64,000 nucleotides of DNA. Origin: Candidatus Bathyarchaeia archaeon. Its GTDB lineage: Archaea; Thermoproteota; Bathyarchaeia; Bathyarchaeales; Bathyarchaeaceae. Below the pieces are notes generated by a model. The model made no database searches and was not told the DNA's origin. It saw only the letters and a list, made by a program, of their open reading frames with translations. Positions 1 to 64,000 of this stretch are shown here, piece after piece; position 1 is the stretch's first letter, and every line of letters begins with the position of its first letter. The translations under genes and the position numbers were made by a program. Where the stretch lies: contig DATETJ010000011.1 in NCBI GenBank assembly GCA_035283685.1, positions 157,994 through 221,993 of the forward strand, in the 5' to 3' direction.

Positions 1-951
1 TCTTAGTTTGATCGCAAAGTAAATGAAATTGCTCATGCATCTTGATATGAAGGCAAACCACGACAGTTTAAGACCCAATCTCTTGATCCTGTAGAATAAC
101 AGGTACTCCTCAAACTTTATCTGAAAGACCTTGAACCAATCCCCTCCGCGCCTTGGGACCTGAGATGCATAATCTCCAAATATATGATAGTTGAATGGCC
201 CACAACCATTATACTCGCAAACTTCAAATCCTCTGAGGACTGCGACTGTCGCCAGAAAAGCTTCAAACCGATACGGGTTCAATGAGTCCTCATATACATA
301 CAGTTCGCGAATCGCTTCCCTTCTGAATGACATATTTCCTGCCCAGAAATTTATCGACTTGCTCTTGTTAGTCTGAGGACGCCCAAAGATTTTCCCACTT
401 ATGCTCAGCCCTACATCGTAGTTTTCAAATCCCTTTGTAGACCGATCCAACACCCAGTTAATAGGCCTGCCAAGGCTCCTGAACGTGTTCGATATTATGT
501 CCCTGTATTTATCTTGCCTGAAGACCCTACTTACAGAACAATCAGTTTTCCTTGCTGCGAGATTCTCATTCACAAAGTAGACACACTCACCCGTCAACCC
601 GCCTAGGTTATGATTTTGTGTGTACTCTTTCACGTGCTTCTCTATGAAGTCTCTGGGGGGAATAGTATCATCCTCAGTGAAAACTATAATACTGCCTTTG
701 GCATTTCTTAAGCCGATATTGAAACCTCTGCTGATGTAGCCTTGTTTCTGCAGGAACAATCTTAGCTCAAGATTTTTCTTCTGGCTCTGGATGACTTTTT
801 CCGAATTGTCGCCACTTGGTTTCAGAACCACTAACACCTCGAAGTTCTTGTAGCTTTGACTAGCTAACGCCTTCAAAACACATGGAAGAAAATAATCCCT
901 TCTAAACGTAGGCAAAATGACAGAAACAAGCGGATCGAATGCTTCTTCCAT
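1..951 (-). CDS. GT2 family glycosyltransferase (C-terminus cut by window edge)
   Basis: The minus-strand frame is open from an ATG at 951 to base 1, so at least 317 residues are present and the C-terminus lies outside the window. The start is supported by an AGGAGG ribosome site about 7 bases upstream. The N-terminus has the GT-A opening VSVILPTFRRDY (about residues 9-20), and FTEDDT at about 91-96 supplies the acidic metal/nucleotide-sugar motif. The product should transfer a sugar from a nucleotide donor at the cytoplasmic face of the membrane. It is the first visible gene of a long minus-strand glycan cluster. The acceptor cannot be told from sequence. Confidence 0.88.
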   Translation of the reverse strand, partial: MEEAFDPLVSVILPTFRRDYFLPCVLKALASQSYKNFEVLVVLKPSGDNSEKVIQSQKKNLELRLFLQKQGYISRGFNIGLRNAKGSIIVFTEDDTIPPRDFIEKHVKEYTQNHNLGGLTGECVYFVNENLAARKTDCSVSRVFRQDKYRDIISNTFRSLGRPINWVLDRSTKGFENYDVGLSISGKIFGRPQTNKSKSINFWAGNMSFRREAIRELYVYEDSLNPYRFEAFLATVAVLRGFEVCEYNGCGPFNYHIFGDYASQVPRRGGDWFKVFQIKFEEYLLFYRIKRLGLKLSWFAFISRCMSNFIYFAIKLR

Positions 952-967
952 GTGCAGTTCCTCCTAT

Positions 968-976
968 CGCGCGCAC
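968..976. other. GCGCGC spacer element (CGCGCGCAC)
   Basis: An alternating purine-pyrimidine tract lies in the short spacer just upstream of the glycosyltransferase start at 951. The same nine bases recur at 24885-24893, and related GCGCGC tracts sit in many other spacers of this window. Function is unknown. Confidence 0.4.
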
Positions 977-1067
977 TCAATCGGTTCAGATCAATGAGCA
1001 GCAAAGCACTCAATGCGGTAATGCGCGTAAATTGACAGCCTACGTGATAAACTTGTACGACGCGACA

Positions 1068-1778
1068 CTATGCTTGCTTCTTTGGATTGACTTCAGTTCT
1101 CTCAAAGCGCATCACTAATCCAGCGCTGCTTGGAAATGTCGCTTCAATCTTTCGTTCCGAGAACCAATTTAGTTTCCAAGGCAAGAATAGACTCCTCCAC
1201 TCTTCGAGTGATCGCTCCCAATAGCCTTTGTCAGATTCTTTCTGCCCTACCCCTTCAGCCAAGATTATGATCGCCCTTGGTCCGCATACCCTTTTTATTT
1301 CTGAGACAGCTTTGCTCAGCTGTTTTGGGTATACATGCTGGAGGACCGTCCAGCTTACGCACAGGTCGAAGTAACCATTTGGAAACGGTAATTCTTGAGC
1401 TCTGACCTTGTGAAAGCGAATACTTGGATGAAGTTTCATCGCTTGTGCGAGGAGAACCGATTCCGGCTCAATTGCGTGATGTTCACTAGAGTGATCAGCG
1501 ATCCATGGAGTGAGACGCCCATATCCACAACCAATTTCAAGTGACCTTTCTGCGTGATAGTTCGCAATTGCCTTGTTTAGAAGAAGGACTTCTGCATACA
1601 AACGGGCGCTAAATTGTGGTAATCCTGCTCCTTCTGCTCCCCAATCGCATACGACATTTTCGAAAGTGAATGGAACCCGTTTTTCGATGTATCTACACCT
1701 GATGTACGGAAGTGTTTCCTGAGGTTTCCTAATGCCTTTGACAAGCAATTCCCAAGTTTTTCTTACTCTCGAACGCAA
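1068..1778 (-). CDS. class I SAM-dependent methyltransferase
   Basis: A 236-residue protein with the SAM-binding glycine-rich loop EIGCGYGRLTP (motif I, about residues 81-91), an acidic residue at the end of the next strand (AIEPES, about 102-107), and the LCVSWTVLQHV segment typical of the Methyltransf_11 fold. It most likely methylates a sugar, lipid or small molecule, because it sits between glycosyltransferases and follows the GT4 gene by 16 bases in the same direction. It is slightly shorter than many family members but looks intact. Substrate unknown. Confidence 0.85.
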   Translation of the reverse strand: MRSRVRKTWELLVKGIRKPQETLPYIRCRYIEKRVPFTFENVVCDWGAEGAGLPQFSARLYAEVLLLNKAIANYHAERSLEIGCGYGRLTPWIADHSSEHHAIEPESVLLAQAMKLHPSIRFHKVRAQELPFPNGYFDLCVSWTVLQHVYPKQLSKAVSEIKRVCGPRAIIILAEGVGQKESDKGYWERSLEEWRSLFLPWKLNWFSERKIEATFPSSAGLVMRFERTEVNPKKQA

Positions 1779-1794
1779 CAGGGCACCTACTCCT

Positions 1795-2973
1795 TTAGCC
1801 CTGAGGTGAATTGCTCAATAACTCACTCACTATTGATGCCATCCTACTTCTGAATCTGACCACAGAAAATCCCTGAGCTCTTTCCGCAACTGCTTCAGTG
1901 AGGTTTTGCCTTAGAGCCTTGCTGTTAAGAATATTGGTGACGTCTTGTGCCGCCTCTTCGGCGGTCTCAAAAGCATAACCGTATATTTCTTGTTTTTTTT
2001 CAAAGATATCAATCCATGGACCCCCTGATTTGTGAACAACTGGAACTAGCCCGGCCGCCATTGCTTCAACAATTGCTATCCCAAAGCCTTCATTTAGGGT
2101 TGTGTGAAGATACACTTGTGCCCTTTGCATAATCTCAAGTTTCTCGGTTAGCGACGCGTCGGGCATTAGGACTATTCTATCCTCCACACACAAGTCTCTT
2201 GATTTTGTCTTCAACTCCATCAACACGTGCCTGTCTCTTTGACTTGCAGAGCCCAACACGAAGAATTTTGCCCCCGGAACCCCCGCTGCAATCTCGGGTA
2301 TCATTTCCAAGTTCTTTGAAGGACTAAAGCGTGATATGGTGACTACCCAAGGCTCACAATGCTCTGCATGTAAGATGGTTTTGTACAAATCTACGTCCAC
2401 AGGCGGAAAAACAACCACGGCATCAATAGCCCAGTTTTCACTCAAAAATGCTTTCCCGTAGCTACTATTAGTCAAAACCGTCTTCACCTTGAAATCTTCT
2501 CTTAGCTTGTTCAAGATGGAACGGCAAGATTTTTGGTAAATCCAGACTAGAGGGCTCTTCGACGCTTTCGTTGGCATTATTCCTTGCAAAAGCATGTGGG
2601 GATCATGGACATAGAGTATGTCAGCGTCAACATAAAGAGTCTCTGGATGCGTATTGATCACAAGGTCCAGATAGTTCTCTCCTTTCAAAGATCTGAAAAC
2701 TCTGTATAAGGATCTCTCAATCCACTTCCAATGCTTAGGTTCATAGGTCATTGGTAGGCTCAAATGAGGGTATACTATTTCATAATCTACTTTCGGTATG
2801 CGACCGCAGAGTTTTTCAACGTGATTCCATTTGGTTTTTTCAAGTGTGATCAAGCATGTTCTGTACCCCTCCCTTTTGAGAGATCGAAGTGCTGATATGA
2901 CTAACCACTCCGCTCCTCCGAACGAATTCAGACTAGGATGAACAAGCGCTATCGTCTTAGAATTGTACATCAA
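1795..2973 (-). CDS. GT4 glycosyltransferase, ALG11-like
   Basis: A 392-residue GT-B enzyme. The C-terminal donor-binding half carries the retaining GT4 E-x7-E motif in EGFGIAIVE (Glu295 and Glu303), followed by HKSGGPWIDI (about 314-323). This closely resembles the HNSGGP-type segment of eukaryotic ALG11 mannosyltransferases. The N-terminal glycine loop (SFGGAEW, about 17-23) also fits the ALG2/ALG11 type. ALG11 adds mannoses to the dolichol-linked N-glycan precursor, so a role in lipid-linked glycan assembly is a fair inference; donor and linkage are not. It is co-directional with its neighbours. Confidence 0.85.
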   Translation of the reverse strand: MMYNSKTIALVHPSLNSFGGAEWLVISALRSLKREGYRTCLITLEKTKWNHVEKLCGRIPKVDYEIVYPHLSLPMTYEPKHWKWIERSLYRVFRSLKGENYLDLVINTHPETLYVDADILYVHDPHMLLQGIMPTKASKSPLVWIYQKSCRSILNKLREDFKVKTVLTNSSYGKAFLSENWAIDAVVVFPPVDVDLYKTILHAEHCEPWVVTISRFSPSKNLEMIPEIAAGVPGAKFFVLGSASQRDRHVLMELKTKSRDLCVEDRIVLMPDASLTEKLEIMQRAQVYLHTTLNEGFGIAIVEAMAAGLVPVVHKSGGPWIDIFEKKQEIYGYAFETAEEAAQDVTNILNSKALRQNLTEAVAERAQGFSVVRFRSRMASIVSELLSNSPQG

Positions 2974-3052
2974 TAACTACCAGCGGTCTAAGCGTTATTT
3001 TGGCAATCAAACGTTGAGGATCTTTATGAGAATGATTTAGCCAGATGATTCT

Positions 3053-4018
3053 TCACTTGTTCAGACTGTTTCTAGCTAATGCGCGCTTCTTTATGTCTTT
3101 ATATGCATTCATGTGCCCTACAAGAAAACCAAGTCTCCTGAAAAGAAAGTGAACAGGCATCAATAGGCACACTTTGTCCCTCGTTACCATCATGGATTTT
3201 ATTGTCACTCTTACGCAGTAGATTAGGTTCAGGCCGACACGTTGCGCAAAATTCGGGAAATAACGTTTGTGCTTGTTTGCTAGATAAGGAGTACTATACC
3301 CCCACCAGCAAGATTCTCTCCATAACGACTTCCACGTATCTCTCATGAAATGGAATACTGTGGTTTCTTTATTTCGGACTATGTCCCATCCTTCGGCTCC
3401 TATTCGAATAAATAGGTCCACATCCTCGCCTGCGCCCTTGATGGATGCGTCGAATCCTCCCACTTCTTTTATCGCTTCAATTCGGCATACGGATCCAAAG
3501 ATTCCAAGCTTGCCCTTACGGCGAACTGAGTCAGTTATCACGAGAGAGGACAGGACCCATTGGTATCCTTCAAGCCTTGCGACAACGCTCTTGCCTTTAG
3601 GCAGAAGATGCGGATAGGCGACTCCAATACCAGAGTTGGATTCCATGAGTTGAACATGATTTCTAATAAGATTAGGAGGAATAGCACTGTCTCCGTCAAC
3701 CCACACTATGTACTTTCCCTGAGCATTCTCTACTACTATTTGGCGCGCCCGAGCCAAACCCTTACCTCCATCGAAGAACAACTTTAATGACATTTGGGTA
3801 GTTTTGGACATCCTCTTTATGATATCCAGTGTTTTGTCTTCGCACATCCCGTAAACAACGATTACCTCGATTTCATCATGCGGATAGTCTGAGTCAAATA
3901 TGCTTTTCAATACGTTGGCGATTGTTTTTTCATTGTTTCTTACGCAGAGTCCAACGCTCACCGGGGGCCAACTAATTTCCTTCAGCATTTGAACACGCAA
4001 AGGCCAAATGCCTCCCAC
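3053..4018 (-). CDS. GT2 family glycosyltransferase
   Basis: A GT-A glycosyltransferase of 321 residues counted from a GTG at 4018. Visible motifs are PVSVGLCVRNNEKTI (about 19-33), the metal-binding DGD (108-110) and the later GAGEDVDLF segment with the catalytic acidic pair. The C-terminal third has moderately hydrophobic stretches that may associate with the membrane. The true start may be a TTG at 4000, which has a GGAGG site about 10 bases upstream, or the ATG at 3988. The gene overlaps the end of the upstream membrane protein gene in any case, so the two are translationally linked. Acceptor unknown. Confidence 0.86.
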   Translation of the reverse strand: MGGIWPLRVQMLKEISWPPVSVGLCVRNNEKTIANVLKSIFDSDYPHDEIEVIVVYGMCEDKTLDIIKRMSKTTQMSLKLFFDGGKGLARARQIVVENAQGKYIVWVDGDSAIPPNLIRNHVQLMESNSGIGVAYPHLLPKGKSVVARLEGYQWVLSSLVITDSVRRKGKLGIFGSVCRIEAIKEVGGFDASIKGAGEDVDLFIRIGAEGWDIVRNKETTVFHFMRDTWKSLWRESCWWGYSTPYLANKHKRYFPNFAQRVGLNLIYCVRVTIKSMMVTRDKVCLLMPVHFLFRRLGFLVGHMNAYKDIKKRALARNSLNK

Positions 4019-5732
4019 TGCTATAAACGATATTCACCGGCATGTTTGTTATGTTAGTTTCAATGTCATACGACCAAATGTAAACTACATCGGCTACTAC
4101 TTCCCTCTCTTCAATTACTTTATCAATCAATAATCTAATACCCTTCATAGATCCAACGTAGGGGTGGATTATTTTTTCTCGAGTCGCACTAAAATAGTCA
4201 AGAGAGGCCATCACCTCGTATGTTCCTACAACCTTCATATCACTGCTAATAGTATCATACAGCTGAGACACTTCTAGATAATCCTCGATTCCCCCTCGAG
4301 ACACTGTTTTCATCTCTTTATAAAGTTGAGGAGATAAGGAGGGATCACTAATGCCTATTCCACTGAACAAAATCATTAACGTGATAAAAAGCAATGTAAT
4401 CTTCTTGCCGGAGGAGTTCAAGGCTTTCATACCTACAATTGCGGCTGCAGGAATAAAGAGAAGAAGACTTGAATATCCCATATATCGCTGAAGACCAGCG
4501 TAGCTTGAGGATACTCCCCCAATGAAGCCAGCTACTAGTGCGCCCCCACCTCCAACACACATCGACAAAGTCAAGAGAACCTTTTTTCGCGTTAGATATT
4601 GTCTGCGAGTAAGATGGTATAACGTATAGGTCAATGCCATTGAAATTGGCATGCTCCATGCGAATGCGTTAATGGGAGAGACGTATTGATCGTATAACGG
4701 CACATATTGCCTACCGATCCATTCAGAAGAAGAATAACCAAGCAGGTCTACAATTACGCTTTTTATCGGGTCTAATATGATGTTTATCCCTGATACATGT
4801 ATCCATCGAAGCATGGTTATGACTACAATTGTGACAAAGGTCATACGAAGTATTGTATCCTTATGGAGCGATCTTCCTTTTGTCTTTCCAATTTTGTACA
4901 TCAAATAACTAACGGCAAGCATACTTGAAAGAAGCAATATACTAATCGCAGATGTGCCATGCGTAAAAATGGCGGCAACGTAGCTTAGGTTGACTAAAAC
5001 AATGTTCGAGGCTGTGGGTACAAAGTGCATTGGAAAGAGGAGAATCATTAACATTAGAAGAAAAAAGGATGCTAGCCCTTGTGCTGTAGCATTAACAATA
5101 AGAGGTGGAGTAAAAGCAATCAAAAGTATGCCAATAACTCCGATCCGCCAGTTTCCACCAAGTCTTCGGATCAGAGAATAAATCATAAGATCATATGCTA
5201 GTGTGAAAAATATGTCAACAAACCACACATTTAGCCTATCCATCCAACCTATAGAGGTCATGTTTGAAACCATAGAGAACAGACCTAAATCCATTGGGAA
5301 AGGATTATAGTAAGGATTGAGAAGCCTCCAATCCGTGTCCCAGTGCCCAGTTTGAACGAGTTTAGCCATTGCAGCCGTGCGCTCATCTATCATAATTCCA
5401 AACGTCGGCAGAAGACGAGAGAGAATAATCAAGTGGAAGAAAATCACTGCAAAAAGCATAAGTACTCTTTTCGAGTCCGGAGACAGCGCAAGCGCAAGAA
5501 GCAAAAGAAATGTAACAGAAGGATACAGGACTAGGAGAAATATTGGCGCCAAATTGAATCCTTGGAAAAGCTGTGAAAGAATCAACATTCCCAACAGGAC
5601 AAAACTAGATGCCAACAGCCTTAATGAGACACTCAAGTTCGCTTTCTGCTTCTTACTTGGTAACATCAGAACCAGAAAGTAGATCGGTGTCAAGACTGCA
5701 GTGAATATTAGAAGCGCTAAGCTAAACTTCAT
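3972..5732 (-). CDS. multi-pass membrane protein, GT-C glycosyltransferase-like
   Basis: A 586-residue protein with about a dozen hydrophobic segments spread along its length. An acidic pair (MIDERTAA, Asp116-Glu117) follows the segment ending near residue 114, in the position where GT-C enzymes that use polyprenyl-phosphate sugars carry their catalytic acidic residues in the first outer loop. The C-terminal 90 residues appear soluble and probably extracellular. I infer a lipid-linked-sugar-dependent transferase acting outside the membrane. The sequence is not close enough to AglB to call it an oligosaccharyltransferase. A flippase or polymerase role cannot be excluded. Confidence 0.65.
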   Translation of the reverse strand: MKFSLALLIFTAVLTPIYFLVLMLPSKKQKANLSVSLRLLASSFVLLGMLILSQLFQGFNLAPIFLLVLYPSVTFLLLLALALSPDSKRVLMLFAVIFFHLIILSRLLPTFGIMIDERTAAMAKLVQTGHWDTDWRLLNPYYNPFPMDLGLFSMVSNMTSIGWMDRLNVWFVDIFFTLAYDLMIYSLIRRLGGNWRIGVIGILLIAFTPPLIVNATAQGLASFFLLMLMILLFPMHFVPTASNIVLVNLSYVAAIFTHGTSAISILLLSSMLAVSYLMYKIGKTKGRSLHKDTILRMTFVTIVVITMLRWIHVSGINIILDPIKSVIVDLLGYSSSEWIGRQYVPLYDQYVSPINAFAWSMPISMALTYTLYHLTRRQYLTRKKVLLTLSMCVGGGGALVAGFIGGVSSSYAGLQRYMGYSSLLLFIPAAAIVGMKALNSSGKKITLLFITLMILFSGIGISDPSLSPQLYKEMKTVSRGGIEDYLEVSQLYDTISSDMKVVGTYEVMASLDYFSATREKIIHPYVGSMKGIRLLIDKVIEEREVVADVVYIWSYDIETNITNMPVNIVYSSGRHLAFACSNAEGN

Positions 5733-5875
5733 AAAGTATCGACCACATTGCCCTACTTCAATAGGCGTAAGTGTTCGGACTGTAATCCGGCAAGACTCGC
5801 CTGCACTAAATGAGCGGGCTCAGAATCTTTGCGTTTGTCAACACAGGGGTAAAACGTTTTTGAACGTGTCACTTC

Positions 5876-7021
5876 CTAAGAAAAAAGGTCGTAAAGCTTG
5901 ATAAGGTCTCGAACCGTTCGATCCCAAGAGAACTCATGGAAGATCATATTTCTGCCTCCTAGACCTATTTTGGCTGAAAAATGAGGATTGTTAAGCAAAT
6001 ACATGATATATTCTGCTAGAGCATTCTCCTCGGGTGGATAATTCAATAGAAGTCCAGTCATGTCATGTTGAATGAGGTCGCGTATGCCTCTTACTCTCGT
6101 CGCTATTACGGGGATGCCGCTGGCCATAGCTTCCATCAACGAGATCGACTGACTTTCATATTGAGAAAGCGTAACGAACACGTCTGATGAAAAATACAAT
6201 TGTGTCAAGTATTCTTGGGATATGCCCCCTAGGAATTTTACGGAATCTTGAACTCCAAGACTACTGGCCAGATAGATCAGCTTTTCCTTGTAGAGACCGC
6301 TTCCAACGATCAGCAATTGAGAGTTGGGCATAGAAGCCTTGATTCTTGCAAACGATTTGATAAGGTAGTGTACTCCTTTGTATTTTTCCAGTCTGCCAAC
6401 ATACAAAATACTCTTTACGCTTCGATCTGCACGTGCACGATTCCTTGCAGAGTCTTCAAATCTCTTGGCATCTAATCCGTTTGGAATATAGTTAATCCTT
6501 CGTTCATCTAACCCGAATTTTTGTTTCAAGAGTTTTCCTTCGAGCCTTCCGACTGCCACAATAGCGTCAGCCTTACTACAAATATACTGTCCTATTGAAA
6601 AATCATAGCACCTTTTGGCAAACTGTTGCCAAATGCTTGTACCCAAGGTACGTATATCATATCCTCCGTAGTGTGAGGTGAACACTAGTGGCTTTCCATT
6701 TTTGTCTTTAGTGACTGCTGCTGCTAGGGCAGGGAAATTAGGATAACCGTGTGCATGAATTATGTCGGCATCCGTTGTTTTTCCAAGTGCTGAATAAAGT
6801 CTGGGTGCAAGAAAGTAGATGTGTCTGGGCGTGTAAGAATCAAATCTCGATATTTCCAATCCGTCGACTATCTGCCTCTTTGGCAATTTACGAGAAGGAT
6901 CTGTTGTGTATATTCTAACGTTAAACCCTGAACGAATGAGACGTTGAGATATCTCTCTTACGTGGGTCTCTATTCCTCCATTATATGGAAAAAATCTAGG
7001 GCAAACTTGTATGACATTCAT
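5876..7021 (-). CDS. GT4 family glycosyltransferase
   Basis: A 381-residue GT-B enzyme from the ATG at 7021. An upstream ATG at 7042 adds only seven residues, and the MNVIQVCPRFFP opening fits the family better. The glycine loop FPYNGGIETH is at the N-terminus. The donor-binding motif YESQSISLMEAMASGIPV contains the E-x7-E pair, and NYIPNGLD marks the linker region. It resembles PimA/WbaZ-like mannosyl- or glucosyltransferases of polysaccharide clusters. It is separated from the next upstream gene by a spacer of about 400 bases, so it may start its own transcript with the genes downstream of it. Confidence 0.88.
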   Translation of the reverse strand: MNVIQVCPRFFPYNGGIETHVREISQRLIRSGFNVRIYTTDPSRKLPKRQIVDGLEISRFDSYTPRHIYFLAPRLYSALGKTTDADIIHAHGYPNFPALAAAVTKDKNGKPLVFTSHYGGYDIRTLGTSIWQQFAKRCYDFSIGQYICSKADAIVAVGRLEGKLLKQKFGLDERRINYIPNGLDAKRFEDSARNRARADRSVKSILYVGRLEKYKGVHYLIKSFARIKASMPNSQLLIVGSGLYKEKLIYLASSLGVQDSVKFLGGISQEYLTQLYFSSDVFVTLSQYESQSISLMEAMASGIPVIATRVRGIRDLIQHDMTGLLLNYPPEENALAEYIMYLLNNPHFSAKIGLGGRNMIFHEFSWDRTVRDLIKLYDLFS

Positions 7022-7433
7022 GTTGTTCAACCCGCTGAGCATTTGTTTGTGATTATTCTGCTTTATCCGATCAAATGCTCAGTTCATTCAAGACCCGCAA
7101 AACCTGACATATGCAAGTTACGTCAAGGATTCGAGGAGATGTTCGTATTTCCTGCTATTCTAGTCCAAGTTTTGCTTCTAGCAAGACGTCTACCACACTT
7201 CGCCTTTTCTTGGAATTTGCTTGGATCCTTGAGTAATCCTGAATAATTCTAGCGCGCTCGGGCATTTGCAATGTAATACAATGCCAACCGACTAGTTTAA
7301 TGTCAACTATTTCGTGAACCAAAGCTTGTGTTTTGAGTTTTTTCAGGACAAAATTCGAATCCTAAAACGTGAACCTCATTGCATGGGGCGCGCGCTTAAA
7401 AAGTAGTCGTAGTCTGCCAACTGTACCTACCAT
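7022..7433. other. 412-base spacer; no gene recognised, two GC elements
   Basis: No convincing reading frame lies here. The spacer contains AGCGCGCT at 7251-7258 and an eight-base GC tract at 7388-7395 followed by TTAAAAAGTAG. That second block resembles another at 28449-28466. A promoter for the GT4 gene starting at 7021 is expected near 7050-7110 on the minus strand, but I see no clear TATA box. Confidence 0.5.
7388..7404 (+). other. GCGCGCGC-TTAAAAAGT element
   Basis: An eight-base alternating GC tract runs into TTAAAAAGT. The block CGCGCT-AAAAAGT is nearly repeated at 28451-28464, where TA is replaced by G. It lies just past the 3' end of the minus-strand GT4 gene. It could be a regulatory or terminator-associated element. 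Confidence 0.35.
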
Positions 7434-8672
7434 TCACTCACCAACTTCTTTGTACAAATCCTCGATTTGAGGAACAACTTTTTCTGCGGAAAACAATTTG
7501 ACTACTCTATTATATCCTTCTATTCCCATGTGTTTCATTCTTTGCGGCTTTTCCAGCAAGTATTTGATAGCGCTCGCTAATTCCAGATGATCATTTGGAG
7601 GAACCAGCAACCCCGTCTCTCGATCTTGAACAAACTCTCTTAAGCTACCTATCGCAGAAGCAATCACTGGTTTCTTGAAGGTCATAGCCTCAAGAGTGAC
7701 CAGAGAAGAAGCTTCAGGCCAAACTGACGGGACTACAACAATCTTGGCATGTTGCATGTAGGAGAAAACAATGTCACTAGGCATGTTAGAGATCATCTTC
7801 ACTTTTGAATCCGAGATATTGAAAGACCATTTCAGATGTGATCTTCCAACAAGGGTTAATTGAGGTAGAAAATTGAGATTATTCTTCAGAGTTTTGTATG
7901 CTTTCAGAAGGACATGTACTCCCTTGTACGGCACTAACGCTCCCACGTAAAGGATATCAGTCAAGAAAGATCCTTCATTGCCAAAACATGTTTTCTCAAT
8001 CTTTTTCATTTCGTTCAGATCAATAAAGTTAGGAATTACCCGAACGTTATTAAAACCAGCCTCTATAGTCACATTACGGAGGTAATCGCTTACAGCCACT
8101 ATTTGATCCAGATTGCCTAACAATTTTCGAAAAGCTAACATCGATGACATTATGGCAAACGACTTCATTAACCCATGACTGTTTCGAGCACATGACACAC
8201 ATCTAAACACTAGCGGTTCTCTCTGGTAGCATATACTTCTCTCATTTTCATTGTAACTCGTTTGCTTGGGGCAGAAGAAGCCATAATCATGAAACGTAGA
8301 AATAATTGGTAAACGCGGAAATCGTTTCTTGAGAGCAGCCACGGTATACATTGGCCAACCATGTACATGAACAATATCAGGACCAAAGGCCGCAATAACT
8401 TTCATAATACCTTTCTTCAAAACAAAGTCAGGTAGAGGGGGGACATAGCACATCTCCTTATCAGTAAAGATCCACTTAAAACTGGACAGAATATGCTTAG
8501 TTCTCACAACCTCTACATTTTCCTCGTTTTCAACAGCTTTGTGAGACGGGTCCGAAACCAGAACTTGAATTTCATGACCTCTTTTGGCAAGGTTTAATGC
8601 AAGTCTTCTCACATGTTGAGCAATACCACTGATCTTCGGTGGATAAAACTCCGAGATGAGCAAAACACGCAT
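7434..8672 (-). CDS. GT4 family glycosyltransferase
   Basis: A 412-residue GT-B enzyme. The ATG at 8672 is chosen because GGAGG lies 8 bases upstream; the frame can be extended to a TTG at 8687, but that would place the ribosome site inside the gene. The N-terminus MRVLLISEFYPPKISGIAQH has the GT4 acceptor-side loop. A cysteine-rich insert near residues 140-160 (CPK and CVSC) is seen in some archaeal GT4 proteins. The donor site PEASSLVTLEAMTFKKPVIA holds the E-x7-E motif. It is the last gene of a run that begins with two radical SAM genes, and the gap to the upstream gene is short. Confidence 0.88.
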   Translation of the reverse strand: MRVLLISEFYPPKISGIAQHVRRLALNLAKRGHEIQVLVSDPSHKAVENEENVEVVRTKHILSSFKWIFTDKEMCYVPPLPDFVLKKGIMKVIAAFGPDIVHVHGWPMYTVAALKKRFPRLPIISTFHDYGFFCPKQTSYNENERSICYQREPLVFRCVSCARNSHGLMKSFAIMSSMLAFRKLLGNLDQIVAVSDYLRNVTIEAGFNNVRVIPNFIDLNEMKKIEKTCFGNEGSFLTDILYVGALVPYKGVHVLLKAYKTLKNNLNFLPQLTLVGRSHLKWSFNISDSKVKMISNMPSDIVFSYMQHAKIVVVPSVWPEASSLVTLEAMTFKKPVIASAIGSLREFVQDRETGLLVPPNDHLELASAIKYLLEKPQRMKHMGIEGYNRVVKLFSAEKVVPQIEDLYKEVGE

Positions 8673-8705
8673 TTTTCCTGCCTCCAAAAAAATGCACGAG
8701 CGCTT

Positions 8706-10178
8706 TCATCTTTGTAGACGCGTGTCCCTTAAGAAATATTTGCATATCTTTCTCAGTTCATTCCGACTAAATAGTTTCCTTGGGTGTTTCACCAGTTTAT
8801 GCAATTCAAATTCTCGCTTAGCATTATCACATACTTTCTGGACATCCTCTGAAGAAAAAGCATCTGTGCTGATATTTGCGCATCCGACCCATAATTTCGA
8901 CAAATCTTCATTTTTCAGATAGCCCATTGATTTGCATTGATCATACAAGTCTGTGCCAGGATAAGGAGTAGCGATGGAAAATTGAGCATGATCAAGATCT
9001 AAAGATTTGGCAAATTCGACGGTGTCCTTCATGGTATCCTTTGTTTCGCCGGGAAGGCCGAGCACAAAGAATCCAACCGTCTCCATGTCCAATCGCTTTA
9101 TGAGCTTTACTACTTCTCTAACTCTAGCTAAGGATAATCCCTTCTCGACTATGCTGTTTAGTATATAGGGATTGCCAGATTCTATTCCAAGAAAAAGTCT
9201 GTAACAACCCGATCTTTTCATAATCTGCAATAGATCTTCATCTAACGTATTTACATGTACACCATTTGGGGTCGTCCATGAAATGTCTACTCCTCTATTC
9301 AGTATCTCTCTGCAGATGTTTCTCATCCTATTCTTATCTAAGGTGAGATTATCGTCTTGAAAATGAATTTCTCGAATTTTATATTTGTCGACTAAGAGTT
9401 CAATCTCGTCCACAACGTTTCTTGGGCTTCTAGCTCTCCAAAAACGTCCCCACACTTTATGTATCACGCAGAAAACGCACCGATTGGGGCATCCACGTGA
9501 AGTGATCATCGTCGTGAAAGGTATACGCTTAGCAGAAATGCCGTTCATCTTATAATCTGCAGAGAGAACGAGATATTCCTTTATAGGAAACAGATGTCTC
9601 GCTGGAAATGGTAATACATCTAGGTCTCTTGGAAAATGCTTCCTCGGATTAATTTTGAGCACGTCATTCTCTCTGAAAACAAGTCCCTGAACAACGTCTA
9701 ATGAACCCCCCTCTTCAAGACAATTTACAAGGGAGAGCATCGAATATTCTCCCTCACCGATTATGACAAAATCAAAGTCTGGGTCTTTCATTACCAATGA
9801 TGGAGCCCCGGAAGGATGCGCGCCTCCCACAACTACGGGTATGTTGGGATCCACCTCTTTGACTAACCTCGCCGTTTTTTGAGCGTTGCGAAACTGACAG
9901 GAAAACATGCATGATATACCAACAATGTCAGGCTCTACTTGTTTGATCCGGGATCTCATCTCATTCCACGACAATCCGACATGGTAGCAATCATCTTCCC
10001 AAATCCGTTGTCTCCAATTTTCAATCACACAATCAATCACTTCAACATCATGACCTGCCTTCTCGAGTAGAGCTGCGATATAAGCAAGCCCTAATGGAGG
10101 GCTTCTATGAACAAAATATTCTTCTCCTGCTAAATATGAGTCAGGTGGATAAACTAGCAGTACTTTCATCTCAATCAC
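8706..10178 (-). CDS. cobalamin-binding-type radical SAM protein
   Basis: A 490-residue protein with two domains. Residues 1-150 form a Rossmann-like B12-binding domain of the BchE/P-methylase type (KVLLVYPP, then GLAYIAALLEKAGHDVEVID and IVGISCMF). Residues 220-430 form the radical SAM barrel with the cluster motif C230-x3-C234-x2-C237 in SRGCPNRCVFC. Such enzymes methylate unactivated carbons or rearrange carbon skeletons. Placement among glycosyltransferases suggests a sugar, polyprenol or lipid substrate, which is inference. The gene overlaps its upstream neighbour by 8 bases, so the two are co-translated. A second ATG three codons in is an alternative start. Confidence 0.87.
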   Translation of the reverse strand: MIEMKVLLVYPPDSYLAGEEYFVHRSPPLGLAYIAALLEKAGHDVEVIDCVIENWRQRIWEDDCYHVGLSWNEMRSRIKQVEPDIVGISCMFSCQFRNAQKTARLVKEVDPNIPVVVGGAHPSGAPSLVMKDPDFDFVIIGEGEYSMLSLVNCLEEGGSLDVVQGLVFRENDVLKINPRKHFPRDLDVLPFPARHLFPIKEYLVLSADYKMNGISAKRIPFTTMITSRGCPNRCVFCVIHKVWGRFWRARSPRNVVDEIELLVDKYKIREIHFQDDNLTLDKNRMRNICREILNRGVDISWTTPNGVHVNTLDEDLLQIMKRSGCYRLFLGIESGNPYILNSIVEKGLSLARVREVVKLIKRLDMETVGFFVLGLPGETKDTMKDTVEFAKSLDLDHAQFSIATPYPGTDLYDQCKSMGYLKNEDLSKLWVGCANISTDAFSSEDVQKVCDNAKREFELHKLVKHPRKLFSRNELRKICKYFLRDTRLQR

Positions 10179-11646
10179 GATTTTTCTTCTTTAACAGGTT
10201 CGTAATTGTATACGCGCCTTTCTTTGCAAAGCCTACCTTGTCTTTTACAGCAAGAAAATGAAGAAAATGCATAGGCAAGAATCTGATGTTCTTTCTCGCC
10301 AACGTTTCCAGTCCCTTCTGAGCACGAACCTCGTAATTAGCTCGCCTCACAATTCTCTCTAGGTCTTCAGTACTTAGGTATCGCGTACGAACTACAGAAC
10401 AAGTGTAGGTATCCATTTTAGATAAATCACTGTCACTAATTAGTCCTTCACTATTCGCCATTTCGGAGAATTTTGTCCCAGGGTAAGGAGATGCTATAGA
10501 AAACTGAACAGCGGTTCTGAGCCCCTTTGCAAAATTAATCGTTGCAAGCGCAGTATCCCAATTCTCTTCAGGCAACCCCAACATAAAAAAAGCAAGTGGA
10601 ACTACACCTAAACTCCTTGCTCGTTCAACAATTTTTCGAACATGATCCAAATAGGCGTCAGCAGAAAATTTGGGGAGGAGTCGACCCATACTGTCTAAGA
10701 TTCTTTTGCTACCAGACTCGACTCCCAAAAGCATTTCACAGCAGCCTGCCTTAGCCAACAGCCCCAAAAGCTCAAAGTCTACAGTCTCAGGTCTTGTTTC
10801 TACAATCCAGTCAACATCTACCTTCTTCTGCATAATGAGTCTACAGATATCCTTCGCACGCTCTTTAAGAAAAGAAAAAGTTGGATCTCTAAACTGAATC
10901 AGCTTGGCACCAAAACGTTCCTTGAGATACCGCATTTCATTTACTACGTTTTCAGGACTCCTAAAACGATATTCTAGCCCTTGACTAATCACATAAGGAC
11001 AATAGAAACAGCCATAGGGACAACCTCTGCTTGAAGATATAGTGAAGAAAAACCTTTTGTAAGGCAAAAGATGCCAAGCTGGATATGGTAATGCATCGAG
11101 ATTTTTTAATAAAGGAGCATCCCCTGTTGAAACCAACCCTTCACTGCGCCGAAAAACTAGCCCTTTCATCGACACTAGACTTTTATGAGCATGAATGCAA
11201 CCAATGAGATCGGGCAAGACATTTTCTGGCTCACCAAGTACGCCAAAATCTGCTCCGGACAAATTTAGTGTTTTTGTGGGAAAAACTCTTACCATCGGTC
11301 CAATCATTATCAGTGTTATTTCTTCGCTTTGCTTCTTGAGTTGTCTTGCGAAACTGCAATCTAGATTAAAAGTCGGCGTAGACGTTAAAACTACTGCAAC
11401 CCGTGGTTCAAAGCTGCAACAATTTTTGATGGCCTTTTTCTCATCGTAATTCATAGCGCTACAGTCAAGAACTCTTAAGGGAAATCTGCGTCTTTCCAAA
11501 ACCGAAGCACTATATAGAAGCGTCAATGGAGGGAATGCAATTTGCTCTTTTGTCCGCAAAACTCCAAATCCGCCTGCAGCATCTCTATCAGCAACAAGGT
11601 TTCTTGGATTTGGAGGATTTATCAACACTACATTGGGCCTGGCCAT
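10171..11646 (-). CDS. cobalamin-binding-type radical SAM protein (paralogue)
   Basis: A 491-residue protein from the ATG at 11646. The frame stays open to a TTG at 11721, but that extension contains two GCGCGC tracts of the kind found in spacers, so I treat it as leader. The N-terminal B12-type domain begins ARPNVVLINPPNP. The radical SAM motif is SRGCPYGCFYC with Cys209, Cys213 and Cys216. The C-terminal half shares QFSIA-PYPGT and neighbouring segments with the next gene, so the pair arose by duplication or co-selection. Likely a methylase or other tailoring enzyme of the glycan or lipid pathway; substrate unknown. Confidence 0.85.
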   Translation of the reverse strand: MARPNVVLINPPNPRNLVADRDAAGGFGVLRTKEQIAFPPLTLLYSASVLERRRFPLRVLDCSAMNYDEKKAIKNCCSFEPRVAVVLTSTPTFNLDCSFARQLKKQSEEITLIMIGPMVRVFPTKTLNLSGADFGVLGEPENVLPDLIGCIHAHKSLVSMKGLVFRRSEGLVSTGDAPLLKNLDALPYPAWHLLPYKRFFFTISSSRGCPYGCFYCPYVISQGLEYRFRSPENVVNEMRYLKERFGAKLIQFRDPTFSFLKERAKDICRLIMQKKVDVDWIVETRPETVDFELLGLLAKAGCCEMLLGVESGSKRILDSMGRLLPKFSADAYLDHVRKIVERARSLGVVPLAFFMLGLPEENWDTALATINFAKGLRTAVQFSIASPYPGTKFSEMANSEGLISDSDLSKMDTYTCSVVRTRYLSTEDLERIVRRANYEVRAQKGLETLARKNIRFLPMHFLHFLAVKDKVGFAKKGAYTITNLLKKKNRD

Positions 11647-11673
11647 GTCTTTTTTCCACGCTAAGTCGTTTAA

Positions 11674-11697
11674 GCGCGCTAAGAGGAATGCGCGCGC
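11674..11697. other. paired GCGCGC elements upstream of radical SAM operon
   Basis: AGCGCGCT (11673-11680) and GCGCGCGC (11690-11697) lie 28 to 51 bases upstream of the ATG at 11646. Read on the minus strand the first runs into TTAAAC, similar to the GCGCGC-TTAAA block at 7388. They may mark the promoter or a protein-binding site. Another GCGCGTGCGC tract is at 11731-11740. Confidence 0.4.
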
Positions 11698-11944
11698 ATA
11701 GAACAATACCTCAAAAGTCAACAGGCCATTGCGCGTGCGCTAACCAAAACATTATCATAACTTTCTCGACTCAATTCGCCTACAACTTGCCCTATCGTTT
11801 TCCCTTCATTCAGAGTTGGAATGACGACAGTAATGTCCCTCTTGCCTACAGCCACCTGCATCCCTTCACAACCTTATGCTTCAAAATTTCGAACGAAAGG
11901 ACACCCACAGCACGCGCGAAGCGAACCAAAAAACACAGAAATTA

Positions 11945-12541
11945 CTAACCCGTCATGTTGACCCAGAATCCAACAAAGCGGTCATGATAATGAAACTCCC
12001 GCAACGCGTTATCATAAAGCCAAAGTTCAAAAAACAACTGGTAATAGAATCCGCTGTACTCTGAACTCCACTTGGAAAGACAGTCAACTTGAAAATCCAC
12101 GTCATCTATTGATAAACTACTGACCAAGGAAGAATCTTCTCTAAAGAACACGTTTCGGATCATGAAATTGAAAGCCATTTCCCATTTCTGACCATCGGCA
12201 AGAAATACACGAAACTCATAGACCAAGGGCAACGGACTAGGTTTAGAGTTCAAAGAATCCGGTGCCGGCTGAGTTAGATTTCGAAACTTCACATAGACGG
12301 CATAATAAGCTGAACGGCCCAAATCATTGCGTACGCCAAAAAAAAGGCCATACTGCTTATTAGCACTGACATTAAAAGGATATCCCTCAGACATTCGCGT
12401 CGGACCCAAAATCCAAATCTCAGAAAAAAGCTCCATGCTCCTCGGAAAAGGAAGGAGCATAACAAGTGCAGGATAGGACGCAATCAAAATCAACAGCAAA
12501 CTACCAGCTAAGAAAAAATTGAGATACCCCTTAAGGCTCAT
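11945..12541 (-). CDS. single-pass membrane protein, DUF1616-like
   Basis: A 198-residue protein with one N-terminal membrane segment (about 9-31). The extracellular domain begins FSEIWILGPTRMSEGYPFNV, contains GLFFGVRNDLGRSAYYAVYVKF, and ends with a beta-rich ELWLYDNALREFHYHDRFVGFWV stretch. This resembles the DUF1616 type found beside archaeal surface-glycan genes. That assignment rests on my reading of the pattern, not on a search. It overlaps the upstream small membrane protein gene by 11 bases. Likely located on the outer face of the cell; function unknown. Confidence 0.6.
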   Translation of the reverse strand: MSLKGYLNFFLAGSLLLILIASYPALVMLLPFPRSMELFSEIWILGPTRMSEGYPFNVSANKQYGLFFGVRNDLGRSAYYAVYVKFRNLTQPAPDSLNSKPSPLPLVYEFRVFLADGQKWEMAFNFMIRNVFFREDSSLVSSLSIDDVDFQVDCLSKWSSEYSGFYYQLFFELWLYDNALREFHYHDRFVGFWVNMTG

Positions 12542-13040
12542 CTGGAGATCCCTCCGGTTTCATTCCCAAAACACGCCGATAATAGCGACGCTTGAAAAAG
12601 CGCCAACCGATAAAACTTCCACTAGCAATAATCCCTATAGAAGACATCGATCCGGCAATTGCGACAAAAAAACGTTCATGCCACGACTTTTCAGCCAAAT
12701 CCCTCAAACCAGCAGCTTCTGACTCAACAACAACTCCAATTTCCTTGCTTCGCTCAGCTAACCTCGACGCATTCTCAAAATCTCCAATCCTAAATGAGAA
12801 GCGCGCCTGAACTAAAAGCTGCTCAGCAGAATTCAAGCTAATCAATAGACGCGAGACATTAGCCCCGGCTTGTTCAGCCTCCAAGACAGTTTGAAACGCA
12901 GAGTTTATTATATCTTCGCCATTTGAGATAGCCAATGCCACCGTATCTTCACCAGCTGCTGCAAAGCGTGCGCCAACAGAAAACCAAGATGCTAAAACCA
13001 GAACAGTTATGAATACAAGTGAAGGTCTCAGAATAGACAT
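12531..13040 (-). CDS. secreted/membrane helical protein of glycan cluster
   Basis: A 169-residue protein: signal peptide or anchor at 5-28 (VFITVLVLASWFSVGARFAAA), a helical ectodomain with TPR-like spacing (AEQLLVQARFSFRIGDFENASRLAERSKE), a membrane segment at about 126-148 (FFVAIAGSMSSIGIIASGSFIGW), and a basic cytoplasmic tail. It is co-translated with the DUF1616-like gene. Pairs of this architecture occur next to archaeal polysaccharide genes, so a shared envelope role is plausible. No enzyme motif is visible. Confidence 0.65.
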   Translation of the reverse strand: MSILRPSLVFITVLVLASWFSVGARFAAAGEDTVALAISNGEDIINSAFQTVLEAEQAGANVSRLLISLNSAEQLLVQARFSFRIGDFENASRLAERSKEIGVVVESEAAGLRDLAEKSWHERFFVAIAGSMSSIGIIASGSFIGWRFFKRRYYRRVLGMKPEGSPDEP

Positions 13041-13073
13041 GTATCTTCACGTCAGAGCGTCTTTTTCAATTGC

Positions 13074-13082
13074 CGCGCGCGC
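13074..13082. other. GCGCGCGC spacer element
   Basis: CGCGCGCGC sits in the 116-base spacer between the small membrane protein gene (start 13040) and the end of the next GT4 gene. It is followed by TATTTC, as the element at 24885 is followed by TATTTTT. Function unknown. Confidence 0.35.
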
Positions 13083-13156
13083 TATTTCAAATGCCTCTGA
13101 ACGCACGCTCAGAACTTTGCAGTTTCAGTAGTGTCAAAATCCAGTTCTGGGCGCTA

Positions 13157-14356
13157 TTACGTTTGATAAAGTGACGAATAAATTATAGATGCAAAAAGCG
13201 CTGCCGAGTTTGTCCATGTTCGATTCAAAGCGTTTCTATAACCTGTTTCTACCTTTTGATACACTTCGGTTTTTCCGTGTGCACGTGCTTTGGCTATGCA
13301 CAGAAGTTGTTGGGCGTAGTCTTCAGGTGTTAAAGCTGTTAGCACGCAATCGGAATTTCTTAGAACTTCAGGGATAGGAGTAGATATGACAGGTATTTTT
13401 TGAGACAGGTATTCCCACATCTTGTTGGGCGCAGCGTAGTAAGCCGTTAGATTCAAAACGTCAAAAGGCATTACGCCTACATCAAATTCGGCAATGTACT
13501 CTGGTACCTCCTCGTACGGCACAAAGCCTAAGAATTCTGTATGTTTCTCAACTTGTGCGTGCCTAACCCACTGCATCACTTTCTCTGAATACTTAGTAAA
13601 CAATTTGCCGCCTATTATCAAGAGCTTCACAGGCAACCCTTTCTTTCTAGCCAAGGCAACCCCATCAATCAAACTTCTCATATCAAGCCAGAACTCTAAG
13701 CTTCCAACGTAACCCACGACCAAATCCTCCTCACTATACCCCAATTTTTCTCGCAAATTGTTTCCCTCACGCAGCTTGAGGAAGCACTCCGCTATTCCAT
13801 TGGGAATCAGCGCAACGCTGCGTGCCCCAGCGCGCGCGCTATATTCTACCAATGCTTGGGAGGCCGCAGTTACCACAGATACACGTTTTATCATGTAGCG
13901 TAATATGAGGTCAAATACTTTAGTGAGTAATATGCCAGTTGCGCTCCTCACGTCAGACACATAGCCTGCGGCGCTTGTAGGATAGTAGTCAGGCAAATCG
14001 AAAATGATGGGAACATCAAGACCTGATATCCTCTCTGCGATGCTATAGGCAAAAGGTGCGGCTAAATTGGATAACACAACCACATCTATGTTTTCCTTTC
14101 TAACTATTCTTCTTATCTGGGAAGCATAATTGATACCGTTTATCAAATAATGCAGAGCCACTTGGCCCATTCTTTTTTCATCTAACTCATGCAAAATCAG
14201 TTTTGTCTTTAGCTTAGGCCTGTCAAACAGTCTAAACCTAATCGCATGTACCTCAAAATCCTTTTCGTTATTTATCCTGTCGAACAATTGGTTGTGCCTT
14301 TGGGGGAAAGGATGACCTACGTAGTCACTGCTAGGAACCAGCAAAACCTTGATCAT
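13157..14356 (-). CDS. GT4-like glycosyltransferase
   Basis: A 399-residue GT-B enzyme starting MIKVLLVPSSDYVGHPFPQR. The C-terminal half has VGYVGSLEFWLDM (donor domain first strand), DVGVMPFDVLNL, and the nucleotide-sugar segment NKMWEYLSQKIPVISTPI in place of the classical E-x7-E loop, as in a subgroup of GT4 enzymes with a conserved K-x-E-Y motif. Length is normal. It lies 43 bases downstream of a DPM1-like GT2 gene, in the same direction. Donor and acceptor unknown. Confidence 0.8.
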   Translation of the reverse strand: MIKVLLVPSSDYVGHPFPQRHNQLFDRINNEKDFEVHAIRFRLFDRPKLKTKLILHELDEKRMGQVALHYLINGINYASQIRRIVRKENIDVVVLSNLAAPFAYSIAERISGLDVPIIFDLPDYYPTSAAGYVSDVRSATGILLTKVFDLILRYMIKRVSVVTAASQALVEYSARAGARSVALIPNGIAECFLKLREGNNLREKLGYSEEDLVVGYVGSLEFWLDMRSLIDGVALARKKGLPVKLLIIGGKLFTKYSEKVMQWVRHAQVEKHTEFLGFVPYEEVPEYIAEFDVGVMPFDVLNLTAYYAAPNKMWEYLSQKIPVISTPIPEVLRNSDCVLTALTPEDYAQQLLCIAKARAHGKTEVYQKVETGYRNALNRTWTNSAALFASIIYSSLYQT

Positions 14357-14399
14357 GAAAAAACACTTTCTTCAAAAAGCACATACGCGCTAAAATCGC

Positions 14400-15356
14400 T
14401 CAGCTTTTCCTCGTTTGCCTCATTATGCGTTTTTCCATCCTTCTGAACAGAAGCGATATGGTGGCCACAGTTAAGCCCTGGGACCCCAAAAGCAGCAACA
14501 TCAGACCACTCAGAGCATAATCGCCGCGCCATGCCCCGCTTGACACTCTTTCCAATACTGTCCACAAGAGTATGACTGATGCAGGAATGACTGCTAAAGA
14601 CACAAGACCAGAAAACAATAGAACTGGATTATAACGATGAGCTAAACCAAAAATCGTTCGCATAATCTGGAACCCGTGCTTCCAGCTGCTAAGCTTCTGA
14701 GAACCTAGCCGCTTCCTATACGCTATCGGAACCTCCGTGACCCTACCGTTCATGGCAGTCTGAGCCGCAATCTCCACTTCCACATCAAAACCTAGGGCAT
14801 TCAACTCGAGTTCCCGAGCCGCGTGAGTGTCCATCAGATACATTCCAGAACAGACGTCACTCAGTTTGGTTCCCATGAGCAAATTAAACGTCTTGGTGAT
14901 CAACCAATTCCCGAAGCGATTTGTGCGTGGGATATTTTTTCTTCCGTTAGCGCGCACCCCAATTATTTGGTCATACTTGTCAGCATGAACCAAAAGGTTG
15001 TCAATGTCCTTCGGATCATAAGTGAGATCTCCATCCATGACAAGTAGATACGGCGTCTTCACATTCTCAATAGCTGTTTCAATAGCACCGCACTTTCCTC
15101 TACTATGCTGAGAAACAACGTAGCAGCCGTTAGACTCAGCAATTTTCACCGTACCATCAGTCGAATAACCATCAACAACAAGAATATTATGATAGCCCAC
15201 TTGCTTCAACTCTGTGACAACTGACTCGATTGCCTCCTCCTCATTAAGAGTGGGCAAGACTATCGTAACGTCATCCTTACTCCTTAACATTTCTGTCATC
15301 TCCGCAATTCGAGTCAGAATCCACTGTCGAATAGGTTGCGCGCCCGAAACAAACAT
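14400..15356 (-). CDS. DPM1-like polyprenyl-phosphate glycosyltransferase (GT2)
   Basis: Up to 318 residues. The catalytic domain runs from VTIVLPTLNEEEAIE (about 30-44) through NILVVDGYSTDGT to VMDGDLTYDP, where DGD binds metal. Two membrane segments follow at the C-terminus (about 240-262 and 276-305). This is the layout of membrane-anchored dolichyl-phosphate mannose or glucose synthases, which charge polyprenyl phosphate for GT-C enzymes such as the 586-residue protein in this cluster. The long N-terminus may not be translated: ATGs at 15299 and 15290 fit the family better, and a GCGCGC tract lies at 15338-15343. Confidence 0.86.
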   Translation of the reverse strand: MFVSGAQPIRQWILTRIAEMTEMLRSKDDVTIVLPTLNEEEAIESVVTELKQVGYHNILVVDGYSTDGTVKIAESNGCYVVSQHSRGKCGAIETAIENVKTPYLLVMDGDLTYDPKDIDNLLVHADKYDQIIGVRANGRKNIPRTNRFGNWLITKTFNLLMGTKLSDVCSGMYLMDTHAARELELNALGFDVEVEIAAQTAMNGRVTEVPIAYRKRLGSQKLSSWKHGFQIMRTIFGLAHRYNPVLLFSGLVSLAVIPASVILLWTVLERVSSGAWRGDYALSGLMLLLLGSQGLTVATISLLFRRMEKRIMRQTRKS

Positions 15357-15433
15357 TCAACTTTTCTGGAATTTAAACAACAATGAAATAAACCGAGTCA
15401 AATATCTATATCAAAAGTCTAGAGAAAACCATG

Positions 15434-15706
15434 TCAAAGTTGCAGCGCGCCTCCACTTTCAAGGCGCAAAACCCTATTCATAACCATCTCATCACCTTCA
15501 GAAGACCTCAAACGAGCAAGTTCGAGGTCTTCATCTGAAGTTTCAGGATGATCATCTCCAACAACACGTAATAATGCCTGATCAAGCTCATCCAAGAAAA
15601 GATCCCTCTGCGTACTCCGCAACCCTTTCACCCAAACTGGCGTGCGCAAAACAATTCCTGAGACAAAAAGCAACCTAACAGCCGACAAAATGAACAACCA
15701 CAGCAC
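15434..15706 (-). CDS. small membrane protein, unknown function
   Basis: A 90-residue frame with a GTG start at 15706, 15 bases after the winged-helix gene and in the same direction. It has a hydrophobic N-terminal segment (LWLFILSAVRLLFVSGIVL, residues 2-20) and an acidic middle (DELDQALLRVVGDDHPETSDEDLELARL). I do not recognise a family. Position suggests co-transcription with the regulator. A GCGCGC tract near its 3' end (15445-15450) is a caution, since such tracts mark spacers elsewhere. Confidence 0.45.
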   Translation of the reverse strand: MLWLFILSAVRLLFVSGIVLRTPVWVKGLRSTQRDLFLDELDQALLRVVGDDHPETSDEDLELARLRSSEGDEMVMNRVLRLESGGALQL

Positions 15707-15721
15707 GTTTTGCTTTGATAT

Positions 15722-16144
15722 TCACACGGAAACTTCTTTTCTATTTGCTATTCGCTTGGAATTGCATTCATTGTTGAAACACATGTTCTCGAGCAGAAGC
15801 TTGTCCTTGTGAGCGCCATTTATTTCCTCATTAATTCTCCTATTCCGCTCAAGGTAATCGTCATACATTTGAAGAAAATCCTTCCCCCTCTTCGTAATCA
15901 AGTAACAAGAATCATCGTGACAATCTATCAAGCCACTCTCCAAAAGACTCTTCAAATACTTCTCCGACTGTCGGAAACTCAAATTGGCCTGATACATCAT
16001 CCTCGTCTTCCTAACCTTCACTGAAGCAATAAGTAGCATGTCTCTTACAATTTCCAGACTGTACCGATACTTCTTACCTGCGCGCTCACGCGCTTGATCA
16101 AAATTCAAAATCCTAGACAAGCCAGACCACTCACCATACACCAA
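15722..16144 (-). CDS. winged-helix transcriptional regulator (HTH_45-like)
   Basis: A frame of 140 residues. The winged helix runs from about 27 to 100: RYSLEIVRDMLLIASV, then VRKTRMMYQANLSFRQSEKYLKSLLESGLI (recognition region), then a wing ending YLITKRGKDFLQMYDDYLE. This is the compact archaeal single-wing family whose members often sit beside surface-glycan genes. The N-terminal 25 residues may be overcalled. A relative is at 18586-18894. It is transcribed away from nothing obvious, but lies directly downstream of the epimerase gene, so it may sense or control the glycan cluster. Confidence 0.8.
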   Translation of the reverse strand: MVYGEWSGLSRILNFDQARERAGKKYRYSLEIVRDMLLIASVKVRKTRMMYQANLSFRQSEKYLKSLLESGLIDCHDDSCYLITKRGKDFLQMYDDYLERNRRINEEINGAHKDKLLLENMCFNNECNSKRIANRKEVSV

Positions 16145-16194
16145 AACGCGATATCCAAGAGATGAGAATCAGCTAGGAAGGAGTCATGAACGTC

Positions 16195-17223
16195 CTACTT
16201 CTTCATATGATGATGAAGCGCACGCGTATGATAGTGTTTGTCACCTTCTCTAATATGCCGTAAAAGTTCACGACAGCTCAATTTGATAGCTCCTTCACTG
16301 TTCAGCGAAGGTTTCCATCCGAGATTAATCAACCTATCAGAAGAAAGCAACATCGCCTTGACATCTCCCCTCCACCCACGTCCCCCATCAACTCCACCAG
16401 TTACCCTGAATTCCACGTTCTGAAGCCCCATCTCAGCGACAACAATTTCCGCAATGCGCTTCACACAGACCTGATCAAACGACCCTACGTTGTAAACCTC
16501 AAAAGCCCTTTCCGAAACAAGGAAACTATCAAACGCGCGAATCAAGGAATCCACAAAATCGCTAATGTGCAAATACGACTTGCTTTGATTTCCATCTCCT
16601 AAAATTTCAAGTTCCTTAGGGTTGCGCCGAAGTTTGTCAATAAAATCTGCAACTATGCCATGATTTGACCTCTCGCCCACAATATTGGCGACACGAAGAA
16701 TAACACCTCGAAGATCAAACATACGACAATAGGAACTAATCAAAGACTCGCAACCCAACTTTGAAGCTCCATAAACAGAAATGGGCAAAAGAGGTCCATA
16801 ATCTTCAGGAGTAGGAAAGACCGTAGGTTCACCATAAACAGTTGAAGAGGAAACAAAAACAATCACTTTAGAATTCTTACTCTCTCGCATAGCTTCCAAA
16901 ACATTAAACGTAACCAACAAATTCTCACGAAAATGAACCGAAGGCTCAGCCATCTCAACACGAACCTCAGGGTTAGCAGCCAAATGAAAAACCACATCAA
17001 CCCCATCAACACAATTCTTGGCAACATCCAAATCCTTCAAATCACCACGAACAAATCTAAAACGAGAATTACCCAACCAACCCTGAATGTTCCCTAAAAT
17101 ACCACTATTAAGATTATCAACAACCCTGACAAAACACCCCATACCCATGAAACAGTCAACCAAATGAGAGCCAATAAAACCCGCACCACCAGTCACCAAA
17201 ACTCTAGAAGACCCACCCACCAC
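16195..17223 (-). CDS. NAD-dependent epimerase/dehydratase, UDP-glucose 4-epimerase-like
   Basis: A 342-residue short-chain dehydrogenase of the extended type. The NAD-binding motif is VTGGAGFIGSH (about 10-20). FVSSSTVYG and then YGASK (Tyr-x3-Lys) give the catalytic serine/tyrosine/lysine set. FHLAANPEV is typical of GalE and related sugar-nucleotide enzymes. It would supply a nucleotide sugar to the glycosyltransferases next to it. The start is a GTG at 17223 with GGGGAT just upstream. A 22-base inverted repeat at 17248-17269 lies just before the gene and may be an operator. Confidence 0.87.
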   Translation of the reverse strand: MVGGSSRVLVTGGAGFIGSHLVDCFMGMGCFVRVVDNLNSGILGNIQGWLGNSRFRFVRGDLKDLDVAKNCVDGVDVVFHLAANPEVRVEMAEPSVHFRENLLVTFNVLEAMRESKNSKVIVFVSSSTVYGEPTVFPTPEDYGPLLPISVYGASKLGCESLISSYCRMFDLRGVILRVANIVGERSNHGIVADFIDKLRRNPKELEILGDGNQSKSYLHISDFVDSLIRAFDSFLVSERAFEVYNVGSFDQVCVKRIAEIVVAEMGLQNVEFRVTGGVDGGRGWRGDVKAMLLSSDRLINLGWKPSLNSEGAIKLSCRELLRHIREGDKHYHTRALHHHMKK

Positions 17224-17247
17224 ATCATCCCCTTAAAACAGCCACTA

Positions 17248-17269
17248 CTCTATTTGGAACCAAATAGAG
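17248..17269. promoter_or_regulatory. 22-bp inverted repeat upstream of epimerase gene
   Basis: CTCTATTTGG and its exact reverse complement CCAAATAGAG are separated by AA. The repeat centre is about 35 bases upstream of the GTG start at 17223. Near-perfect symmetry over 22 bases and the promoter-proximal position point to a dimeric regulator site. No T-run follows on the minus strand, which argues against a terminator. Confidence 0.55.
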
Positions 17270-17318
17270 GGGGCCTACAACAATTGCACAACACACAAAC
17301 GCCCACTCACAGCATCAC

Positions 17319-17510
17319 TCAACTCGCCTTCTTACCAAGTCTCCTATGAAACCACCAAATCCAAACCCTAGTCCTCAACCGATAATACACCGTGAACAGC
17401 CGACCCACCACTCCTGCCATAAAGTCACAAACCCCACACGTCGAAACAGCGCACCACAACCAAAGCGGCACAATTAGGAAGAAAAGACCATCAAAATCAT
17501 TTCCAGACAC
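17319..17510 (-). CDS. possible small membrane protein
   Basis: A 63-residue frame beginning MSGNDFDGLFFLIVPLWLWC, with one membrane segment (about 9-27) and a basic, tryptophan-rich C-terminus (RTRVWIWWFHRRLGKK). It lies upstream of the epimerase gene on the same strand. No clear ribosome site is seen. It may be a genuine small envelope protein or a chance frame in a biased stretch. Confidence 0.35.
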   Translation of the reverse strand: MSGNDFDGLFFLIVPLWLWCAVSTCGVCDFMAGVVGRLFTVYYRLRTRVWIWWFHRRLGKKAS

Positions 17511-17534
17511 ATACTAGGCTAAAAGCGCACGCAC

Positions 17535-18089
17535 TCACTTTCTAGAACTTCGGTGCAGCCAGCCTCTTCCGCCCTTCTTGAGCTGCAAGTTCTTCTTCCG
17601 ACCCACTCGACGTGGCACAGCCTCTTCCAGTTGTTGCGCACGCGTGACACGCCTCTGCGTGTTTATCATGGTGCGAGCGAACTTACCCCATCCACCCACT
17701 GAAGGATGAGGAGGAATAAAACGCTCAGCATTCTCAATCTTGTGTACACGCAGAATCTCCTTCAAATCCAACAGCTTAAAGTCACGGGTAGCAATTATCA
17801 CCGTGCCGCGTTCGACAAACAACAACTCAAAGTTCCGGCTCGCCATGCCCTCTGCCCTAGCCTTGTCATCGATGCGATCCCGCCACAAGAGCCGCCACTC
17901 GTTTCTCACATCACCTACTAGGATTTGGAGATCTGTGGCTTCAGCACTGGATAATCCTCCTGTGCTATCAGGACGGAGCAAAAGCTTATCGAAACTCCTT
18001 TCCGAAACTCTCAGCTGAAGGATAGTATAACGAGTTCCTATTTTATAAGAGATGAAGAATGAAAGGTATAGATGATAAGTACAGACCAA
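17535..18089 (-). CDS. uncharacterised protein
   Basis: The longest frame gives 184 residues, but its first 20 or so codons overlap the AT-rich TATA element at 18037-18049, so the true start is probably further in; a TTG at 17981 is one possibility. The body mixes alpha/beta-looking stretches (FELLFVERGTVIIATRDFKLLDLKEILRVHKI), and the C-terminus is strongly basic (RRVGRKKNLQLKKGGRG). This could fit a nucleic-acid-binding protein. I do not recognise a family. It is divergent from the winged-helix gene at 18134. Confidence 0.5.
   Translation of the reverse strand: MVCTYHLYLSFFISYKIGTRYTILQLRVSERSFDKLLLRPDSTGGLSSAEATDLQILVGDVRNEWRLLWRDRIDDKARAEGMASRNFELLFVERGTVIIATRDFKLLDLKEILRVHKIENAERFIPPHPSVGGWGKFARTMINTQRRVTRAQQLEEAVPRRVGRKKNLQLKKGGRGWLHRSSRK
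18037..18049. promoter_or_regulatory. candidate bidirectional TATA element
   Basis: CCTATTTTATAAG reads as CTTATAAAATAGG on the other strand, so it gives a plausible archaeal TATA box in both directions between the divergent genes at 17535-18089 and 18134-18589. Confidence 0.4.
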
Positions 18090-18133
18090 AAGTACAAATC
18101 ATTAGAGCTAGATTCTCTAGAAAATCGGAATCG

Positions 18134-18589
18134 ATGAACACAGAAATCCCCGGGAGAGCTCTCTCTACCACATGTTCTCCTAGGCTAAAATACAACTTCC
18201 CACAACTGTATGCACGTGGTCTATTCTTGACCATAGAGAAGTTCTTCTCCACCATCAAAAACGGAGATTGGCACCGGGTGGACGAGCTGTCAGATCAGCT
18301 GGGACTTGGAAGCAGCCAGCTTCTCGAATTCTCAAAGTTCCTTTCCAAGCAAGGTCTCCTCAAATACGACGAAGAAGGCAGCAAGATAAGACTTGAGCCC
18401 AAGTGGAAACTCCTTCTCCCAGATGAAGAGATGACGACTGAACCAAAAACCACTGTTGCGACTTTCATAATTCCGCCTGACACCTGCGTTGATGTTCAGT
18501 CGACACAAATCAGAAACCTAAGCAGCGTAGAGCTTGAAGTAAACTTGAGAATGGACGACAGAATCAGGGAGGTGGCAATCAGAATCTAG
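18134..18589 (+). CDS. winged-helix-like protein with beta-rich C-terminal domain
   Basis: The frame opens at 18059, but the ATG at 18134 (151 residues) is preferred because the first ATG is only about 10 bases from a TATA box. The N-terminal half looks like a helix-turn-helix (FFSTIKNGDWHRVDELSDQLG, then LLEFSKFLSKQGLLKYDEE). The C-terminal half is beta-rich (TTVATFIIPPDTCVDVQSTQIRN, VELEVNLRMDDRIREVAIRI). A DNA-binding regulator with a small sensor domain is plausible. Its end overlaps the converging winged-helix gene by 4 bases. Confidence 0.65.
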   Translation: MNTEIPGRALSTTCSPRLKYNFPQLYARGLFLTIEKFFSTIKNGDWHRVDELSDQLGLGSSQLLEFSKFLSKQGLLKYDEEGSKIRLEPKWKLLLPDEEMTTEPKTTVATFIIPPDTCVDVQSTQIRNLSSVELEVNLRMDDRIREVAIRI

Positions 18590-18894
18590 ACCGAAGCTTC
18601 TTCTGAATAAACGAGCTGCTCCGCCTTCTTGAGAACCTCAAGCAGCGTTCGACCGCGATCAGTGATCCTATACATAGTCCGGTCGTTTCCATTGTCGATC
18701 TCTTCTATGAAACCCTTCCTCAACAGATCGTAGAAATACCTGTTGAATCGTTGAAAATTCAGGTTCGACCTGTACATCACCCGCATCTTGTTCGAGGGGT
18801 GTAGGGTGGTTTCCAAAATGTCGACCGTAATGGCTGGCCAACTACGTTTATTCAGTCTCCCTCTCCCCTCGACGTGTTGAAGCGATACATTCAT
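18586..18894 (-). CDS. winged-helix transcriptional regulator (HTH_45-like)
   Basis: A 102-residue single winged-helix protein. NKMRVMYRSNLNFQRFNRYFYDLL (about 36-59) corresponds to KTRMMYQANLSFRQSEKYLKSLL of the gene at 15722-16144. The wing ends in MYRITDRGRTLLEVLKKAEQL, so the two are paralogues. The upstream spacer (18895-19292) carries many ATGCGT sites, which could be its own operator and that of the secreted protein gene beyond. Length is normal for the family. Confidence 0.82.
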   Translation of the reverse strand: MNVSLQHVEGRGRLNKRSWPAITVDILETTLHPSNKMRVMYRSNLNFQRFNRYFYDLLRKGFIEEIDNGNDRTMYRITDRGRTLLEVLKKAEQLVYSEEASV

Positions 18895-19292
18895 GCTTCG
18901 GTATGCGCATTACTAATATGTAGAAACCAATTTATGTTTTATGGATAAGGATTCCACTCATAAAAGTGTCGATAATGCGTCCTTCCTGAGAACTCACCCC
19001 ATGTTATTCCACAAAAAAAGTGAAATATAGCGCATAACGCTTCATGCAATCCACCTAAAGAAGAGTCTAATGAAACGCAGAAAGACGGACGTTGATGCGT
19101 TTGATGTATCTCCTGCAACGATAAAGAAGAACTTAGTTCGCTCTTCCTCAGGCAGCAAGGCCCAGTGAACCGTACGGCCTACGCGTACTACGCATCATTA
19201 ATGCGTATTCGAAGGGTTACTCGACTAGCACGACAGGTATTCACTAACATTCTAGTCGAATGTTCGAGAAAATCTAAAATACAACTGATTAC
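18895..19292. promoter_or_regulatory. 398-base divergent spacer dense in ATGCGT sites
   Basis: No gene is recognised. ATGCGT or its complement occurs at 18975, 19095, 19190 and 19201, with another just inside the next gene at 19314. The palindrome ATGCGCAT lies at 18903-18910. Two sites form the inverted repeat TACGCAT-CATTA-ATGCGTA at 19189-19207. The spacer separates the winged-helix gene (minus) from the secreted protein gene (plus), so both promoters lie here. TCTAAAATAC near 19273-19282 is a TATA candidate for the plus gene. Confidence 0.5.
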
Positions 19293-19916
19293 ATGATAAT
19301 GACTCTGAGGAGAATGCGTTCGTTGTATTCTATGAGCCCCTCAGCTAAAGTGCAATGCAAAAAGACAATAGGCAAGATGCTTGTTCTCATGCTAATCTTG
19401 ATCTCTTCTGCTGCGTCAATGAGATCGGCATTTGCCGACACGACAACTTTTCACATGAACGGAAAAGCAGCTATGGCGCAACTGAGTGACGGATCGTCCT
19501 ACGCTACGGTCATTGCATTTGAAATTTCGAAACCTACAAAGATAACGATGCTTCAATTCATGCTTCAAGACTCTAGCAATGGGATCTTAATCTTTGAACA
19601 GAAGGAACTAGCTTCCAATGAATTCAGCTGGAACTTGGGCGCCTGCAACCTCGACACAGAAATCGCAGGGTTCGCACTGCTCGTAGAATGGAAAGCCATA
19701 ACTCGGCTCCAAAGTGACCACACAAACCAGAAACTCGAAATAGAGCTGCCGGCGCAAGTAACCCTTCACCTCATATCGACGATGATCATGAGGAATGCAG
19801 AAGCCACGTTGAGTTGGAATGGACGCTTCATGCAGGGAGAAGGACAAATTGGACTCACGAACATCGTAAGCGTGATCCATTCCACAGAAGAACCAATACC
19901 GCCTAGTCCTCCATAG
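19293..19916 (+). CDS. secreted protein with signal peptide, unknown function
   Basis: A frame of 207 residues. A basic stretch (KVQCKKTIGK) precedes a hydrophobic core (MLVLMLILISSAASMRSAFA, about 29-48), so it is exported or anchored. The mature part is beta-rich and without cysteine pairs. It ends in a proline-rich EEPIPPSPP tail. Several methionines near the front (19293, 19299, 19314) could start the protein. No family recognised. The ATGCGT-rich spacer upstream suggests regulation together with the divergent winged-helix gene. Confidence 0.6.
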   Translation: MIMTLRRMRSLYSMSPSAKVQCKKTIGKMLVLMLILISSAASMRSAFADTTTFHMNGKAAMAQLSDGSSYATVIAFEISKPTKITMLQFMLQDSSNGILIFEQKELASNEFSWNLGACNLDTEIAGFALLVEWKAITRLQSDHTNQKLEIELPAQVTLHLISTMIMRNAEATLSWNGRFMQGEGQIGLTNIVSVIHSTEEPIPPSPP

Positions 19917-19925
19917 CGCGCGCAC
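19916..19925. other. GCGCGCGCAC element at gene 3' end
   Basis: This ten-base tract begins at the last base of the TAG stop of the secreted protein gene and lies downstream of the minus-strand tRNA-Arg. It therefore sits between two converging 3' ends, which argues that the element class is not simply a promoter motif. Confidence 0.35.
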
Positions 19926-19988
19926 CCACAACGGATAAAGACCTGTGCTTTCTGTACGAAGCTTGTGGGACTTGAACCCAAATAGGAG

Positions 19989-20064
19989 CGGGCCCGGAGG
20001 GATTTGAACCCTCGTTCTCCGGCTCCGAAGGCCGGTGCCTTGATCCGGGCTGGGCAACGGGCCC
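19989..20064 (-). tRNA. tRNA-Arg(TCG)
   Basis: The minus strand folds as a full cloverleaf. Acceptor GGGCCCG pairs with CGGGCCC, the anticodon stem CCGGC/GCCGG encloses loop CTTCGGA (anticodon TCG), and the T arm is GAGGG-TTCAAAT-CCCTC. The discriminator is G, and CCA is not encoded. No intron is needed to close the fold. A TATA-like CTTTTATCA lies upstream near 20092-20100. It follows the HD-domain gene on the same strand. Confidence 0.93.
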
Positions 20065-20104
20065 TCTCTAGAGCTATGACAGCTTGAGTTGTGATAAAAG
20101 CTTT

Positions 20105-20818
20105 TTATGGCGATTTTCGGGGTTTCTGACGTCTTTGTCTTAGTTTTTCTAGAGTTTTGGGCACGGCTTCCCACCCTTTTTGCGTTTTGGCGTTGATGAT
20201 TTGAAAGGCTTCTTTGGCGGTGATGCGATTTAGTTCCGAGCCTGTCGCCTGTCTGAGCAAGTATTGCGCTGCGTTTAAGACTTCGCCGTTTAGCCTTGAA
20301 TCAGCCATGTCTGCCAAGTGTACGATTAGTGCTTCGGCTGTTCTAGGTCCCATCGGTCCGTGTTGCCAGCCCATGTGAGCAACGATTATGTGAACTAGGT
20401 TGAGAGGAAAGCCTCTTTGAATGAGTTCAGCTACTCCCAATGTGAGGTGGTCGAGACGTTCAGCGAGCGGTGCCGTGACGTAGGTACCGTTCTCCCGTTC
20501 AACGTACGTTAACGCTTTGAAGATATCATGGAGTAGTGCGCCGGCTACAACTAGGTCTCGGTCAACCGTCTCATTGTACACATTCTCTACGGTGTCACAT
20601 AAGGCCAAAGCGATGTTCGTTGTCGAGATCATGTGCTCGACTAGACCGCCAGGATAACTGTGATGATGCGATAAGCCCGCAGGCGATTTTTCAAGGGGCA
20701 TTCCTGCGTACACTTTGCCTTCTATCTTGATTGTGGGGTCTTCTATTAAGGCAGCGACTTTTTGCCGCAGTGTCTTGCCTGCAATTTTGTTGATTGCTCT
20801 TTTCAGTTTTGGGTCCAC
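20105..20818 (-). CDS. HD-domain phosphohydrolase, YhaM/Cbf1-like
   Basis: A 237-residue protein with GTG start at 20818. Metal-binding residues are visible: HHHSYPGGLVEH (His51-53 and His62), LLHDIFKA (His97-Asp98) and VHLADMADS (Asp near 179). The spacing of the HH-(S/A)Y-GGL-EH block matches the HD domain of bacterial YhaM/Cbf1 3'-5' exoribonucleases, but the N-terminal OB domain is absent. It is the last gene of an operon with taw1, translin and endonuclease V, which favours a nucleic-acid or nucleotide substrate. Exact substrate is inferred only. Confidence 0.82.
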   Translation of the reverse strand: MDPKLKRAINKIAGKTLRQKVAALIEDPTIKIEGKVYAGMPLEKSPAGLSHHHSYPGGLVEHMISTTNIALALCDTVENVYNETVDRDLVVAGALLHDIFKALTYVERENGTYVTAPLAERLDHLTLGVAELIQRGFPLNLVHIIVAHMGWQHGPMGPRTAEALIVHLADMADSRLNGEVLNAAQYLLRQATGSELNRITAKEAFQIINAKTQKGWEAVPKTLEKLRQRRQKPRKSP

Positions 20819-20846
20819 GTTCTGGTTTTTCTCCTCTTGTTGATAG

Positions 20847-21518
20847 TTATGGGTGGGTTATTTTTCGTTTGCGTAAATCTCTTTCTTTCGTTGCCAAGGT
20901 GTGGGCTGTGTAGATGGGTTCAGGCACTCTTGCCGATTTGGTGCAATGTTTGACGATTTCGATGGCTCTGTTCAATGAAATCTTGTGGCCGACGCTGACG
21001 TAGACTGGCTGCTCGTTTTCCTTTCTGCTCAGCGCCGCGCCTAAGACCTCGCCTTTATCGGTTATTGGGGACCAACCTTCTGGGCTCGCTGAATCGACGC
21101 TCCCATAGAGGAGGCTCTTTGCCACGCCGACAGTTGGCTTGTCTGTAAGTAGTCCCAAATGGCTGGCGAACCCAAGTCGACGGGGATGTGCTATTCCTTG
21201 AGCGTCGACCAGAAAGACATCTGGCTGTATCTTAAGCTTCTTGATGGCTGCTCGTGCTGGTTTGATTTCTCTGAAAGACAAAAGAGTGGGAATGTAGGGA
21301 AAGCTTGTCTTCACTGTTGCTATCTGGGCTTCAACAAGCGACAATGTTGCGTACCTGAGTACGGCAACTGCACCAATGGCAAAGTCTTCGACATAGGCTA
21401 CGTCGACTCCTGCAACATAATTGAGCCTCTCAGGAAGCGTGTCTTCCCTTATGACTTGTTTCGACAATCGTAGCTGAAGCTGCCGAGCCTTTTCAACCGA
21501 GAACTTGCCGCGTAGCAT
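20847..21518 (-). CDS. nfi: endonuclease V
   Basis: A 223-residue protein of normal family length. The catalytic acidic residues are recognisable: Asp39 in VAGVDVAYVED, Glu84 in LSFREIKPA, and Asp105 with His111 in FLVDAQGIAHPRRLG. TDKPTVGVAKSLLYG follows. Endonuclease V cuts the second phosphodiester bond 3' of deoxyinosine in DNA, and in many organisms of inosine in RNA. It is 28 bases from the HD gene and 12 bases from the translin gene, all in one direction. The linkage to tRNA and RNA genes raises an RNA role. Confidence 0.94.
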   Translation of the reverse strand: MLRGKFSVEKARQLQLRLSKQVIREDTLPERLNYVAGVDVAYVEDFAIGAVAVLRYATLSLVEAQIATVKTSFPYIPTLLSFREIKPARAAIKKLKIQPDVFLVDAQGIAHPRRLGFASHLGLLTDKPTVGVAKSLLYGSVDSASPEGWSPITDKGEVLGAALSRKENEQPVYVSVGHKISLNRAIEIVKHCTKSARVPEPIYTAHTLATKERDLRKRKITHP

Positions 21519-21530
21519 GCTCTTTTAGCT

Positions 21531-22178
21531 CTACTTTTGGCGCTTGGTTCTTTGCTTGACTAGTTTTTCAAGGTTTTTCATGCATTTTTCAAGTGAGCTG
21601 CGTCGAGCTTCGATTGTTATGTCGCCTCGTGTGGTTTCGATCAAGTGTCGTGCCACATCGCTTTTTCGGCGGAGTCCGGGCACAAGCATGTACGCTTCGT
21701 CCATGGCCATGAGTTCAACATAGATTTCCTCCATTAGCTGTAGGCTTTGTTCAGCTGTTTTCACGTCTTCTCTGCGAAGTGAGTCCAGGGCTCGTCTTCT
21801 TAATTCGCCGATTACGTCTGCTAGTCCAAGGACGTAGTCGATTGACGGCGCGTCGATTTCCTCGGGTCTGATGAAACGATTCTCCTCAACAAGAGTCAGT
21901 AGTGTCTGCGCTTCTGCGTACTCTTGATGAGCTGCGTTTACTAAGCCTGAGTAAGACATGTCTGGATAAGTTTCGGCAATAGAATGCAGTTTGATGAAGA
22001 GTTCAGTGGTTTCTTTCAACAGTTTCTTGGCCTCTTTGAACCTTTGCTGATGTGTAAATAAAATGGCTTGTTTGGAGAGCCGTGTGGCTCGGCGCATGTC
22101 GCGCTGAACTTCTTCGTGTATTTTCTCACGCTTTTGTAGTTCATTCTGAATCTTACTTAGCAGGGTCTTCAACGACAA
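21531..22178 (-). CDS. translin family protein
   Basis: An almost wholly helical 215-residue protein: REKIHEEVQRDMRRATRLSKQAILFTHQ near the N-terminus, the family's YAEAQTLLTLVEENRF, DYVLGLADVIGELRRRALDSLRREDVKTAEQ, and a basic C-terminus. These match the archaeal homologues of eukaryotic translin/TRAX, octameric single-stranded nucleic-acid binders. The TRAX-type catalytic acidic residues cannot be assigned with confidence by eye. The start is a TTG at 22178. It lies between taw1 and endonuclease V in a tight operon. Confidence 0.88.
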   Translation of the reverse strand: MSLKTLLSKIQNELQKREKIHEEVQRDMRRATRLSKQAILFTHQQRFKEAKKLLKETTELFIKLHSIAETYPDMSYSGLVNAAHQEYAEAQTLLTLVEENRFIRPEEIDAPSIDYVLGLADVIGELRRRALDSLRREDVKTAEQSLQLMEEIYVELMAMDEAYMLVPGLRRKSDVARHLIETTRGDITIEARRSSLEKCMKNLEKLVKQRTKRQK

Positions 22179-22212
22179 GGTGGGTAACCGTCCAGTTAGG
22201 TTATTGAGAGCT

Positions 22213-23172
22213 TCATGTTAGCCTAATAGGCTTTTGCAGCCTGCTCAAGAGGACAACTCGGCTTTCAGATGCTTCATCAAGCACGTGGTATCCTGTTCCT
22301 TCCGCTAATTCTTTCGCGAACGTGTTGATCTCCATGTGGCTTGGCGTGTTCTCGTATTCGAGGCGGAGTTGAGAGAAGCCAACGTGCATGTAGCTTTCTG
22401 GTTCAACGTAAGTGGGATTGGCTTTCTTGATCAGCTTTGCGTAGAGTTCGGGGTGCGCCAGATTGTGATGCTTAACAAGAGTAAGTCTGAGCACGGTGGG
22501 ACAACTGAAGCTGGGAAGATGGCTTAGAGTTTCATTTAGCCTAGTCCAAGCGTTTGGGAACTGCGGGCGACATGTTTCGAGAAAAGTTTTCTCATCGTAG
22601 GCACAGAGCGAAACATACAGCTGGGTTGGTTCTTCGCTGAGTCTGCTCAGCGCTTCGGGTATGGTTCCATTTGAAACCAAGAACGTCGTGAATCCCCGCT
22701 TGTTGAACAGGCGAAGCAATGCGCTCAAGTGTGGGTAGAGGGTGGGTTCGCCTGTAAGGCTTATTGCCACGTGTCCTGGTTTCAGGGCTTCTCTGAGTTT
22801 CCATTCGTCGGTTTTTGGGTTGCCCTTGTAGCCTGTTAGTATCTTTCTTTGCGCTTCGAGGCACCCTTCAACAATCCGTTCAGGGTCATCCCAGCGTGCA
22901 TCTGGCGTCTCTCTCCATCTGAGGTCGGGCTTGTCGCCACTGTGTGCTCGCCAGCAGAAACTGCAATGCATATTGCAGTAGTGGACAGCCGGCGTCATCT
23001 GAACGCATTTGTGCGTTTTGATACCGTAGAACTTCTGTTTGTAGCATGGGCGCTGATTGACGAGGGCTTCATGGAACCATCGGCAGCGTTTGACTGCTGA
23101 GTGTGAGCCTATTAAGTGGTATTTCTGTGTCTTCAGTAGCTGGGTGAGTTTGTCTGGAATTTCATTGTGCAA
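22213..23172 (-). CDS. taw1: 4-demethylwyosine synthase Taw1/TYW1
   Basis: A 319-residue radical SAM enzyme. Two iron-sulfur clusters are indicated: Cys66-x3-Cys70-x2-Cys73 (YCNMHCSFC) and Cys30, Cys43, Cys56, at the same spacing as in archaeal TYW1. It forms the tricyclic base 4-demethylwyosine from m1G37 of tRNA-Phe with pyruvate, following Trm5, whose gene is at 34281-35390. The TTG start at 23172 has GAGGGG about 10 bases upstream. It is the first gene of the operon with translin, endonuclease V and an HD protein. Confidence 0.95.
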   Translation of the reverse strand: MHNEIPDKLTQLLKTQKYHLIGSHSAVKRCRWFHEALVNQRPCYKQKFYGIKTHKCVQMTPAVHYCNMHCSFCWRAHSGDKPDLRWRETPDARWDDPERIVEGCLEAQRKILTGYKGNPKTDEWKLREALKPGHVAISLTGEPTLYPHLSALLRLFNKRGFTTFLVSNGTIPEALSRLSEEPTQLYVSLCAYDEKTFLETCRPQFPNAWTRLNETLSHLPSFSCPTVLRLTLVKHHNLAHPELYAKLIKKANPTYVEPESYMHVGFSQLRLEYENTPSHMEINTFAKELAEGTGYHVLDEASESRVVLLSRLQKPIRLT

Positions 23173-23245
23173 GCAGGTGCCCCCTCTTTGAAGCCAGGTA
23201 GCCGTGTTCTTCCATTAAAACGTGGCTGTCGCGTTCTGTTGAAGA

Positions 23246-23253
23246 TTTATATG
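23246..23253 (+). promoter_or_regulatory. TATA box candidate for polyferredoxin gene
   Basis: TTTATATG in an AT-rich stretch about 95 bases upstream of the TTG start at 23346 would place transcription start near 23275 and leave a leader of about 70 bases. Confidence 0.35.
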
Positions 23254-23345
23254 CAACTTAAGCCTTTCACGTCTCTAAAAACGTAACATAGACGCTGTTA
23301 ACTGAGCCAATATCTCTGTCATTGAACGCTGGGTGAGAAGAAAGG

Positions 23346-24338
23346 TTGAGTAAGGAAAGAGAACCACAAAAAGATATGAAGCCCAGAGCCGACGAGGCTA
23401 GAACCCCGGGTCTCAGAAAACGACTGTTGAGATTTCAAACCGCAAGAGTCATCGTGCAGTTGTTTCTATTTTTCTTGTTCAACGCAGTTTTTCTGGGTTT
23501 GGGACCATGGCCTATACTTCTGCCTGTAACTGGGTTGCTGGGCGTTCCAACTAAGACTATGGGAGACGCGTTCGGTGCGTTGCAATACATGCTCTATTTG
23601 CTGATTCCACCATGGCTTGCCATAGCGTCAATATTCGTGGCTTCGGTTCTTGTTGGTCGAGCTTTCTGCGCGTGGGCTTGCCCGTTCGGCTTGGTTCAAG
23701 ACATACTAGAAGTCATGAAGAGAAGACACACAACGGTTTCGCCACGCACTCACAGTCAGATGGTTAATGTGAAGTATTTTGTCCTGATTGCGACGCTACT
23801 AGTCTCTGGTCTTCTGACTTTATCTATCGTTGGTGGACTTGGAAGAGGCTACCAGGATGCGCTAGGAGTCTTCGCCATGGCTCCGTTCAATGCGTTAAGC
23901 CCAGCAGATACATTGTTCGCTGTGATTCCCCGAACGGTTTTGGATGTGCGTCATACGCTGCCTCTGTTCTTTGAGCCTAGTGCTGATGCTGCTGGCTTGA
24001 TTGCCAACTCGATATCTTCTAGTCAAGCGCTGTTTTGGGCTCGATTGGTAGTCCTTGGATTGACCTTGGCTCTTGCTGTGTATGTCCCAAGGGGCTGGTG
24101 CCGATACTTTTGTCCTCAAGGCGCTTTGTCAGCCATCCTAATGCGCTTCAGCTTCCTAGGTTTGAAACGTGATCCTGTGCGCTGTGGAAAAGACTGCCGC
24201 GACTGTGTCAAAGCCTGTCCCATGGTGGTTCCTATATTGGATGAGCCATGGGAGAAATTCACGCACCCCGAATGCATAATGTGTCTGAAATGCGTCGATG
24301 CTTGTTCAACAGCGGCTATAAGACCGAAGTTTCCATGA
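23346..24338 (+). CDS. membrane 4Fe-4S polyferredoxin (NapH/CcoG-like)
   Basis: A 330-residue protein with several membrane segments (about 30-52, 77-100, 133-155, 225-250). Two Cys-rich pairs at the membrane edge, FCAWACPFGLVQD and WCRYFCPQGALS, match the Fer4_5 repeat of NapH-type proteins. Two classical clusters follow at the C-terminus (CGKDCRDCVKACP, CIMCLKCVDACS). Such proteins pass electrons across or along the membrane to periplasmic or quinone-linked redox enzymes. The TTG start has GAAAGG immediately upstream. The partner enzyme is not adjacent. Confidence 0.88.
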   Translation: MSKEREPQKDMKPRADEARTPGLRKRLLRFQTARVIVQLFLFFLFNAVFLGLGPWPILLPVTGLLGVPTKTMGDAFGALQYMLYLLIPPWLAIASIFVASVLVGRAFCAWACPFGLVQDILEVMKRRHTTVSPRTHSQMVNVKYFVLIATLLVSGLLTLSIVGGLGRGYQDALGVFAMAPFNALSPADTLFAVIPRTVLDVRHTLPLFFEPSADAAGLIANSISSSQALFWARLVVLGLTLALAVYVPRGWCRYFCPQGALSAILMRFSFLGLKRDPVRCGKDCRDCVKACPMVVPILDEPWEKFTHPECIMCLKCVDACSTAAIRPKFP

Positions 24339-24344
24339 GCGCAG

Positions 24345-24749
24345 TTATCTCAGGCGAGCAAGTGCCTCTTTTTCATTATTCCAGTGAAGCATTTGGAGGG
24401 CTTCCTCTTTTGTTGTCCAAACGTAGTCAGCGACTTCTGATTTCTGCAGTTTTATAGGTTCCTTTGAGTTAGCTTCGACTACATAGCTTGAAACCACGTG
24501 TCTGATGTGTCTGAAGAAGAACTCGTAGTTATGCACTTTGCCTATTATTTTGATGTTCCTTAGGCCTGTTTCCTCAGAGATTTCTCTTTGCAATCCTTCG
24601 GTTTCGGTTTCGCCGTTGTTTACTCCACCCTTGAGCAATCGCCAACGATGCCGTCGAGCTGAGTAATCGATTTTCTTGAGAATCAGAACTTTCTTTGCGT
24701 TGTCAACTTCGTCGAAGATAACTGCCTGAACTTCCCGTCGCACCATCAA
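24345..24749 (-). CDS. Nudix hydrolase
   Basis: A 134-residue protein with a full Nudix box G-x5-E-x7-R-E-x2-E-E-x-G, visible as GGVNNGETETEGLQREISEE followed by TGL. It hydrolyses nucleoside diphosphates linked to another group. The YSARRHRWRLLKGG lead-in resembles diadenosine-polyphosphate and mutT-like members, but the specificity is not readable. It converges on the polyferredoxin gene with a 6-base gap. Confidence 0.9.
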   Translation of the reverse strand: MMVRREVQAVIFDEVDNAKKVLILKKIDYSARRHRWRLLKGGVNNGETETEGLQREISEETGLRNIKIIGKVHNYEFFFRHIRHVVSSYVVEANSKEPIKLQKSEVADYVWTTKEEALQMLHWNNEKEALARLR

Positions 24750-25110
24750 AGGGTTTTCGCCTGCCTTCCCTCAGTCACAGCGTTGTTTTGCCTTATTTGA
24801 ATAGCGAACTAAAAACTTAATGTTTTCTTGTTGAATAGGGTTGTGCTTTTCAATTTTACATTGAAAGGGTGAGTTTCTCCATGACGCGCGCACTATTTTT
24901 GCGAGTGAAAGAGGTTTCAGCCCGTGATTCTGGTTCGCGACGCGAGATTGAGAGTTAACCTAGTTTATACATTTATGTTTGTTCTGTGGAGAGTAAATAG
25001 AGATATTAATTGTAATTACATTTTCAGCATTACGCGAGATCCTAGCGTCGGACATGTGGTTTCTTTTAATGTTTAATAGGGTTGAGCAGCATTCTTCTTA
25101 GCGAGCATTT
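24750..25110. other. 361-base spacer with hairpin and GCGCGC element
   Basis: No gene is recognised. An inverted repeat TTTCAAT-TTTAC-ATTGAAA lies at 24848-24866 and can extend by a wobble pair and a C-G pair. CGCGCGCAC lies at 24885-24893 and TCGCG-A-CGCGA at 24935-24945. TTTAATGTTTAATAGG near 25065-25080 is a TATA candidate for the small gene at 25111. Confidence 0.4.
24885..24893. other. GCGCGC spacer element (CGCGCGCAC)
   Basis: The nine bases are identical to those at 968-976. The tract is followed by TATTTTT. It lies in a spacer between the Nudix gene start and the next plus-strand gene. Confidence 0.4.
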
Positions 25111-25338
25111 ATGAGCAGGAGTAAGGGCGAAGAAAAAGCGGCATATCGTCCGCCTGTGCCGTTGCCGAGACGTCCTGAACGCCCCGAAGAGTCAGGTTGG
25201 CCTTCTCCAACGCCGATGCCTGCGCCAGCTACTGAGGATCTGGGTAGAGCTATGAAGCAAGTGCTTGATAGATTAGAAGCGATTGAGAAGCGTTTGGAAA
25301 ACATCGAGAAAATGTTGATGACGCGTCAGCCAGTTTAG
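25111..25338 (+). CDS. small proline-rich protein with C-terminal coiled coil
   Basis: A 75-residue protein. The first half is rich in proline, arginine and glutamate (PPVPLPRRPERPEESGWPSP). The last third is a regular heptad helix (MKQVLDRLEAIEKRLENIEK) that should oligomerise. The ATG start follows a TATA-like stretch by about 35 bases. I do not recognise a family, but the layout is seen in small archaeal adaptor-like proteins. Function unknown. Confidence 0.55.
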   Translation: MSRSKGEEKAAYRPPVPLPRRPERPEESGWPSPTPMPAPATEDLGRAMKQVLDRLEAIEKRLENIEKMLMTRQPV

Positions 25339-25354
25339 CTACCAGTACGCACGT

Positions 25355-26440
25355 CTAAGCGAGTGGTTGCGATCTCTTAATTCGGCGTCCAGTGATCGGT
25401 ATTAAGTGACCGCATTTTGGGCATTTTTTGTCTTCTGTTACTTCGTATTGCGTTATGGTATGGTCGAAGCGTTGGATTAGTGTGTCGCCGCATTTTGGGC
25501 AGTAGGTGTTTTCGTATTTGTGTCCTTGGACGTTTCCGATGTACGGGTAATTGACTCCTTCTTTCTTAGCCATAGTGTAGGCTTTCTCTAAGGTATCAAC
25601 TGTGGTTGATGGCTTTGTGAACTTGTAAGCTGGGCTGTACCGTGTGAAGTGCAGAGGAGCGTCTGCGCCCACGTTCTTCAAATGCTTCTTAATAATCCAT
25701 TGCAGGCATTCGTCGTCATCGTTCACGTCGGTCACGACGAGGTTGACGATTTCCACGTGGAGGCCCATTTTCTTGGCTTCGTGGGCGTTGTGCCATACTT
25801 TTTCCACTTCTGCGCCGCCGCAGTGTTTTTGGTAGGTTTCCTTGTCGCCTTTCACATCGATCTTTAGTCCGGTCATGCCTGTGTCTTTCAAGAGTTTCAG
25901 TGCTTCCTGTGTCATGTACCCGTTTGAGACGTAGCATGAGTAGAGTCCTTTTTGGCGTCCTAAGCTGAAGACTGGGAGAGCCCATTCTGTGAGCATAGTG
26001 GGTTCTTGGAAGCTGGCGCATAAGCCCGTGTCGTGTTGGTTTGTGGCGAGGTTGACGATTTTTTCTGGGCTGAAGTAATGGTTTGATTTAAGTGGATCTG
26101 GCTCTTTTTTCGATAGGTGGTGGTTTTGGCACCATTGGCAGTTGAAGTTGCATGACCATGTGGAAAACGTGAGCGCTGATGAGCCGGGCCAGTAGTGGAA
26201 GAGGGGTTTGATTTCGATAGGTCGGCTTTCCAACGCGCTTAAATCGCCGTAGACTAGTGTGAGCAGTGTGCCGTCGATGTTGATTCTGGTTTTGCAGATG
26301 CCTTTGTTGCCCTGTGGGATAGTGCAGCGCCATTCGCATAGGTTGCATTTGACTTTGTTGCCTCTTTGTTTCTCGTAGAGTAAAGCCTCGTGAACTACGG
26401 GAAGGCGTATTAGCTCAGAGTATTCCTGCAGTTGTTGCAT
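25355..26440 (-). CDS. AmmeMemoRadiSam-type radical SAM enzyme (PflA-like)
   Basis: A 361-residue protein. An N-terminal Cys set (CNLCEWRC, then GICK) precedes the radical SAM motif Cys97-x3-Cys101-x2-Cys104 in WSCNFNCQWCQNHH. A C-terminal zinc ribbon (YCPKCGDTL, CPKCGHLI) completes the protein. This is the COG1180 layout of the AmmeMemoRadiSam group, which elsewhere co-occurs with AMMECR1 and Memo proteins; neither is in this window. The reaction is unknown. It is divergent from the molybdoenzyme gene at 26630. Confidence 0.88.
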   Translation of the reverse strand: MQQLQEYSELIRLPVVHEALLYEKQRGNKVKCNLCEWRCTIPQGNKGICKTRINIDGTLLTLVYGDLSALESRPIEIKPLFHYWPGSSALTFSTWSCNFNCQWCQNHHLSKKEPDPLKSNHYFSPEKIVNLATNQHDTGLCASFQEPTMLTEWALPVFSLGRQKGLYSCYVSNGYMTQEALKLLKDTGMTGLKIDVKGDKETYQKHCGGAEVEKVWHNAHEAKKMGLHVEIVNLVVTDVNDDDECLQWIIKKHLKNVGADAPLHFTRYSPAYKFTKPSTTVDTLEKAYTMAKKEGVNYPYIGNVQGHKYENTYCPKCGDTLIQRFDHTITQYEVTEDKKCPKCGHLIPITGRRIKRSQPLA

Positions 26441-26629
26441 TTTTGGTTGGCTCTGCTGTTTCTCTGGGTTGGTTTTGCTCCGCGTAACTGTGCTGCTTGA
26501 TTAGAATAGTTTTCGATCTAGAAAAGTGTTTCAGAAGAGAAAAATCGTTTCTGACCTCTGCTCTAGGCTTCGGGCTTGCGAAAAGTAATAATTCTGATGT
26601 TACGCATGTTGCTCTGAAGGTGTGCTAGC

Positions 26630-27196
26630 TTGGACAAGGAGGGGCATAGGATTCCGCCGAATCAGAGGGTGACGTCGAAGTTTCCGGTTTTGCATGTCGG
26701 TTCTGTGCCCAAGTTTGATGTGAAATCGTGGGATTTCGCGGTTGAGGGTCCGGTTGAGAATCCGGTTCGGCTTAGTTTTGAGGAGTTTGTGAAGCTTCCG
26801 AAGGCGGTGAGGATTAGCGATTTTCACTGCGTCACTGGGTGGAGCCGCTTGGACAATAGGTGGGAAGGCGTAACGTTCAGGACCATTGTCGATGTGGTTA
26901 AGCCGTTGAAAGAGGCCAAGTACGTGACAGTTGTGGCTGAGGGGGATTATGCGACGAGTTTGCCGCTTGAGGAACTGCTTGGCGACGATGTGCTTTTAGC
27001 GTATGTGTTTGAGGGTAAGCCTTTGGAGGCTGTGCATGGTGGACCGCTGCGGCTTATAGTGCCTAAGAAGTATGCGTACAAGAGTGCGAAGTGGGTTAGG
27101 AAGTTGAGGTTTACGAAGGAGCAGGAATTGGGGTTCTGGGAGCAGAGGGGATACAGCAACACGGCTGACCCTTGGAAAGAAGAAAGATACGGATAG
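26630..27196 (+). CDS. sulfite-oxidase-like molybdopterin protein (YuiH/MsrP type)
   Basis: A 188-residue single-domain molybdopterin oxidoreductase. The molybdenum-binding cysteine is Cys67 in DFHCVTGWSR, and VHGGPLRLIVPKKYAYKSAKW carries the conserved cofactor-binding end of the domain. No signal peptide or twin-arginine motif is present, so it is probably cytoplasmic. It lacks the dimerisation domain of full sulfite oxidases, as usual for this short branch. The TTG start has GAAGGTG upstream. Natural substrate unknown. Confidence 0.87.
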   Translation: MDKEGHRIPPNQRVTSKFPVLHVGSVPKFDVKSWDFAVEGPVENPVRLSFEEFVKLPKAVRISDFHCVTGWSRLDNRWEGVTFRTIVDVVKPLKEAKYVTVVAEGDYATSLPLEELLGDDVLLAYVFEGKPLEAVHGGPLRLIVPKKYAYKSAKWVRKLRFTKEQELGFWEQRGYSNTADPWKEERYG

Positions 27197-27601
27197 ACTG
27201 GCTTACCAACGATTGTTAACTCGGGTTGCGTTGGTTGCAGAAGTTTCCATGCTGGGTTAGAGGGAAAGAGCAGTTTGGATGTTAGTGTTGACCGTGGCTT
27301 TGAACCATTAGCATCCAGTGGCTGCGGGAAGAATAATTCAAAAGAAGGTTGTCAACTATCGGCTTTAGCCTTCTTCTTCCGACTATGAAGAGTAAGAACT
27401 TCAACTTACTGTAGGTGTTCCCGCCCAATGTTGAAGTGCGTTGCGGCTTTTGCTGTGTGGTGTCGTCGTCAAACTGTTCCTAGTGACATCATCAACTAGA
27501 ATGTTGTGGCTGCGGGCAGTGGCGAGTTTCTGTTCAGGTGTTATTAACTTTCGCTTAGAAACAGTAATAATAACTTCTTTTGTGTTGGTGGCTTGTGTTG
27601 T
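27197..27601. other. 405-base spacer, no gene recognised
   Basis: No convincing frame or RNA fold was found. A small hairpin AGTAAG-8-CTTACT lies at 27391-27410. The spacer lies downstream of both flanking genes, which converge. Confidence 0.5.
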
Positions 27602-28309
27602 TTATGTGTGTTGTCCGTATTTTCCGGTTAAGGGTACGAAGGCTACTCCGCCTAGGTTTTCGCGTGTGAGCTGTGCGTCTTTTTTGGTTATGCGGTACAA
27701 GGTTTGATAATAGTATGTGCCGCCGACAGGTATGAGTAAGATTCCGCCGTCTGGTTTGAGTTGGTCTGTTAAAGGCGTAGGTATGTCTGGTGCGGCTGCG
27801 GTGACTAGGATGCGGTCGTAGGGCGCTTCAGGTGGATAGCCTTGGGAGCCGTCATGATGGATTATTGTGACGCGTTCAGTGTAGCCGGCTTTTTCTATGT
27901 TTGTTCTGGCGTAGTCGGCTAGGTCTCGTATGATTTCTGTTGTGTACACGTGCCCCCATGTGGTTTTGGGCTGGTCTGCTGGCGCGATGATTTCGGCTAT
28001 TGTGGCTGCGTGCCAGCCGCTGCCTGCGCCTACTTCAAGTACTTTGTCTCCGGCTTCGAGTTGTAGTGCTTCGTTCATGATTGATACCATGTGTGGCGCT
28101 GAGGCTGTTTGACCCCAGCCTATTGGCAACGGTGCGTCTATGGCGTAGCTTTGTTTCATGTGGTCAGGTAAGAAGGGTTCGCGGCTGACTAGGCGGATTG
28201 CTCGTGTGATGTTAGATGTTTTGAGTATTCCTTCGGCTATGAGATTGCGGATTAGCTGCTCCCACTCAGCCTTAACTGTCATGTTGCTAGCAGGTTCCTG
28301 ACAAGACAA
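27602..28309 (-). CDS. pcm: protein-L-isoaspartate O-methyltransferase
   Basis: A 235-residue protein of family length. Motif I is LEVGAGSGWHAA (about 91-102). The pre-motif region IDAPLPIGWGQTASAPHMV and the later DGSQGYPPEAPYDRILVTAAAPDIP are characteristic of Pcm. It methylates isoaspartyl residues in aged proteins as the first step of repair. It appears to be transcribed alone. Confidence 0.95.
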   Translation of the reverse strand: MSCQEPASNMTVKAEWEQLIRNLIAEGILKTSNITRAIRLVSREPFLPDHMKQSYAIDAPLPIGWGQTASAPHMVSIMNEALQLEAGDKVLEVGAGSGWHAATIAEIIAPADQPKTTWGHVYTTEIIRDLADYARTNIEKAGYTERVTIIHHDGSQGYPPEAPYDRILVTAAAPDIPTPLTDQLKPDGGILLIPVGGTYYYQTLYRITKKDAQLTRENLGGVAFVPLTGKYGQHT

Positions 28310-28607
28310 TGATAATCAACAATCGCAGCTTAAGACTTTGCGAGCTTGATCAAACCCATGGTTATAGGCTGAGAGCCTAACCATTCAGCACCAACAAACA
28401 AAACATCCAACAATTATCTTAGAATAAATGGAAATCACCCAAAATGCACGCGCGCTGAAAAAGTTAGTATTTTTATGGAAAAGGCAGTCCTAAACCATTT
28501 ATCAGAGAACCTCAGTCTTTTTCAGTCCTGCCTCGCATCTTTAGCAATTTTTGTTTGTTGTATAGAAATTCTATCTTTTTTGTTGCCTATGTTTGAAAAG
28601 GTTTGGT
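28310..28607. other. 298-base spacer with GC element and palindromic repeat
   Basis: GCACGCGCGCT at 28446-28456 runs into GAAAAAGTTAG, resembling the block at 7388. A palindrome-like ATAGAAATTCTATCTT lies at 28562-28577 and recurs, inverted, at 28378 plus 1000 (29378-29393). T-rich sequence surrounds the second motif. No gene recognised. Confidence 0.4.
28562..28577. repeat. 16-bp palindromic repeat, copy 1
   Basis: ATAGAAATTCTATCTT is the exact reverse complement of 29378-29393. Each copy is itself nearly palindromic. The copies flank the zinc-ribbon gene 28608-29198 and its upstream region. Confidence 0.5.
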
Positions 28608-29198
28608 CTATCCCTTCTTTTGACCTTGCTTTTGTCCACAGCGAGGACATATTTCGGACGCTATAGGAATTTCTTCCTCGCATTCAGTACACTTTTTAAG
28701 GAAGGTTTTGGGAGTTTTGGAATAGTCAGGTTTACCACTCAAATGTCGCTTCACTTCCTCGGTGGCAATGCGCGCCTGCGGCATTGTTCTTTTGATAATT
28801 GCTTCTAAAATTTCCTTTTTCTTTGGCTCAATGAAGCCAAAAACTCTTTCTATTTCGCCAACTTTTACTTTCATGTGTAGAGCCATGAGGCGCGTTTCTA
28901 CGGATATGTCTTGTATTTTCTCATATTCTATGGTCTCGATAGCGTTAATTTCGAGTTCCTCGGGGGTCAGACGTCTTAGCTTGTCTTCAAAGTCTCTCGT
29001 TGCTTGCATTACTGACGGTATGGCAAGCCATGTGATTGCACCCAGTCCTGCATACTTGAGCAATTTCGGGTCGAAAACCATCATTCGCTTATTTGTCCAA
29101 AGCAGAAATTTTTCACCTAATTCAAACCCAAAACCATCTTGCTTTTTTCTTCTTACTCTTGTAACGGCTATGACCCTTTCAGACATATTTTGCATCAT
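28608..29198 (-). CDS. PH-like domain protein with C-terminal zinc ribbon
   Basis: A 196-residue protein. The first 140 residues look like a small PH-type beta domain (FLLWTNKRMMVFDPKLLKY, then IETIEYEKIQDISVET and MHMKVKVGEIERVFGFIEP-like strands). The C-terminus is a zinc ribbon (CTECEEEI...CPRCGQKQ). It could start at the first ATG (29198) or at 29186. Minus-strand TTTTATAAGG near 29236-29245 is a good TATA box with a leader of about 15 bases. Function unknown. Confidence 0.7.
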   Translation of the reverse strand: MMQNMSERVIAVTRVRRKKQDGFGFELGEKFLLWTNKRMMVFDPKLLKYAGLGAITWLAIPSVMQATRDFEDKLRRLTPEELEINAIETIEYEKIQDISVETRLMALHMKVKVGEIERVFGFIEPKKKEILEAIIKRTMPQARIATEEVKRHLSGKPDYSKTPKTFLKKCTECEEEIPIASEICPRCGQKQGQKKG

Positions 29199-29289
29199 CG
29201 CTTCTGCTGGACGTCCGAGAAGTAATACAGACCAGCCTTATAAAATCCTTCGCGAGTAATACAATTGCGGTAACCTCCCTTTTTCTCAT

Positions 29290-29352
29290 GTCTTGCCTTT
29301 CCTCAGAGCACTACCCGCACTAGCGGGCGACACCCCAGGTCTTGCCTTGAGG
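29290..29352 (-). ncRNA. candidate structured element (possible small RNA)
   Basis: CCCGC-ACTA-GCGGG (29314-29327) is nested inside CCTCA/TGAGG (29301-29305 with 29348-29352). The 10-bp repeat GTCTTGCCTT flanks it on both sides. A TATA-like sequence on the minus strand lies just upstream. It does not match tRNA, SRP or RNase P features I can check. It may be a small RNA or a short inserted element with a target duplication. Confidence 0.25.
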
Positions 29353-29377
29353 CATATAATATCTCACTGATAAAAAG

Positions 29378-29395
29378 AAGATAGAATTTCTATCT
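29378..29395. repeat. 16-bp palindromic repeat, copy 2
   Basis: AGATAGAA-T-TTCTATCT is a perfect inverted repeat with one spacer base (29379-29395). Bases 29378-29393 match 28562-28577 in inverted orientation. Confidence 0.5.
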
Positions 29396-29657
29396 AGCAT
29401 AAAAGAGTTTTAGGGTTTCAAACAAAGGATGCAGTCTTACAGCAGATACGCTTATCCGATTGGGTTGCCCAAACAATCTTTGTGAGTTGAAATAGATTGA
29501 ACGCCAAGAAACGTGCACGCTATGCTTCAAGGCATGCCCACCCAAGTTTGGTGAGACATAAGAAGAAGCGCTAGCTAGCTTCGAATAGAAATTCCATCCA
29601 GCCAATTGCAGCCTATTCTTTGCCGTGTTCAGAGAAGAGCGTCATGAGCCTACCTAG

Positions 29658-31481
29658 TTATTTCACTGTTACTGATTTTGCTAGGTTGCGTGGCATGTCT
29701 GGGTTCAAGCCTTTTTCCAAAGCCACATGGTACGCAAACAATTGCATGGGAATCACATACAATATAGGCGAGAGAATCTCTGGAATGCCCTTAGGCACCT
29801 CAATGAAATCGTCTCCATAACGCTTGATTTCTTCGTCGCCTTCCTCACACAACACGATAATCGAAGCGCCTCGTGCCTTCATCTCCATGATGTTGCTCAC
29901 CACAGCCCGGTGCGTATCATCCTTTGGACAAATGAACACCACCGGAAACCCCGGCTCAATCAGGCTGATGGGACCGTGCTTAGATTCACCAGCAGGATAG
30001 GCAATGGCAGGCACGTATGATATTTCCATTAACTTCAGCCTGCCCTCATTAGCCGTCGCTGAACTAATGCCTCTGCCCAAATAGAAGAAACATTGACTCC
30101 GACTGTACTTCTTTGCCAAAGCCTTTATTTTCTCAGTTTGCGTCCTCAAAATCTCGTCAGCGATATCTGGAATCTGCTCCAACTTATCCTCCAGGAATTC
30201 GATTTCCACATGCGAAACTTTGCCACGCTTCTTCGCTAGCCTAAGCGCCAACTGCGACAAAACGCTCAGCTGACTCGTAAATGTCTTGGTCGCAGCCACA
30301 CCGATCTCAGGTCCGCTTTGTTGACACACGTAAACCCGGCTCACACGCGTCAAAGTCGAACCAATCACATTAGTCAAGCCCAGCACAGTTGCCGCTCTCA
30401 GGCGTGCATGATCCAAAGCCGATAAGGTATCCGCTGTTTCGCCACTTTGGCTAACAAACAGAATTGTACTGTCAATGTTCACGCTTCTGCCATGCTGCTC
30501 CACAAACTCCGACGCAATAATCGGATGAGTAGCCAAAAACGCCAGCTTACTAAACATGTACGACGCAGCCAAGCAGGCGTGATAACTCGTGCCACATGCA
30601 ACCAGAAACACTTCGCCCGCCCTGTCCAAAAACTCGGTCATCAAATCCAGAAACTGGTTCTGCAACCTCAGCGTATTTCGCAAGGTGTTCGGCTGCTCAT
30701 AGATCTCCTTCAACATGAAATGCGGATAACCCTGCTTCTCAGCCATCTCAGGATCCCAGTCGACTACCTCAGGCTGACGAGGCACAACACTCCAGTCGCT
30801 TAAACGACGAATCTCGTAACGATTTGCAGTCAAAACCACTAGCTCGCCATTCTCAACAATCAAAGCCTTCTTGGTCAAAGGCAAAAACGCAGGAATATCT
30901 GAGGCACAATAGACCTCGCCTTCATTAATGCCCACAACCAGCGGACTCTCCTTACGAGCACAAACAATCTTGTCCGGTTCACGAGCAGACACAACAGCAA
31001 TAGAGTAAGAGCCATCCAAACGATTCGCAGCGTCACGCACAGCCTCAGCCAGCGACAAACCGCCTTTCATCGCTTCCTCAATCAAATGCGAAACCACTTC
31101 AGTATCCGTTTTAGACTTGAAAACATGCCCTTTAGTCTCAAGCTCCAACTTCAAATCAGCAAAATTCTCAATAATCCCATTGTGCACAACCGCAATCTCA
31201 TCCGTGCAGTCAGTGTGCGGGTGAGCGTTCACTTGATAAGGCGCGCCATGGGTAGCCCAACGCGTATGCCCTATGCCTACTCTTCCAGGCATGTCGTCAA
31301 GATCCAACAGTTTGTGAACATCATCGATGTTGCCCGCATCCTTCTTAATGAACAAGCGGCCATCCTCAACCGTAACTTGACCCACAGAATCATAGCCACG
31401 ATACTCTAGCCGCTTCAAACCCGCGTGAATAACAGGTGCAGCCGCACCATTCTTTACTATGCTGCCGAATATTCCGCACAT
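29658..31481 (-). CDS. glmS: glutamine-fructose-6-phosphate aminotransferase (isomerizing)
   Basis: A 607-residue enzyme. The start is the ATG at 31481, because the family needs MCGI with Cys1 as the exposed nucleophile and GGAGG lies 10 bases upstream; the open frame continues 9 codons further. The N-terminal glutaminase domain has LEYRGYDS and HTRWATHG. Two SIS isomerase domains follow (SQSGETADT, ESKHGPISLI). The end NLAKSVTVK holds the isomerase lysine. It makes glucosamine-6-phosphate, the entry to UDP-GlcNAc for the glycan cluster in region 1. Confidence 0.97.
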   Translation of the reverse strand: MCGIFGSIVKNGAAAPVIHAGLKRLEYRGYDSVGQVTVEDGRLFIKKDAGNIDDVHKLLDLDDMPGRVGIGHTRWATHGAPYQVNAHPHTDCTDEIAVVHNGIIENFADLKLELETKGHVFKSKTDTEVVSHLIEEAMKGGLSLAEAVRDAANRLDGSYSIAVVSAREPDKIVCARKESPLVVGINEGEVYCASDIPAFLPLTKKALIVENGELVVLTANRYEIRRLSDWSVVPRQPEVVDWDPEMAEKQGYPHFMLKEIYEQPNTLRNTLRLQNQFLDLMTEFLDRAGEVFLVACGTSYHACLAASYMFSKLAFLATHPIIASEFVEQHGRSVNIDSTILFVSQSGETADTLSALDHARLRAATVLGLTNVIGSTLTRVSRVYVCQQSGPEIGVAATKTFTSQLSVLSQLALRLAKKRGKVSHVEIEFLEDKLEQIPDIADEILRTQTEKIKALAKKYSRSQCFFYLGRGISSATANEGRLKLMEISYVPAIAYPAGESKHGPISLIEPGFPVVFICPKDDTHRAVVSNIMEMKARGASIIVLCEEGDEEIKRYGDDFIEVPKGIPEILSPILYVIPMQLFAYHVALEKGLNPDMPRNLAKSVTVK

Positions 31482-31723
31482 CAACAACAGCCTCCAGAAA
31501 TCTGACACAAAGCGAATGTTTCAGTTAGTCTCTAGCTCATCTAAAGCTCGTAGAATACAACGCAGAGCAGTCTATAAGCATTCTTAAGAAATCAGCAATA
31601 TTACTAAAACGAATTCTAAAACGGCTCATGGACTAGAGCGACGCCCAACGACGCCTCCATTAAAAAAAAGTCTTTAGGGGTCCACTTCATCACTCATCCA
31701 AGCATGAACCACGGTCAAAAGGC

Positions 31724-32740
31724 TCAAACAAACTCCTTTCTGTAGGGAAAGAGCGCTGGCGTTCCACCTGTGTGCAAGAAAACAACATTGTCGTCCCTTT
31801 TGTAATGACCCTGCTTTATGAGATTGATGAGCCCAGCCATGGCTCTGCCAGTGTAAATCGGGTCGAGCAGTATTCCCTCAGTCTGCGCGACTAGCTTAAT
31901 AGCCCTCAGAGCTTCCGAAGTCGGTTTTTCACAAGCCTCACCAACATAGTCCTCGTTCAAAACCACATCATCCGACATCACATTTGTTTTAAGATCTAAG
32001 AGCGAAGCAGTTTTCACCGCAATCCCAACGGTTTCCTCAATTAGCTTGTTCTTGATTCCTGGCTCGGCACAAATCCCCAAGATTGCGACCTCTGATCCTA
32101 GAGCCTTATCAGCCAGGACGAGCCCAGCCTGAGTTCCACCGGAGCCTGCAGCATGAACAATATTATCAATCTTGAAGCCGTAGTCGCGTGCCTGCCTCAG
32201 TAACTCGAGCATAGCGTTGACATATGCAGCCGCCCCAGGAGGGTAGGAGGCACCTGCAGGTATCACATAGGGGATATGACCCATCTTCCTCAAATCAGCC
32301 GCTATCTCCTCCATAAAACGCGCCCTATCCGACTTCGAAGGCTTTCCTCCAAGCAGTCGAATCTCAGCTCCGAGAAGACGGTTCAAAAGCAGGTTTCCAT
32401 CATAACTGCCCGGTTCTTCACCAGTGATAACCAGAATCGCTTTCACGCCCAGTTTGCTCGCGGCTGCGGCTGTAGCCCGCGCATGATTTGATTGTGTGGG
32501 TCCAGTTGTGATCACAACGTCAGCCTTCTTGCTCAACGCATCTCCCAATGCAAATTCTGCCTTCCTTTCCTTGTTACCACCAAACGCAAGACCAGTGCAG
32601 TCTTCTCTCTTTATCCACAACTGTGGACCATTCAATGAGGCAGTTAGTCGAGGCATCCTTTCCAGTGGCGTAGGCAGATGCACAAGTCTGACTCTGGGAA
32701 ACTTGTCTATTCTTTTTTGAAGTTCCTCTGCGGTTATCAA
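31724..32740 (-). CDS. D-cysteine desulfhydrase / ACC deaminase family PLP enzyme
   Basis: A 338-residue fold-type II PLP enzyme. WIKREDCTGLAFGGNKERK places the PLP lysine at Lys57, and TTGPTQSNHARATAAAASKLG is the substrate-carboxylate site of this group. AAGSGGTQAGL binds the PLP phosphate. The family contains D-cysteine desulfhydrases, ACC deaminases and L-cysteate sulfo-lyases, which I cannot separate by eye. It is divergent from the winged-helix gene at 32859. Confidence 0.87.
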   Translation of the reverse strand: MITAEELQKRIDKFPRVRLVHLPTPLERMPRLTASLNGPQLWIKREDCTGLAFGGNKERKAEFALGDALSKKADVVITTGPTQSNHARATAAAASKLGVKAILVITGEEPGSYDGNLLLNRLLGAEIRLLGGKPSKSDRARFMEEIAADLRKMGHIPYVIPAGASYPPGAAAYVNAMLELLRQARDYGFKIDNIVHAAGSGGTQAGLVLADKALGSEVAILGICAEPGIKNKLIEETVGIAVKTASLLDLKTNVMSDDVVLNEDYVGEACEKPTSEALRAIKLVAQTEGILLDPIYTGRAMAGLINLIKQGHYKRDDNVVFLHTGGTPALFPYRKEFV

Positions 32741-32823
32741 CAGAGTAGCCCTCGCGAAAAACTATGAAACCGTATTCTTATTAGACTTTATCGAGAAAAA
32801 GCCTGCCAAACCATTAAAAAAAT

Positions 32824-32832
32824 GTTTATAAG
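32824..32832 (+). promoter_or_regulatory. TATA box for winged-helix/S-layer-like gene
   Basis: GTTTATAAG centred about 31 bases before the ATG at 32859 fits a leaderless or nearly leaderless archaeal transcript. Confidence 0.5.
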
Positions 32833-32858
32833 GGAATCATCCAGCTACCATACAAACC

Positions 32859-33821
32859 ATGAAAAAGAAACTCTTGCTCAGCGGCGAACCGCCCAGTTTC
32901 GAGGCAAAAGACATAGCCATATTCGACCGTCCGGACCAGCTGAAAACACTTGAAAGCCGACTAAGCTGGCAAATCCTCAGGCTCATAGCCGAAAACGAAA
33001 TGTACCCCATCCAAATCGCCAAAAAACTTGGCGTTCATGAGCAGAAGGTCTATTACCACATACGAAGACTCGCCCAAGCAGGAATCATAGAAATCGTCAA
33101 AGAAGAAGAGAAGAAAGGTGCGATAGCTAGGTTCTACAGAGTCACGTTTCCAGCCTTCGGCGTCGAATTGCCTTTCGGAAACCGCAAGATCGCAGCCTTA
33201 GACAGCACAGAAATGGATGAAAAACTCAAAGAATTCTTCTCACCGTTCCTGAAAGACGGCGTGTTCGACGGCAAAATTATAGTCGGCAGCCCAGATCCTC
33301 ATGGACCATTCAAGGCTCGAGCCAGAGATGGACACTACGCCGCATACCTAAGCCTGTTCCTCGGACGATACGTAACGCTACCCGACGACTTCGTGATAAA
33401 ACTCGACGTAGACGTCAAAGTCGAAAAAGAGGAAAAGAACAACCTCATCCTCGTAGGTGGACCAGGCACAAACCTACTCACCCAAGAAGTCAACAACCAT
33501 CTACCCACACGCTTCAGCGTAAAATCAACCGAAGAAGGATTCCTGTTCGGCGGACTCATCTCCCAAAGGACCGGCGCGGTTTATACTAGCGACAACATCG
33601 GCTTAATAGCGAAAATAACTAATCCATGGGATAGAACCAAACGAATCATAGTCACAGCGGGCAATAAGGCAGTGGGCACAAAAGCCTGCGTATTGGCGTT
33701 AACCAAGTTTTGGAAAGAAACCCTCAAAAACTTCAACGCTGCAGACGACTTCGCCGCGGTCATTCAAGGTTTCGACATGGACGGCGACGGAAAAGTCGAC
33801 GCCATAGAAGTCCTAGAATAA
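32859..33821 (+). CDS. winged-helix protein fused to S-layer-like domain
   Basis: A 320-residue protein. Residues 30-100 are an ArsR-like winged helix (SWQILRLIAENEMYPIQIAK, then VHEQKVYYHIRRLAQAGII). The rest resembles the C-terminal region of archaeal S-layer-family proteins: KIIVGSPDPHGPFKARARDG, NLILVGGPGTNLL, RIIVTAGNKAVGTKACVLAL. The extreme C-terminus has a calcium-loop-like DMDGDGKVDAIE. There is no signal peptide, so the S-layer-like fold acts inside the cell, perhaps as a sensor domain. Ligand and targets are unknown. Confidence 0.75.
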   Translation: MKKKLLLSGEPPSFEAKDIAIFDRPDQLKTLESRLSWQILRLIAENEMYPIQIAKKLGVHEQKVYYHIRRLAQAGIIEIVKEEEKKGAIARFYRVTFPAFGVELPFGNRKIAALDSTEMDEKLKEFFSPFLKDGVFDGKIIVGSPDPHGPFKARARDGHYAAYLSLFLGRYVTLPDDFVIKLDVDVKVEKEEKNNLILVGGPGTNLLTQEVNNHLPTRFSVKSTEEGFLFGGLISQRTGAVYTSDNIGLIAKITNPWDRTKRIIVTAGNKAVGTKACVLALTKFWKETLKNFNAADDFAAVIQGFDMDGDGKVDAIEVLE

Positions 33822-33856
33822 GAACCAAAGGTGCAGTCTTACAAGAGAGAGTATGC

Positions 33857-34288
33857 TTGAAAGCAACCGAAGTCATCCATGCACGTGGACACCAAAACGT
33901 CACATCCACTAACAGGACAACTCTTGAAATCACCAAAGAAACACATCTAACCAGACGCGGCGACTGCATAATCGCGATCGACTCAAACAAAGGAGCAAGA
34001 GACCTGAACTCAAAGTTCAAGAAAGCTGCCCAAAACGAGAAAGCCAAAATCGCAATCCACTTCGAAGCAGACGGGGAAGTTGAAGTTGTCAAAGCTTGGG
34101 GAAGCCCTCACCTAACCTTCACGCATCCAACCGATCTTGTTGTCAGAAAAAGCGACTACGTGTGCGATCGAACACTCGCCATCCGAGCGGATAAAGCTGC
34201 CCAAGACTTCCCGAGAACACTGATTGAAAAAATGCAGAACCCAAAACAAAAAATTAAGATCACCCTAACCGTGTATAAGGCTACGTGA
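33857..34288 (+). CDS. DUF371 family protein
   Basis: About 143 residues from a TTG at 33857; the longer frame back to 33710 overlaps the preceding gene and does not look translated. The family pattern is clear: VIHARGHQNVTSTNRTTLEI, THLTRRGDCIIAIDSNKGARDL, and SPHLTFTHPTDLVVRKSDYVCDRTLAIRADKAA. This is an archaeal domain of unknown function with a compact alpha/beta fold. It overlaps the 3' end of trm5 on the other strand by 8 bases. Confidence 0.85.
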   Translation: MKATEVIHARGHQNVTSTNRTTLEITKETHLTRRGDCIIAIDSNKGARDLNSKFKKAAQNEKAKIAIHFEADGEVEVVKAWGSPHLTFTHPTDLVVRKSDYVCDRTLAIRADKAAQDFPRTLIEKMQNPKQKIKITLTVYKAT

Positions 34289-35390
34289 CCTCTGCATCGA
34301 TTACCACTTGATACGTGAACGGCGCAATCCCACGCACAATTCTTGTCCCCAATATTTTTCTCAAGCGCCGATTAGACTGCTCAACTGCCTCAGCGAACCT
34401 AGTCTTTGCAGTCTCTGTGGGTTCAGGTGTGTTGCTGAACTGGTAATAGTGTATGATGCCGCCGTCTGATCTCAGCGCTCTACACGCCGCATCCACGTAT
34501 CCTATGGCTTTTTCAGGCAAGTTCATAACCACGCGGTCGGCGACTCCAACCAGCCTTTCATTGATGACCTGTCTTGCGTCGCCTAGAACGGGCGTAACTT
34601 TGCCCACAACTCGGTTGACCACTATGTTTTTCTTCAGAAATTCGTAAGCACCGGGATTTACATCTATGGCGTAAACACGCACTTTCCCATGCGTTTTAGC
34701 GATATGGATGGAAAAAGGTCCGACGCCCGCAAACATGTCGACCACGATTTCGCCTTCCCTGACCGAAGACGCAACGCGGGAATGCTCATAGGACAGACGC
34801 GGCGTAAAGTAAGCCTTCGCGAGATCCACAGAAAACACGCAGTCATGCTCTTTGTGCACTGTTTGAGTCTTCGCCTCTCCTCCAATGACCTCAAAAGTTC
34901 GAAGACGATAAACACCGGTCACCGGACTCCACTTCGAGAGAACAGTCTTCACCCTCTCATGAACTGACAAAATGGCGTCGCCGATGATCCCCTTATACTG
35001 TTCAAGCTCGGGTGGAACTTCAACAACAGCTATGTCACCCACAAAATCAATTGAATGCGGCAGACTGGCCAGCACATGAGGTGGCAACTTGCCGCTTAGA
35101 ATGTCCACAAGCGTGACTGGTTTCCCTAGGTTCTCCTCGAATTTCCGCTGCGCGATCTGCAACTCAGGCAAGGCGCGTTTCAGTTTCTCAAGTTCTATTG
35201 GAAGTGGCTTGCGCACCAATGGAATGTGAATGGAATCGTTGTCCCGATGCACCCTAAGTTCACGATTCAAGAGCGCCAATTCTCTGGTTAGCATGATGGC
35301 TTCTTGGGCAGAAGTCTTTGGAACCTTTAGGCCAACTGCGTCAGGCAATGAGCGTTCACCAAAGCAGCTTTCGACGGCTATTCTCCTCAT
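34281..35390 (-). CDS. trm5: tRNA (guanine(37)-N1)-methyltransferase Trm5
   Basis: A 369-residue protein. The SAM site is VVDMFAGVGPFSIHIAK (about 216-232), and NLPEKA (Asn290-Ala295) is the catalytic NPP-like motif of Trm5. FTPRLSYEHSRV (about 195-206) is the family's tRNA/SAM element. It makes m1G37 and thereby the substrate of Taw1, encoded 12 kb away. Its ATG overlaps the stop of the upstream ABC ATPase gene (ATGAGCAGATGAGG context), so it is expressed with the transporter. Taw2-type aminocarboxypropyl transfer is a less likely alternative. Confidence 0.9.
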   Translation of the reverse strand: MRRIAVESCFGERSLPDAVGLKVPKTSAQEAIMLTRELALLNRELRVHRDNDSIHIPLVRKPLPIELEKLKRALPELQIAQRKFEENLGKPVTLVDILSGKLPPHVLASLPHSIDFVGDIAVVEVPPELEQYKGIIGDAILSVHERVKTVLSKWSPVTGVYRLRTFEVIGGEAKTQTVHKEHDCVFSVDLAKAYFTPRLSYEHSRVASSVREGEIVVDMFAGVGPFSIHIAKTHGKVRVYAIDVNPGAYEFLKKNIVVNRVVGKVTPVLGDARQVINERLVGVADRVVMNLPEKAIGYVDAACRALRSDGGIIHYYQFSNTPEPTETAKTRFAEAVEQSNRRLRKILGTRIVRGIAPFTYQVVIDAEVT

Positions 35391-36163
35391 CTGCTCATAG
35401 TCTTCTCTACTTCAGCTTCCAACTCCTGAAGAATAGGACGCCTCACAGCATAGAACTCTTCGCCTGTGCGGTCACGAGGCCGCCGCAGCTTTACCTCAAT
35501 CACTTTCTTAACTGTTCCCGGTCGCGCTGTCAAAATAACAATTCGATCTGCCAAGTAAACCGCTTCGTCAACCGAATGAGTGACAAACATCACAGTCTTC
35601 TTTGTCTGCGCCCATATTCTCAAGAGTTCCTTCTGCATAATATTCCGGGTCTGCGCATCAAGAGAACCAAAAGGCTCATCCATCAACAACACTTCAGGAT
35701 CATTGGTTAAAGCTCGGGCAATAGCCACTCGCTGCTTCATACCGCTGGAAAGCTGACGAGGCACAGCGTCTTCGAAGCCCTGCAACCCCACTAGTTTCAA
35801 GTAGCTATCGACGACTTCTTGGCGCTTCTCCGGCGCAGTGCCCTTGATTTCTAAGCCGAACTCAATGTTCTTGCGCGTGGATCTCCACGGAAAAAGAGCG
35901 AATTCCTGGAATACAAAGCCTCTATCTGCACCGGGTTTTGACACTGCGCGCCCATTCAGAAGAACTTCGCCTGCATTCGGTGATTCCAACCCTGCTAGTA
36001 TTCGCAAGAGTGTAGTCTTGCCGCATCCGGTTGGTCCGGTTATGCACAGAAGCTCGCCTTGGTACACGTCTAGGGTAAGGTCGGTTAGAGCTTCAACTCT
36101 GGCTTTGTCGCTTTCGAAGACTTTGCTCAAACCGCGGATCTGGATCAGAGTATTCCTGCCCAT
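35387..36163 (-). CDS. ABC transporter ATP-binding protein (Ssu/Tau/Nrt type)
   Basis: A 258-residue ATPase with Walker A GPTGCGKTT (43-51), signature LSSGMKQRVAIARAL, Walker B VLLMDEPFGSLD, and the switch histidine in FVTHSVDEA. The set of three subunits belongs to the nitrate/sulfonate/taurine/thiamine-precursor importer family. It overlaps the permease gene by 19 bases and trm5 by 4, which marks a tight operon. Confidence 0.93.
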   Translation of the reverse strand: MGRNTLIQIRGLSKVFESDKARVEALTDLTLDVYQGELLCITGPTGCGKTTLLRILAGLESPNAGEVLLNGRAVSKPGADRGFVFQEFALFPWRSTRKNIEFGLEIKGTAPEKRQEVVDSYLKLVGLQGFEDAVPRQLSSGMKQRVAIARALTNDPEVLLMDEPFGSLDAQTRNIMQKELLRIWAQTKKTVMFVTHSVDEAVYLADRIVILTARPGTVKKVIEVKLRRPRDRTGEEFYAVRRPILQELEAEVEKTMSR

Positions 36164-36936
36164 CTGGACAACCGTCTTTCCACATAGCTTATCGCAGTTA
36201 TCATGAGGAAACCTATTATTCCAACGAGAAACATGCCTGCAAACACGTTTTCGTAAAGCCCAAAGTCGTCGCTCATAACATGAATGTAAAAGCCCAAACC
36301 ACCTTCTCTAACACCAACTAGTTCAGCGGCTACGATAGCCATCCAGCCTATGCCCAAGCCAATCCGCAGCCCAGTCATAATGTGCGGCAACGAAGCAGGA
36401 ACAATAACTTTGCCAAAAAGCTGCCTTTTGTTGGCGCCAAGAGTCCGCGCAGCATCGATTAAGACGGAGTCCACAGCCTTGACACCTGCAACCGTGCTCA
36501 AGACGATTGGAAAAAACGAGGCCAAGTAGACAATGAACACGGCGTCAAACGGGTCTCTGAAGAAAATTATGGCAAAGGGAATCCAAGCAAAGGGCGGAAT
36601 AGGACGGAAAAGCTCCACCAAAGGCCTGCTAATGCCCTCAGCATAAAGCGAATACCCCCACAGCAAACCTACAGGAATCGCAACAACGGCAGCGAGAAAA
36701 AAGCCATAAGACACTCTGAAAAGGCTCGCCACCACATGCTCACTGAAAACATGACCTGTTGGGTCCCTTTCATTTGTGATCACCACACGTATCAGAGTTG
36801 AGAAGATGCTGACTGGACGAGGCAGCAGCCCTCTCGGATCTCGTGCAGCCACAAGATCCCATATAAAGAAGAAAACTGCCAGCGCAACAATGCCCAATAA
36901 GAGTTTGATGAGGAGTGTGCGCTGCTTCTCCTTCAT
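36145..36936 (-). CDS. ABC transporter permease (Ssu/Tau type)
   Basis: A 263-residue protein with about six membrane segments. The EAA-like coupling loop is visible as DAARTLGANKRQLFGKVIVPASLPHIMTG, typical of BPD_transp_1 permeases. PIPPFAWIPFAIIFF is a hallmark of the SsuC/TauC branch. It directly follows the binding-protein gene with no gap. Confidence 0.92.
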   Translation of the reverse strand: MKEKQRTLLIKLLLGIVALAVFFFIWDLVAARDPRGLLPRPVSIFSTLIRVVITNERDPTGHVFSEHVVASLFRVSYGFFLAAVVAIPVGLLWGYSLYAEGISRPLVELFRPIPPFAWIPFAIIFFRDPFDAVFIVYLASFFPIVLSTVAGVKAVDSVLIDAARTLGANKRQLFGKVIVPASLPHIMTGLRIGLGIGWMAIVAAELVGVREGGLGFYIHVMSDDFGLYENVFAGMFLVGIIGFLMITAISYVERRLSRWAGIL

Positions 36937-38004
36937 TTAATCACTTCGAGCCGCAGTCAAATAGGATTCGTCGACGTATTTCTCAGTGAAATCGTACTTG
37001 TCTTCGTAGCCTCTTTCAGCAAGTTTGGTTGAGGGCACCATGTTGAAGTCGATGAGTTTGCCGGTGAACTCGATGAAAGTGCTGAGGAACGTGAGGTTAA
37101 CGGCATATTTGTAGTCTATGCGACTCAACGCCTCCTTCACAACCGATGCCTCGCGCGCCGTGAATCCAACTCCGATGTCTACAAGCAGTTGATACTGAGA
37201 CGAACTTGGATCAGATTTGGCTTCGTTTATCCATTCGGTTGCTTCAATGTGCGCCTTGAGAAAGTTAACGACTGTGGAAGGATGGTTTGCCGCGAAAGCT
37301 TTGTCGGCTACTATTACGCAGTCTAGGTGGTGAGGCCAGATGTCGCTTGATGTTGCCAAGAGCTTTCCAAATCCTTTGTTAACAGCGTCTGAGGGAAACG
37401 GTTCCCACGCCACAAAAGCGTCAATGGCACCCGACTGCAGTTTCAGCTCCATGTTGGCTCCAGAAAGTGGCTCGTCTATTAAGAAGTCGGTTATGCTCAT
37501 GTTCTGCTTCTCAGCGTAGTTTAGCAGAAGAAAGTATTGAATTGAACTTCGGCTTGGCACACCGATGGTCTTGCCCCTCAACTCTGAAATGTTGTTGACT
37601 TCAGGTTTCACCACGATGGCTGAGCCGATGTCATTGACCTGCGCTATAACCGTGGTGTTCACGCCCAAGTTCAGGTGCTTGATTATAGCTGGGGGCGCAC
37701 CTAAGAAGCCGATGTCAACTTTACCTCCCGCAAACGCATCCATCTCCACGCCGCCAGAAGCATATCCACCCGAAACAGCGTCTGTCACGTTGACGCTGTA
37801 CTTTTCAAAAAACGATTGACCGCCGCCTACAGTCTTGTTCTTGGCCACGAAATATGCGATGTGGTGAAGGTCGGCTGTTAGGTATCCGACTCTAATGGTG
37901 GTTGAGGGAGCTGCGGGCGTCAAGTAAGGAGCTAGGAAAATGCCTGCTAAGGCAATGGCGACCAGAGATATGATAGCAGTTGCAATCAATGTGCCCCTCG
38001 ACAT
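36937..38004 (-). CDS. ABC transporter substrate-binding protein (NMT1/SsuA-like)
   Basis: A 355-residue protein with an N-terminal hydrophobic segment (about 6-29), probably an anchor rather than a cleaved signal. The mature part reads TTIRVGYLTADLHHIAYFVAK, then GGVEMDAFAGGKVDIGFLGAPPAI and LRGKTIGVPSRSSIQYFLL, the periplasmic-binding fold of SsuA/TauA/NMT1. The ligand is not readable from these motifs: alkanesulfonate, nitrate, taurine and thiamine precursors are all possible. TTTTATATG near 38060-38069 (minus) is a good TATA box. Confidence 0.9.
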   Translation of the reverse strand: MSRGTLIATAIISLVAIALAGIFLAPYLTPAAPSTTIRVGYLTADLHHIAYFVAKNKTVGGGQSFFEKYSVNVTDAVSGGYASGGVEMDAFAGGKVDIGFLGAPPAIIKHLNLGVNTTVIAQVNDIGSAIVVKPEVNNISELRGKTIGVPSRSSIQYFLLLNYAEKQNMSITDFLIDEPLSGANMELKLQSGAIDAFVAWEPFPSDAVNKGFGKLLATSSDIWPHHLDCVIVADKAFAANHPSTVVNFLKAHIEATEWINEAKSDPSSSQYQLLVDIGVGFTAREASVVKEALSRIDYKYAVNLTFLSTFIEFTGKLIDFNMVPSTKLAERGYEDKYDFTEKYVDESYLTAARSD

Positions 38005-38170
38005 ATAGTGAACTTTCCCTTTGAATCATTGTTTTTGGAATAGAATAATGGATGAAGTACATATAAAATCCTATTGTGCCTGCGAGAAGAGAAGCCTTTG
38101 ATTGTTGAGCTACTGAGGGAAAACCCATCTTGAGACACCTGAAAAAGAAACAGCTGAAAACGACTTCAGA

Positions 38171-38266
38171 TGGCGGGCCCGAGGGGAATTGAACCCCTGA
38201 CCTACGGATATCTCTATTACGGACATTTAAGAGTCCGCCGCTCTAACCTTGCTGAGCTACGGGCCC
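38171..38266 (-). tRNA. tRNA-Lys(CTT) with 18-base intron, CCA encoded
   Basis: The minus strand has acceptor GGGCCCG/CGGGCCC, D arm GCTC-GAGC, and T arm GGGGT/ACCCC-like with TTCAATT. Anticodon stem GCGGA pairs with TCCGT after removal of an 18-base intron inserted between positions 37 and 38 of loop CTCTTAA (anticodon CTT). CTCT and AGAG at the exon-intron borders can form the central helix of a bulge-helix-bulge splice site. The 3' end encodes G73 and CCA. TTAATAAAC about 45 bases upstream is a TATA candidate. Confidence 0.88.
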
Positions 38267-38329
38267 TCTGCGCGATTGCCATATTGCACATTTTACATGA
38301 GTTTATTAAGCTTACTTAGACCGAGCGGC

Positions 38330-38818
38330 TCAACTCTCAACAAATCGCCCTGTTTTTCTGTCCCTCCTGACCTCATTCCAAGGATAGATCCTGCCGCTCA
38401 TCGCAATGTAGACTCCGTTAGTCAGAACGTTTATGGCGCCAATAGCGGTTCCAACGTTAAACAAGGCGTCTGAATCAGAGAACCTCTCCGGCCTCAGAGC
38501 TCCTGTCAAGATCATAACCTTGTCTTTAATGTCGCTTAGTCTCTTGGCGGTTTCTATCATCGTATCAGTTCCGTGTGTAACTACTATTTTGTCAGCGTCA
38601 GCTTTCCTGCAGGCTTCAAGTATCTTCTCTCGGTCTTGTTTCGTGATGTCTAGACTGTCTTTCCTCAAAAGCGAAACTATCTGAAAGTCGAAGTTTGGAT
38701 GAACTCTCTGCAATATTCTTTCGACAGCTGGCTTCCCTATCTCAAAAGCGTACCCCTTCTGCGTTCTTGGATAGTCCTTGTCGATTGTTCCTCCGGTTTG
38801 GATGAAAACGATTTTCAT
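38330..38818 (-). CDS. asparaginase N-terminal-domain protein
   Basis: A 162-residue protein matching only the N-terminal catalytic domain of type I L-asparaginases: FIQTGGTIDK (nucleophile-type Thr near 11), VTHGTDTM (81-87) and KVMILTGALRPERF. Full asparaginases have about 330 residues with a second domain that completes the active site, so this is either a distinct short family or acts with a partner. It may be active on another amide or serve as a sensor. The ATG at 38818 is about 27 bases from a TATA-like element, so it could be leaderless. Confidence 0.82.
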   Translation of the reverse strand: MKIVFIQTGGTIDKDYPRTQKGYAFEIGKPAVERILQRVHPNFDFQIVSLLRKDSLDITKQDREKILEACRKADADKIVVTHGTDTMIETAKRLSDIKDKVMILTGALRPERFSDSDALFNVGTAIGAINVLTNGVYIAMSGRIYPWNEVRRDRKTGRFVES

Positions 38819-38840
38819 GATTCTAGATGAGGTTTAAACG

Positions 38841-38850
38841 CTTTAAATAG
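38841..38850. promoter_or_regulatory. shared TATA-like element between divergent genes
   Basis: CTTTAAATAG lies about 27 bases from the ATG at 38818 (minus) and about 31 bases from the GTG at 38877 (plus). A second palindrome GTTTAAAC lies at 38832-38839. Both genes appear leaderless from this one block. Confidence 0.45.
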
Positions 38851-38876
38851 CTTCGGCGGTAGTCCTTTGTTGACAA

Positions 38877-39698
38877 GTGGAAGGAATGGATCACTTGGGT
38901 GAATTGGTGTTTGTTGGCTTGGGCTTAGGCAGCGAGAAAAGCATATCGCTTCTAGGCTTGGAAAAAGCTAAGACGGCTGAGGTCCTGTTTGCAGAGTTGT
39001 ACACGAGCCTCTTGCCAGAACTTGATCTTTCAAAACTTGAGAAACTCGTTGGAAAGCGGGTCCAACTGGTTTCTAGACACGACCTCGAAGAAGACTGCGG
39101 AATGATGATTTTGACGGCGGCGGAGAAGGGCGGGGCAGTCTTGTTGGTGCCCGGCGACCCTCTGATTGCTACAACACATGTTGATTTGCGTATTCGAGCC
39201 CAAAAGAAAGGCATTAGGACCAGCATTGTCCATGCGGCATCAATTGTTTCAGCAGTGACCGGCTTGTCGGGCTTGCAGAACTACAAGTTTGGCAGAAGCG
39301 TCACCATACCTTTCACCGATACGGGCTCTGTTGATGAGACCCCGTACAACGTTATCGCCCAGAACCGGAAAACCGGTCTCCACACGCTCTGTTTTCTTGA
39401 CCTCCGAGTAGACGAAAAACGATACATGACTATAAGAGACGCCTTGGAAGTGCTCTTTGGCCTGGAGAAGCGGAAGCACCACCGCGTGATAACGCCTGAC
39501 GCATTGGCAGTCGGCATCGCACGAGCCGGCTCAGAAAATCCCACGATAAAAGCAGATTTTGTCCGAAAACTTCAGGGGTTTGATTTTGGAAAACCGCCCC
39601 ACTCCCTAGTTTTTCCGGGCAAACTGCACTTCATGGAGGTAGAGGCGCTTGTCACACTGGCAAAGGCGCCTGAAAAGATTAGGGAGATGGCAAAATGA
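38877..39698 (+). CDS. dphB: diphthine synthase
   Basis: A 273-residue SAM methyltransferase of the tetrapyrrole-methylase fold: LVFVGLGLGSEKSISLLGLE at the start, then LVPGDPLIATTHVDL and HAASIVSAVTGLSGLQNYKFG. It trimethylates the modified histidine of elongation factor 2 on the way to diphthamide. A GTG at 38877 or ATG at 38886 could start it. The stop overlaps the next gene as ATGA. Confidence 0.94.
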   Translation: MEGMDHLGELVFVGLGLGSEKSISLLGLEKAKTAEVLFAELYTSLLPELDLSKLEKLVGKRVQLVSRHDLEEDCGMMILTAAEKGGAVLLVPGDPLIATTHVDLRIRAQKKGIRTSIVHAASIVSAVTGLSGLQNYKFGRSVTIPFTDTGSVDETPYNVIAQNRKTGLHTLCFLDLRVDEKRYMTIRDALEVLFGLEKRKHHRVITPDALAVGIARAGSENPTIKADFVRKLQGFDFGKPPHSLVFPGKLHFMEVEALVTLAKAPEKIREMAK

Positions 39699-39973
39699 GC
39701 GCACACGCTTTGCTAGCAAAGTACATTGGGAACTCAGAGAAGGTCTTGGGTGAAATCAGAGTCAAGCAGAACGCTAAGACCTTAAGCCTTGACCAAGTTA
39801 TCGAAGTGGTTGAGGACGCGAAGCGATATCTAAGCGATGCAAAGTATTATGGAGAAAAACAGCAGTATGAAACTGGACTGGTATCGGTCGCCTATTGTGA
39901 AGGCATGCTTGACGCGTTGCGCCTCTTAGGCTTGGTGGAGTTCAGATGGTCCGAAACGAAGGAAAAAACTTGA
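39695..39973 (+). CDS. DUF357 family protein
   Basis: A 92-residue helical protein, with ATG overlapping the dphB stop. The pattern VEDAKRYLSDAKYYGEKQQY followed by ALVSVAYCEGMLDALRLLG-like helices is that of archaeal DUF357, which is commonly encoded beside FAD synthase. Function unknown. The stop overlaps the TTG start of ribL. Confidence 0.88.
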   Translation: MSAHALLAKYIGNSEKVLGEIRVKQNAKTLSLDQVIEVVEDAKRYLSDAKYYGEKQQYETGLVSVAYCEGMLDALRLLGLVEFRWSETKEKT

Positions 39974-40422
39974 AGAAAAAAGGCAAGATCGTGCTAGCGT
40001 CAGGCACGTTCGACCTGCTCCATTTGGGTCACGTGAAGTATCTTGAAGAAGCCAAAAAAGCAGGCGGCAAAAACGCTAGACTGATGGTCATAATTGCAAG
40101 AGACAAAACAGTTGAGAAGAGGAAGGGGGACAAACCGGTCATGCCCGAGGAACATCGGCGGGCGTTGGTTGAGTCTTTGAAGGTTGTTGATGAAGCTATC
40201 TTGGGCTATGAGGACTTTGACATTGGCTCGGTGATCACGGAGTTAAGGCCCAACGTTATTGCAGTAGGTTACGATCAAGAAGGCATTGAAAAGCAAGTTC
40301 GCAAGGTTGTAGCTGAGAAAAAATACCCAGTTGAGGTTGTGAGAATTGAGAAATTTGGCAAAGACGAGTTGAACAGCTCGTTGAAAATCAAGAAGAGAAT
40401 CAGCCAGATTTGCAGGAGATAG
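39970..40422 (+). CDS. ribL: FAD synthase RibL
   Basis: A 150-residue cytidylyltransferase-fold enzyme. ASGTFDLLHLGHVKYL holds the HxGH nucleotidyl-transfer motif, and ELNSSLKIKKRI resembles the ISS-TR-type C-terminal motif. It transfers AMP to FMN. The TTG at 39970 is preferred over the ATG at 39946: AGGA lies 7-8 bases upstream, TTGA overlaps the DUF357 stop, and the length then equals known RibL. The converging ribK gene supplies FMN. Confidence 0.9.
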   Translation: MKKKGKIVLASGTFDLLHLGHVKYLEEAKKAGGKNARLMVIIARDKTVEKRKGDKPVMPEEHRRALVESLKVVDEAILGYEDFDIGSVITELRPNVIAVGYDQEGIEKQVRKVVAEKKYPVEVVRIEKFGKDELNSSLKIKKRISQICRR

Positions 40423-40423
40423 T

Positions 40424-41125
40424 TTAGGGCAAGGTGAGAACTTCAACCTTAATCTTCTGTCCATCCTTGAGTTTAAGGTGAGATCGAAGATAGACTGGCG
40501 AAACTATCTCGATTACGGATGAGTCGTAATGGGTTCGCATGGCAGTTAAGATGGCGCCTTTAACCTTGTTGTTGATTATTGCAGGATAGCATCTGACGCC
40601 GCCAAACGATCTTGACTCATTTTGGAAGCCATGCAACTCAATGGCAGGATATGATTCCAGCTCGCCTCTGGTCTTGATGTCATAGTCGGTGGTGAGTTTG
40701 AGGTTCAAAGTTCCCGGATAAGGGTCAAAGCCTAGTTTTTCGAGGAACTGTTTGCGGTAACCCTCTTTCGACACGTAGTATGCGCCCTCGCCCAGCCCTG
40801 TGAATAACACGCCTTCCAAAGTGACTGACGGTGGATAGGCGGCTTCGAAGACAAGGCCGAGATTGGAGTACAACTGCTTCAGTTCCTGTTGGCCAGTGTC
40901 TGTGACTTTGACCAAGCATCCATCAGGTGTTATGTTTCTTTTCAGCCAACCTTTCTTTTCGAGTTGAATCAGGTAACGCGACGCGGTTTGCTGGGAGAGA
41001 CCCATCTTGTCGGCGAAGTATTCGGTTGAGACTTTGACGGTGCGGCGTGAGGCGCCCAACTCAGCAAGTTTATACAACGCGTACAGATATTTCCAAGATT
41101 GTGCGCTGAGGGTCGGCGGCTTCAT
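40424..41125 (-). CDS. ribK: CTP-dependent riboflavin kinase with winged-helix domain
   Basis: A 233-residue protein. Residues 1-85 are a winged helix (STEYFADKMGLSQQTASRYLIQLEKKGWLKR). Residues 95-230 are the archaeal riboflavin kinase (TLEGVLFTGLGEGAYYVSKEGY, YPGTLNLKL, KGAILTAMRTHYDSSVIEI). It makes FMN from riboflavin and CTP. The DNA-binding domain suggests it also regulates riboflavin genes, as in other archaeal RbkR proteins. It converges on ribL with a gap of one base. Confidence 0.94.
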   Translation of the reverse strand: MKPPTLSAQSWKYLYALYKLAELGASRRTVKVSTEYFADKMGLSQQTASRYLIQLEKKGWLKRNITPDGCLVKVTDTGQQELKQLYSNLGLVFEAAYPPSVTLEGVLFTGLGEGAYYVSKEGYRKQFLEKLGFDPYPGTLNLKLTTDYDIKTRGELESYPAIELHGFQNESRSFGGVRCYPAIINNKVKGAILTAMRTHYDSSVIEIVSPVYLRSHLKLKDGQKIKVEVLTLP

Positions 41126-41194
41126 TCTTGACTTCGCCTGTAGGTGAGGAAGTGAGGACTGTGTATTTAAGCCACTCGAAAACGAGTTGCTAGC

Positions 41195-41773
41195 CTAAAA
41201 CACTTTGTTTCCAGTCAGTGAGCTCCAGATGAATAGGAGGCCGAACACGATGAAGAGTAAGCCTGAGCCTATTCTAACGTATTTCAAAGGAACCCATCTG
41301 GATATGGTTGTGCCGAGCAACACGCCTAACGCAGTTAATGCGGCAAATGCCAGCATCACTCCAACAAACACCAACAACGGCGCATCGTATTCAGCAGCCA
41401 ACGAAACGACTGCTAACTGTGTTTTGTCGCCTAGCTCCATTAGAGCTATGAGAGAAAAGGAAGAAGCCATAGCTAGGGATTTCTCTTCGATCTGGGGTTT
41501 CTTAGATTTCTCAAAAAACAATGTGTAAGCAGCGAACGCCATGAAAGCAATGCCGGCGCCTATGCCTACCCAAAATGCCGGGATTAGTGCTGCAATAGCT
41601 CCGCCTGCAAGAGCGCTTATTCCATCGACGAGGGCAAAAGCCAACAGGGCGCCTATGAACACGTTTATGGATTTACGTTTTGAGCTTAGGCTGATAACTG
41701 CAAGCTGGGTTTTGTCTCCTAGCTCTGCTATCATGACAAGACTGAATGATGCTAGCAGAGGTAGGAAATCCAT
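41195..41773 (-). CDS. GDT1/TMEM165 family cation transporter
   Basis: A 192-residue membrane protein with six hydrophobic segments in two halves, each half carrying the signature ELGDKTQLAV (UPF0016). The family moves Mn2+ or Ca2+ against protons. The ATG at 41773 is chosen because the longer frame to 41839 runs through an AT-rich TATA-like ATATTTATGC on the minus strand. Transcribed alone, divergent from the ferredoxin gene. Confidence 0.92.
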   Translation of the reverse strand: MDFLPLLASFSLVMIAELGDKTQLAVISLSSKRKSINVFIGALLAFALVDGISALAGGAIAALIPAFWVGIGAGIAFMAFAAYTLFFEKSKKPQIEEKSLAMASSFSLIALMELGDKTQLAVVSLAAEYDAPLLVFVGVMLAFAALTALGVLLGTTISRWVPLKYVRIGSGLLFIVFGLLFIWSSLTGNKVF

Positions 41774-41889
41774 GGCGAGAGCAGTAGTGGGCAGTGCATT
41801 TAAGGATTTTTGCAGGTTTAAGATGGTTAAGCAAAGCATAAATATTCAGCTTAACGTGTATTTTGCCAAAAGGAAGGTGAAAATTCGAT

Positions 41890-42204
41890 TTGCCAATTGA
41901 TCCTGATTTCATGAAGAACAAAGCCGAGTCTGGAGAGCATGCTGGACACAAGGTTAGAGGCGAAGTGAAAGCGCCGGAGAAACTTGGCGTCCATGGAACA
42001 CTGGTTGCGGTTGATCAGGACTGCTGCAACGGAGATGGCATCTGCATATCTGTCTGTCCGGTCAGCGTCTTCGATTGGGTTGACTCACCAGGACATCCAA
42101 CGTCTGAGAAGAAATCTGATCCCGTCAGCGAACCTCAATGCATATACTGTCGAGCTTGCGAAGTGCAGTGTCCAACACAGGCCATAAAGATAACTGAACC
42201 GTAA
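41890..42204 (+). CDS. zinc-containing ferredoxin (Zfx type)
   Basis: A 104-residue dicluster ferredoxin. His17, His20 and His35 in the N-terminal extension plus Asp77 sit at the spacing of the Sulfolobus zinc-ferredoxin ligands (shifted by one). Cluster I is C46-x2-D49-x2-C52-x3-C56-P, with Asp in place of the second Cys. Cluster II is C84-x2-C87-x2-C90-x3-C94-P. It carries electrons for 2-oxoacid:ferredoxin oxidoreductases and similar enzymes. The TTG start has GGAAGGTGA about 10 bases upstream. Confidence 0.93.
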   Translation: MPIDPDFMKNKAESGEHAGHKVRGEVKAPEKLGVHGTLVAVDQDCCNGDGICISVCPVSVFDWVDSPGHPTSEKKSDPVSEPQCIYCRACEVQCPTQAIKITEP

Positions 42205-42484
42205 CCTGGCTGACAGACTCGTTTCCGCAGTTTCCGATGAGCTGTTGGAAACCTAGCTTATTTTTTGATTCTTCAGTTTCGATTCGCTTAACTTGGCTCA
42301 GATGTTTGATCAGGCTCTTCTTTAAGCAAGATAATGTTGAATGATTGTTGGAAAAGGAAAAATCCGAGCGTTATGTTGCGTTATGGTATTTGAATGATGC
42401 GTCTTATGAATGTGTACTTGTGTTTCATAAACGCTATATAAATTCGACACCACACAACCAAAAACGTCGAACAACAAAGGGACG
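42205..42484. promoter_or_regulatory. 280-base spacer with tandem GCGTTATG repeat and TATA box
   Basis: GCGTTATG occurs twice at 42368-42375 and 42378-42385, a 10-base period on one helix face. CTATATAAAT at 42434-42443 is a strong TATA box for the small gene at 42485. The repeat lies about 55 bases further upstream, a position suited to an activator. Confidence 0.45.
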
Positions 42485-42718
42485 TTGAACACGTTGAAAC
42501 AAACAAACCCGCAGGTACTAACAATCGATCTGTCTAGGATTGATGGAAACGGCGATTTTCCATGCCCCAACTGCAGCGTGATGATATCACCTGAAGACAC
42601 GAGTGAGACCGTTTACACCATTGCTGACACGCGGATGGACGGCGGGTCCTTGGAAGAACTAACAATTCAATGCAACAAGTGTGGAGCCAAGATCCGCCTT
42701 ATCGGGTTCGTTTCATAG
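42485..42718 (+). CDS. small zinc-ribbon protein
   Basis: A 77-residue protein with two Cys pairs, FPCPNCSVMI (27-30) and IQCNKCGAKI (62-65 region), forming one zinc ribbon, and an acidic linker between. The TTG start at 42485 follows a TATA box by about 45 bases. Such stand-alone ribbons in archaea are often transcription or RNA-processing accessory factors. No specific family recognised. Confidence 0.75.
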   Translation: MNTLKQTNPQVLTIDLSRIDGNGDFPCPNCSVMISPEDTSETVYTIADTRMDGGSLEELTIQCNKCGAKIRLIGFVS

Positions 42719-42866
42719 ACGCGCGTGATCGCTTTTTTGGTGGGTTTTTTCGCCGTTCATGATTTTGTGTAGTTCCCGATTAGTGGTGGCTATGCCCTGT
42801 GGCTTGCTTTGCGAATCTTTTATTAATGGAGTCATTTGCATATAGCACATTTGAGGGGAAAATGTC

Positions 42867-43124
42867 ATGGCGAAAGCGTTCGTGTTGATAAACACTGAGG
42901 CTGGAATGGAGCAAGACGTGGTCAACCAACTCAAGAACATGAAAAGTGTGAAAGAAGCTTACACTGTCTACGGAGTCTACGACGCTGTGGCCTATGTGGA
43001 AGCAGAGAAGATTGATGAGTTGAAGAACGCTGTATCCTATGAAATTCGTAAGCTCAACGGCGTCCGCTCAACCGTGACCATGATGGTTGCGGAAGGAAAG
43101 AAAGTCGGCACTAGTCCACCCTAG
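42867..43124 (+). CDS. stand-alone RAM (AsnC/Lrp ligand-binding) domain protein
   Basis: An 85-residue protein that is only the effector domain of Lrp/AsnC regulators: AKAFVLINTEAGMEQDVVNQL, KEAYTVYGVYDAVAYVEAEK, IRKLNGVRSTVTMMV. It has no DNA-binding domain, so it probably oligomerises and senses amino acids in trans, perhaps with full-length regulators such as 53027-53491. GAGGGG lies about 10 bases before the ATG, and TTTTATTAATGG upstream is TATA-like. Confidence 0.88.
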   Translation: MAKAFVLINTEAGMEQDVVNQLKNMKSVKEAYTVYGVYDAVAYVEAEKIDELKNAVSYEIRKLNGVRSTVTMMVAEGKKVGTSPP

Positions 43125-43263
43125 TTTGGGCAAAATCACAGCTGCTTTCAGCCTGTTTCAAGTGCGGTAGCCGCAACCTTGTCATTTTTGGCCTTTTTTT
43201 GAAGGGTTAATACGTAAAGTTAATGCCGCGCCCTAGGTTTTCAATAACTTTGAGCATTGTGCC

Positions 43264-43920
43264 ATGCTGCTCTTGAAAGATGAGTGTGCGCTTTGCAAGC
43301 GTGTTGTTTCAAGTTCTTATTTGAGACGTTGCACACGTTGCAGCAAGCTCTACTGTTTCGACTGTACCATGTTCACTAAGGATGGTTATGTTATCTGCTT
43401 GAATTGTGCTCGAAGAGAAGTTACGCCTCGCCATTTGGGAACAAAGTACAGCTCGTTGAGTCGCTATCTCTTGCGCAGAGGCATGTTCACTGGCAGAGTT
43501 GTGGTTCCAATAGGCGATATTGAGGGAATAATAGGAGACAACTTGCCGATTAATGCTTCTCGCGAAGCTGAGTGGTGGAACAATACTCGAAGTCGACCTT
43601 GGGTAGCTGTTGGATGGCACGTCGAAAGGGTTGATTTGGACAATCACACAGTTACATTCATTAGAGTTGCCAAGCCAGCGGTTAGACCCAGAAAGAAGGA
43701 AAACAAGAAGACAGAGTTTTTCAAACGTCCGCTGGGATTTCCCAAGCCAAGGCGAGCAGCGCAGCCATCAAAGACAAAGATTGCCAAGGCTCAAGCTAGA
43801 GCTAGAAACATTGAGCGCCGAAGAATGATGACCGAGCAACAACGAGGGAAAATTCAGCCAAGGTCAGCTTATGAGAAACGCTTGTTCAAACCTGACGCCA
43901 AGCCGTCAACCGCAGATTAG
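43264..43920 (+). CDS. zinc-finger protein fused to DUF7662-like domain
   Basis: A 218-residue protein. Residues 8-48 hold eight cysteines (CALC, CTRC, CFDC, CLNC) in a cross-brace RING/treble-clef-like arrangement. Residues 60-135 follow the DUF7662 pattern: KYSSLSRYL, IEGIIGDNLPINASREAEWWNN, then WVAVGWHVERVDLDNHTVTF. The C-terminal 80 residues are strongly basic (KTKIAKAQARARNIERRR), fitting a nucleic-acid binder. DUF7662 is otherwise seen in small phage-like or toxin-like proteins. Function unknown. Confidence 0.75.
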   Translation: MLLLKDECALCKRVVSSSYLRRCTRCSKLYCFDCTMFTKDGYVICLNCARREVTPRHLGTKYSSLSRYLLRRGMFTGRVVVPIGDIEGIIGDNLPINASREAEWWNNTRSRPWVAVGWHVERVDLDNHTVTFIRVAKPAVRPRKKENKKTEFFKRPLGFPKPRRAAQPSKTKIAKAQARARNIERRRMMTEQQRGKIQPRSAYEKRLFKPDAKPSTAD

Positions 43921-44007
43921 AGATGTGAATATTCGCTCTTCGAGTGCGTGGAAGAAGAAGACGGATCTCGCTTAGTGCCTTCTTCTACCGATTTGGCTTC
44001 ACGTCTT

Positions 44008-44397
44008 TCAAGCTTCAACGTAGCTGTGTCCCACGCATTCGATGTATTCCATTCCCGTTGCCTGAATGCCCAACTTTGTCATGGATTCCAGTTGCGAATG
44101 GAACCGCTGCATGAAATGCTCCAAAGTTTCGGTGCCCAAATTTCTGAAGCTGGCATCAGTTAGCCGGTACGCGCCGCTCTGATCTTTGGCAACGAAGAAA
44201 ATCGCGAAAGCCGCATAATCTGTTTTCCTAAGAGCTGATTGAAGACACCCCTGTTTATCGGATTCTTTGCAGTCGAAGAACACTTGATGAGCTTTAGAAT
44301 ACCATTGTCGCAGTTTGTACTCTGGAAAGTCCAAGCTCGGATACTTTTGCTTCAGTGATTCGACATAGTCTTGAGCGAGTGCGATCTCAGAACTCAT
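44008..44397 (-). CDS. uncharacterised protein
   Basis: About 129 residues from the ATG at 44397; an upstream TTG at 44421 adds 8. CTATAAT near 44430 (minus) suggests a leaderless start at 44397. It looks like a mixed alpha/beta protein with LDFPEYKLRQWYSKAHQVFFDC and TDYAAFAIFFVAKDQ. A 71-residue plus-strand frame overlaps it but shows no domain or start signal. No family recognised. Confidence 0.55.
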   Translation of the reverse strand: MSSEIALAQDYVESLKQKYPSLDFPEYKLRQWYSKAHQVFFDCKESDKQGCLQSALRKTDYAAFAIFFVAKDQSGAYRLTDASFRNLGTETLEHFMQRFHSQLESMTKLGIQATGMEYIECVGHSYVEA

Positions 44398-44538
44398 ATG
44401 TGTTTCCACCAATTGCGTCAAGTGGATTATAGATGTCGCATCTGATAAAACCTAGCGCCTTATTTGAAATGGTTAAATATCTCACTCCGGTACTAGACAG
44501 CCCACGACCCAACGTTTAACCGAGGACTGTTATCGAAG

Positions 44539-45774
44539 TTGTCGTTCTTCGACAAACTCAGAGAAGAATTTTCGTTCGTCCGAGGCAACTACCTCGTCCT
44601 CGTAATAAGCTGGGTTTTCATTGACTTCGGAAATGAAATACCAGGCGCATACTACCCCTTATACGTCAAAGACCTAGGGGGCAACGAGCCAATCCTCGGC
44701 TTAATAGGCTTCGTAGCCCTCATCTGTTTGGCTTCAGTGCAGTTTCCAGGAGGCTACCTAGCCGACAAATACGGAAGAAGATGGCTGATATTCACCATGA
44801 CCTTCGGCGTCGCGCTGTCCTACATATTTTTTGCTCTGGCTCCAAGCTGGGAGATCATTCTCTTAGGAGTAGTGGTGCAAAACCTGTGTTTGATATATCA
44901 ACCAGCACTGTTCGCCATGATTTCAGATTCACTGCCACCTGAAAAACGCGGTATGGGAACCTCCATAACTCAACTTATAGCATCGGTGGCCACGACGCCT
45001 GGACCTGCCATAGCTGCTTTCTTGTACACTATTTATGGATCTATAATGGGCATGAGAATAGGCTACGGCGTGGTCATCGTTTTGTTTCTGGTAGCAGCCG
45101 CCTTGCGATCAAATCTTAAAGAAACCATTTCTGATCCGCACAAGATCAGCGCCATGGAGATATTAAGGGCTTATCCCGCTTCACTTAAGGAGAGTTTCAG
45201 GGTTTGGAAGGTTGTGCCTAGGTCAACGTTTCATCTGTTCTTGGCTTTTCTGGTTGGTGGATTTTCGTTTGCTATGATACAGACTTTCACTGTGGTCTAC
45301 GCTGTTGAGGATCTGGGATTGTCTAGGCCAGAGTGGTCGCTTGTCCTCATGGTTTTGTTTGCTGCAATGATCGGCTTGGCCATTCCAGTCGGCAAACTTG
45401 TTGACAAAGTTGGGAGAAAAATCCCGTTGTTGCTCTCTTATGCATTTGCTGCTCCTGCGCTGTTGCTCTTCATCTATGGTGATCTTTACAGACTGTTCTT
45501 ATCGTTGATCTTGTTGGGTTTGACCCAGTTGATGATGTTTTCCTCGTATTCAGCTCTCATGGCGGATTTGGTGCCGAAGGAGCAGAGAGGAAAAGTGACC
45601 GGTTTTTCACAGTTTTTCAGTTACATTGTCATGGCTTTGGGAGTCCTGTTAGGAGGCATGCTGTATACTAGCGTCAGCCATCAATTCCCATTCTTCCTGA
45701 TGCTGATCTTCCTTATCCCGCAATTTCTCATCACACTGTTCATGGTTCATGAGCCGAAGCACCGCGAACAGTGA
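44539..45774 (+). CDS. major facilitator superfamily transporter
   Basis: A 411-residue protein with twelve membrane segments in two halves. The MFS signature loop GGYLADKYGRRWLI lies between segments 2 and 3, and its counterpart PVGKLVDKVGRKIP is in the second half. The start is a TTG at 44539, and GGTTAAATATC near 44472 is the likely TATA box. The substrate is unknown; drug or metabolite efflux is common for this group. Confidence 0.9.
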   Translation: MSFFDKLREEFSFVRGNYLVLVISWVFIDFGNEIPGAYYPLYVKDLGGNEPILGLIGFVALICLASVQFPGGYLADKYGRRWLIFTMTFGVALSYIFFALAPSWEIILLGVVVQNLCLIYQPALFAMISDSLPPEKRGMGTSITQLIASVATTPGPAIAAFLYTIYGSIMGMRIGYGVVIVLFLVAAALRSNLKETISDPHKISAMEILRAYPASLKESFRVWKVVPRSTFHLFLAFLVGGFSFAMIQTFTVVYAVEDLGLSRPEWSLVLMVLFAAMIGLAIPVGKLVDKVGRKIPLLLSYAFAAPALLLFIYGDLYRLFLSLILLGLTQLMMFSSYSALMADLVPKEQRGKVTGFSQFFSYIVMALGVLLGGMLYTSVSHQFPFFLMLIFLIPQFLITLFMVHEPKHREQ

Positions 45775-45779
45775 GAGCG

Positions 45780-46643
45780 TTAGCTTAAGCTTCTCAGTTG
45801 ATTGACTGCACCGAGAAAAGTGCCATCGAGCATATTGATCTCAGCGTTTTCAACGTCTATGGCGCCTGACCGCAGAAGTGGTCCAAGATACTCAATTGAT
45901 TGACTGCCTCCTCTCTCATACCTGCCTCCGCTCTTCCTGTTTATCGGCCTGCCGCCAAGAAACTCGTTGAAATAGGGCATAATGTAGAACTCGGACACTT
46001 TAAGCCGCACACTGAATTTCTCGAACAAAAGCTTGGAAGGATCCTCGCCAGCTTTCACTCTGAAGCCCGCACCCTTCAAAAAAGACCGAGCAAGCTGATC
46101 CTGGTTTACGCCTGCCTTAAACCAGACCTGCGTTGTGATTCGGAATCCCAGCTGGTCACGAAAAGCCACAGTTGGGTGCACATGCCCAATAACCAAGTTG
46201 CGATATTGAAGCAATTCAGCCGCAGGCCACGCGTTGCCGTGAGAGAAACCGACATCAAACAAAGCGATGCCCGTTGACGGAATGATCTGCACCGCTGAAG
46301 GTAGAAGCGGCTCCAAGTTCCCGTCATGATTTCCCAAAACAACTTTGATGTCGGGCACTTTCTGCGTCAGAGCTTCGAACAGGTCAGGTATGTCGCGCCA
46401 CTCTTCAAGTTCCACGCGTGCGATTGTGTGCTTAACATCGCCTAGAAATAGCAGGCTTGTAGGCTTGTACAAGTCTACGAGTTTGAGCAATCTATTCTTC
46501 ATCTTTGGCGTTTGCGAAGGAACGTGAATGCCCTGCTCAGCTAGAGCCACTTCCCAGCCTATGTGAAGATCAGCCACAGCGAGAACTCGTTCTTCGCCCT
46601 TCCTCACCAGCAACGCAGGATATGGAAAAAGTGGCGACAACAA
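45780..46643 (-). CDS. metallophosphoesterase (COG1407 type)
   Basis: A 287-residue calcineurin-like phosphoesterase. The five metal motifs are present: ADLHIG, FLGDVKH, VLGNHDGN, FSHGNAWP and GHVHP. This branch is widespread in archaea and is linked with DNA-repair helicase genes elsewhere; no such gene is adjacent here. Its substrate is not established. It converges on the MFS gene with a 5-base gap. Confidence 0.9.
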   Translation of the reverse strand: MLSPLFPYPALLVRKGEERVLAVADLHIGWEVALAEQGIHVPSQTPKMKNRLLKLVDLYKPTSLLFLGDVKHTIARVELEEWRDIPDLFEALTQKVPDIKVVLGNHDGNLEPLLPSAVQIIPSTGIALFDVGFSHGNAWPAAELLQYRNLVIGHVHPTVAFRDQLGFRITTQVWFKAGVNQDQLARSFLKGAGFRVKAGEDPSKLLFEKFSVRLKVSEFYIMPYFNEFLGGRPINRKSGGRYERGGSQSIEYLGPLLRSGAIDVENAEINMLDGTFLGAVNQLRSLS

Positions 46644-46668
46644 GATGCGTTGGACGCTCCTAAGACCT

Positions 46669-47526
46669 TTACCTGCTTGGTCTTAACCAATTCGTGATTA
46701 CATCGTGCATTTGCCTGTTTGCCGCTGCAATGAACGACACGCGCTGTTTAGGATCCAGCGGAGCGTCAAGTCTGCCCCCTTCGGCTGTGGTTATGATTCC
46801 ACCAGCCTCGAGCAGGATCAAGTATGCCGCGGCTATATCGGTTATTCTTAGCTTACCGCGAATGTCAATGAAAGCATCGCTTGTTCCATCGGCGACGTAA
46901 CAGATTTCTAGAGCGTTGGCTCCCAGATGGCGTAAATGTCGTGTCCTCTCCAAGATTCTCACCAGCCGGTTGACTAGCTGCGGCGTCTTGAAAGTGCTGA
47001 AATCCACGCCCACCATGGCTTCTTCGAGCCTTTGTGTGTCCGAAGGCTTGATTCTTTTCCTGCCCTTGTAGGCGCCTTTACCTTTCTCAGCAACGTAGGT
47101 TACGTCTCTGAGTACATCAGCAACCAAGGCAACATTCACATCGCTCAACATCGGCTTTCTCGAAACTGCTAGAGAGATATTCACAAAGGGCAGGCCTCGA
47201 ATAGCATTAGCGGTTCCATCAACTGGATCAGCAACTACAAAAAACTCAGAAGGAGACTCACCGATCCGCATGACTCCGGACTCTTCGCTGATCAGGGTAC
47301 AGGAGACGTTGTGCTTCTGCAGGGTCTGGACTAGCGCGTTTTCAGCCGCCAAGTCAATCTGCTTCTTCACGTCGCCGCCTGCGCCTATTCCATATCCCTG
47401 CTTGGCTTGCGCTGAGCCAAACAAAGGCCGCACTTGTCGTTTCATGCTCTTAGCGCATGCTTTGAGTACGGTGAGCCAATCAACCAACGAAGCTATTCCT
47501 CTTCTACTCATGATATTGGCGTGCAC
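46669..47526 (-). CDS. inositol monophosphatase / archaeal FBPase family enzyme
   Basis: A 285-residue sugar phosphatase. ISEESG and DPVDGTANAIRGLPF hold the Mg-binding Glu, Asp and Asp-Gly-Thr residues, and ITDIAAAYLILLEAGG is the C-terminal signature. In archaea this family has both inositol-1-phosphatase and fructose-1,6-bisphosphatase activity, which serves gluconeogenesis or inositol lipid synthesis. It lies 25 bases upstream of the phosphoesterase gene on the same strand. Confidence 0.92.
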   Translation of the reverse strand: MHANIMSRRGIASLVDWLTVLKACAKSMKRQVRPLFGSAQAKQGYGIGAGGDVKKQIDLAAENALVQTLQKHNVSCTLISEESGVMRIGESPSEFFVVADPVDGTANAIRGLPFVNISLAVSRKPMLSDVNVALVADVLRDVTYVAEKGKGAYKGRKRIKPSDTQRLEEAMVGVDFSTFKTPQLVNRLVRILERTRHLRHLGANALEICYVADGTSDAFIDIRGKLRITDIAAAYLILLEAGGIITTAEGGRLDAPLDPKQRVSFIAAANRQMHDVITNWLRPSR

Positions 47527-47568
47527 TTTTAAGCGTGCACTCAGCCTAATCTATGCCAGAATCGCCCA

Positions 47569-48789
47569 TTGGACAGAAGCAAAGTGCAGACACAAGCTGA
47601 CGTTGTGGTGGTAGGCGCTGGACCAGCAGGCTCTTTCGCCGCTTTGACAGCTGCCAAACTCGGCAATGACGTCGTTATCTGCGAGGAACATAGCGGCGTA
47701 GGCTTGCCCAGCCACTGCGCCGGACACATTAGCATCAAAGGGCTAAACCAAGTGGGACTCCGAATGCCAGAGAAGGCCATGGAAAACAAAATTGCCAGCG
47801 CAATCTTTTACTCGCCCTCAGGCAACGAGTTCAGAGTAAGACTTCCTTCGCCTGTAACCTACGTGATCAATAGATCCATGTTTGATAAGCACTTGGCACA
47901 ACTCGCAGAACAAGCAGGCGCCAAGCTCTTGCTTGGAACAAAAGCGGAAGAACTCTTGATGGATCAAGGCTCGGTTCAAGGAATCTCACTCAAGAACGCA
48001 AAGCGCTTGAAATCAAAAATCGTGATCAATGCTGAGGGTTGTGCCTCCACACTTTTGAAGCAAGTCGGTCTGCAAACCTTTGACAAATCAATGGTTGTTA
48101 ACGCGGTCAACGGCGAAGTCGACAGCATCAACGGCTTAGAACACGACACAGTTGAAGTCTTCCTAGGGCAGAAGTATGCTCCAGGCCTTTACGCTTGGAT
48201 AATACCCAAACAGGACGGCTCAGCGAAAGTCGGACTAGCTACGAAACACGGAAACCCAAAAGAGCATCTTAACCATTTCCTGAGTACACACCCTGTTGCC
48301 CGCAAGAAAATCAGATTTAGCGATGTTAAGAATCTGTCATTTCACCTAATCCCTCTGGGCGGACCAATACCCAGAACATATCACAATGGATTCCTCGTCG
48401 TCGGCGACGCAGCTTCACACGTGAAGCCTACAACAGGCGGTGGTGTTGTAATGGGCTTGACATGTGCTAAGATCGCCGGAGAGACAGCGTCAGAGGCGGT
48501 ACAGAACAACAATTCGTCAGAGGACTTCTTGTCACGTTACCAGATAAGATGCCAGCGGGCAATCGGTTTCGACATGATGGCCATGCGTCAAATGAGACTG
48601 ATGCTGAACCGCCTCTCCGACAAGAAACTCGATGCAATAGTCAACTTGTGCCAACAATTCAAATTGAATGAGGAACTCCGGAAAGTGAAGGACATCGATT
48701 TTCAGGGCAAATCAACGCTTCAATTGCTGAAAAGCCCAAGCGCATGGGCTGTGGCTCTATACTCGCTTGTGGCTTCTCTGACATCCTAA
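47569..48789 (+). CDS. geranylgeranyl reductase family protein
   Basis: A 406-residue FAD enzyme. VVVVGAGPAGSFAALTAAKLG binds FAD, GLPSHCAGHIS contains the conserved Cys of this family, and VGDAASHVKPTTGGGV is the second FAD motif. It saturates the geranylgeranyl chains of archaeal ether lipids, consistent with an archaeal host. The start is probably the TTG at 47569 or the GTG at 47584. Confidence 0.93.
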   Translation: MDRSKVQTQADVVVVGAGPAGSFAALTAAKLGNDVVICEEHSGVGLPSHCAGHISIKGLNQVGLRMPEKAMENKIASAIFYSPSGNEFRVRLPSPVTYVINRSMFDKHLAQLAEQAGAKLLLGTKAEELLMDQGSVQGISLKNAKRLKSKIVINAEGCASTLLKQVGLQTFDKSMVVNAVNGEVDSINGLEHDTVEVFLGQKYAPGLYAWIIPKQDGSAKVGLATKHGNPKEHLNHFLSTHPVARKKIRFSDVKNLSFHLIPLGGPIPRTYHNGFLVVGDAASHVKPTTGGGVVMGLTCAKIAGETASEAVQNNNSSEDFLSRYQIRCQRAIGFDMMAMRQMRLMLNRLSDKKLDAIVNLCQQFKLNEELRKVKDIDFQGKSTLQLLKSPSAWAVALYSLVASLTS

Positions 48790-48871
48790 GTCAATTTTTG
48801 CTTCAATCTGCGCTTCATCGAACAAAAGCCTTAATCAAACCCTGAACAACACGATAACCGTGCCATAGCAA

Positions 48872-49234
48872 ATGTCCGACTTCACGTACAAGCAAGTCAT
48901 CGTCATGCGCGCCGACCTGAAGATGGGCAGAGGCAAGATCGCAGCTCAAGCCGGGCACGCGGCGATCTCAGCGGCTGAGGAAGCTCGGAAGCATTTTCAA
49001 AGATGGTGGAAAGCTTGGCTCGACGAAGGACAATGCAAAATCGCTGTCAAAGTCAACAGCGAAGCCGACCTGCTCAAACTTGAAGACATGGCACGACAGT
49101 ATAACCTGCCCTACGCGCTGATTTCAGACCGAGGCTTAACCCAACTGGAGCCCGGCACCATCACGTGTCTAGCCATTGGTCCAGCGCCCTCGCCTGAAGT
49201 AGACAAGATTACAGGTAAGCTGACGCTTCTTTGA
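48872..49234 (+). CDS. pth2: peptidyl-tRNA hydrolase Pth2
   Basis: A 120-residue enzyme with the family signature KQVIVMRADLKMGRGKIAAQ and GHAAISAAEEA, then LPYALISDRGLTQLEPGT and AIGPAP. It releases peptides from prematurely dropped peptidyl-tRNA. Its stop overlaps the TTG start of truD, so the two are translated together. Confidence 0.96.
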   Translation: MSDFTYKQVIVMRADLKMGRGKIAAQAGHAAISAAEEARKHFQRWWKAWLDEGQCKIAVKVNSEADLLKLEDMARQYNLPYALISDRGLTQLEPGTITCLAIGPAPSPEVDKITGKLTLL

Positions 49235-50514
49235 CCGTTCCATTACTTGAGAAAAGGATTGGCATTGAAGTTTACGCAACCAAAAGCCAAGGCATTGGTG
49301 GAAAACTGCGCCATTTTCCCGAAGACTTCAAGGTAGAAGAGATTCTCACAAACGGGTCAACAGCTAAGATCGAACCCAATAATATGCCTATTATTACAGG
49401 ACATGGTAGATACCTCATCCACGTGCTAGTCAAATGCAACGTGGACACCTTTCAAGCAGTACAGATAGTTGCCAACAAACTAGGCATCAACGTTGAACGT
49501 ATCCAAATCGGCGGAATAAAAGACGCCAAAGCCCTAACCGCCCAGCACATAAGCGTAAGTCGAATGCTGCCAGAACAAGCAACACAGATCAAAACCACTA
49601 GCCTATGGGTGTATCCGCTACTTTTTTCCAACGAAAAAATGGATTCAAGTATGTTGTTTGGCAACAATTTTCACATCAACATAAGAGCCATTAACCATCC
49701 AGCCTCAGCCATCACGAAGCGCCTTGAAAACGTTAACCGCAACCTGCTCAAACTCGGCGGATGCCCGAACTTCTTTGGGCACCAACGCTTCGGCACGATC
49801 CGGGCAATAACCCACTTGGTGGGCAAAGACATACTGCTGGGCGAATGGGAAAAAGCAGCGCTCACATTTCTGGCAAAACCCAGCGTACTCGAGCGTCCTG
49901 AGTCAAGACAAGCAAGGCAACAGCTATGGAACACTCAAGACTACGAAAGCGCCCTTCGTTATTTTCCGCCTAGACTTGTCTACGAGCGACAAATGCTCAA
50001 ACATCTTGCCCAACAACACAGAGACTTCATCGGCGCCTTTCACCGCCTACCAATAAAGCTGTGCCAGCTTTTCATCCAAGCGTACCAATCCTATCTATTC
50101 AACAGGTTCCTGAGCCAACGCATTATGCACGGGCTACCGCTCAAGAAACCGCGAGCAAATGAATACAGGTTGACAATAGACAGCAGAGAACACGTAGCTC
50201 TTCCATTGATAGGCTACAGACAAGGCATCTCAGGTGGACTGCAAGGTGAAATCGAAAAGACATTGCTTGAAGAGGAAGTCGTGCCGCCTGACAAGTTCAA
50301 AATCCCCGCCATGCCCAGAATCAGCTCATCAGGCGGTGTGCGAACAGCACTTACCGAAGTCATCGACTTGCACTTAGAAAGACCCTCTCGAGATGAAACT
50401 AACATAAGCAGGAAGAAGATAGGGCCCAGTTTCACCTTGAGAAAAGGTTCTTACGCCACAGTGGTCTTACGCGAATTCATGAAGCCGAGGAACCCAGTTA
50501 AGGCTGGTTTCTAG
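49231..50514 (+). CDS. truD: tRNA pseudouridine(13) synthase TruD
   Basis: A 427-residue enzyme. The catalytic Asp is Asp98 in QIGGIKDAKALTAQ. NFFGHQRFGTIRAITHLVG and QLFIQAYQSYLFNRFLS are typical of the archaeal TruD, which includes a large insertion domain. It isomerises U13 of several tRNAs. TTG start overlaps the pth2 stop by four bases. Confidence 0.96.
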   Translation: MTVPLLEKRIGIEVYATKSQGIGGKLRHFPEDFKVEEILTNGSTAKIEPNNMPIITGHGRYLIHVLVKCNVDTFQAVQIVANKLGINVERIQIGGIKDAKALTAQHISVSRMLPEQATQIKTTSLWVYPLLFSNEKMDSSMLFGNNFHINIRAINHPASAITKRLENVNRNLLKLGGCPNFFGHQRFGTIRAITHLVGKDILLGEWEKAALTFLAKPSVLERPESRQARQQLWNTQDYESALRYFPPRLVYERQMLKHLAQQHRDFIGAFHRLPIKLCQLFIQAYQSYLFNRFLSQRIMHGLPLKKPRANEYRLTIDSREHVALPLIGYRQGISGGLQGEIEKTLLEEEVVPPDKFKIPAMPRISSSGGVRTALTEVIDLHLERPSRDETNISRKKIGPSFTLRKGSYATVVLREFMKPRNPVKAGF

Positions 50515-50518
50515 TTGC

Positions 50519-51838
50519 TCAGGGTGTAAGCCTGAAGCGATCTCTTGGAAACAACGTGACTTCACGTATGTTGTATTTGCCCGTCAAAACCATGGCAAAC
50601 CTCTCTAGACCCAATGCCCACCCTGCATGAGGCGGCATACCATAGTCGAAAGCCTGCAAATGATACTTGAACGAGTCAGGGTTCAACCCCTGCTCCCTCA
50701 ACCGTTGAGTCAGCACGTCTTTTGAGTCCACCCTTGTGCCGCCTGAGGCGAGTTCTATCCAGCTCCACATCAGGTCGAAAGCCGCGCAAAGCTGTGGCTT
50801 GTCACCTCGCGGCTTCAAGTAAAACGGTTTAGACTTGGTCGGCCAGTCAGTGATCCAGTAATAATAGGGGTGCAACTTGCCTACGGTTCTCACCGCTTGC
50901 GTCGGAACGTCCTCTCCCCACGGAATTTCAATGCCTTCTTTTTTCAATTCCCTAAGAATCTGATCGTAAGTGAATCTGCGGAACGGTTTTTCGGGCACTT
51001 CCACCTTGTGTTTCAGAGCTTTCAGTTCTTTCTTGCAGCGGTCGTTCACTTCCTCGCAGATGTAATGCACGAGTTGCTCAAGTGTTTGCATAACGTCTTC
51101 AGCCGTGACGAATGCCTGCTCGATGTCGATGGAATTGAACTCGCTGATGTGCCTTCGCGTATGTGACATTTCAGCCCTGAAAAACGGTCCAATTTCAAAG
51201 ACCTTCTCAAAATCGATGACCAACTGCTCTTTGTACAGCTGGGGACTCTGAGCCAAATACGCTTCTCTGTCATAGTAATCAACTGAAAACAACGCGGCTC
51301 CACCTTCAGTGGCTGAACCAATAATTCTCGGAGTATGCACCTCGATGAAGCCCAGTTGAGAAAGGAAACTGCGGGTTGCCTCGCAGCCCACATGCTGAAT
51401 CCTGAATATGGCACGGCTTTCTTCCCTTGACAAGTCTAACACACGCGCATCTAACCGAGCATCAATTTTGGACGGCGTCTTTCCAGTAATGTCAAGCGGC
51501 AAGGGTTGTTGCGCCACCCCCAGCACTCGAATCTCACTCGGGATAACTTCAACCCCGCGCGGTGTCATCTTGGTCGATTGAACTGTGCCCTTGATGCCGA
51601 TGCTGTATTGTCTTCCCAATGCTTCCGATTTTTCGAGTACTTGAGGAGCCACTTTCTTTCTGTGTATGGTGATTTGAACGGTGCCTTCTCGGTCTTGAAG
51701 GATGATGAAGCGTAAGCCGCCTAGGTCCCTTATGTCCTGAATCCAACCAAATAGAACAACTTCCTTTCCGTTCAGCTCAGGCGTCACGCCAAGCGTGTAA
51801 TGGGTTCTTCTCCAGTCTCCCAACTCGTCAAGTTTCAT
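50519..51838 (-). CDS. aspS: aspartyl-tRNA synthetase (archaeal type)
   Basis: A 439-residue class IIb synthetase. The N-terminal OB fold binds the anticodon (VLFGWIQDIRDLGGLRFIIL). Motif 2 is visible as FRAEMSHTRRHISEF and motif 3 as GWALGLERFAM. SQSPQLYK-type AQSPQLYKEQLV is the amino-acid site. The length is the short archaeal/eukaryotic form without the bacterial GAD insertion. I cannot decide by eye whether it is discriminating or also charges tRNA-Asn. Confidence 0.97.
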   Translation of the reverse strand: MKLDELGDWRRTHYTLGVTPELNGKEVVLFGWIQDIRDLGGLRFIILQDREGTVQITIHRKKVAPQVLEKSEALGRQYSIGIKGTVQSTKMTPRGVEVIPSEIRVLGVAQQPLPLDITGKTPSKIDARLDARVLDLSREESRAIFRIQHVGCEATRSFLSQLGFIEVHTPRIIGSATEGGAALFSVDYYDREAYLAQSPQLYKEQLVIDFEKVFEIGPFFRAEMSHTRRHISEFNSIDIEQAFVTAEDVMQTLEQLVHYICEEVNDRCKKELKALKHKVEVPEKPFRRFTYDQILRELKKEGIEIPWGEDVPTQAVRTVGKLHPYYYWITDWPTKSKPFYLKPRGDKPQLCAAFDLMWSWIELASGGTRVDSKDVLTQRLREQGLNPDSFKYHLQAFDYGMPPHAGWALGLERFAMVLTGKYNIREVTLFPRDRFRLTP

Positions 51839-51861
51839 GTCAATCTTCGCTCCATCAGTCT

Positions 51862-52374
51862 CTAATCGGCATACTCCACGCGCAGGGTAATTCCGCGAAC
51901 CTTTTGGGCAATCTGTTTGATGGCTTCCACATCAAAGGGCGGTCTTCGTCCCCGTCTTCGCAGAATAACCCGTGTCTCCTGACTGCCATCGGGCAACCAG
52001 ATGGTGTTGATGGTGATAATGCTTACAGGCGCAAACAAGTCTTCAAGGAATTTTCGCTCGTCCACGCCTGCTTCCAGAACTTTCACGTTTTTGCCGGTTT
52101 TTTCACCGATGGTTCGAATGATCTTTCCTCCGGTGCTCAGAAGTCGAGTCACATCTCCCTTGCCAAGGATCAGCGCTAGTACGACGTCTGTTTCAACGGC
52201 CTTGTGAAAGTTGATTTCCTGCAGGGGGGGATGCGAACTTTCAAGTGAGAGCAGTAAACGACCTATTTCCAGATCAGTCTGGCTGATCTCGCCTTGCTTA
52301 AGCTTCGCTTGGCATTTTGAGCACAGAATCCCACTTTTTAGGCAAAATTGGCAAACATTCACCATCTTGGGCAT
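51862..52374 (-). CDS. zinc-finger KH-domain protein (NusA-like)
   Basis: A 170-residue protein. The N-terminus has a CxxC-x(n)-CxxC zinc site (CQFCLKSGILCSKC). The KH domain follows with VVLALILGKGDVTRLLSTGGKIIRTIGEKTGKN, where GKIIRTIGE provides the RNA-binding GxxG loop. A second alpha/beta stretch and a basic ILRRRGRRPP complete it. It resembles archaeal NusA-like RNA-binding proteins. It lies 23 bases upstream of aspS on the same strand, so they may share a transcript. Confidence 0.82.
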   Translation of the reverse strand: MPKMVNVCQFCLKSGILCSKCQAKLKQGEISQTDLEIGRLLLSLESSHPPLQEINFHKAVETDVVLALILGKGDVTRLLSTGGKIIRTIGEKTGKNVKVLEAGVDERKFLEDLFAPVSIITINTIWLPDGSQETRVILRRRGRRPPFDVEAIKQIAQKVRGITLRVEYAD

Positions 52375-52526
52375 CTGTTAATCAGCGTCCCTCAACAACC
52401 ACCCCGGTGGTAATTCATACGAGCACTGTCTATGATAATATAAACCTTCCGTGAATTTTTAGCAGAAAAAGGAAAAAAGGGTGGCGAAGGTCTTTTGCCT
52501 GCGCTGTCTTGTTCGCCTCGTTGTTT

Positions 52527-52832
52527 TTACCTTGTCAGCGTGATTTCGATGGTGCTGACGTTGGTTGGTCCACGTCCCTCTTCGCCTAGTCGCGGTGGCA
52601 GTTGCTGTGTGCCGATGTCAATTGCCTTTATTTTGACGTCTGGCAGGAATCGGCGTCTGCATATTTCGACAACGTCCACTGCGTGGCTGATGGCTCTTCC
52701 TCTTGCTTTAACTTTTATTTCTGGTGCGTTGCCGTGGAAGAGGGTTATGCAAGCTAGGACGTAGTTCATTGCAGGCTTTCGCCCGATCAAAACAGCATTG
52801 CTTTCACGCATGCTTTCACGCGGCTCTGACAT
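52527..52832 (-). CDS. albA: chromatin/RNA-binding protein Alba
   Basis: A 101-residue protein with the Alba fold: [20 protein letters not shown], then [25 protein letters not shown], and [12 protein letters not shown]. It compacts DNA and binds RNA in archaea. In most Alba proteins a lysine pair is acetylated near residue 16; here the position reads Gly-Arg-Lys. AGGAGTG lies 10 bases before the ATG, and minus-strand TTATAAAATTCC near 52907-52918 is the TATA box. Confidence 0.95.
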
Positions 52833-53026
52833 CTTGTTGTTTCACTCCTTGATGGTTTTTGTCAAAGGCGTTTTGTGTGCTCCTTTGCAAGCAGTTTAAT
52901 GCGTGGCGGAATTTTATAACTGTTACTCTATAGGCAGCGTTACTGGTAGTATTTTGTGAATGTGCAGTAAGACATATATGTTGACGTTAGTAAACACAGA
53001 CCTTTCCTAGGACAAGGTGTTACATC

Positions 53027-53491
53027 TTGAGCCGTGAAATCCCGTCTGGAAAACCTTTTCGACTGCTTAACATGCTCTATGAAAAGGGCAAACCGACCAG
53101 CACTTACACTTTGACAGTGAAGCAAGCAGAATTGGCTAAGCAACTCAACATAAGCCGGCAAGCATTGAATGTGCACTTGCGTAAGCTTCGAACTCAAGGA
53201 CACATTCGCACTGGCAGAGGCTTCATCGATGTTACAGAAAAAGGACTTGCCATTTTAGGCGTGTCGGTTAACCCTGCGTTCGTGTTCGTTAAGGTGTCGC
53301 CTTTGAAACGCGTGCACGCCTACGCGGAGATTATTCAGTTCCCAGTTGAGCGTATTTACAGAGTAACTGGCGACATGGATGCCATTATTCAGGTGGAAAG
53401 GGAGAAGCTGGATGACGCGCTTAAAAGACTAGCTTTAGTTGAGGGCATAGAAGACACAAAATCTTACATAACCATTCAGACACTCAAATAA
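53027..53491 (+). CDS. winged-helix regulator with AsnC/RAM-like effector domain
   Basis: A 154-residue protein. The helix-turn-helix is LTVKQAELAKQLNISRQALNVHLRKLRTQGHI (about 28-59), with wing RGFIDVTEKG. Residues 75-154 look like the RAM effector domain (AFVFVKVSPLKRVHAYAEII, YRVTGDMDAIIQVEREK, YITIQTLK). It ends 12 bases before sucC and may regulate or be co-expressed with it. TTG start at 53027; ACATATATG at 52972-52980 is a TATA candidate. Confidence 0.85.
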   Translation: MSREIPSGKPFRLLNMLYEKGKPTSTYTLTVKQAELAKQLNISRQALNVHLRKLRTQGHIRTGRGFIDVTEKGLAILGVSVNPAFVFVKVSPLKRVHAYAEIIQFPVERIYRVTGDMDAIIQVEREKLDDALKRLALVEGIEDTKSYITIQTLK

Positions 53492-53503
53492 ACTCCTTCC
53501 AAA

Positions 53504-54664
53504 ATGGATGTGAACGCATTGAAACTCTACGAGTATGAAGCAAAACAGATAGCTGCAAAGTATGGTTTGCCAACGCCTCGAGGCTTCTTAGCCAAGACTA
53601 CAAAAGAAGCCCGTGAATTCGCATCTCTCATAAATGCGCCTGTCGCAATCAAGTCTCAGATTCTTGTAGCTGGCCGAGCCAAGGCTGGCGGAATACTGTT
53701 TGCTGATTCTCCTGCTGACGCTGAGAAGGCTGCTGCGCAGCTTCTGGGCAAGGAAATCAAAGGAGTAAAAGTTCAAAGCGTGTGGGTTGAAGAGAAAGTC
53801 GCGATTAAAAGAGAGTTGTACTTCAGCTTCACCGTGGATCGATCTGACCGCAGTTACGTGGCTGTCGCGTCTGGCGAAGGCGGCGTCGACATAGAACAGT
53901 TGGCAAAAACCTCGCCTGAGAAGATTGTGAAGGTTACAGTTGATCCTGTGTATGGGTTTCGTCCTCACCATGCTAGACACGTCGCTAAAAAGTTGGGTTA
54001 CGCTGGAGACCAGATGGTTGAAATTGCTTCAATTTTCCTAAAGCATTACAGGGCTGCAATGGACTTCGACGCCGAGCTAGCTGAAATGAACCCGCTGGTT
54101 GAGACTGCTGAAGGCAAGTTTGTGGCTGCTGACACGCGACTCATCATCGATGACAACGCCTTGTATAGACATCCGGAGTTTAAGAGCCGCCTCATGGAAG
54201 AGGCAGAGCTGACGCCGCAGGAGCTGGCGGCTCAAAAAAGTGGTTTAGCATATGTTAAACTCGATGGAGACGTTGGCATAATCGGCAACGGCGCTGGACT
54301 AGTTATGGCTACGTTAGATGTTATTCAACTGTATGGTGGAAAGCCAGCGAATTTCCTAGACGTTGGAGGTGGAGCCTCAGCTGACATGATGGCTGTTGCT
54401 CTAGATATCGTGCTGTCCGACCCAAACGTGAAAGCCGTGTTCATCAACATTCTGGGCGGCATAACGCGTTGTGATGAAGTGGCTAACGGCGTTCTTGAGG
54501 CTCAAAAGCGAGTTGGCTTGACTAAGCCAATGGTGATTCGCCTTGTGGGGACAAACGAGGAGGAAGGAAGGCGCATACTTATCGATGCGGGCATTCATGT
54601 TTTAGATAGTATGGAAGAAGCCTCGCAGAAGACAGTTGAAATCAGCAAGAGCGGAGGCGTGTAG
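53504..54664 (+). CDS. sucC: succinyl-CoA ligase beta subunit
   Basis: A 386-residue subunit with an N-terminal ATP-grasp domain (LYEYEAKQIAAKYGLPTPRG, KSQILVAGRAKAGGI) and the CoA-ligase domain (IGNGAGLVMATLDVI, GGGASADMM, FINILGGITRCDEVANGV). With SucD it interconverts succinyl-CoA and succinate with ATP or GTP. It lies 6 bases before sucD. Confidence 0.96.
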   Translation: MDVNALKLYEYEAKQIAAKYGLPTPRGFLAKTTKEAREFASLINAPVAIKSQILVAGRAKAGGILFADSPADAEKAAAQLLGKEIKGVKVQSVWVEEKVAIKRELYFSFTVDRSDRSYVAVASGEGGVDIEQLAKTSPEKIVKVTVDPVYGFRPHHARHVAKKLGYAGDQMVEIASIFLKHYRAAMDFDAELAEMNPLVETAEGKFVAADTRLIIDDNALYRHPEFKSRLMEEAELTPQELAAQKSGLAYVKLDGDVGIIGNGAGLVMATLDVIQLYGGKPANFLDVGGGASADMMAVALDIVLSDPNVKAVFINILGGITRCDEVANGVLEAQKRVGLTKPMVIRLVGTNEEEGRRILIDAGIHVLDSMEEASQKTVEISKSGGV

Positions 54665-54670
54665 CACACT

Positions 54671-55543
54671 ATGGGAGTCTTCGTCAACAAGGCAACCAGA
54701 GCCATTGTTCAAGGAGTTACAGGCTCGCAGGGCAGCTTTCACACACGGCTGATGCTTGAATATGGCACGCAGATTGTGGCAGGTGTGACGCCGGGTAAAG
54801 GCGGAGCCAGAGTTCACAGTGTACCTGTATACGACACGGTTCGGGAGGCAAAGGATGGACGTGGCGCTGATGCTTCAATTATCTTTGTTCCTGCGCCTTT
54901 TGCTGCCGATGCGGCTTTTGAGGCTTTAGACGCTGGCTTGAAAACTATCGTGATTATTACCGAGCATATTCCTGTTCGAGACGCTGTCCTTGTGATGCAC
55001 CGTGCTAAGCAGGAAGGCGCTGTTATTATTGGTCCAAACACTCCGGGCGTCCTCACAGTAGGCGAGTGCAAGCTGGGGATCATGCCGGCACATGTATTCA
55101 AGCAGGGGAGTGTAGGCTTGGCGTCTCGCAGTGGTACATTAACGTACGAAATAGCTGCGGGTCTAAGCGTTCGAGGCTTAGGTCAATCTACATGCATTGG
55201 GTTGGGCGGCGACCCAATTGTTGGATTGAGCTTCATTGACGTCTTAAAGGAATTTGAGCGAGATGAGCAAACGAAAGCTGTGGCGTTAATCGGCGAAATA
55301 GGCGGCAGCTTCGAGGAGCTAGCAGCTGAATACATTGCGACCGAAGGTTACTCTAAACCTGTTGTAGGCTTTGTAGCTGGGCGAACAGCGCCGCCGGGCA
55401 AACGCATGGGACACGCAGGCGCAATCATCATGGGCAGCAGTGGAACTGCAGCCAGCAAGATCGAAGCATTCAGAAAAGCAGGCGTTCCCGTTGCTGACAA
55501 ACCTGGAGACGTCGCCAGGCTGTTGGCTGAAAGGCTGGGCTGA
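54671..55543 (+). CDS. sucD: succinyl-CoA ligase alpha subunit
   Basis: A 290-residue subunit. The CoA-binding Rossmann domain has [16 protein letters not shown], and [14 protein letters not shown] and [11 protein letters not shown] follow. His248 in [10 protein letters not shown] is the phosphohistidine. It forms the alpha/beta enzyme with the upstream SucC and completes the oxidative or reductive route between 2-oxoglutarate and succinate. Confidence 0.97.
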
Positions 55544-55595
55544 TTAGCGTACGTAACTGAGTCTTGGAGTAGACAGAAGCGTTGCGACAGGAAAC

Positions 55596-56828
55596 CTAGT
55601 TGGTCCAGTCTAGAAGTCTCTTTTCTCCTTCGAGTTGCCTGATATCCGTAACGTCCTGCGTAATCTCCATGGTTCCAAGGTACTTACCGTCCTTATTGCG
55701 TACAGCAAAGTATCGAATATGAATCATTCGACCTTTCATGTTGATCCAGAATTCTGCAACGTCTTTTCTGCCGCTTTTGAAGCTGTCAAGAATTCGATTT
55801 ACTATGTTGACGCTTTGCTGAGGGTGACACTGTTGAACCTTTCTGCCAATCACGGCCTTGGTACGTAGGAATACTTCAGACTTGTTGAAGAACCTCACAG
55901 TGTCCTCTGCGTCGACAAACGTTATGTCCACGGGAAGCGTTTTGAGAAGGGCTTCGATTCCAGCTTGAGGAAGTGTCCCAGTTTCAAGATTCAGAATTCC
56001 GTCAAGGACAACCAAGGCTTCTGTCATCGGTTTCTCAGGCTCTGCGACCTTTGAAACAGCGATCAATTGCTTCGGCGTGAAACGTGGATAGCCCACTGCG
56101 CCGAATTCTCTGCGAGCTTCCTTCCATTCTTCGTCTGTCACAACGCGAAGAGCCGTTGGAAAGAGTATGTTGTTCTCCTTGAAAAGGTGGCTTCCAAGCA
56201 CAGTGATTATGGTTTCGGCTGATTCGGCAAGCTGCTTCCTGAAGTCTTCGAAGTCCATACTGGCGTAGCCCTGAATCAGGTTGTTGAATCGTTTCTTAGC
56301 CTCTCGAAGCTTGTTGTGTTCCATCCACATGATCGCTGGAGGCTCAGAGACGCCATGTTTCTCTAAGATCGGGAACAGCACGTTTTCCTCGCGTTTATAG
56401 TGTTTTTCAGCGTCCAAGAAGTCGTCGGCGATGCCTTTTAACTGACCTATTTCCTCGCTGACCTCTGCGAAGCTTGACCCCTGCGCAACTCTGCCCACTA
56501 TGCTTTTGAGTTTCTCTAGGTGCTGTTGGAGGACTTTGTGTTCTTCCATGAGTATGTTGATCGAATATTCAGCCGGAGGAGGTGTCTTCGGCTTTTGGGC
56601 TTCCAACTGCTCTTGAAAAACCGCCAGATGAACGTCGCACATGCTGAGGATTTCCTCGCGTGGCATGCCCTCTTCCACTAGTTCCTGTTCAATCTTTGCT
56701 ATCTCTTCAGGGGTCGTGCTCTCTAAAACCTGTTTGAACTTCACTTTGAGTTCAGCTGGCGATTTTCCAGCGTGTAACTGAACGATTATTTCTTTTAGCA
56801 TCTTTTTCTTCTGAGCCGGATCCATCAA
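55596..56828 (-). CDS. DUF438-hemerythrin-PAS protein
   Basis: A 410-residue three-domain protein. Residues 10-75 are DUF438, including MCDVH. Residues 88-230 are a four-helix hemerythrin with ligands His97, His143, Glu147 or Glu148, His171, His214 and Glu218 ([29 protein letters not shown]). Residues 275-400 are a PAS domain. It likely senses oxygen or NO through the di-iron site and signals through the PAS domain. It follows the DsrE gene by 15 bases and lies in a cluster of oxidative-stress genes. Confidence 0.9.
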
Positions 56829-56843
56829 ATTCTTTCACCAGAC

Positions 56844-57203
56844 CTAGAAAGACAATACCTTTTGGCTTTGTTTAATCCATTGGACAAGATTGCCCACGGT
56901 TGTGCCAACTCGTACGCCGGGTACGAGTTCGTCTTGGCTTAGTCCCCTAGCGTTAATGCACGTGCGACACGCAACTACTTCTGCTCCTTGCTCGATTAAT
57001 TCCTTCATCATCTTTTCAAGATTGTAGTAGCCCTCAGGCGGTTTTTGTCCTTTCTTGGCTGTGCTAACAGCGTCTCCGATGAGGAAGAGGTTAACCTTCA
57101 TTTTGTCTGTACCAGTCATCAACGCTTTGGCCAATCTGAAAGCGTTCCAGGTTTTTTCATCTCCGTAGGGAGCTGCGTTCAAAATCATTGTTAATGTTTC
57201 CAA
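56844..57203 (-). CDS. DsrE family sulfur-relay-like protein
   Basis: A 119-residue DsrE-fold protein: TLTMILNAAPYGDEKTWNAFRLA, NLFLIGDAVSTAKKGQ, and ELIEQGAEVVACRTCINARGL, where Cys-x2-Cys includes the likely persulfide cysteine. Members move sulfur or act as small redox proteins. It is divergent from rubrerythrin with a 115-base spacer that contains a perfect 14-base palindrome. Confidence 0.9.
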   Translation of the reverse strand: METLTMILNAAPYGDEKTWNAFRLAKALMTGTDKMKVNLFLIGDAVSTAKKGQKPPEGYYNLEKMMKELIEQGAEVVACRTCINARGLSQDELVPGVRVGTTVGNLVQWIKQSQKVLSF

Positions 57204-57284
57204 ACTTGCACCTCAGTCATCACTATTAGGATGGGAGTTCTATGGATTCCAACAATCTGCTTAATTCGCTTTCGGTGGTTGTGA

Positions 57285-57298
57285 CAATAAGCTTATTG
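57285..57298. promoter_or_regulatory. 14-bp perfect palindrome upstream of rubrerythrin
   Basis: CAATAAG/CTTATTG is exactly symmetric and centred about 28 bases before the ATG at 57319. It either is the TATA region of a leaderless rubrerythrin transcript or overlaps it as an operator. The divergent DsrE gene starts at 57203. Confidence 0.5.
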
Positions 57299-57318
57299 GA
57301 AAATTCGAGCAAGAAATA

Positions 57319-57843
57319 ATGTCATATGAGGTGGCAAGTGTGAGAAAAATGACAGAGGACAACTTGAAGACCGCGTTTGCTGGTGAAAGTCAGGCACACA
57401 TGCGCTATTTGATATTCGCTAAGAGAGCTGAAGCTGAAGGATTCCACAATGTTGCCCGGATGTTCATAGCCATATCGTATGCGGAGCAGGTGCATGCTTC
57501 AAACCATTTCAATGCCCTCGGCTTGTTGCGAGGATCAACTGATAATCTTCAGATGGCTATTGAAGGCGAAACTTACGAGGTGAACGAGATGTATCCAGCG
57601 TTCAATGCTGTGGCTCAGCTGCAGGAGGAGAAAGGCGCTGTGCAAACCATCAACTTTGCGTTGCAAGCTGAGAAGATTCACGCCAGTATGTATGAGAAGG
57701 CTAAACAGGCAGTGGAAATGAGCAAGGATATTCAGCTTGGCTCAGTGTACATATGCGATGTCTGCGGCTACACGGTTGAAGGCGAAGCGCCTGACAGATG
57801 TCCTGTATGCGGCGCATCTGGAGAGAAGTTCAAGAAGTTCTAG
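57319..57843 (+). CDS. rubrerythrin
   Basis: A 174-residue peroxide-scavenging protein. The four-helix di-iron domain begins NLKTAFAGESQAHMRY with the helix Glu and His ligands (AISYAEQVHASNHF, LQEEKGAV and LQAEKIHASM). The C-terminal rubredoxin-like centre is CDVCGYTV...CPVCGASG. Start is the ATG at 57319, close to the palindrome, or the ATG at 57349. It reduces hydrogen peroxide in anaerobes. Confidence 0.95.
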   Translation: MSYEVASVRKMTEDNLKTAFAGESQAHMRYLIFAKRAEAEGFHNVARMFIAISYAEQVHASNHFNALGLLRGSTDNLQMAIEGETYEVNEMYPAFNAVAQLQEEKGAVQTINFALQAEKIHASMYEKAKQAVEMSKDIQLGSVYICDVCGYTVEGEAPDRCPVCGASGEKFKKF

Positions 57844-57918
57844 GATTGGGAGGGAGCAGTTGGGATAAATCATAAATAATGTGCTAGGAGATAACAAGGG
57901 GTTCGTGAGGAATCTGCA

Positions 57919-58365
57919 ATGAGCATATTGTTGAAGAAGGCTGATAGGGAGAAGATCATCAAGGCTTTGAACTTTGACATTGGACTTGAAATCGGCGCAA
58001 TCGTGCAGTACATTATGCACGAAGTCATGGCAGAAGGCATGGAAAGTCCCGCGATCATGGAGAAGTTTGAAAGCATCGCTAAAGACGAAATGAAGCATCT
58101 AGAGCGCTTAGCTCAACGAGTGAATTATCTCGGAGGAATCCCAAACACTAAACCTGCGCCCGTCAAAGTGGGTGGTGCACTCAAGAAGATGGTTCAAGAC
58201 GACTTGGACGGCGAGTACACGGCAATCAAAACCTACAAGCAGCATGTCCAAATGTGCGCGGACATCGGAGACACAACATCAAGGCTGATGCTGGAAGAAA
58301 TTCTGTCCGATGAAGAGGGACATGCAGACACGTGGGAAACAGTTCTTCAAAAGACAGTTAAGTAG
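57919..58365 (+). CDS. ferritin-like (bacterioferritin/DPS-type) protein
   Basis: A 148-residue four-helix protein: NFDIGLEIGAIVQYIMHEVM and ESIAKDEMKHLERLAQRV supply the first Glu and Glu-x2-His iron ligands; DDLDGEYTAIKTYKQHVQM and ILSDEEGHADTWETV supply the second. It stores iron or protects against peroxide. It is co-directional with rubrerythrin and separated by 75 bases. GAGG lies about 11 bases before the ATG. Confidence 0.93.
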   Translation: MSILLKKADREKIIKALNFDIGLEIGAIVQYIMHEVMAEGMESPAIMEKFESIAKDEMKHLERLAQRVNYLGGIPNTKPAPVKVGGALKKMVQDDLDGEYTAIKTYKQHVQMCADIGDTTSRLMLEEILSDEEGHADTWETVLQKTVK

Positions 58366-58442
58366 GAACACAAAATCGCCTTTCTGTCTCCATTTTTTCT
58401 CTAAATCGCCTGATAGATCACTTTCTCGACTGAATGAGTAGC

Positions 58443-58452
58443 TTTTATATAG
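58443..58452 (+). promoter_or_regulatory. TATA box for HtrA-like protease gene
   Basis: TTTTATATAG lies about 55 bases before the ATG at 58506. The GTG at 58464 is too close to be a start under this promoter. Confidence 0.45.
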
Positions 58453-58505
58453 CCTCAAAATGAGTGTATAGCGCTTCAGCCAACAGATTCGAAGAGGTTT
58501 GGAAA

Positions 58506-59438
58506 ATGTCGTTTGATGAATCCGCCGTTCTTGAGGTCATAGAAAAGGTGAGCAAGAGCGTAGTTAACATCAACACGGTTCGCTTGCTTCAAGACTTCTA
58601 CTATCAGGTTCTTCCGATTCAGGGAATGGGGTCAGGAGTGATATTTGACCCTAAAGGCTATGTTTTGACCAACAACCACGTCGTTGAAGGCGCGGAGAAG
58701 ATCGACGTAACATTGCCTTTGTCTGGAGTTCTACGAGGCAAGAGAGTTGGAGCATGCGTCAGTGACGACGTCGCAATCATAAAGGTTGACGCCAAAGACC
58801 TTCCCTCGGCGGAGCTAGGCAACTCCGATGAACTGCGAGTTGGACAGACTGTGTTCGCCATTGGCAACCCGTTTGGATTGCAGGGAGCGCCCACAGTCAC
58901 TAAGGGCGTGATAAGCGCAGTAAAACGATCAATCAGATCTGAGAGAGGCCTTTTCGAGGACTTGGTTCAAACGGATGCTTCAATTAATCCTGGCAATAGT
59001 GGCGGACCGCTTGTGGATGTCAAGGGCAGGGTTGTGGCACTCAACACGGCGATTGTGCCTTTTGCGCAGGGAATCGGTTTCGCCATACCAGTTAATCATG
59101 CTAAGCGCTGTGCAGAGGAGATTATGACTCATGGCAAGGTGATGCGTCCTTGGCTTGGCGTTAGCGGGTTAACCGTTACTCCAGAGATTGCTTCTTACTA
59201 TAACTTGGCAGCGGATAGGGGCGCGCTTGTAATCGAGGTTTGGTCTGGCAGTCCAGCGGGTGAAGCTGGAATGGAAAAGGGCGATATTATCGTTGGTTTC
59301 GGTGACAAAGCCATAAACAGCGTTGATGAGTTGGTCAAGGAAGTTCAGAAAAGGAAGATTGGCGAGAAAGCCCGAGTGCTGTTGATCCGTGAAGGTGGAA
59401 GATCAATCGTAGAAGTGACTTTAGGGACTACGCCGTAG
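58506..59438 (+). CDS. HtrA/Deg-like serine protease with PDZ domain
   Basis: A 310-residue protein. The catalytic triad is His58 (LTNNHVVEGA), Asp88 (DDVAIIKVD) and Ser165 (NPGNSGGPL). One PDZ domain follows (WLGVSGLTV, AGEAGMEKGDIIVGFGDKAI). No signal peptide or membrane segment is visible, so it may act in the cytoplasm or at the membrane surface. Start at 58506 is chosen over GTG 58464 because of the TATA box. It lies in the stress cluster after the ferritin-like gene. Confidence 0.93.
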   Translation: MSFDESAVLEVIEKVSKSVVNINTVRLLQDFYYQVLPIQGMGSGVIFDPKGYVLTNNHVVEGAEKIDVTLPLSGVLRGKRVGACVSDDVAIIKVDAKDLPSAELGNSDELRVGQTVFAIGNPFGLQGAPTVTKGVISAVKRSIRSERGLFEDLVQTDASINPGNSGGPLVDVKGRVVALNTAIVPFAQGIGFAIPVNHAKRCAEEIMTHGKVMRPWLGVSGLTVTPEIASYYNLAADRGALVIEVWSGSPAGEAGMEKGDIIVGFGDKAINSVDELVKEVQKRKIGEKARVLLIREGGRSIVEVTLGTTP

Positions 59439-59456
59439 AACGGTCGATTGCCAGGG

Positions 59457-59549
59457 CTATTTTGGTTTTCCTCTAAGGATTCGTTTCTTGGGCAACCGGG
59501 GTTTCTTCACGCGTTCTTGTTCTTTGACTGACATGGGCTTGGGATTCAC
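59457..59549 (-). CDS. candidate small basic protein (25-30 residues)
   Basis: A short frame with GTG at 59549 or ATG at 59534. The protein from ATG is MSVKEQERVKKPRLPKKR followed by ILRGKPK, about half lysine, arginine and proline. AGGTGA lies 11 bases before the ATG. The shared TTTAAA at 59576-59581 could promote it on the minus strand. It may be a tiny nucleic-acid- or ribosome-associated protein. Chance cannot be excluded at this length. Confidence 0.3.
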   Translation of the reverse strand: MNPKPMSVKEQERVKKPRLPKKRILRGKPK

Positions 59550-59574
59550 CTAAAAGATGGTTAGTTGGGAAACG

Positions 59575-59582
59575 ATTTAAAG
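59575..59582. promoter_or_regulatory. TATA-like element between trxB and small ORF
   Basis: ATTTAAAG contains the symmetric TTTAAA and can serve the plus-strand trxB gene (start 59629) and the minus-strand small frame. Confidence 0.35.
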
Positions 59583-59628
59583 TCGCCGCTTGCTGTATTT
59601 GACTCAAACCAAAGCGGTGGTACAAAGA

Positions 59629-60546
59629 TTGCATGACGTAATCATTATCGGTTCAGGGCCAGCTGGATTGACAGCAGCCATCTACGCTACCAGAGCGAAG
59701 CTGGACACGCTTGTGATTGGCGGCATGGCGTGGGGCGGTCAGCTAATGCTCACGAGCATGGTTGAGAATTTTCCCGGCTTTCCAGATGGGATACTTGGAC
59801 CTGAACTGATGGCTCTGATGCGCCGGCAGGCTGAGAGAATGGACGTTGAAATTCTCTTTCAGGATGTGACTTCTGTTGATTTTTCCCGTCGACCTTTTCA
59901 AGTCAATGTTAGTGACAAGAGCTACGAGGCGAAAGCAGTCATCGTGGCCACAGGAGCAACTGCTAGGTCGTTGGGTTTGCGCTCTGAGATGAGATTAATA
60001 GGACGAGGTGTTTCCTACTGTGCTACTTGTGATGCACCTTTTTTCCGAGATAGAAAAGTTGTTGTAGTAGGCGGTGGAGATACAGCACTGGACGAAGCCT
60101 TAGCCTTAACCACCTATGCCCGAGAAGTCACGGTTGTACACAGAAGAGATAAGCTAAGAGCCTGCAAACTGCTGCAAGAACGCGTTTTCGCTGTCAACAA
60201 GGTCAACTTCATATGGAATAGCGTGGTTGAAGACATATTAGGCGAAGCCAAGGTCGAAGCAGTCAAACTAAAAAATGTTCAGACAGGTGAAGTGACAACG
60301 TTGCCCACAGACGCAGTTTTCGTCGCAATAGGCTACAAGCCCAACACTGATGTGTTTAAGGGGCAAATCCAGCTTGACGACTATGGTTACGTAATTGTAC
60401 ATGATGAGACAAGGACTAGTGTGGACTGCGTTTTCGCAGCGGGAGACGACCAAGACTTTCGGTACAAGCAGGCCATCACATCTGCTGGCTCAGGCGCAAA
60501 AGCAGCGTTGGATGCCGTTCGATACCTGCAGGAAAACCCGCTTTGA
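59629..60546 (+). CDS. trxB: thioredoxin reductase
   Basis: A 305-residue flavoprotein. The TTG at 59629 is chosen since GGTGGT lies 7 bases upstream and the protein then begins (M)HDVIIIGSGPAG, the family N-terminus. FAD motif GSGPAG, redox pair Cys131-Cys134 in YCATCDAPFF, NADPH motif VVGGGDTALDEA, and the C-terminal FAAGDD are all present. It reduces thioredoxin or glutaredoxin-like partners. The following gene is a molybdoenzyme, 70 bases on. Confidence 0.94.
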   Translation: MHDVIIIGSGPAGLTAAIYATRAKLDTLVIGGMAWGGQLMLTSMVENFPGFPDGILGPELMALMRRQAERMDVEILFQDVTSVDFSRRPFQVNVSDKSYEAKAVIVATGATARSLGLRSEMRLIGRGVSYCATCDAPFFRDRKVVVVGGGDTALDEALALTTYAREVTVVHRRDKLRACKLLQERVFAVNKVNFIWNSVVEDILGEAKVEAVKLKNVQTGEVTTLPTDAVFVAIGYKPNTDVFKGQIQLDDYGYVIVHDETRTSVDCVFAAGDDQDFRYKQAITSAGSGAKAALDAVRYLQENPL

Positions 60547-60616
60547 AAAAAGAGAGAAGATTATCGCTGCAAGCCGTGGTTAAATGCATCTCATGACCGT
60601 TGATTGAGGGTGAACT

Positions 60617-62563
60617 TTGGAAACCGTTGCCTCAATGTGCGCTTACTGCGGTTGCGGTTGCCGCCTTTTGTTCCAAGTTGAAAATGGACGAATTGTGAAG
60701 ATTGTTCCTGATAAAACTGACAACCCAAGCGAGGGCATAGCCTGCGTCAAAGGCTTAACCTTACATGAGGCAGTAAGCGAAAACAAGGGAAGAATTCTCA
60801 AGCCTCTAATGAGGACAGACAAGGACAAGCCATTTGAAGAGGTCTCATGGGATGAAGCCTACCGTTTCATCTATGAGCGTACCCGAGACTTAGCTCCAAG
60901 CGAGGTTTTCATAAACGCGTCAGGCAAGATCACAAACGAAGATTGCTACGTAACACAGAAGTTTGCCCGAATCGCATACAAAACAAACAACATTGATGCC
61001 TGCTGCGCTCGACTCTGCCACGTCACAACCGTTGAAGGATTGGAGCATTGCTTCGGCAGTCGAGCAGCTTTCTCGAAAATGGACGATGTCTACAACTGCG
61101 ACTGCCTTTTCATCATCGGTTCGAATCCAGCCTCAAACTACCCAGTGTTGCACAATCGTATCTTGAAGGCGCGACGCAAAGGATTAAAGGTTGTTTCAAG
61201 CCAAGCGGTCCACAACTTAACGGCGAAGTTTTCCGATGTCTCCATCCTCATTTATCCAGGCACGGAACTGGTGCTACTTAACGGCATCATGAACGCGTTA
61301 ATCCAACAAGGCGCATACGATAAGTCAGCGGAGAACCTCGAAGGCTTCGAGAGACTCAAAAAAGTTGCTGACTTCTACAACATCGATTTTGTCCGCTACA
61401 CTTGCGGCGTGGAGCTAGAACAGCTCAGACAGCTAATCGGCTACATAGCAGAGGCTGAGTCATTAGGCATCATCCATGGCATGGGCTTGACGCAGCATGT
61501 TACTGGATCCGAGAACGTTCATGCACTGCTCAACCTCACGATTCTCAAGAACGCGCAGTTGCTTTCGTTGAGAGGCGAAATCAACGTCCAAGGCGTAGGT
61601 GACATGGGCTGCCTCCCTGACCGCTTGCCAACTGGACCGTTGGCAACTGCACATCAGTTGGCTGCCAAATGGAACACGGAAGTCCCCATTGGAAAAGGGA
61701 AAAGCATAGTCGAGGCTTTTCTCATTTCGCCCCCAAAAGCCACATTCATTTCTGGCATGAACACGGCACAGTCTTTGCCCAATCTCAACGTGGTTCACCG
61801 CAATCTGCGCGACATGTTTGTAGTTGTTCTCGACCATTACTTCAACCTAACAACGAAGTTTGCTGACGTGGTTTTGCCAACTCCCTTGTTGTTTGAACGA
61901 CATGGAACAATAACAAACGGTGAACGACGAGTCCGGTTAGTTCGAAAGGTCGTTGACTCTTGCGGCAACTGCAAATCCGAGTGGCAAATCTTCAAGGAAT
62001 TATCAGCCTTCTTCGGCTGTGAAGTGCACTTCAATTATCCAGAGCCAGCTGACATTACAAAGGAAATTGTTACAGTGGTTCCAGCCTATCAACAAGTTGA
62101 CGTTGACAGCATCTATGCGGGCAGCGATGCGTGGCCTGAGAAACGCATGCTTTTCCAACGATTTGTGCCCGAACATTTCGAAGGCGTAGAAGACATTCGA
62201 AGCGACAAATACCCGCTGATACTGACTTCATTTCGGTCAACGCACCACTTCTTGACAGGTGAGATGACTAATCAGGCTAAGACACTGATGAGCTTTCAAG
62301 AGGGACCGTACTGTTACGTGAGCCGCATGGACGCCGAACGATTGGGCATAGCAAACAGCGACGTGGTCGAGGCGTCAAGCAGTGTGGGCAGCATTCAATG
62401 CGAAGCGAGAATCGATGAAAACATACCTAAAGGTAGAGTTGGCATGCACTTCCATTTTGAACAACTGCTGGTCAACATGTTGTTTCCAACACAATTCGAC
62501 GAGAACACGTTCACCCCGAACTACAAGATGACAGCTGTGAGAATAAGAAAGCTTCCAGCTTAA
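60617..62563 (+). CDS. fdhA: formate-dehydrogenase-like molybdopterin oxidoreductase (Cys type)
   Basis: A 648-residue bis-MGD enzyme. The 4Fe-4S site is Cys8, Cys11, Cys15 and Cys43. ARLCHVTTVEGL puts Cys134-His135 at the position of the selenocysteine-histidine pair of E. coli FdhF. RGEINVQGVGDMGCLPDRLP and ERHGTITNGERRVRLV are formate-dehydrogenase signatures. No FdhB, hydrogenase or other electron-transfer subunit is adjacent, so formate as substrate is likely but the electron partner is unknown. TTG start with GAGGGTGA upstream. Confidence 0.86.
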   Translation: METVASMCAYCGCGCRLLFQVENGRIVKIVPDKTDNPSEGIACVKGLTLHEAVSENKGRILKPLMRTDKDKPFEEVSWDEAYRFIYERTRDLAPSEVFINASGKITNEDCYVTQKFARIAYKTNNIDACCARLCHVTTVEGLEHCFGSRAAFSKMDDVYNCDCLFIIGSNPASNYPVLHNRILKARRKGLKVVSSQAVHNLTAKFSDVSILIYPGTELVLLNGIMNALIQQGAYDKSAENLEGFERLKKVADFYNIDFVRYTCGVELEQLRQLIGYIAEAESLGIIHGMGLTQHVTGSENVHALLNLTILKNAQLLSLRGEINVQGVGDMGCLPDRLPTGPLATAHQLAAKWNTEVPIGKGKSIVEAFLISPPKATFISGMNTAQSLPNLNVVHRNLRDMFVVVLDHYFNLTTKFADVVLPTPLLFERHGTITNGERRVRLVRKVVDSCGNCKSEWQIFKELSAFFGCEVHFNYPEPADITKEIVTVVPAYQQVDVDSIYAGSDAWPEKRMLFQRFVPEHFEGVEDIRSDKYPLILTSFRSTHHFLTGEMTNQAKTLMSFQEGPYCYVSRMDAERLGIANSDVVEASSSVGSIQCEARIDENIPKGRVGMHFHFEQLLVNMLFPTQFDENTFTPNYKMTAVRIRKLPA

Positions 62564-62581
62564 CGAAGCCCACGTTAACTA

Positions 62582-62929
62582 TCACACAAGCTGTTTCAAC
62601 ACGGACGGATTATGAGAGCTGAAAAGCTTTTGCGCCTTTTTCACCTCTTCTGCAAAATCGAAGCTGCCCTTGAGCTTTTGCTTCACCTCAAGCCTCAAGT
62701 GAAGGGACTCGAGGATTTTTCTCTCAACAATCTCTGTCCCGTACCCAAGGACTTCCTTCAAGCCCTCATCAAGAGATTTCGGATCCAATGCCGAGGAATC
62801 AAATCGAATGGTTGCCTTCTTTTCCAAATAAACAAGCACAGCATCGGAAATAGATGGACCGATGCTGTTCAAGCCGTCTTTTACAGCTTCAGTTAGAACT
62901 GTGCTGAACTTTGGTTGTCCTTTTTTCAA
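62582..62929 (-). CDS. small helical protein next to KaiC-like ATPase
   Basis: A 115-residue, mostly helical protein: VLTEAVKDGLNSIGPSISDAVLVYLEKKATI, then LDPKSLDEGLKEVLGYGTEIVERKILESLHLRL. This pattern (short helix pair around a xGxG turn) occurs in small archaeal proteins of unknown function near KaiC-like ATPases and regulators. It follows the ATPase gene by 16 bases in the same direction, which suggests a partner role. Confidence 0.65.
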   Translation of the reverse strand: MKKGQPKFSTVLTEAVKDGLNSIGPSISDAVLVYLEKKATIRFDSSALDPKSLDEGLKEVLGYGTEIVERKILESLHLRLEVKQKLKGSFDFAEEVKKAQKLFSSHNPSVLKQLV

Positions 62930-62945
62930 GATATACCACTCAGTG

Positions 62946-63677
62946 TTAAGGAATGTAGGGCATTAGCGAAATTCCATGATCTGAAATCACAATGTGACTG
63001 TAGTTCATGTTGTGGTTGGTGCCTCTCATCTTGCGCACCACTGCACGCTTTCGGATGCCTTCTCTTTCATCAATAGTTTCGAATAGAATTACGCCATCGG
63101 CCACGAATTCCTCAAAGCCAAGCCCAATCGTTTTGGTTCCGGTCGGAAGTTCCACGAGCAACAAGGTTGTGCAGTCGCTTTTTCCCATCAATTTGTCTAA
63201 CATGTGAAGTATGATTCTTGCATCTATCCGTCTGTTGAAGGCTTGAGCCATGGCGGTAAACGAGTCCACCACTAATCTCTTTGCCCCAAGCTCCAGAACC
63301 TCTCTCGACAACATGCCAAGCGTTGACGAAACTGTATCTTCCCGTGTCGTAAGGAGATCCAAGAACTTGAACTTCCCTTGGCTTTCCAATGGCTCAAAAT
63401 CGAAGCCGAACTTCCTCAAATTCTCATAGAAGAACTCCTTATGCTCCCCGAAAGACAAGTAGATGCCGCATTCGTTGAGGTTCTTTGCGCCATGATAGAG
63501 AAAATGCGCAGACGCGATAGTCTTGCCCGAACCCGGAGAGCCTGCCAGCAGGATGAGACTACCTCTAGGAAAGCCCCCTTCAATCATCTCATCCAAACCA
63601 ACTATGCCAGAGGAGACCCTATTGTCCAGTTCATCGGCTTCGGGAACTGTCACCAAGTCGCTTTGCTGTTCAGACAA
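62946..63677 (-). CDS. KaiC/RadA-like single-domain ATPase
   Basis: A 243-residue RecA-superfamily ATPase. SSGIVGLDEMIEGGFPRGS is the KaiC-type lead-in, Walker A is GSPGSGKT (Lys52), YLSFGEHKEFFYENLRKFG is a family motif, and Walker B is LVVDSF. The C-terminus carries RKRAVVRKMRGTNHNM. Archaeal single-domain KaiC homologues act in signalling with unknown targets. The TTG start has AGGAGG 7-8 bases upstream. Confidence 0.9.
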   Translation of the reverse strand: MSEQQSDLVTVPEADELDNRVSSGIVGLDEMIEGGFPRGSLILLAGSPGSGKTIASAHFLYHGAKNLNECGIYLSFGEHKEFFYENLRKFGFDFEPLESQGKFKFLDLLTTREDTVSSTLGMLSREVLELGAKRLVVDSFTAMAQAFNRRIDARIILHMLDKLMGKSDCTTLLLVELPTGTKTIGLGFEEFVADGVILFETIDEREGIRKRAVVRKMRGTNHNMNYSHIVISDHGISLMPYIP

Positions 63678-64000
63678 GTAAATACGCCTCCTCTCTATGT
63701 CAGAGGACCTTCATATTAATCGATTATGAATCGACAAACTGTATCAAAAACATGTTTCACCCTCGCTTTTCGGGAGAAATGAGAAGAGGCAAATTGGATT
63801 TCCAATTCATATGTATTAAATCCGTCTAGCTCGGACATTCCAACAGGAACGGAAGACTACCAAAGGAAGGCGATGCTTAGACTACTCCAGACTCTAGAAA
63901 AGGCGCACACAGCTCATGTTGAAGAAAAAACCTAGTTCCAAGAACCTTTTCCTTTCACTTCGACTATTGCTCAGCTTTTTCATTCTTCTTGGGTCACTTA
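63678..64000. other. 323-base right-edge spacer; IR and possible micro-ORF
   Basis: AATTGGA-TT-TCCAATT at 63792-63807 is a 7-bp-arm inverted repeat about 115 bases upstream of the ATPase gene. A 20-codon plus-strand frame (MLRLLQTLEKAHTAHVEEKT) at 63873-63935 has GGAAGG just upstream and TATTAAAT near 63814, but is too short to trust. No other gene is visible before the edge. Confidence 0.35.

What the first reader, a model, noticed from the sequence alone, without database searches (positions are those of the whole stretch)
20105..23172. Operon of taw1, translin, endonuclease V and an HD phosphohydrolase
Four minus-strand genes with gaps of 34, 12 and 28 bases join a tRNA-modification enzyme, a translin homologue, an inosine-specific endonuclease and an HD domain like that of YhaM exoribonucleases without its OB domain. 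tRNA-Arg follows on the same strand. Translin/TRAX acts in RNA-fragment and tRNA-processing turnover in eukaryotes, and EndoV can cut inosine in RNA. The set could be an archaeal RNA surveillance or repair module: recognise (translin), nick (EndoV), trim (HD).
Basis: partly seen in the sequence, partly recalled or inferred. Interest (0 to 1): 0.6.

Follow-up and report, generated by a model that had tools for sequence, protein, structure and literature searches.

The report
Archaeal operon: TRAX, EndoV, HD nuclease
A four-gene operon that is kept in the same order across many archaea of one order joins a tRNA-modifying enzyme to three predicted nucleic-acid-cutting enzymes; it is a version of an already described tRNA-linked gene cluster that has lost one gene and gained a new exonuclease-like one, and it points to what may act after endonuclease V in archaea.

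Summary
In detail: TYW1/Taw1, a TRAX-type translin protein, endonuclease V and an HD protein lie in line with gaps of 34, 12 and 28 bases. It is not unique to this genome. TRAX and EndoV are in order on one strand in 114 of 121 genomes of the order that have both, EndoV-HD in 74 of 78, and all four in 50 genomes of 31 genera. No other window gene within 8 kb recurs, and the tRNA-Arg is incidental. In relatives the O-phosphoseryl-tRNA synthetase gene sits between TRAX and EndoV. That TRAX-SepRS-EndoV cluster, sometimes with TYW1 and riboflavin kinase, is published (PMC5424206, PMC8762117); the HD gene is not in the text of the latter. So this is a SepRS-less variant with an HD gene added. The HD protein is closest to the YhaM exoribonuclease by sequence and predicted fold and occurs almost only with EndoV. 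Best reading: an RNA-maintenance operon in which EndoV nicks 3' of inosine, the HD protein trims the end, and TRAX is itself an RNase. The biochemistry is inferred; DNA repair and plain co-transcription remain possible.

The parts
22213..23172 (-). TYW1/Taw1, 4-demethylwyosine synthase (radical SAM tRNA G37 modification), TTG start, first gene
   Evidence: TIGR03972 1.5e-120, 401.8 bits, over cut-off; Wyosine_form and Radical_SAM Pfam domains; CX3CX2C motif in YCNMHCSFC
21531..22178 (-). TRAX-type translin-family protein, TTG start, predicted RNase
   Evidence: PF01997 1.2e-10; closest to AfTrax 3zc1/3zc0 2.5e-20 and NEQ131; E86, E89, D121, E125 invariant in 20 sequences
21519..21530 (-). 12-base TRAX-EndoV junction; in relatives with the fuller cluster the 1.6-kb SepRS gene lies exactly here
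   Evidence: 13 genomes of the order with a SepRS gene in this slot; window genome has no SepRS but has CysRS
20847..21518 (-). Endonuclease V, ATG start
   Evidence: PF04493 5.1e-68, NF008629 deoxyribonuclease V over cut-off, PDB 4xpu 8e-44; D39, Y75, E84, K134, H206 invariant, D105 nearly so, in 19 sequences
20105..20818 (-). HD-domain protein, YhaM-like without OB domain, GTG start, last gene; predicted 3'-5' exonuclease or phosphohydrolase
   Evidence: PF01966 3.5e-13; YhaM 9h3f 1.9e-13 by profile; predicted fold pLDDT 90.4, only significant PDB match YhaM 1.4e-6; H62, H97, D98, H124, H143, D170 invariant in 35 sequences

Best explanation
This is the SepRS-less descendant of the published TRAX-SepRS-EndoV(-TYW1) cluster, to which a YhaM-like HD gene was joined after EndoV, probably near the base of this archaeal order (gene order and absence of SepRS: shown here; repeated loss: inferred). 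Most likely mechanism (inferred): the operon makes a small RNA-maintenance set. EndoV cuts the second phosphodiester bond 3' of an inosine, leaving the lesion next to a 3' end. The HD protein, like the weakly processive YhaM, trims that end by a few nucleotides and removes the lesion. TRAX, a self-assembling C3PO-type RNase, clears the RNA fragments. TYW1 is a co-transcribed tRNA-modification gene and need not act in the same step.
For: Order conserved: TRAX-EndoV 114/121, EndoV-HD 74/78, four genes in 50 genomes of 31 genera and 5 families; short or overlapping junctions, median 7.5 and 28 bases; no other neighbour conserved. SepRS lies between TRAX and EndoV in relatives, including close ones; parsimony needs 4 changes for SepRS and 3 for HD. 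HD is tied to EndoV and not to TRAX: 47 of 48 HD-bearing genomes at least 90% complete have EndoV, against 21 of 45 without HD, p=7e-9 (30/30 against 7/11 genera, p=3e-3). HD nearest YhaM by sequence and predicted fold; YhaM trims 1-3 nt at 3' ends, including ends left by endoRNases, and also takes ssDNA (PMC11347170). Active-site residues conserved in all three nucleases. Nearly always one translin-family gene per genome, hence presumably a TRAX homo-oligomer. PfuEndoV cuts inosine in RNA (PMC4693234; PMC4357722). An EndoQ-like gene lies elsewhere in the genome, so the operon's partners are RNA genes rather than this DNA-repair gene.
Against: Other members vary (proteasome subunit, riboflavin kinase, SepRS, a 67-aa protein, PhzF), which suits a housekeeping operon as well as a pathway. 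TRAX is kept where EndoV is absent and is statistically independent of it. HD is sometimes found away from EndoV. Archaeal EndoV also cuts DNA. No activity, complex or transcript has been measured.
Confidence: 0.42

Rival explanations
1. Housekeeping operon without a shared pathway: the genes are co-transcribed because an ancestral translation-related cluster (psmB-TYW1-TRAX-SepRS-EndoV-riboflavin kinase) was inherited and eroded. Order persists by operon inertia; HD merely took over the last slot.
For: In other classes of the phylum the same core is flanked by proteasome subunit and CTP-dependent riboflavin kinase genes, with no functional link between these; gradual loss is the published view (PMC8762117); TRAX and EndoV presence are independent.
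Against: EndoV-HD stay together and co-occur beyond what the operon alone demands; the TRAX-EndoV pair outlives loss of its neighbours in several families.
Confidence: 0.33
2. DNA repair pair: EndoV nicks DNA 3' of hypoxanthine and the HD protein acts as the 3'-5' exonuclease that removes it (alternative excision repair); TRAX and TYW1 are only neighbours.
For: The EndoV scores over the cut-off of the deoxyribonuclease V model; YhaM also degrades ssDNA (PMC11347170); the step after EndoV in archaeal repair is described as having remained unclear (PMC4357722); HD co-occurs with EndoV and not with TRAX.
Against: Neighbours are RNA/tRNA genes; an EndoQ-like protein, proposed DNA-side partner of EndoV, is present in nearly all these genomes at other loci.
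Confidence: 0.18
3. One reading: translin recognises damaged tRNA, EndoV nicks it at inosine, HD trims it.
For: Conserved order and YhaM-like HD protein.
Against: The translin-family protein is of the catalytic TRAX type; tRNA-Arg linkage is incidental; no evidence that tRNA is the substrate. From general knowledge, archaeal tRNAs carry 1-methylinosine at position 57 and lack I34, so a tRNA inosine target is doubtful.
Confidence: 0.05

Closest known systems
TRAX-SepRS-EndoV gene cluster of archaea (Mukai et al. 2017, PMC5424206; 2022 update PMC8762117)
   Same: Same TRAX and EndoV genes, same order and strand; TYW1/Taw1 reported as an occasional member; Bathyarchaeota among the carriers
   Different: SepRS is missing in the window and in most of its order; the HD gene, absent from the text of the 2022 paper (0 occurrences of 'HD domain'), follows EndoV where riboflavin kinase sits elsewhere
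Archaeoglobus fulgidus TRAX / archaeal C3PO (PDB 3zc0, 3zc1) and Nanoarchaeum NEQ131 (5jr9)
   Same: Full-length homology, single-copy family member, conserved acidic residues including the Asp replaced by Ala in 3zc0
   Different: Sits in an operon with EndoV and HD; activity untested
YhaM / Cbf1 3'-5' exoribonuclease (PDB 9h3f, 9o7t)
   Same: HD domain homology over residues 44-177, same order of His/Asp residues, closest fold in the PDB
   Different: No N-terminal OB domain; own N- and C-terminal helices; archaeal clade linked to EndoV
Endonuclease V with EndoQ in Thermococcales (PMC4357722)
   Same: Archaeal EndoV whose downstream pathway is described as unclear
   Different: Here the linked candidate partner is an HD protein; EndoQ-like genes lie elsewhere

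Membership tests
TRAX (catalytic branch of translin family) | Homology to archaeal TRAX over the whole length | tested here: met
   AfTrax 2.5e-20 over residues 8-191
TRAX (catalytic branch of translin family) | Catalytic Glu/Glu/Asp/Glu set | tested here: met
   E86, E89, D121, E125 invariant in 20 sequences; D121 aligns with the Asp that is Ala in 3zc0; spacing fits human D193/E197 (E197 from PMC9246224; the other numbers from general knowledge)
TRAX (catalytic branch of translin family) | RNase activity, octamer | not testable with these tools
   -
Endonuclease V | Family model and active-site residues (Asp, Glu, Asp, Lys, His, wedge Tyr) | tested here: met
   PF04493 5e-68, NF008629 over cut-off; D39, Y75, E84, D105, K134, H206
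Endonuclease V | Cuts RNA rather than, or as well as, DNA | not testable with these tools
   Among archaeal enzymes, reported in the papers read for P. furiosus EndoV
YhaM exoribonuclease | HD catalytic domain of the YhaM type | tested here: met
   Profile 1.9e-13; Foldseek 1.4e-6, next-best match 4e-3
YhaM exoribonuclease | N-terminal OB fold, about 325 aa | tested here: not met
   237 aa, no OB region; score 39 against cut-off 460 for NF010007. Therefore YhaM-like, not filed as YhaM
TYW1/Taw1 | TIGR03972 equivalog over cut-off, CX3CX2C | tested here: met
   401.8 bits against 317.95; motif
TRAX-SepRS-EndoV cluster | TRAX and EndoV in order on one strand | tested here: met
TRAX-SepRS-EndoV cluster | SepRS present | tested here: not met
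   No SepRS in the window genome (the only hit is below cut-off and covers only profile positions 180-340, the part shared with PheRS); present in the same slot in relatives

The most novel reading that the evidence does not exclude
The EndoV-HD pair is a dedicated inosine-RNA repair or decay unit in archaea: EndoV nicks, a new OB-less YhaM-type exonuclease removes the lesion at the new 3' end, and TRAX degrades the fragments, supplying the missing ribonuclease that acts after EndoV.
Probability: 0.2. Interest if true: 0.75.

Novelty: new variant of a known kind. Interest (0 to 1): 0.5.

Why it matters
Whether archaeal EndoV serves DNA, RNA or both is stated as unknown (PMC4357722), and the ribonuclease that acts after human EndoV was stated as not identified (PMC4693234). 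A conserved operon that puts EndoV between a TRAX RNase and a YhaM-like HD protein, with HD found almost only where EndoV is, names two concrete partner candidates and makes both questions testable with recombinant proteins. It also shows that the published TRAX-SepRS-EndoV linkage survives loss of SepRS.

Tried and rejected
Translin as passive RNA binder: rejected from the alignment with AfTrax and the conserved acidic residues. tRNA-Arg as part of the unit: rejected. HD as a replacement for EndoQ: rejected, an EndoQ-like gene is present in 85 of 88 good genomes, including the window's, though below the family cut-off. Hidden SepRS or a remnant in the window: none, the junction is 12 bases and the own-genome hit fits PheRS. 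Defence system: only a weak Cas3-type HD score and viperin-type radical SAM scores, far weaker than the specific models. Gene fusions among cluster members: long open frames at G129 and G354 turned out to be separate genes. First HD alignment failed through a strand mistake and was redone. One promoter-pattern search was at chance level.

Full report
What is there. Pfam and NCBIfam identify them clearly. tRNA-Arg(TCG) lies 40 bases further on, but has its own TATA-like element about 33 bases upstream (read) and no tRNA gene was found in 25 related loci, so it is not part of the unit.

Is the order real? I searched the 163 held genomes of the window's order (69 genera, 9 families) for each gene and tabulated positions. 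TRAX and EndoV follow each other on one strand in 114 of the 121 genomes that have both; six of the rest are split over contigs. EndoV and HD follow each other in 74 of 78. All four are in order in 50 genomes of 31 genera and 5 families. In 66 contigs fetched through HD (nearly all titled Bathyarchaeota), EndoV is near in 58, TRAX in 54, TYW1 in 39, whereas every other window ORF within about 8 kb has a homologue near HD in 0 or 1. Junctions are short or overlapping (medians 7.5 and 28 bases). The HD family scan, which relies on sequence patterns, found it in this archaeal group only.

Where it comes from. In 13 genomes of the order a 1.6-kb gene lies between TRAX and EndoV. It is SepRS, O-phosphoseryl-tRNA synthetase (TIGR00470, over 620 bits in the two tested). 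The window genome has no SepRS but has a CysRS over its cut-off. Literature: Mukai et al. 2017 proposed an ancestral operon of SepRS and TRAX (PMC5424206), and the 2022 update reports that SepRS is most commonly accompanied by TRAX and endonuclease V, occasionally by TYW1/Taw1, riboflavin kinase or DUF169, with gradual loss (PMC8762117). 'HD domain' does not occur in that text. Across the phylum sample outside the order, of 83 genomes with both TRAX and EndoV located, 16 have SepRS between them, 11 have them adjacent without SepRS, and 5 have them close on opposite strands (the match lists are truncated, so these are lower bounds). There the flanks are often a proteasome subunit before TYW1 and a CTP-dependent riboflavin kinase after EndoV. 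In the window's order HD takes the riboflavin kinase slot. On a tree of joined TRAX and EndoV, SepRS needs four changes and HD three, and SepRS carriers lie inside the window's own near clade. Since SepRS is always in the same slot, repeated loss is the simplest reading; the root is not inferred, so gain and loss are not formally separated.

What the proteins are. The translin-family protein is closest to AfTrax (2.5e-20) and NEQ131. Its D121 aligns with the residue that differs (Asp against Ala) between 3zc1 and 3zc0; E86, E89, D121 and E125 are invariant in 20 sequences; nearly all genomes have a single member. It is therefore a TRAX-type RNase candidate and not a passive recogniser. EndoV keeps its active-site residues. 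The HD protein keeps H62, H97, D98, H124, H143 and D170. Its predicted fold (mean pLDDT 90.4) has one significant PDB match, YhaM (1.4e-6, rmsd 2.7 over 196 columns), and profile search of the PDB sequences gives only YhaM (1.9e-13). It lacks the OB domain that YhaM proteins all have (PMC11347170), so it is YhaM-like and not filed as YhaM.

What they may do. HD is tied to EndoV and not to TRAX: among 93 genomes at least 90% complete, 47 of 48 with HD have EndoV against 21 of 45 without HD (p=7e-9; genus level p=3e-3; genomes are related, so the first p is too small). EndoV cuts the second phosphodiester bond 3' of the lesion (PMC4357722), which leaves the lesion beside a new 3' end; a 3'-5' exonuclease of low processivity is what the next step needs. 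YhaM removes 1-3 nucleotides, also after endoRNase cuts, and degrades ssRNA, ssDNA and nanoRNA. This fits RNA as well as DNA. For RNA speak the neighbours (TYW1, TRAX, SepRS) and that PfuEndoV cuts inosine-RNA; EndoQ-like genes, the proposed DNA-side partner, lie elsewhere. For DNA speak the model that the EndoV scores under and YhaM's ssDNA activity. Shown: anatomy, conservation, relation to the SepRS cluster, conserved active sites, HD-EndoV co-occurrence. Inferred: every activity, the order of steps, and that RNA is the main substrate.

Verdict.

Noticed in passing
L076:4206-4409 +, L077:5392-5595 -, and 49 other loci: A 61-70 aa protein, very highly conserved (GRGRLFRRKDGKYLIYLPKDLAEDSMFPFK...), lies between TYW1 and TRAX in many relatives (51 loci of the set, some duplicated between collections). 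It has no Pfam match even at E=1 and is absent from the window.
   Followed up: partly
L154, L155, L164, L152, L171: In other classes of the phylum the cluster is often flanked by a proteasome subunit gene before TYW1 and a CTP-dependent riboflavin kinase after EndoV; the proteasome link is not in the passages of the SepRS papers that I read.
   Followed up: partly
genomes G010-G014, G038, G046: Longer proteins (258-330 aa) with 30-36% identity to the HD protein sit elsewhere in genomes that lack the cluster HD; they may be complete YhaM homologues.
   Followed up: no
G000:C2:11282-12544 (own genome, outside the window): A second CysRS-like stretch (294 bits) with two in-frame stops, beside an intact CysRS at C9:121116-122522; possible pseudogene.
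   Followed up: no
window 38171-38266 -: ARAGORN reports a tRNA with a four-base anticodon (ttaa), 96 bases long; probably a false positive.
   Followed up: no
L079:5065-5952 +: A PhzF-family gene is inserted between EndoV and HD in one relative.
   Followed up: no
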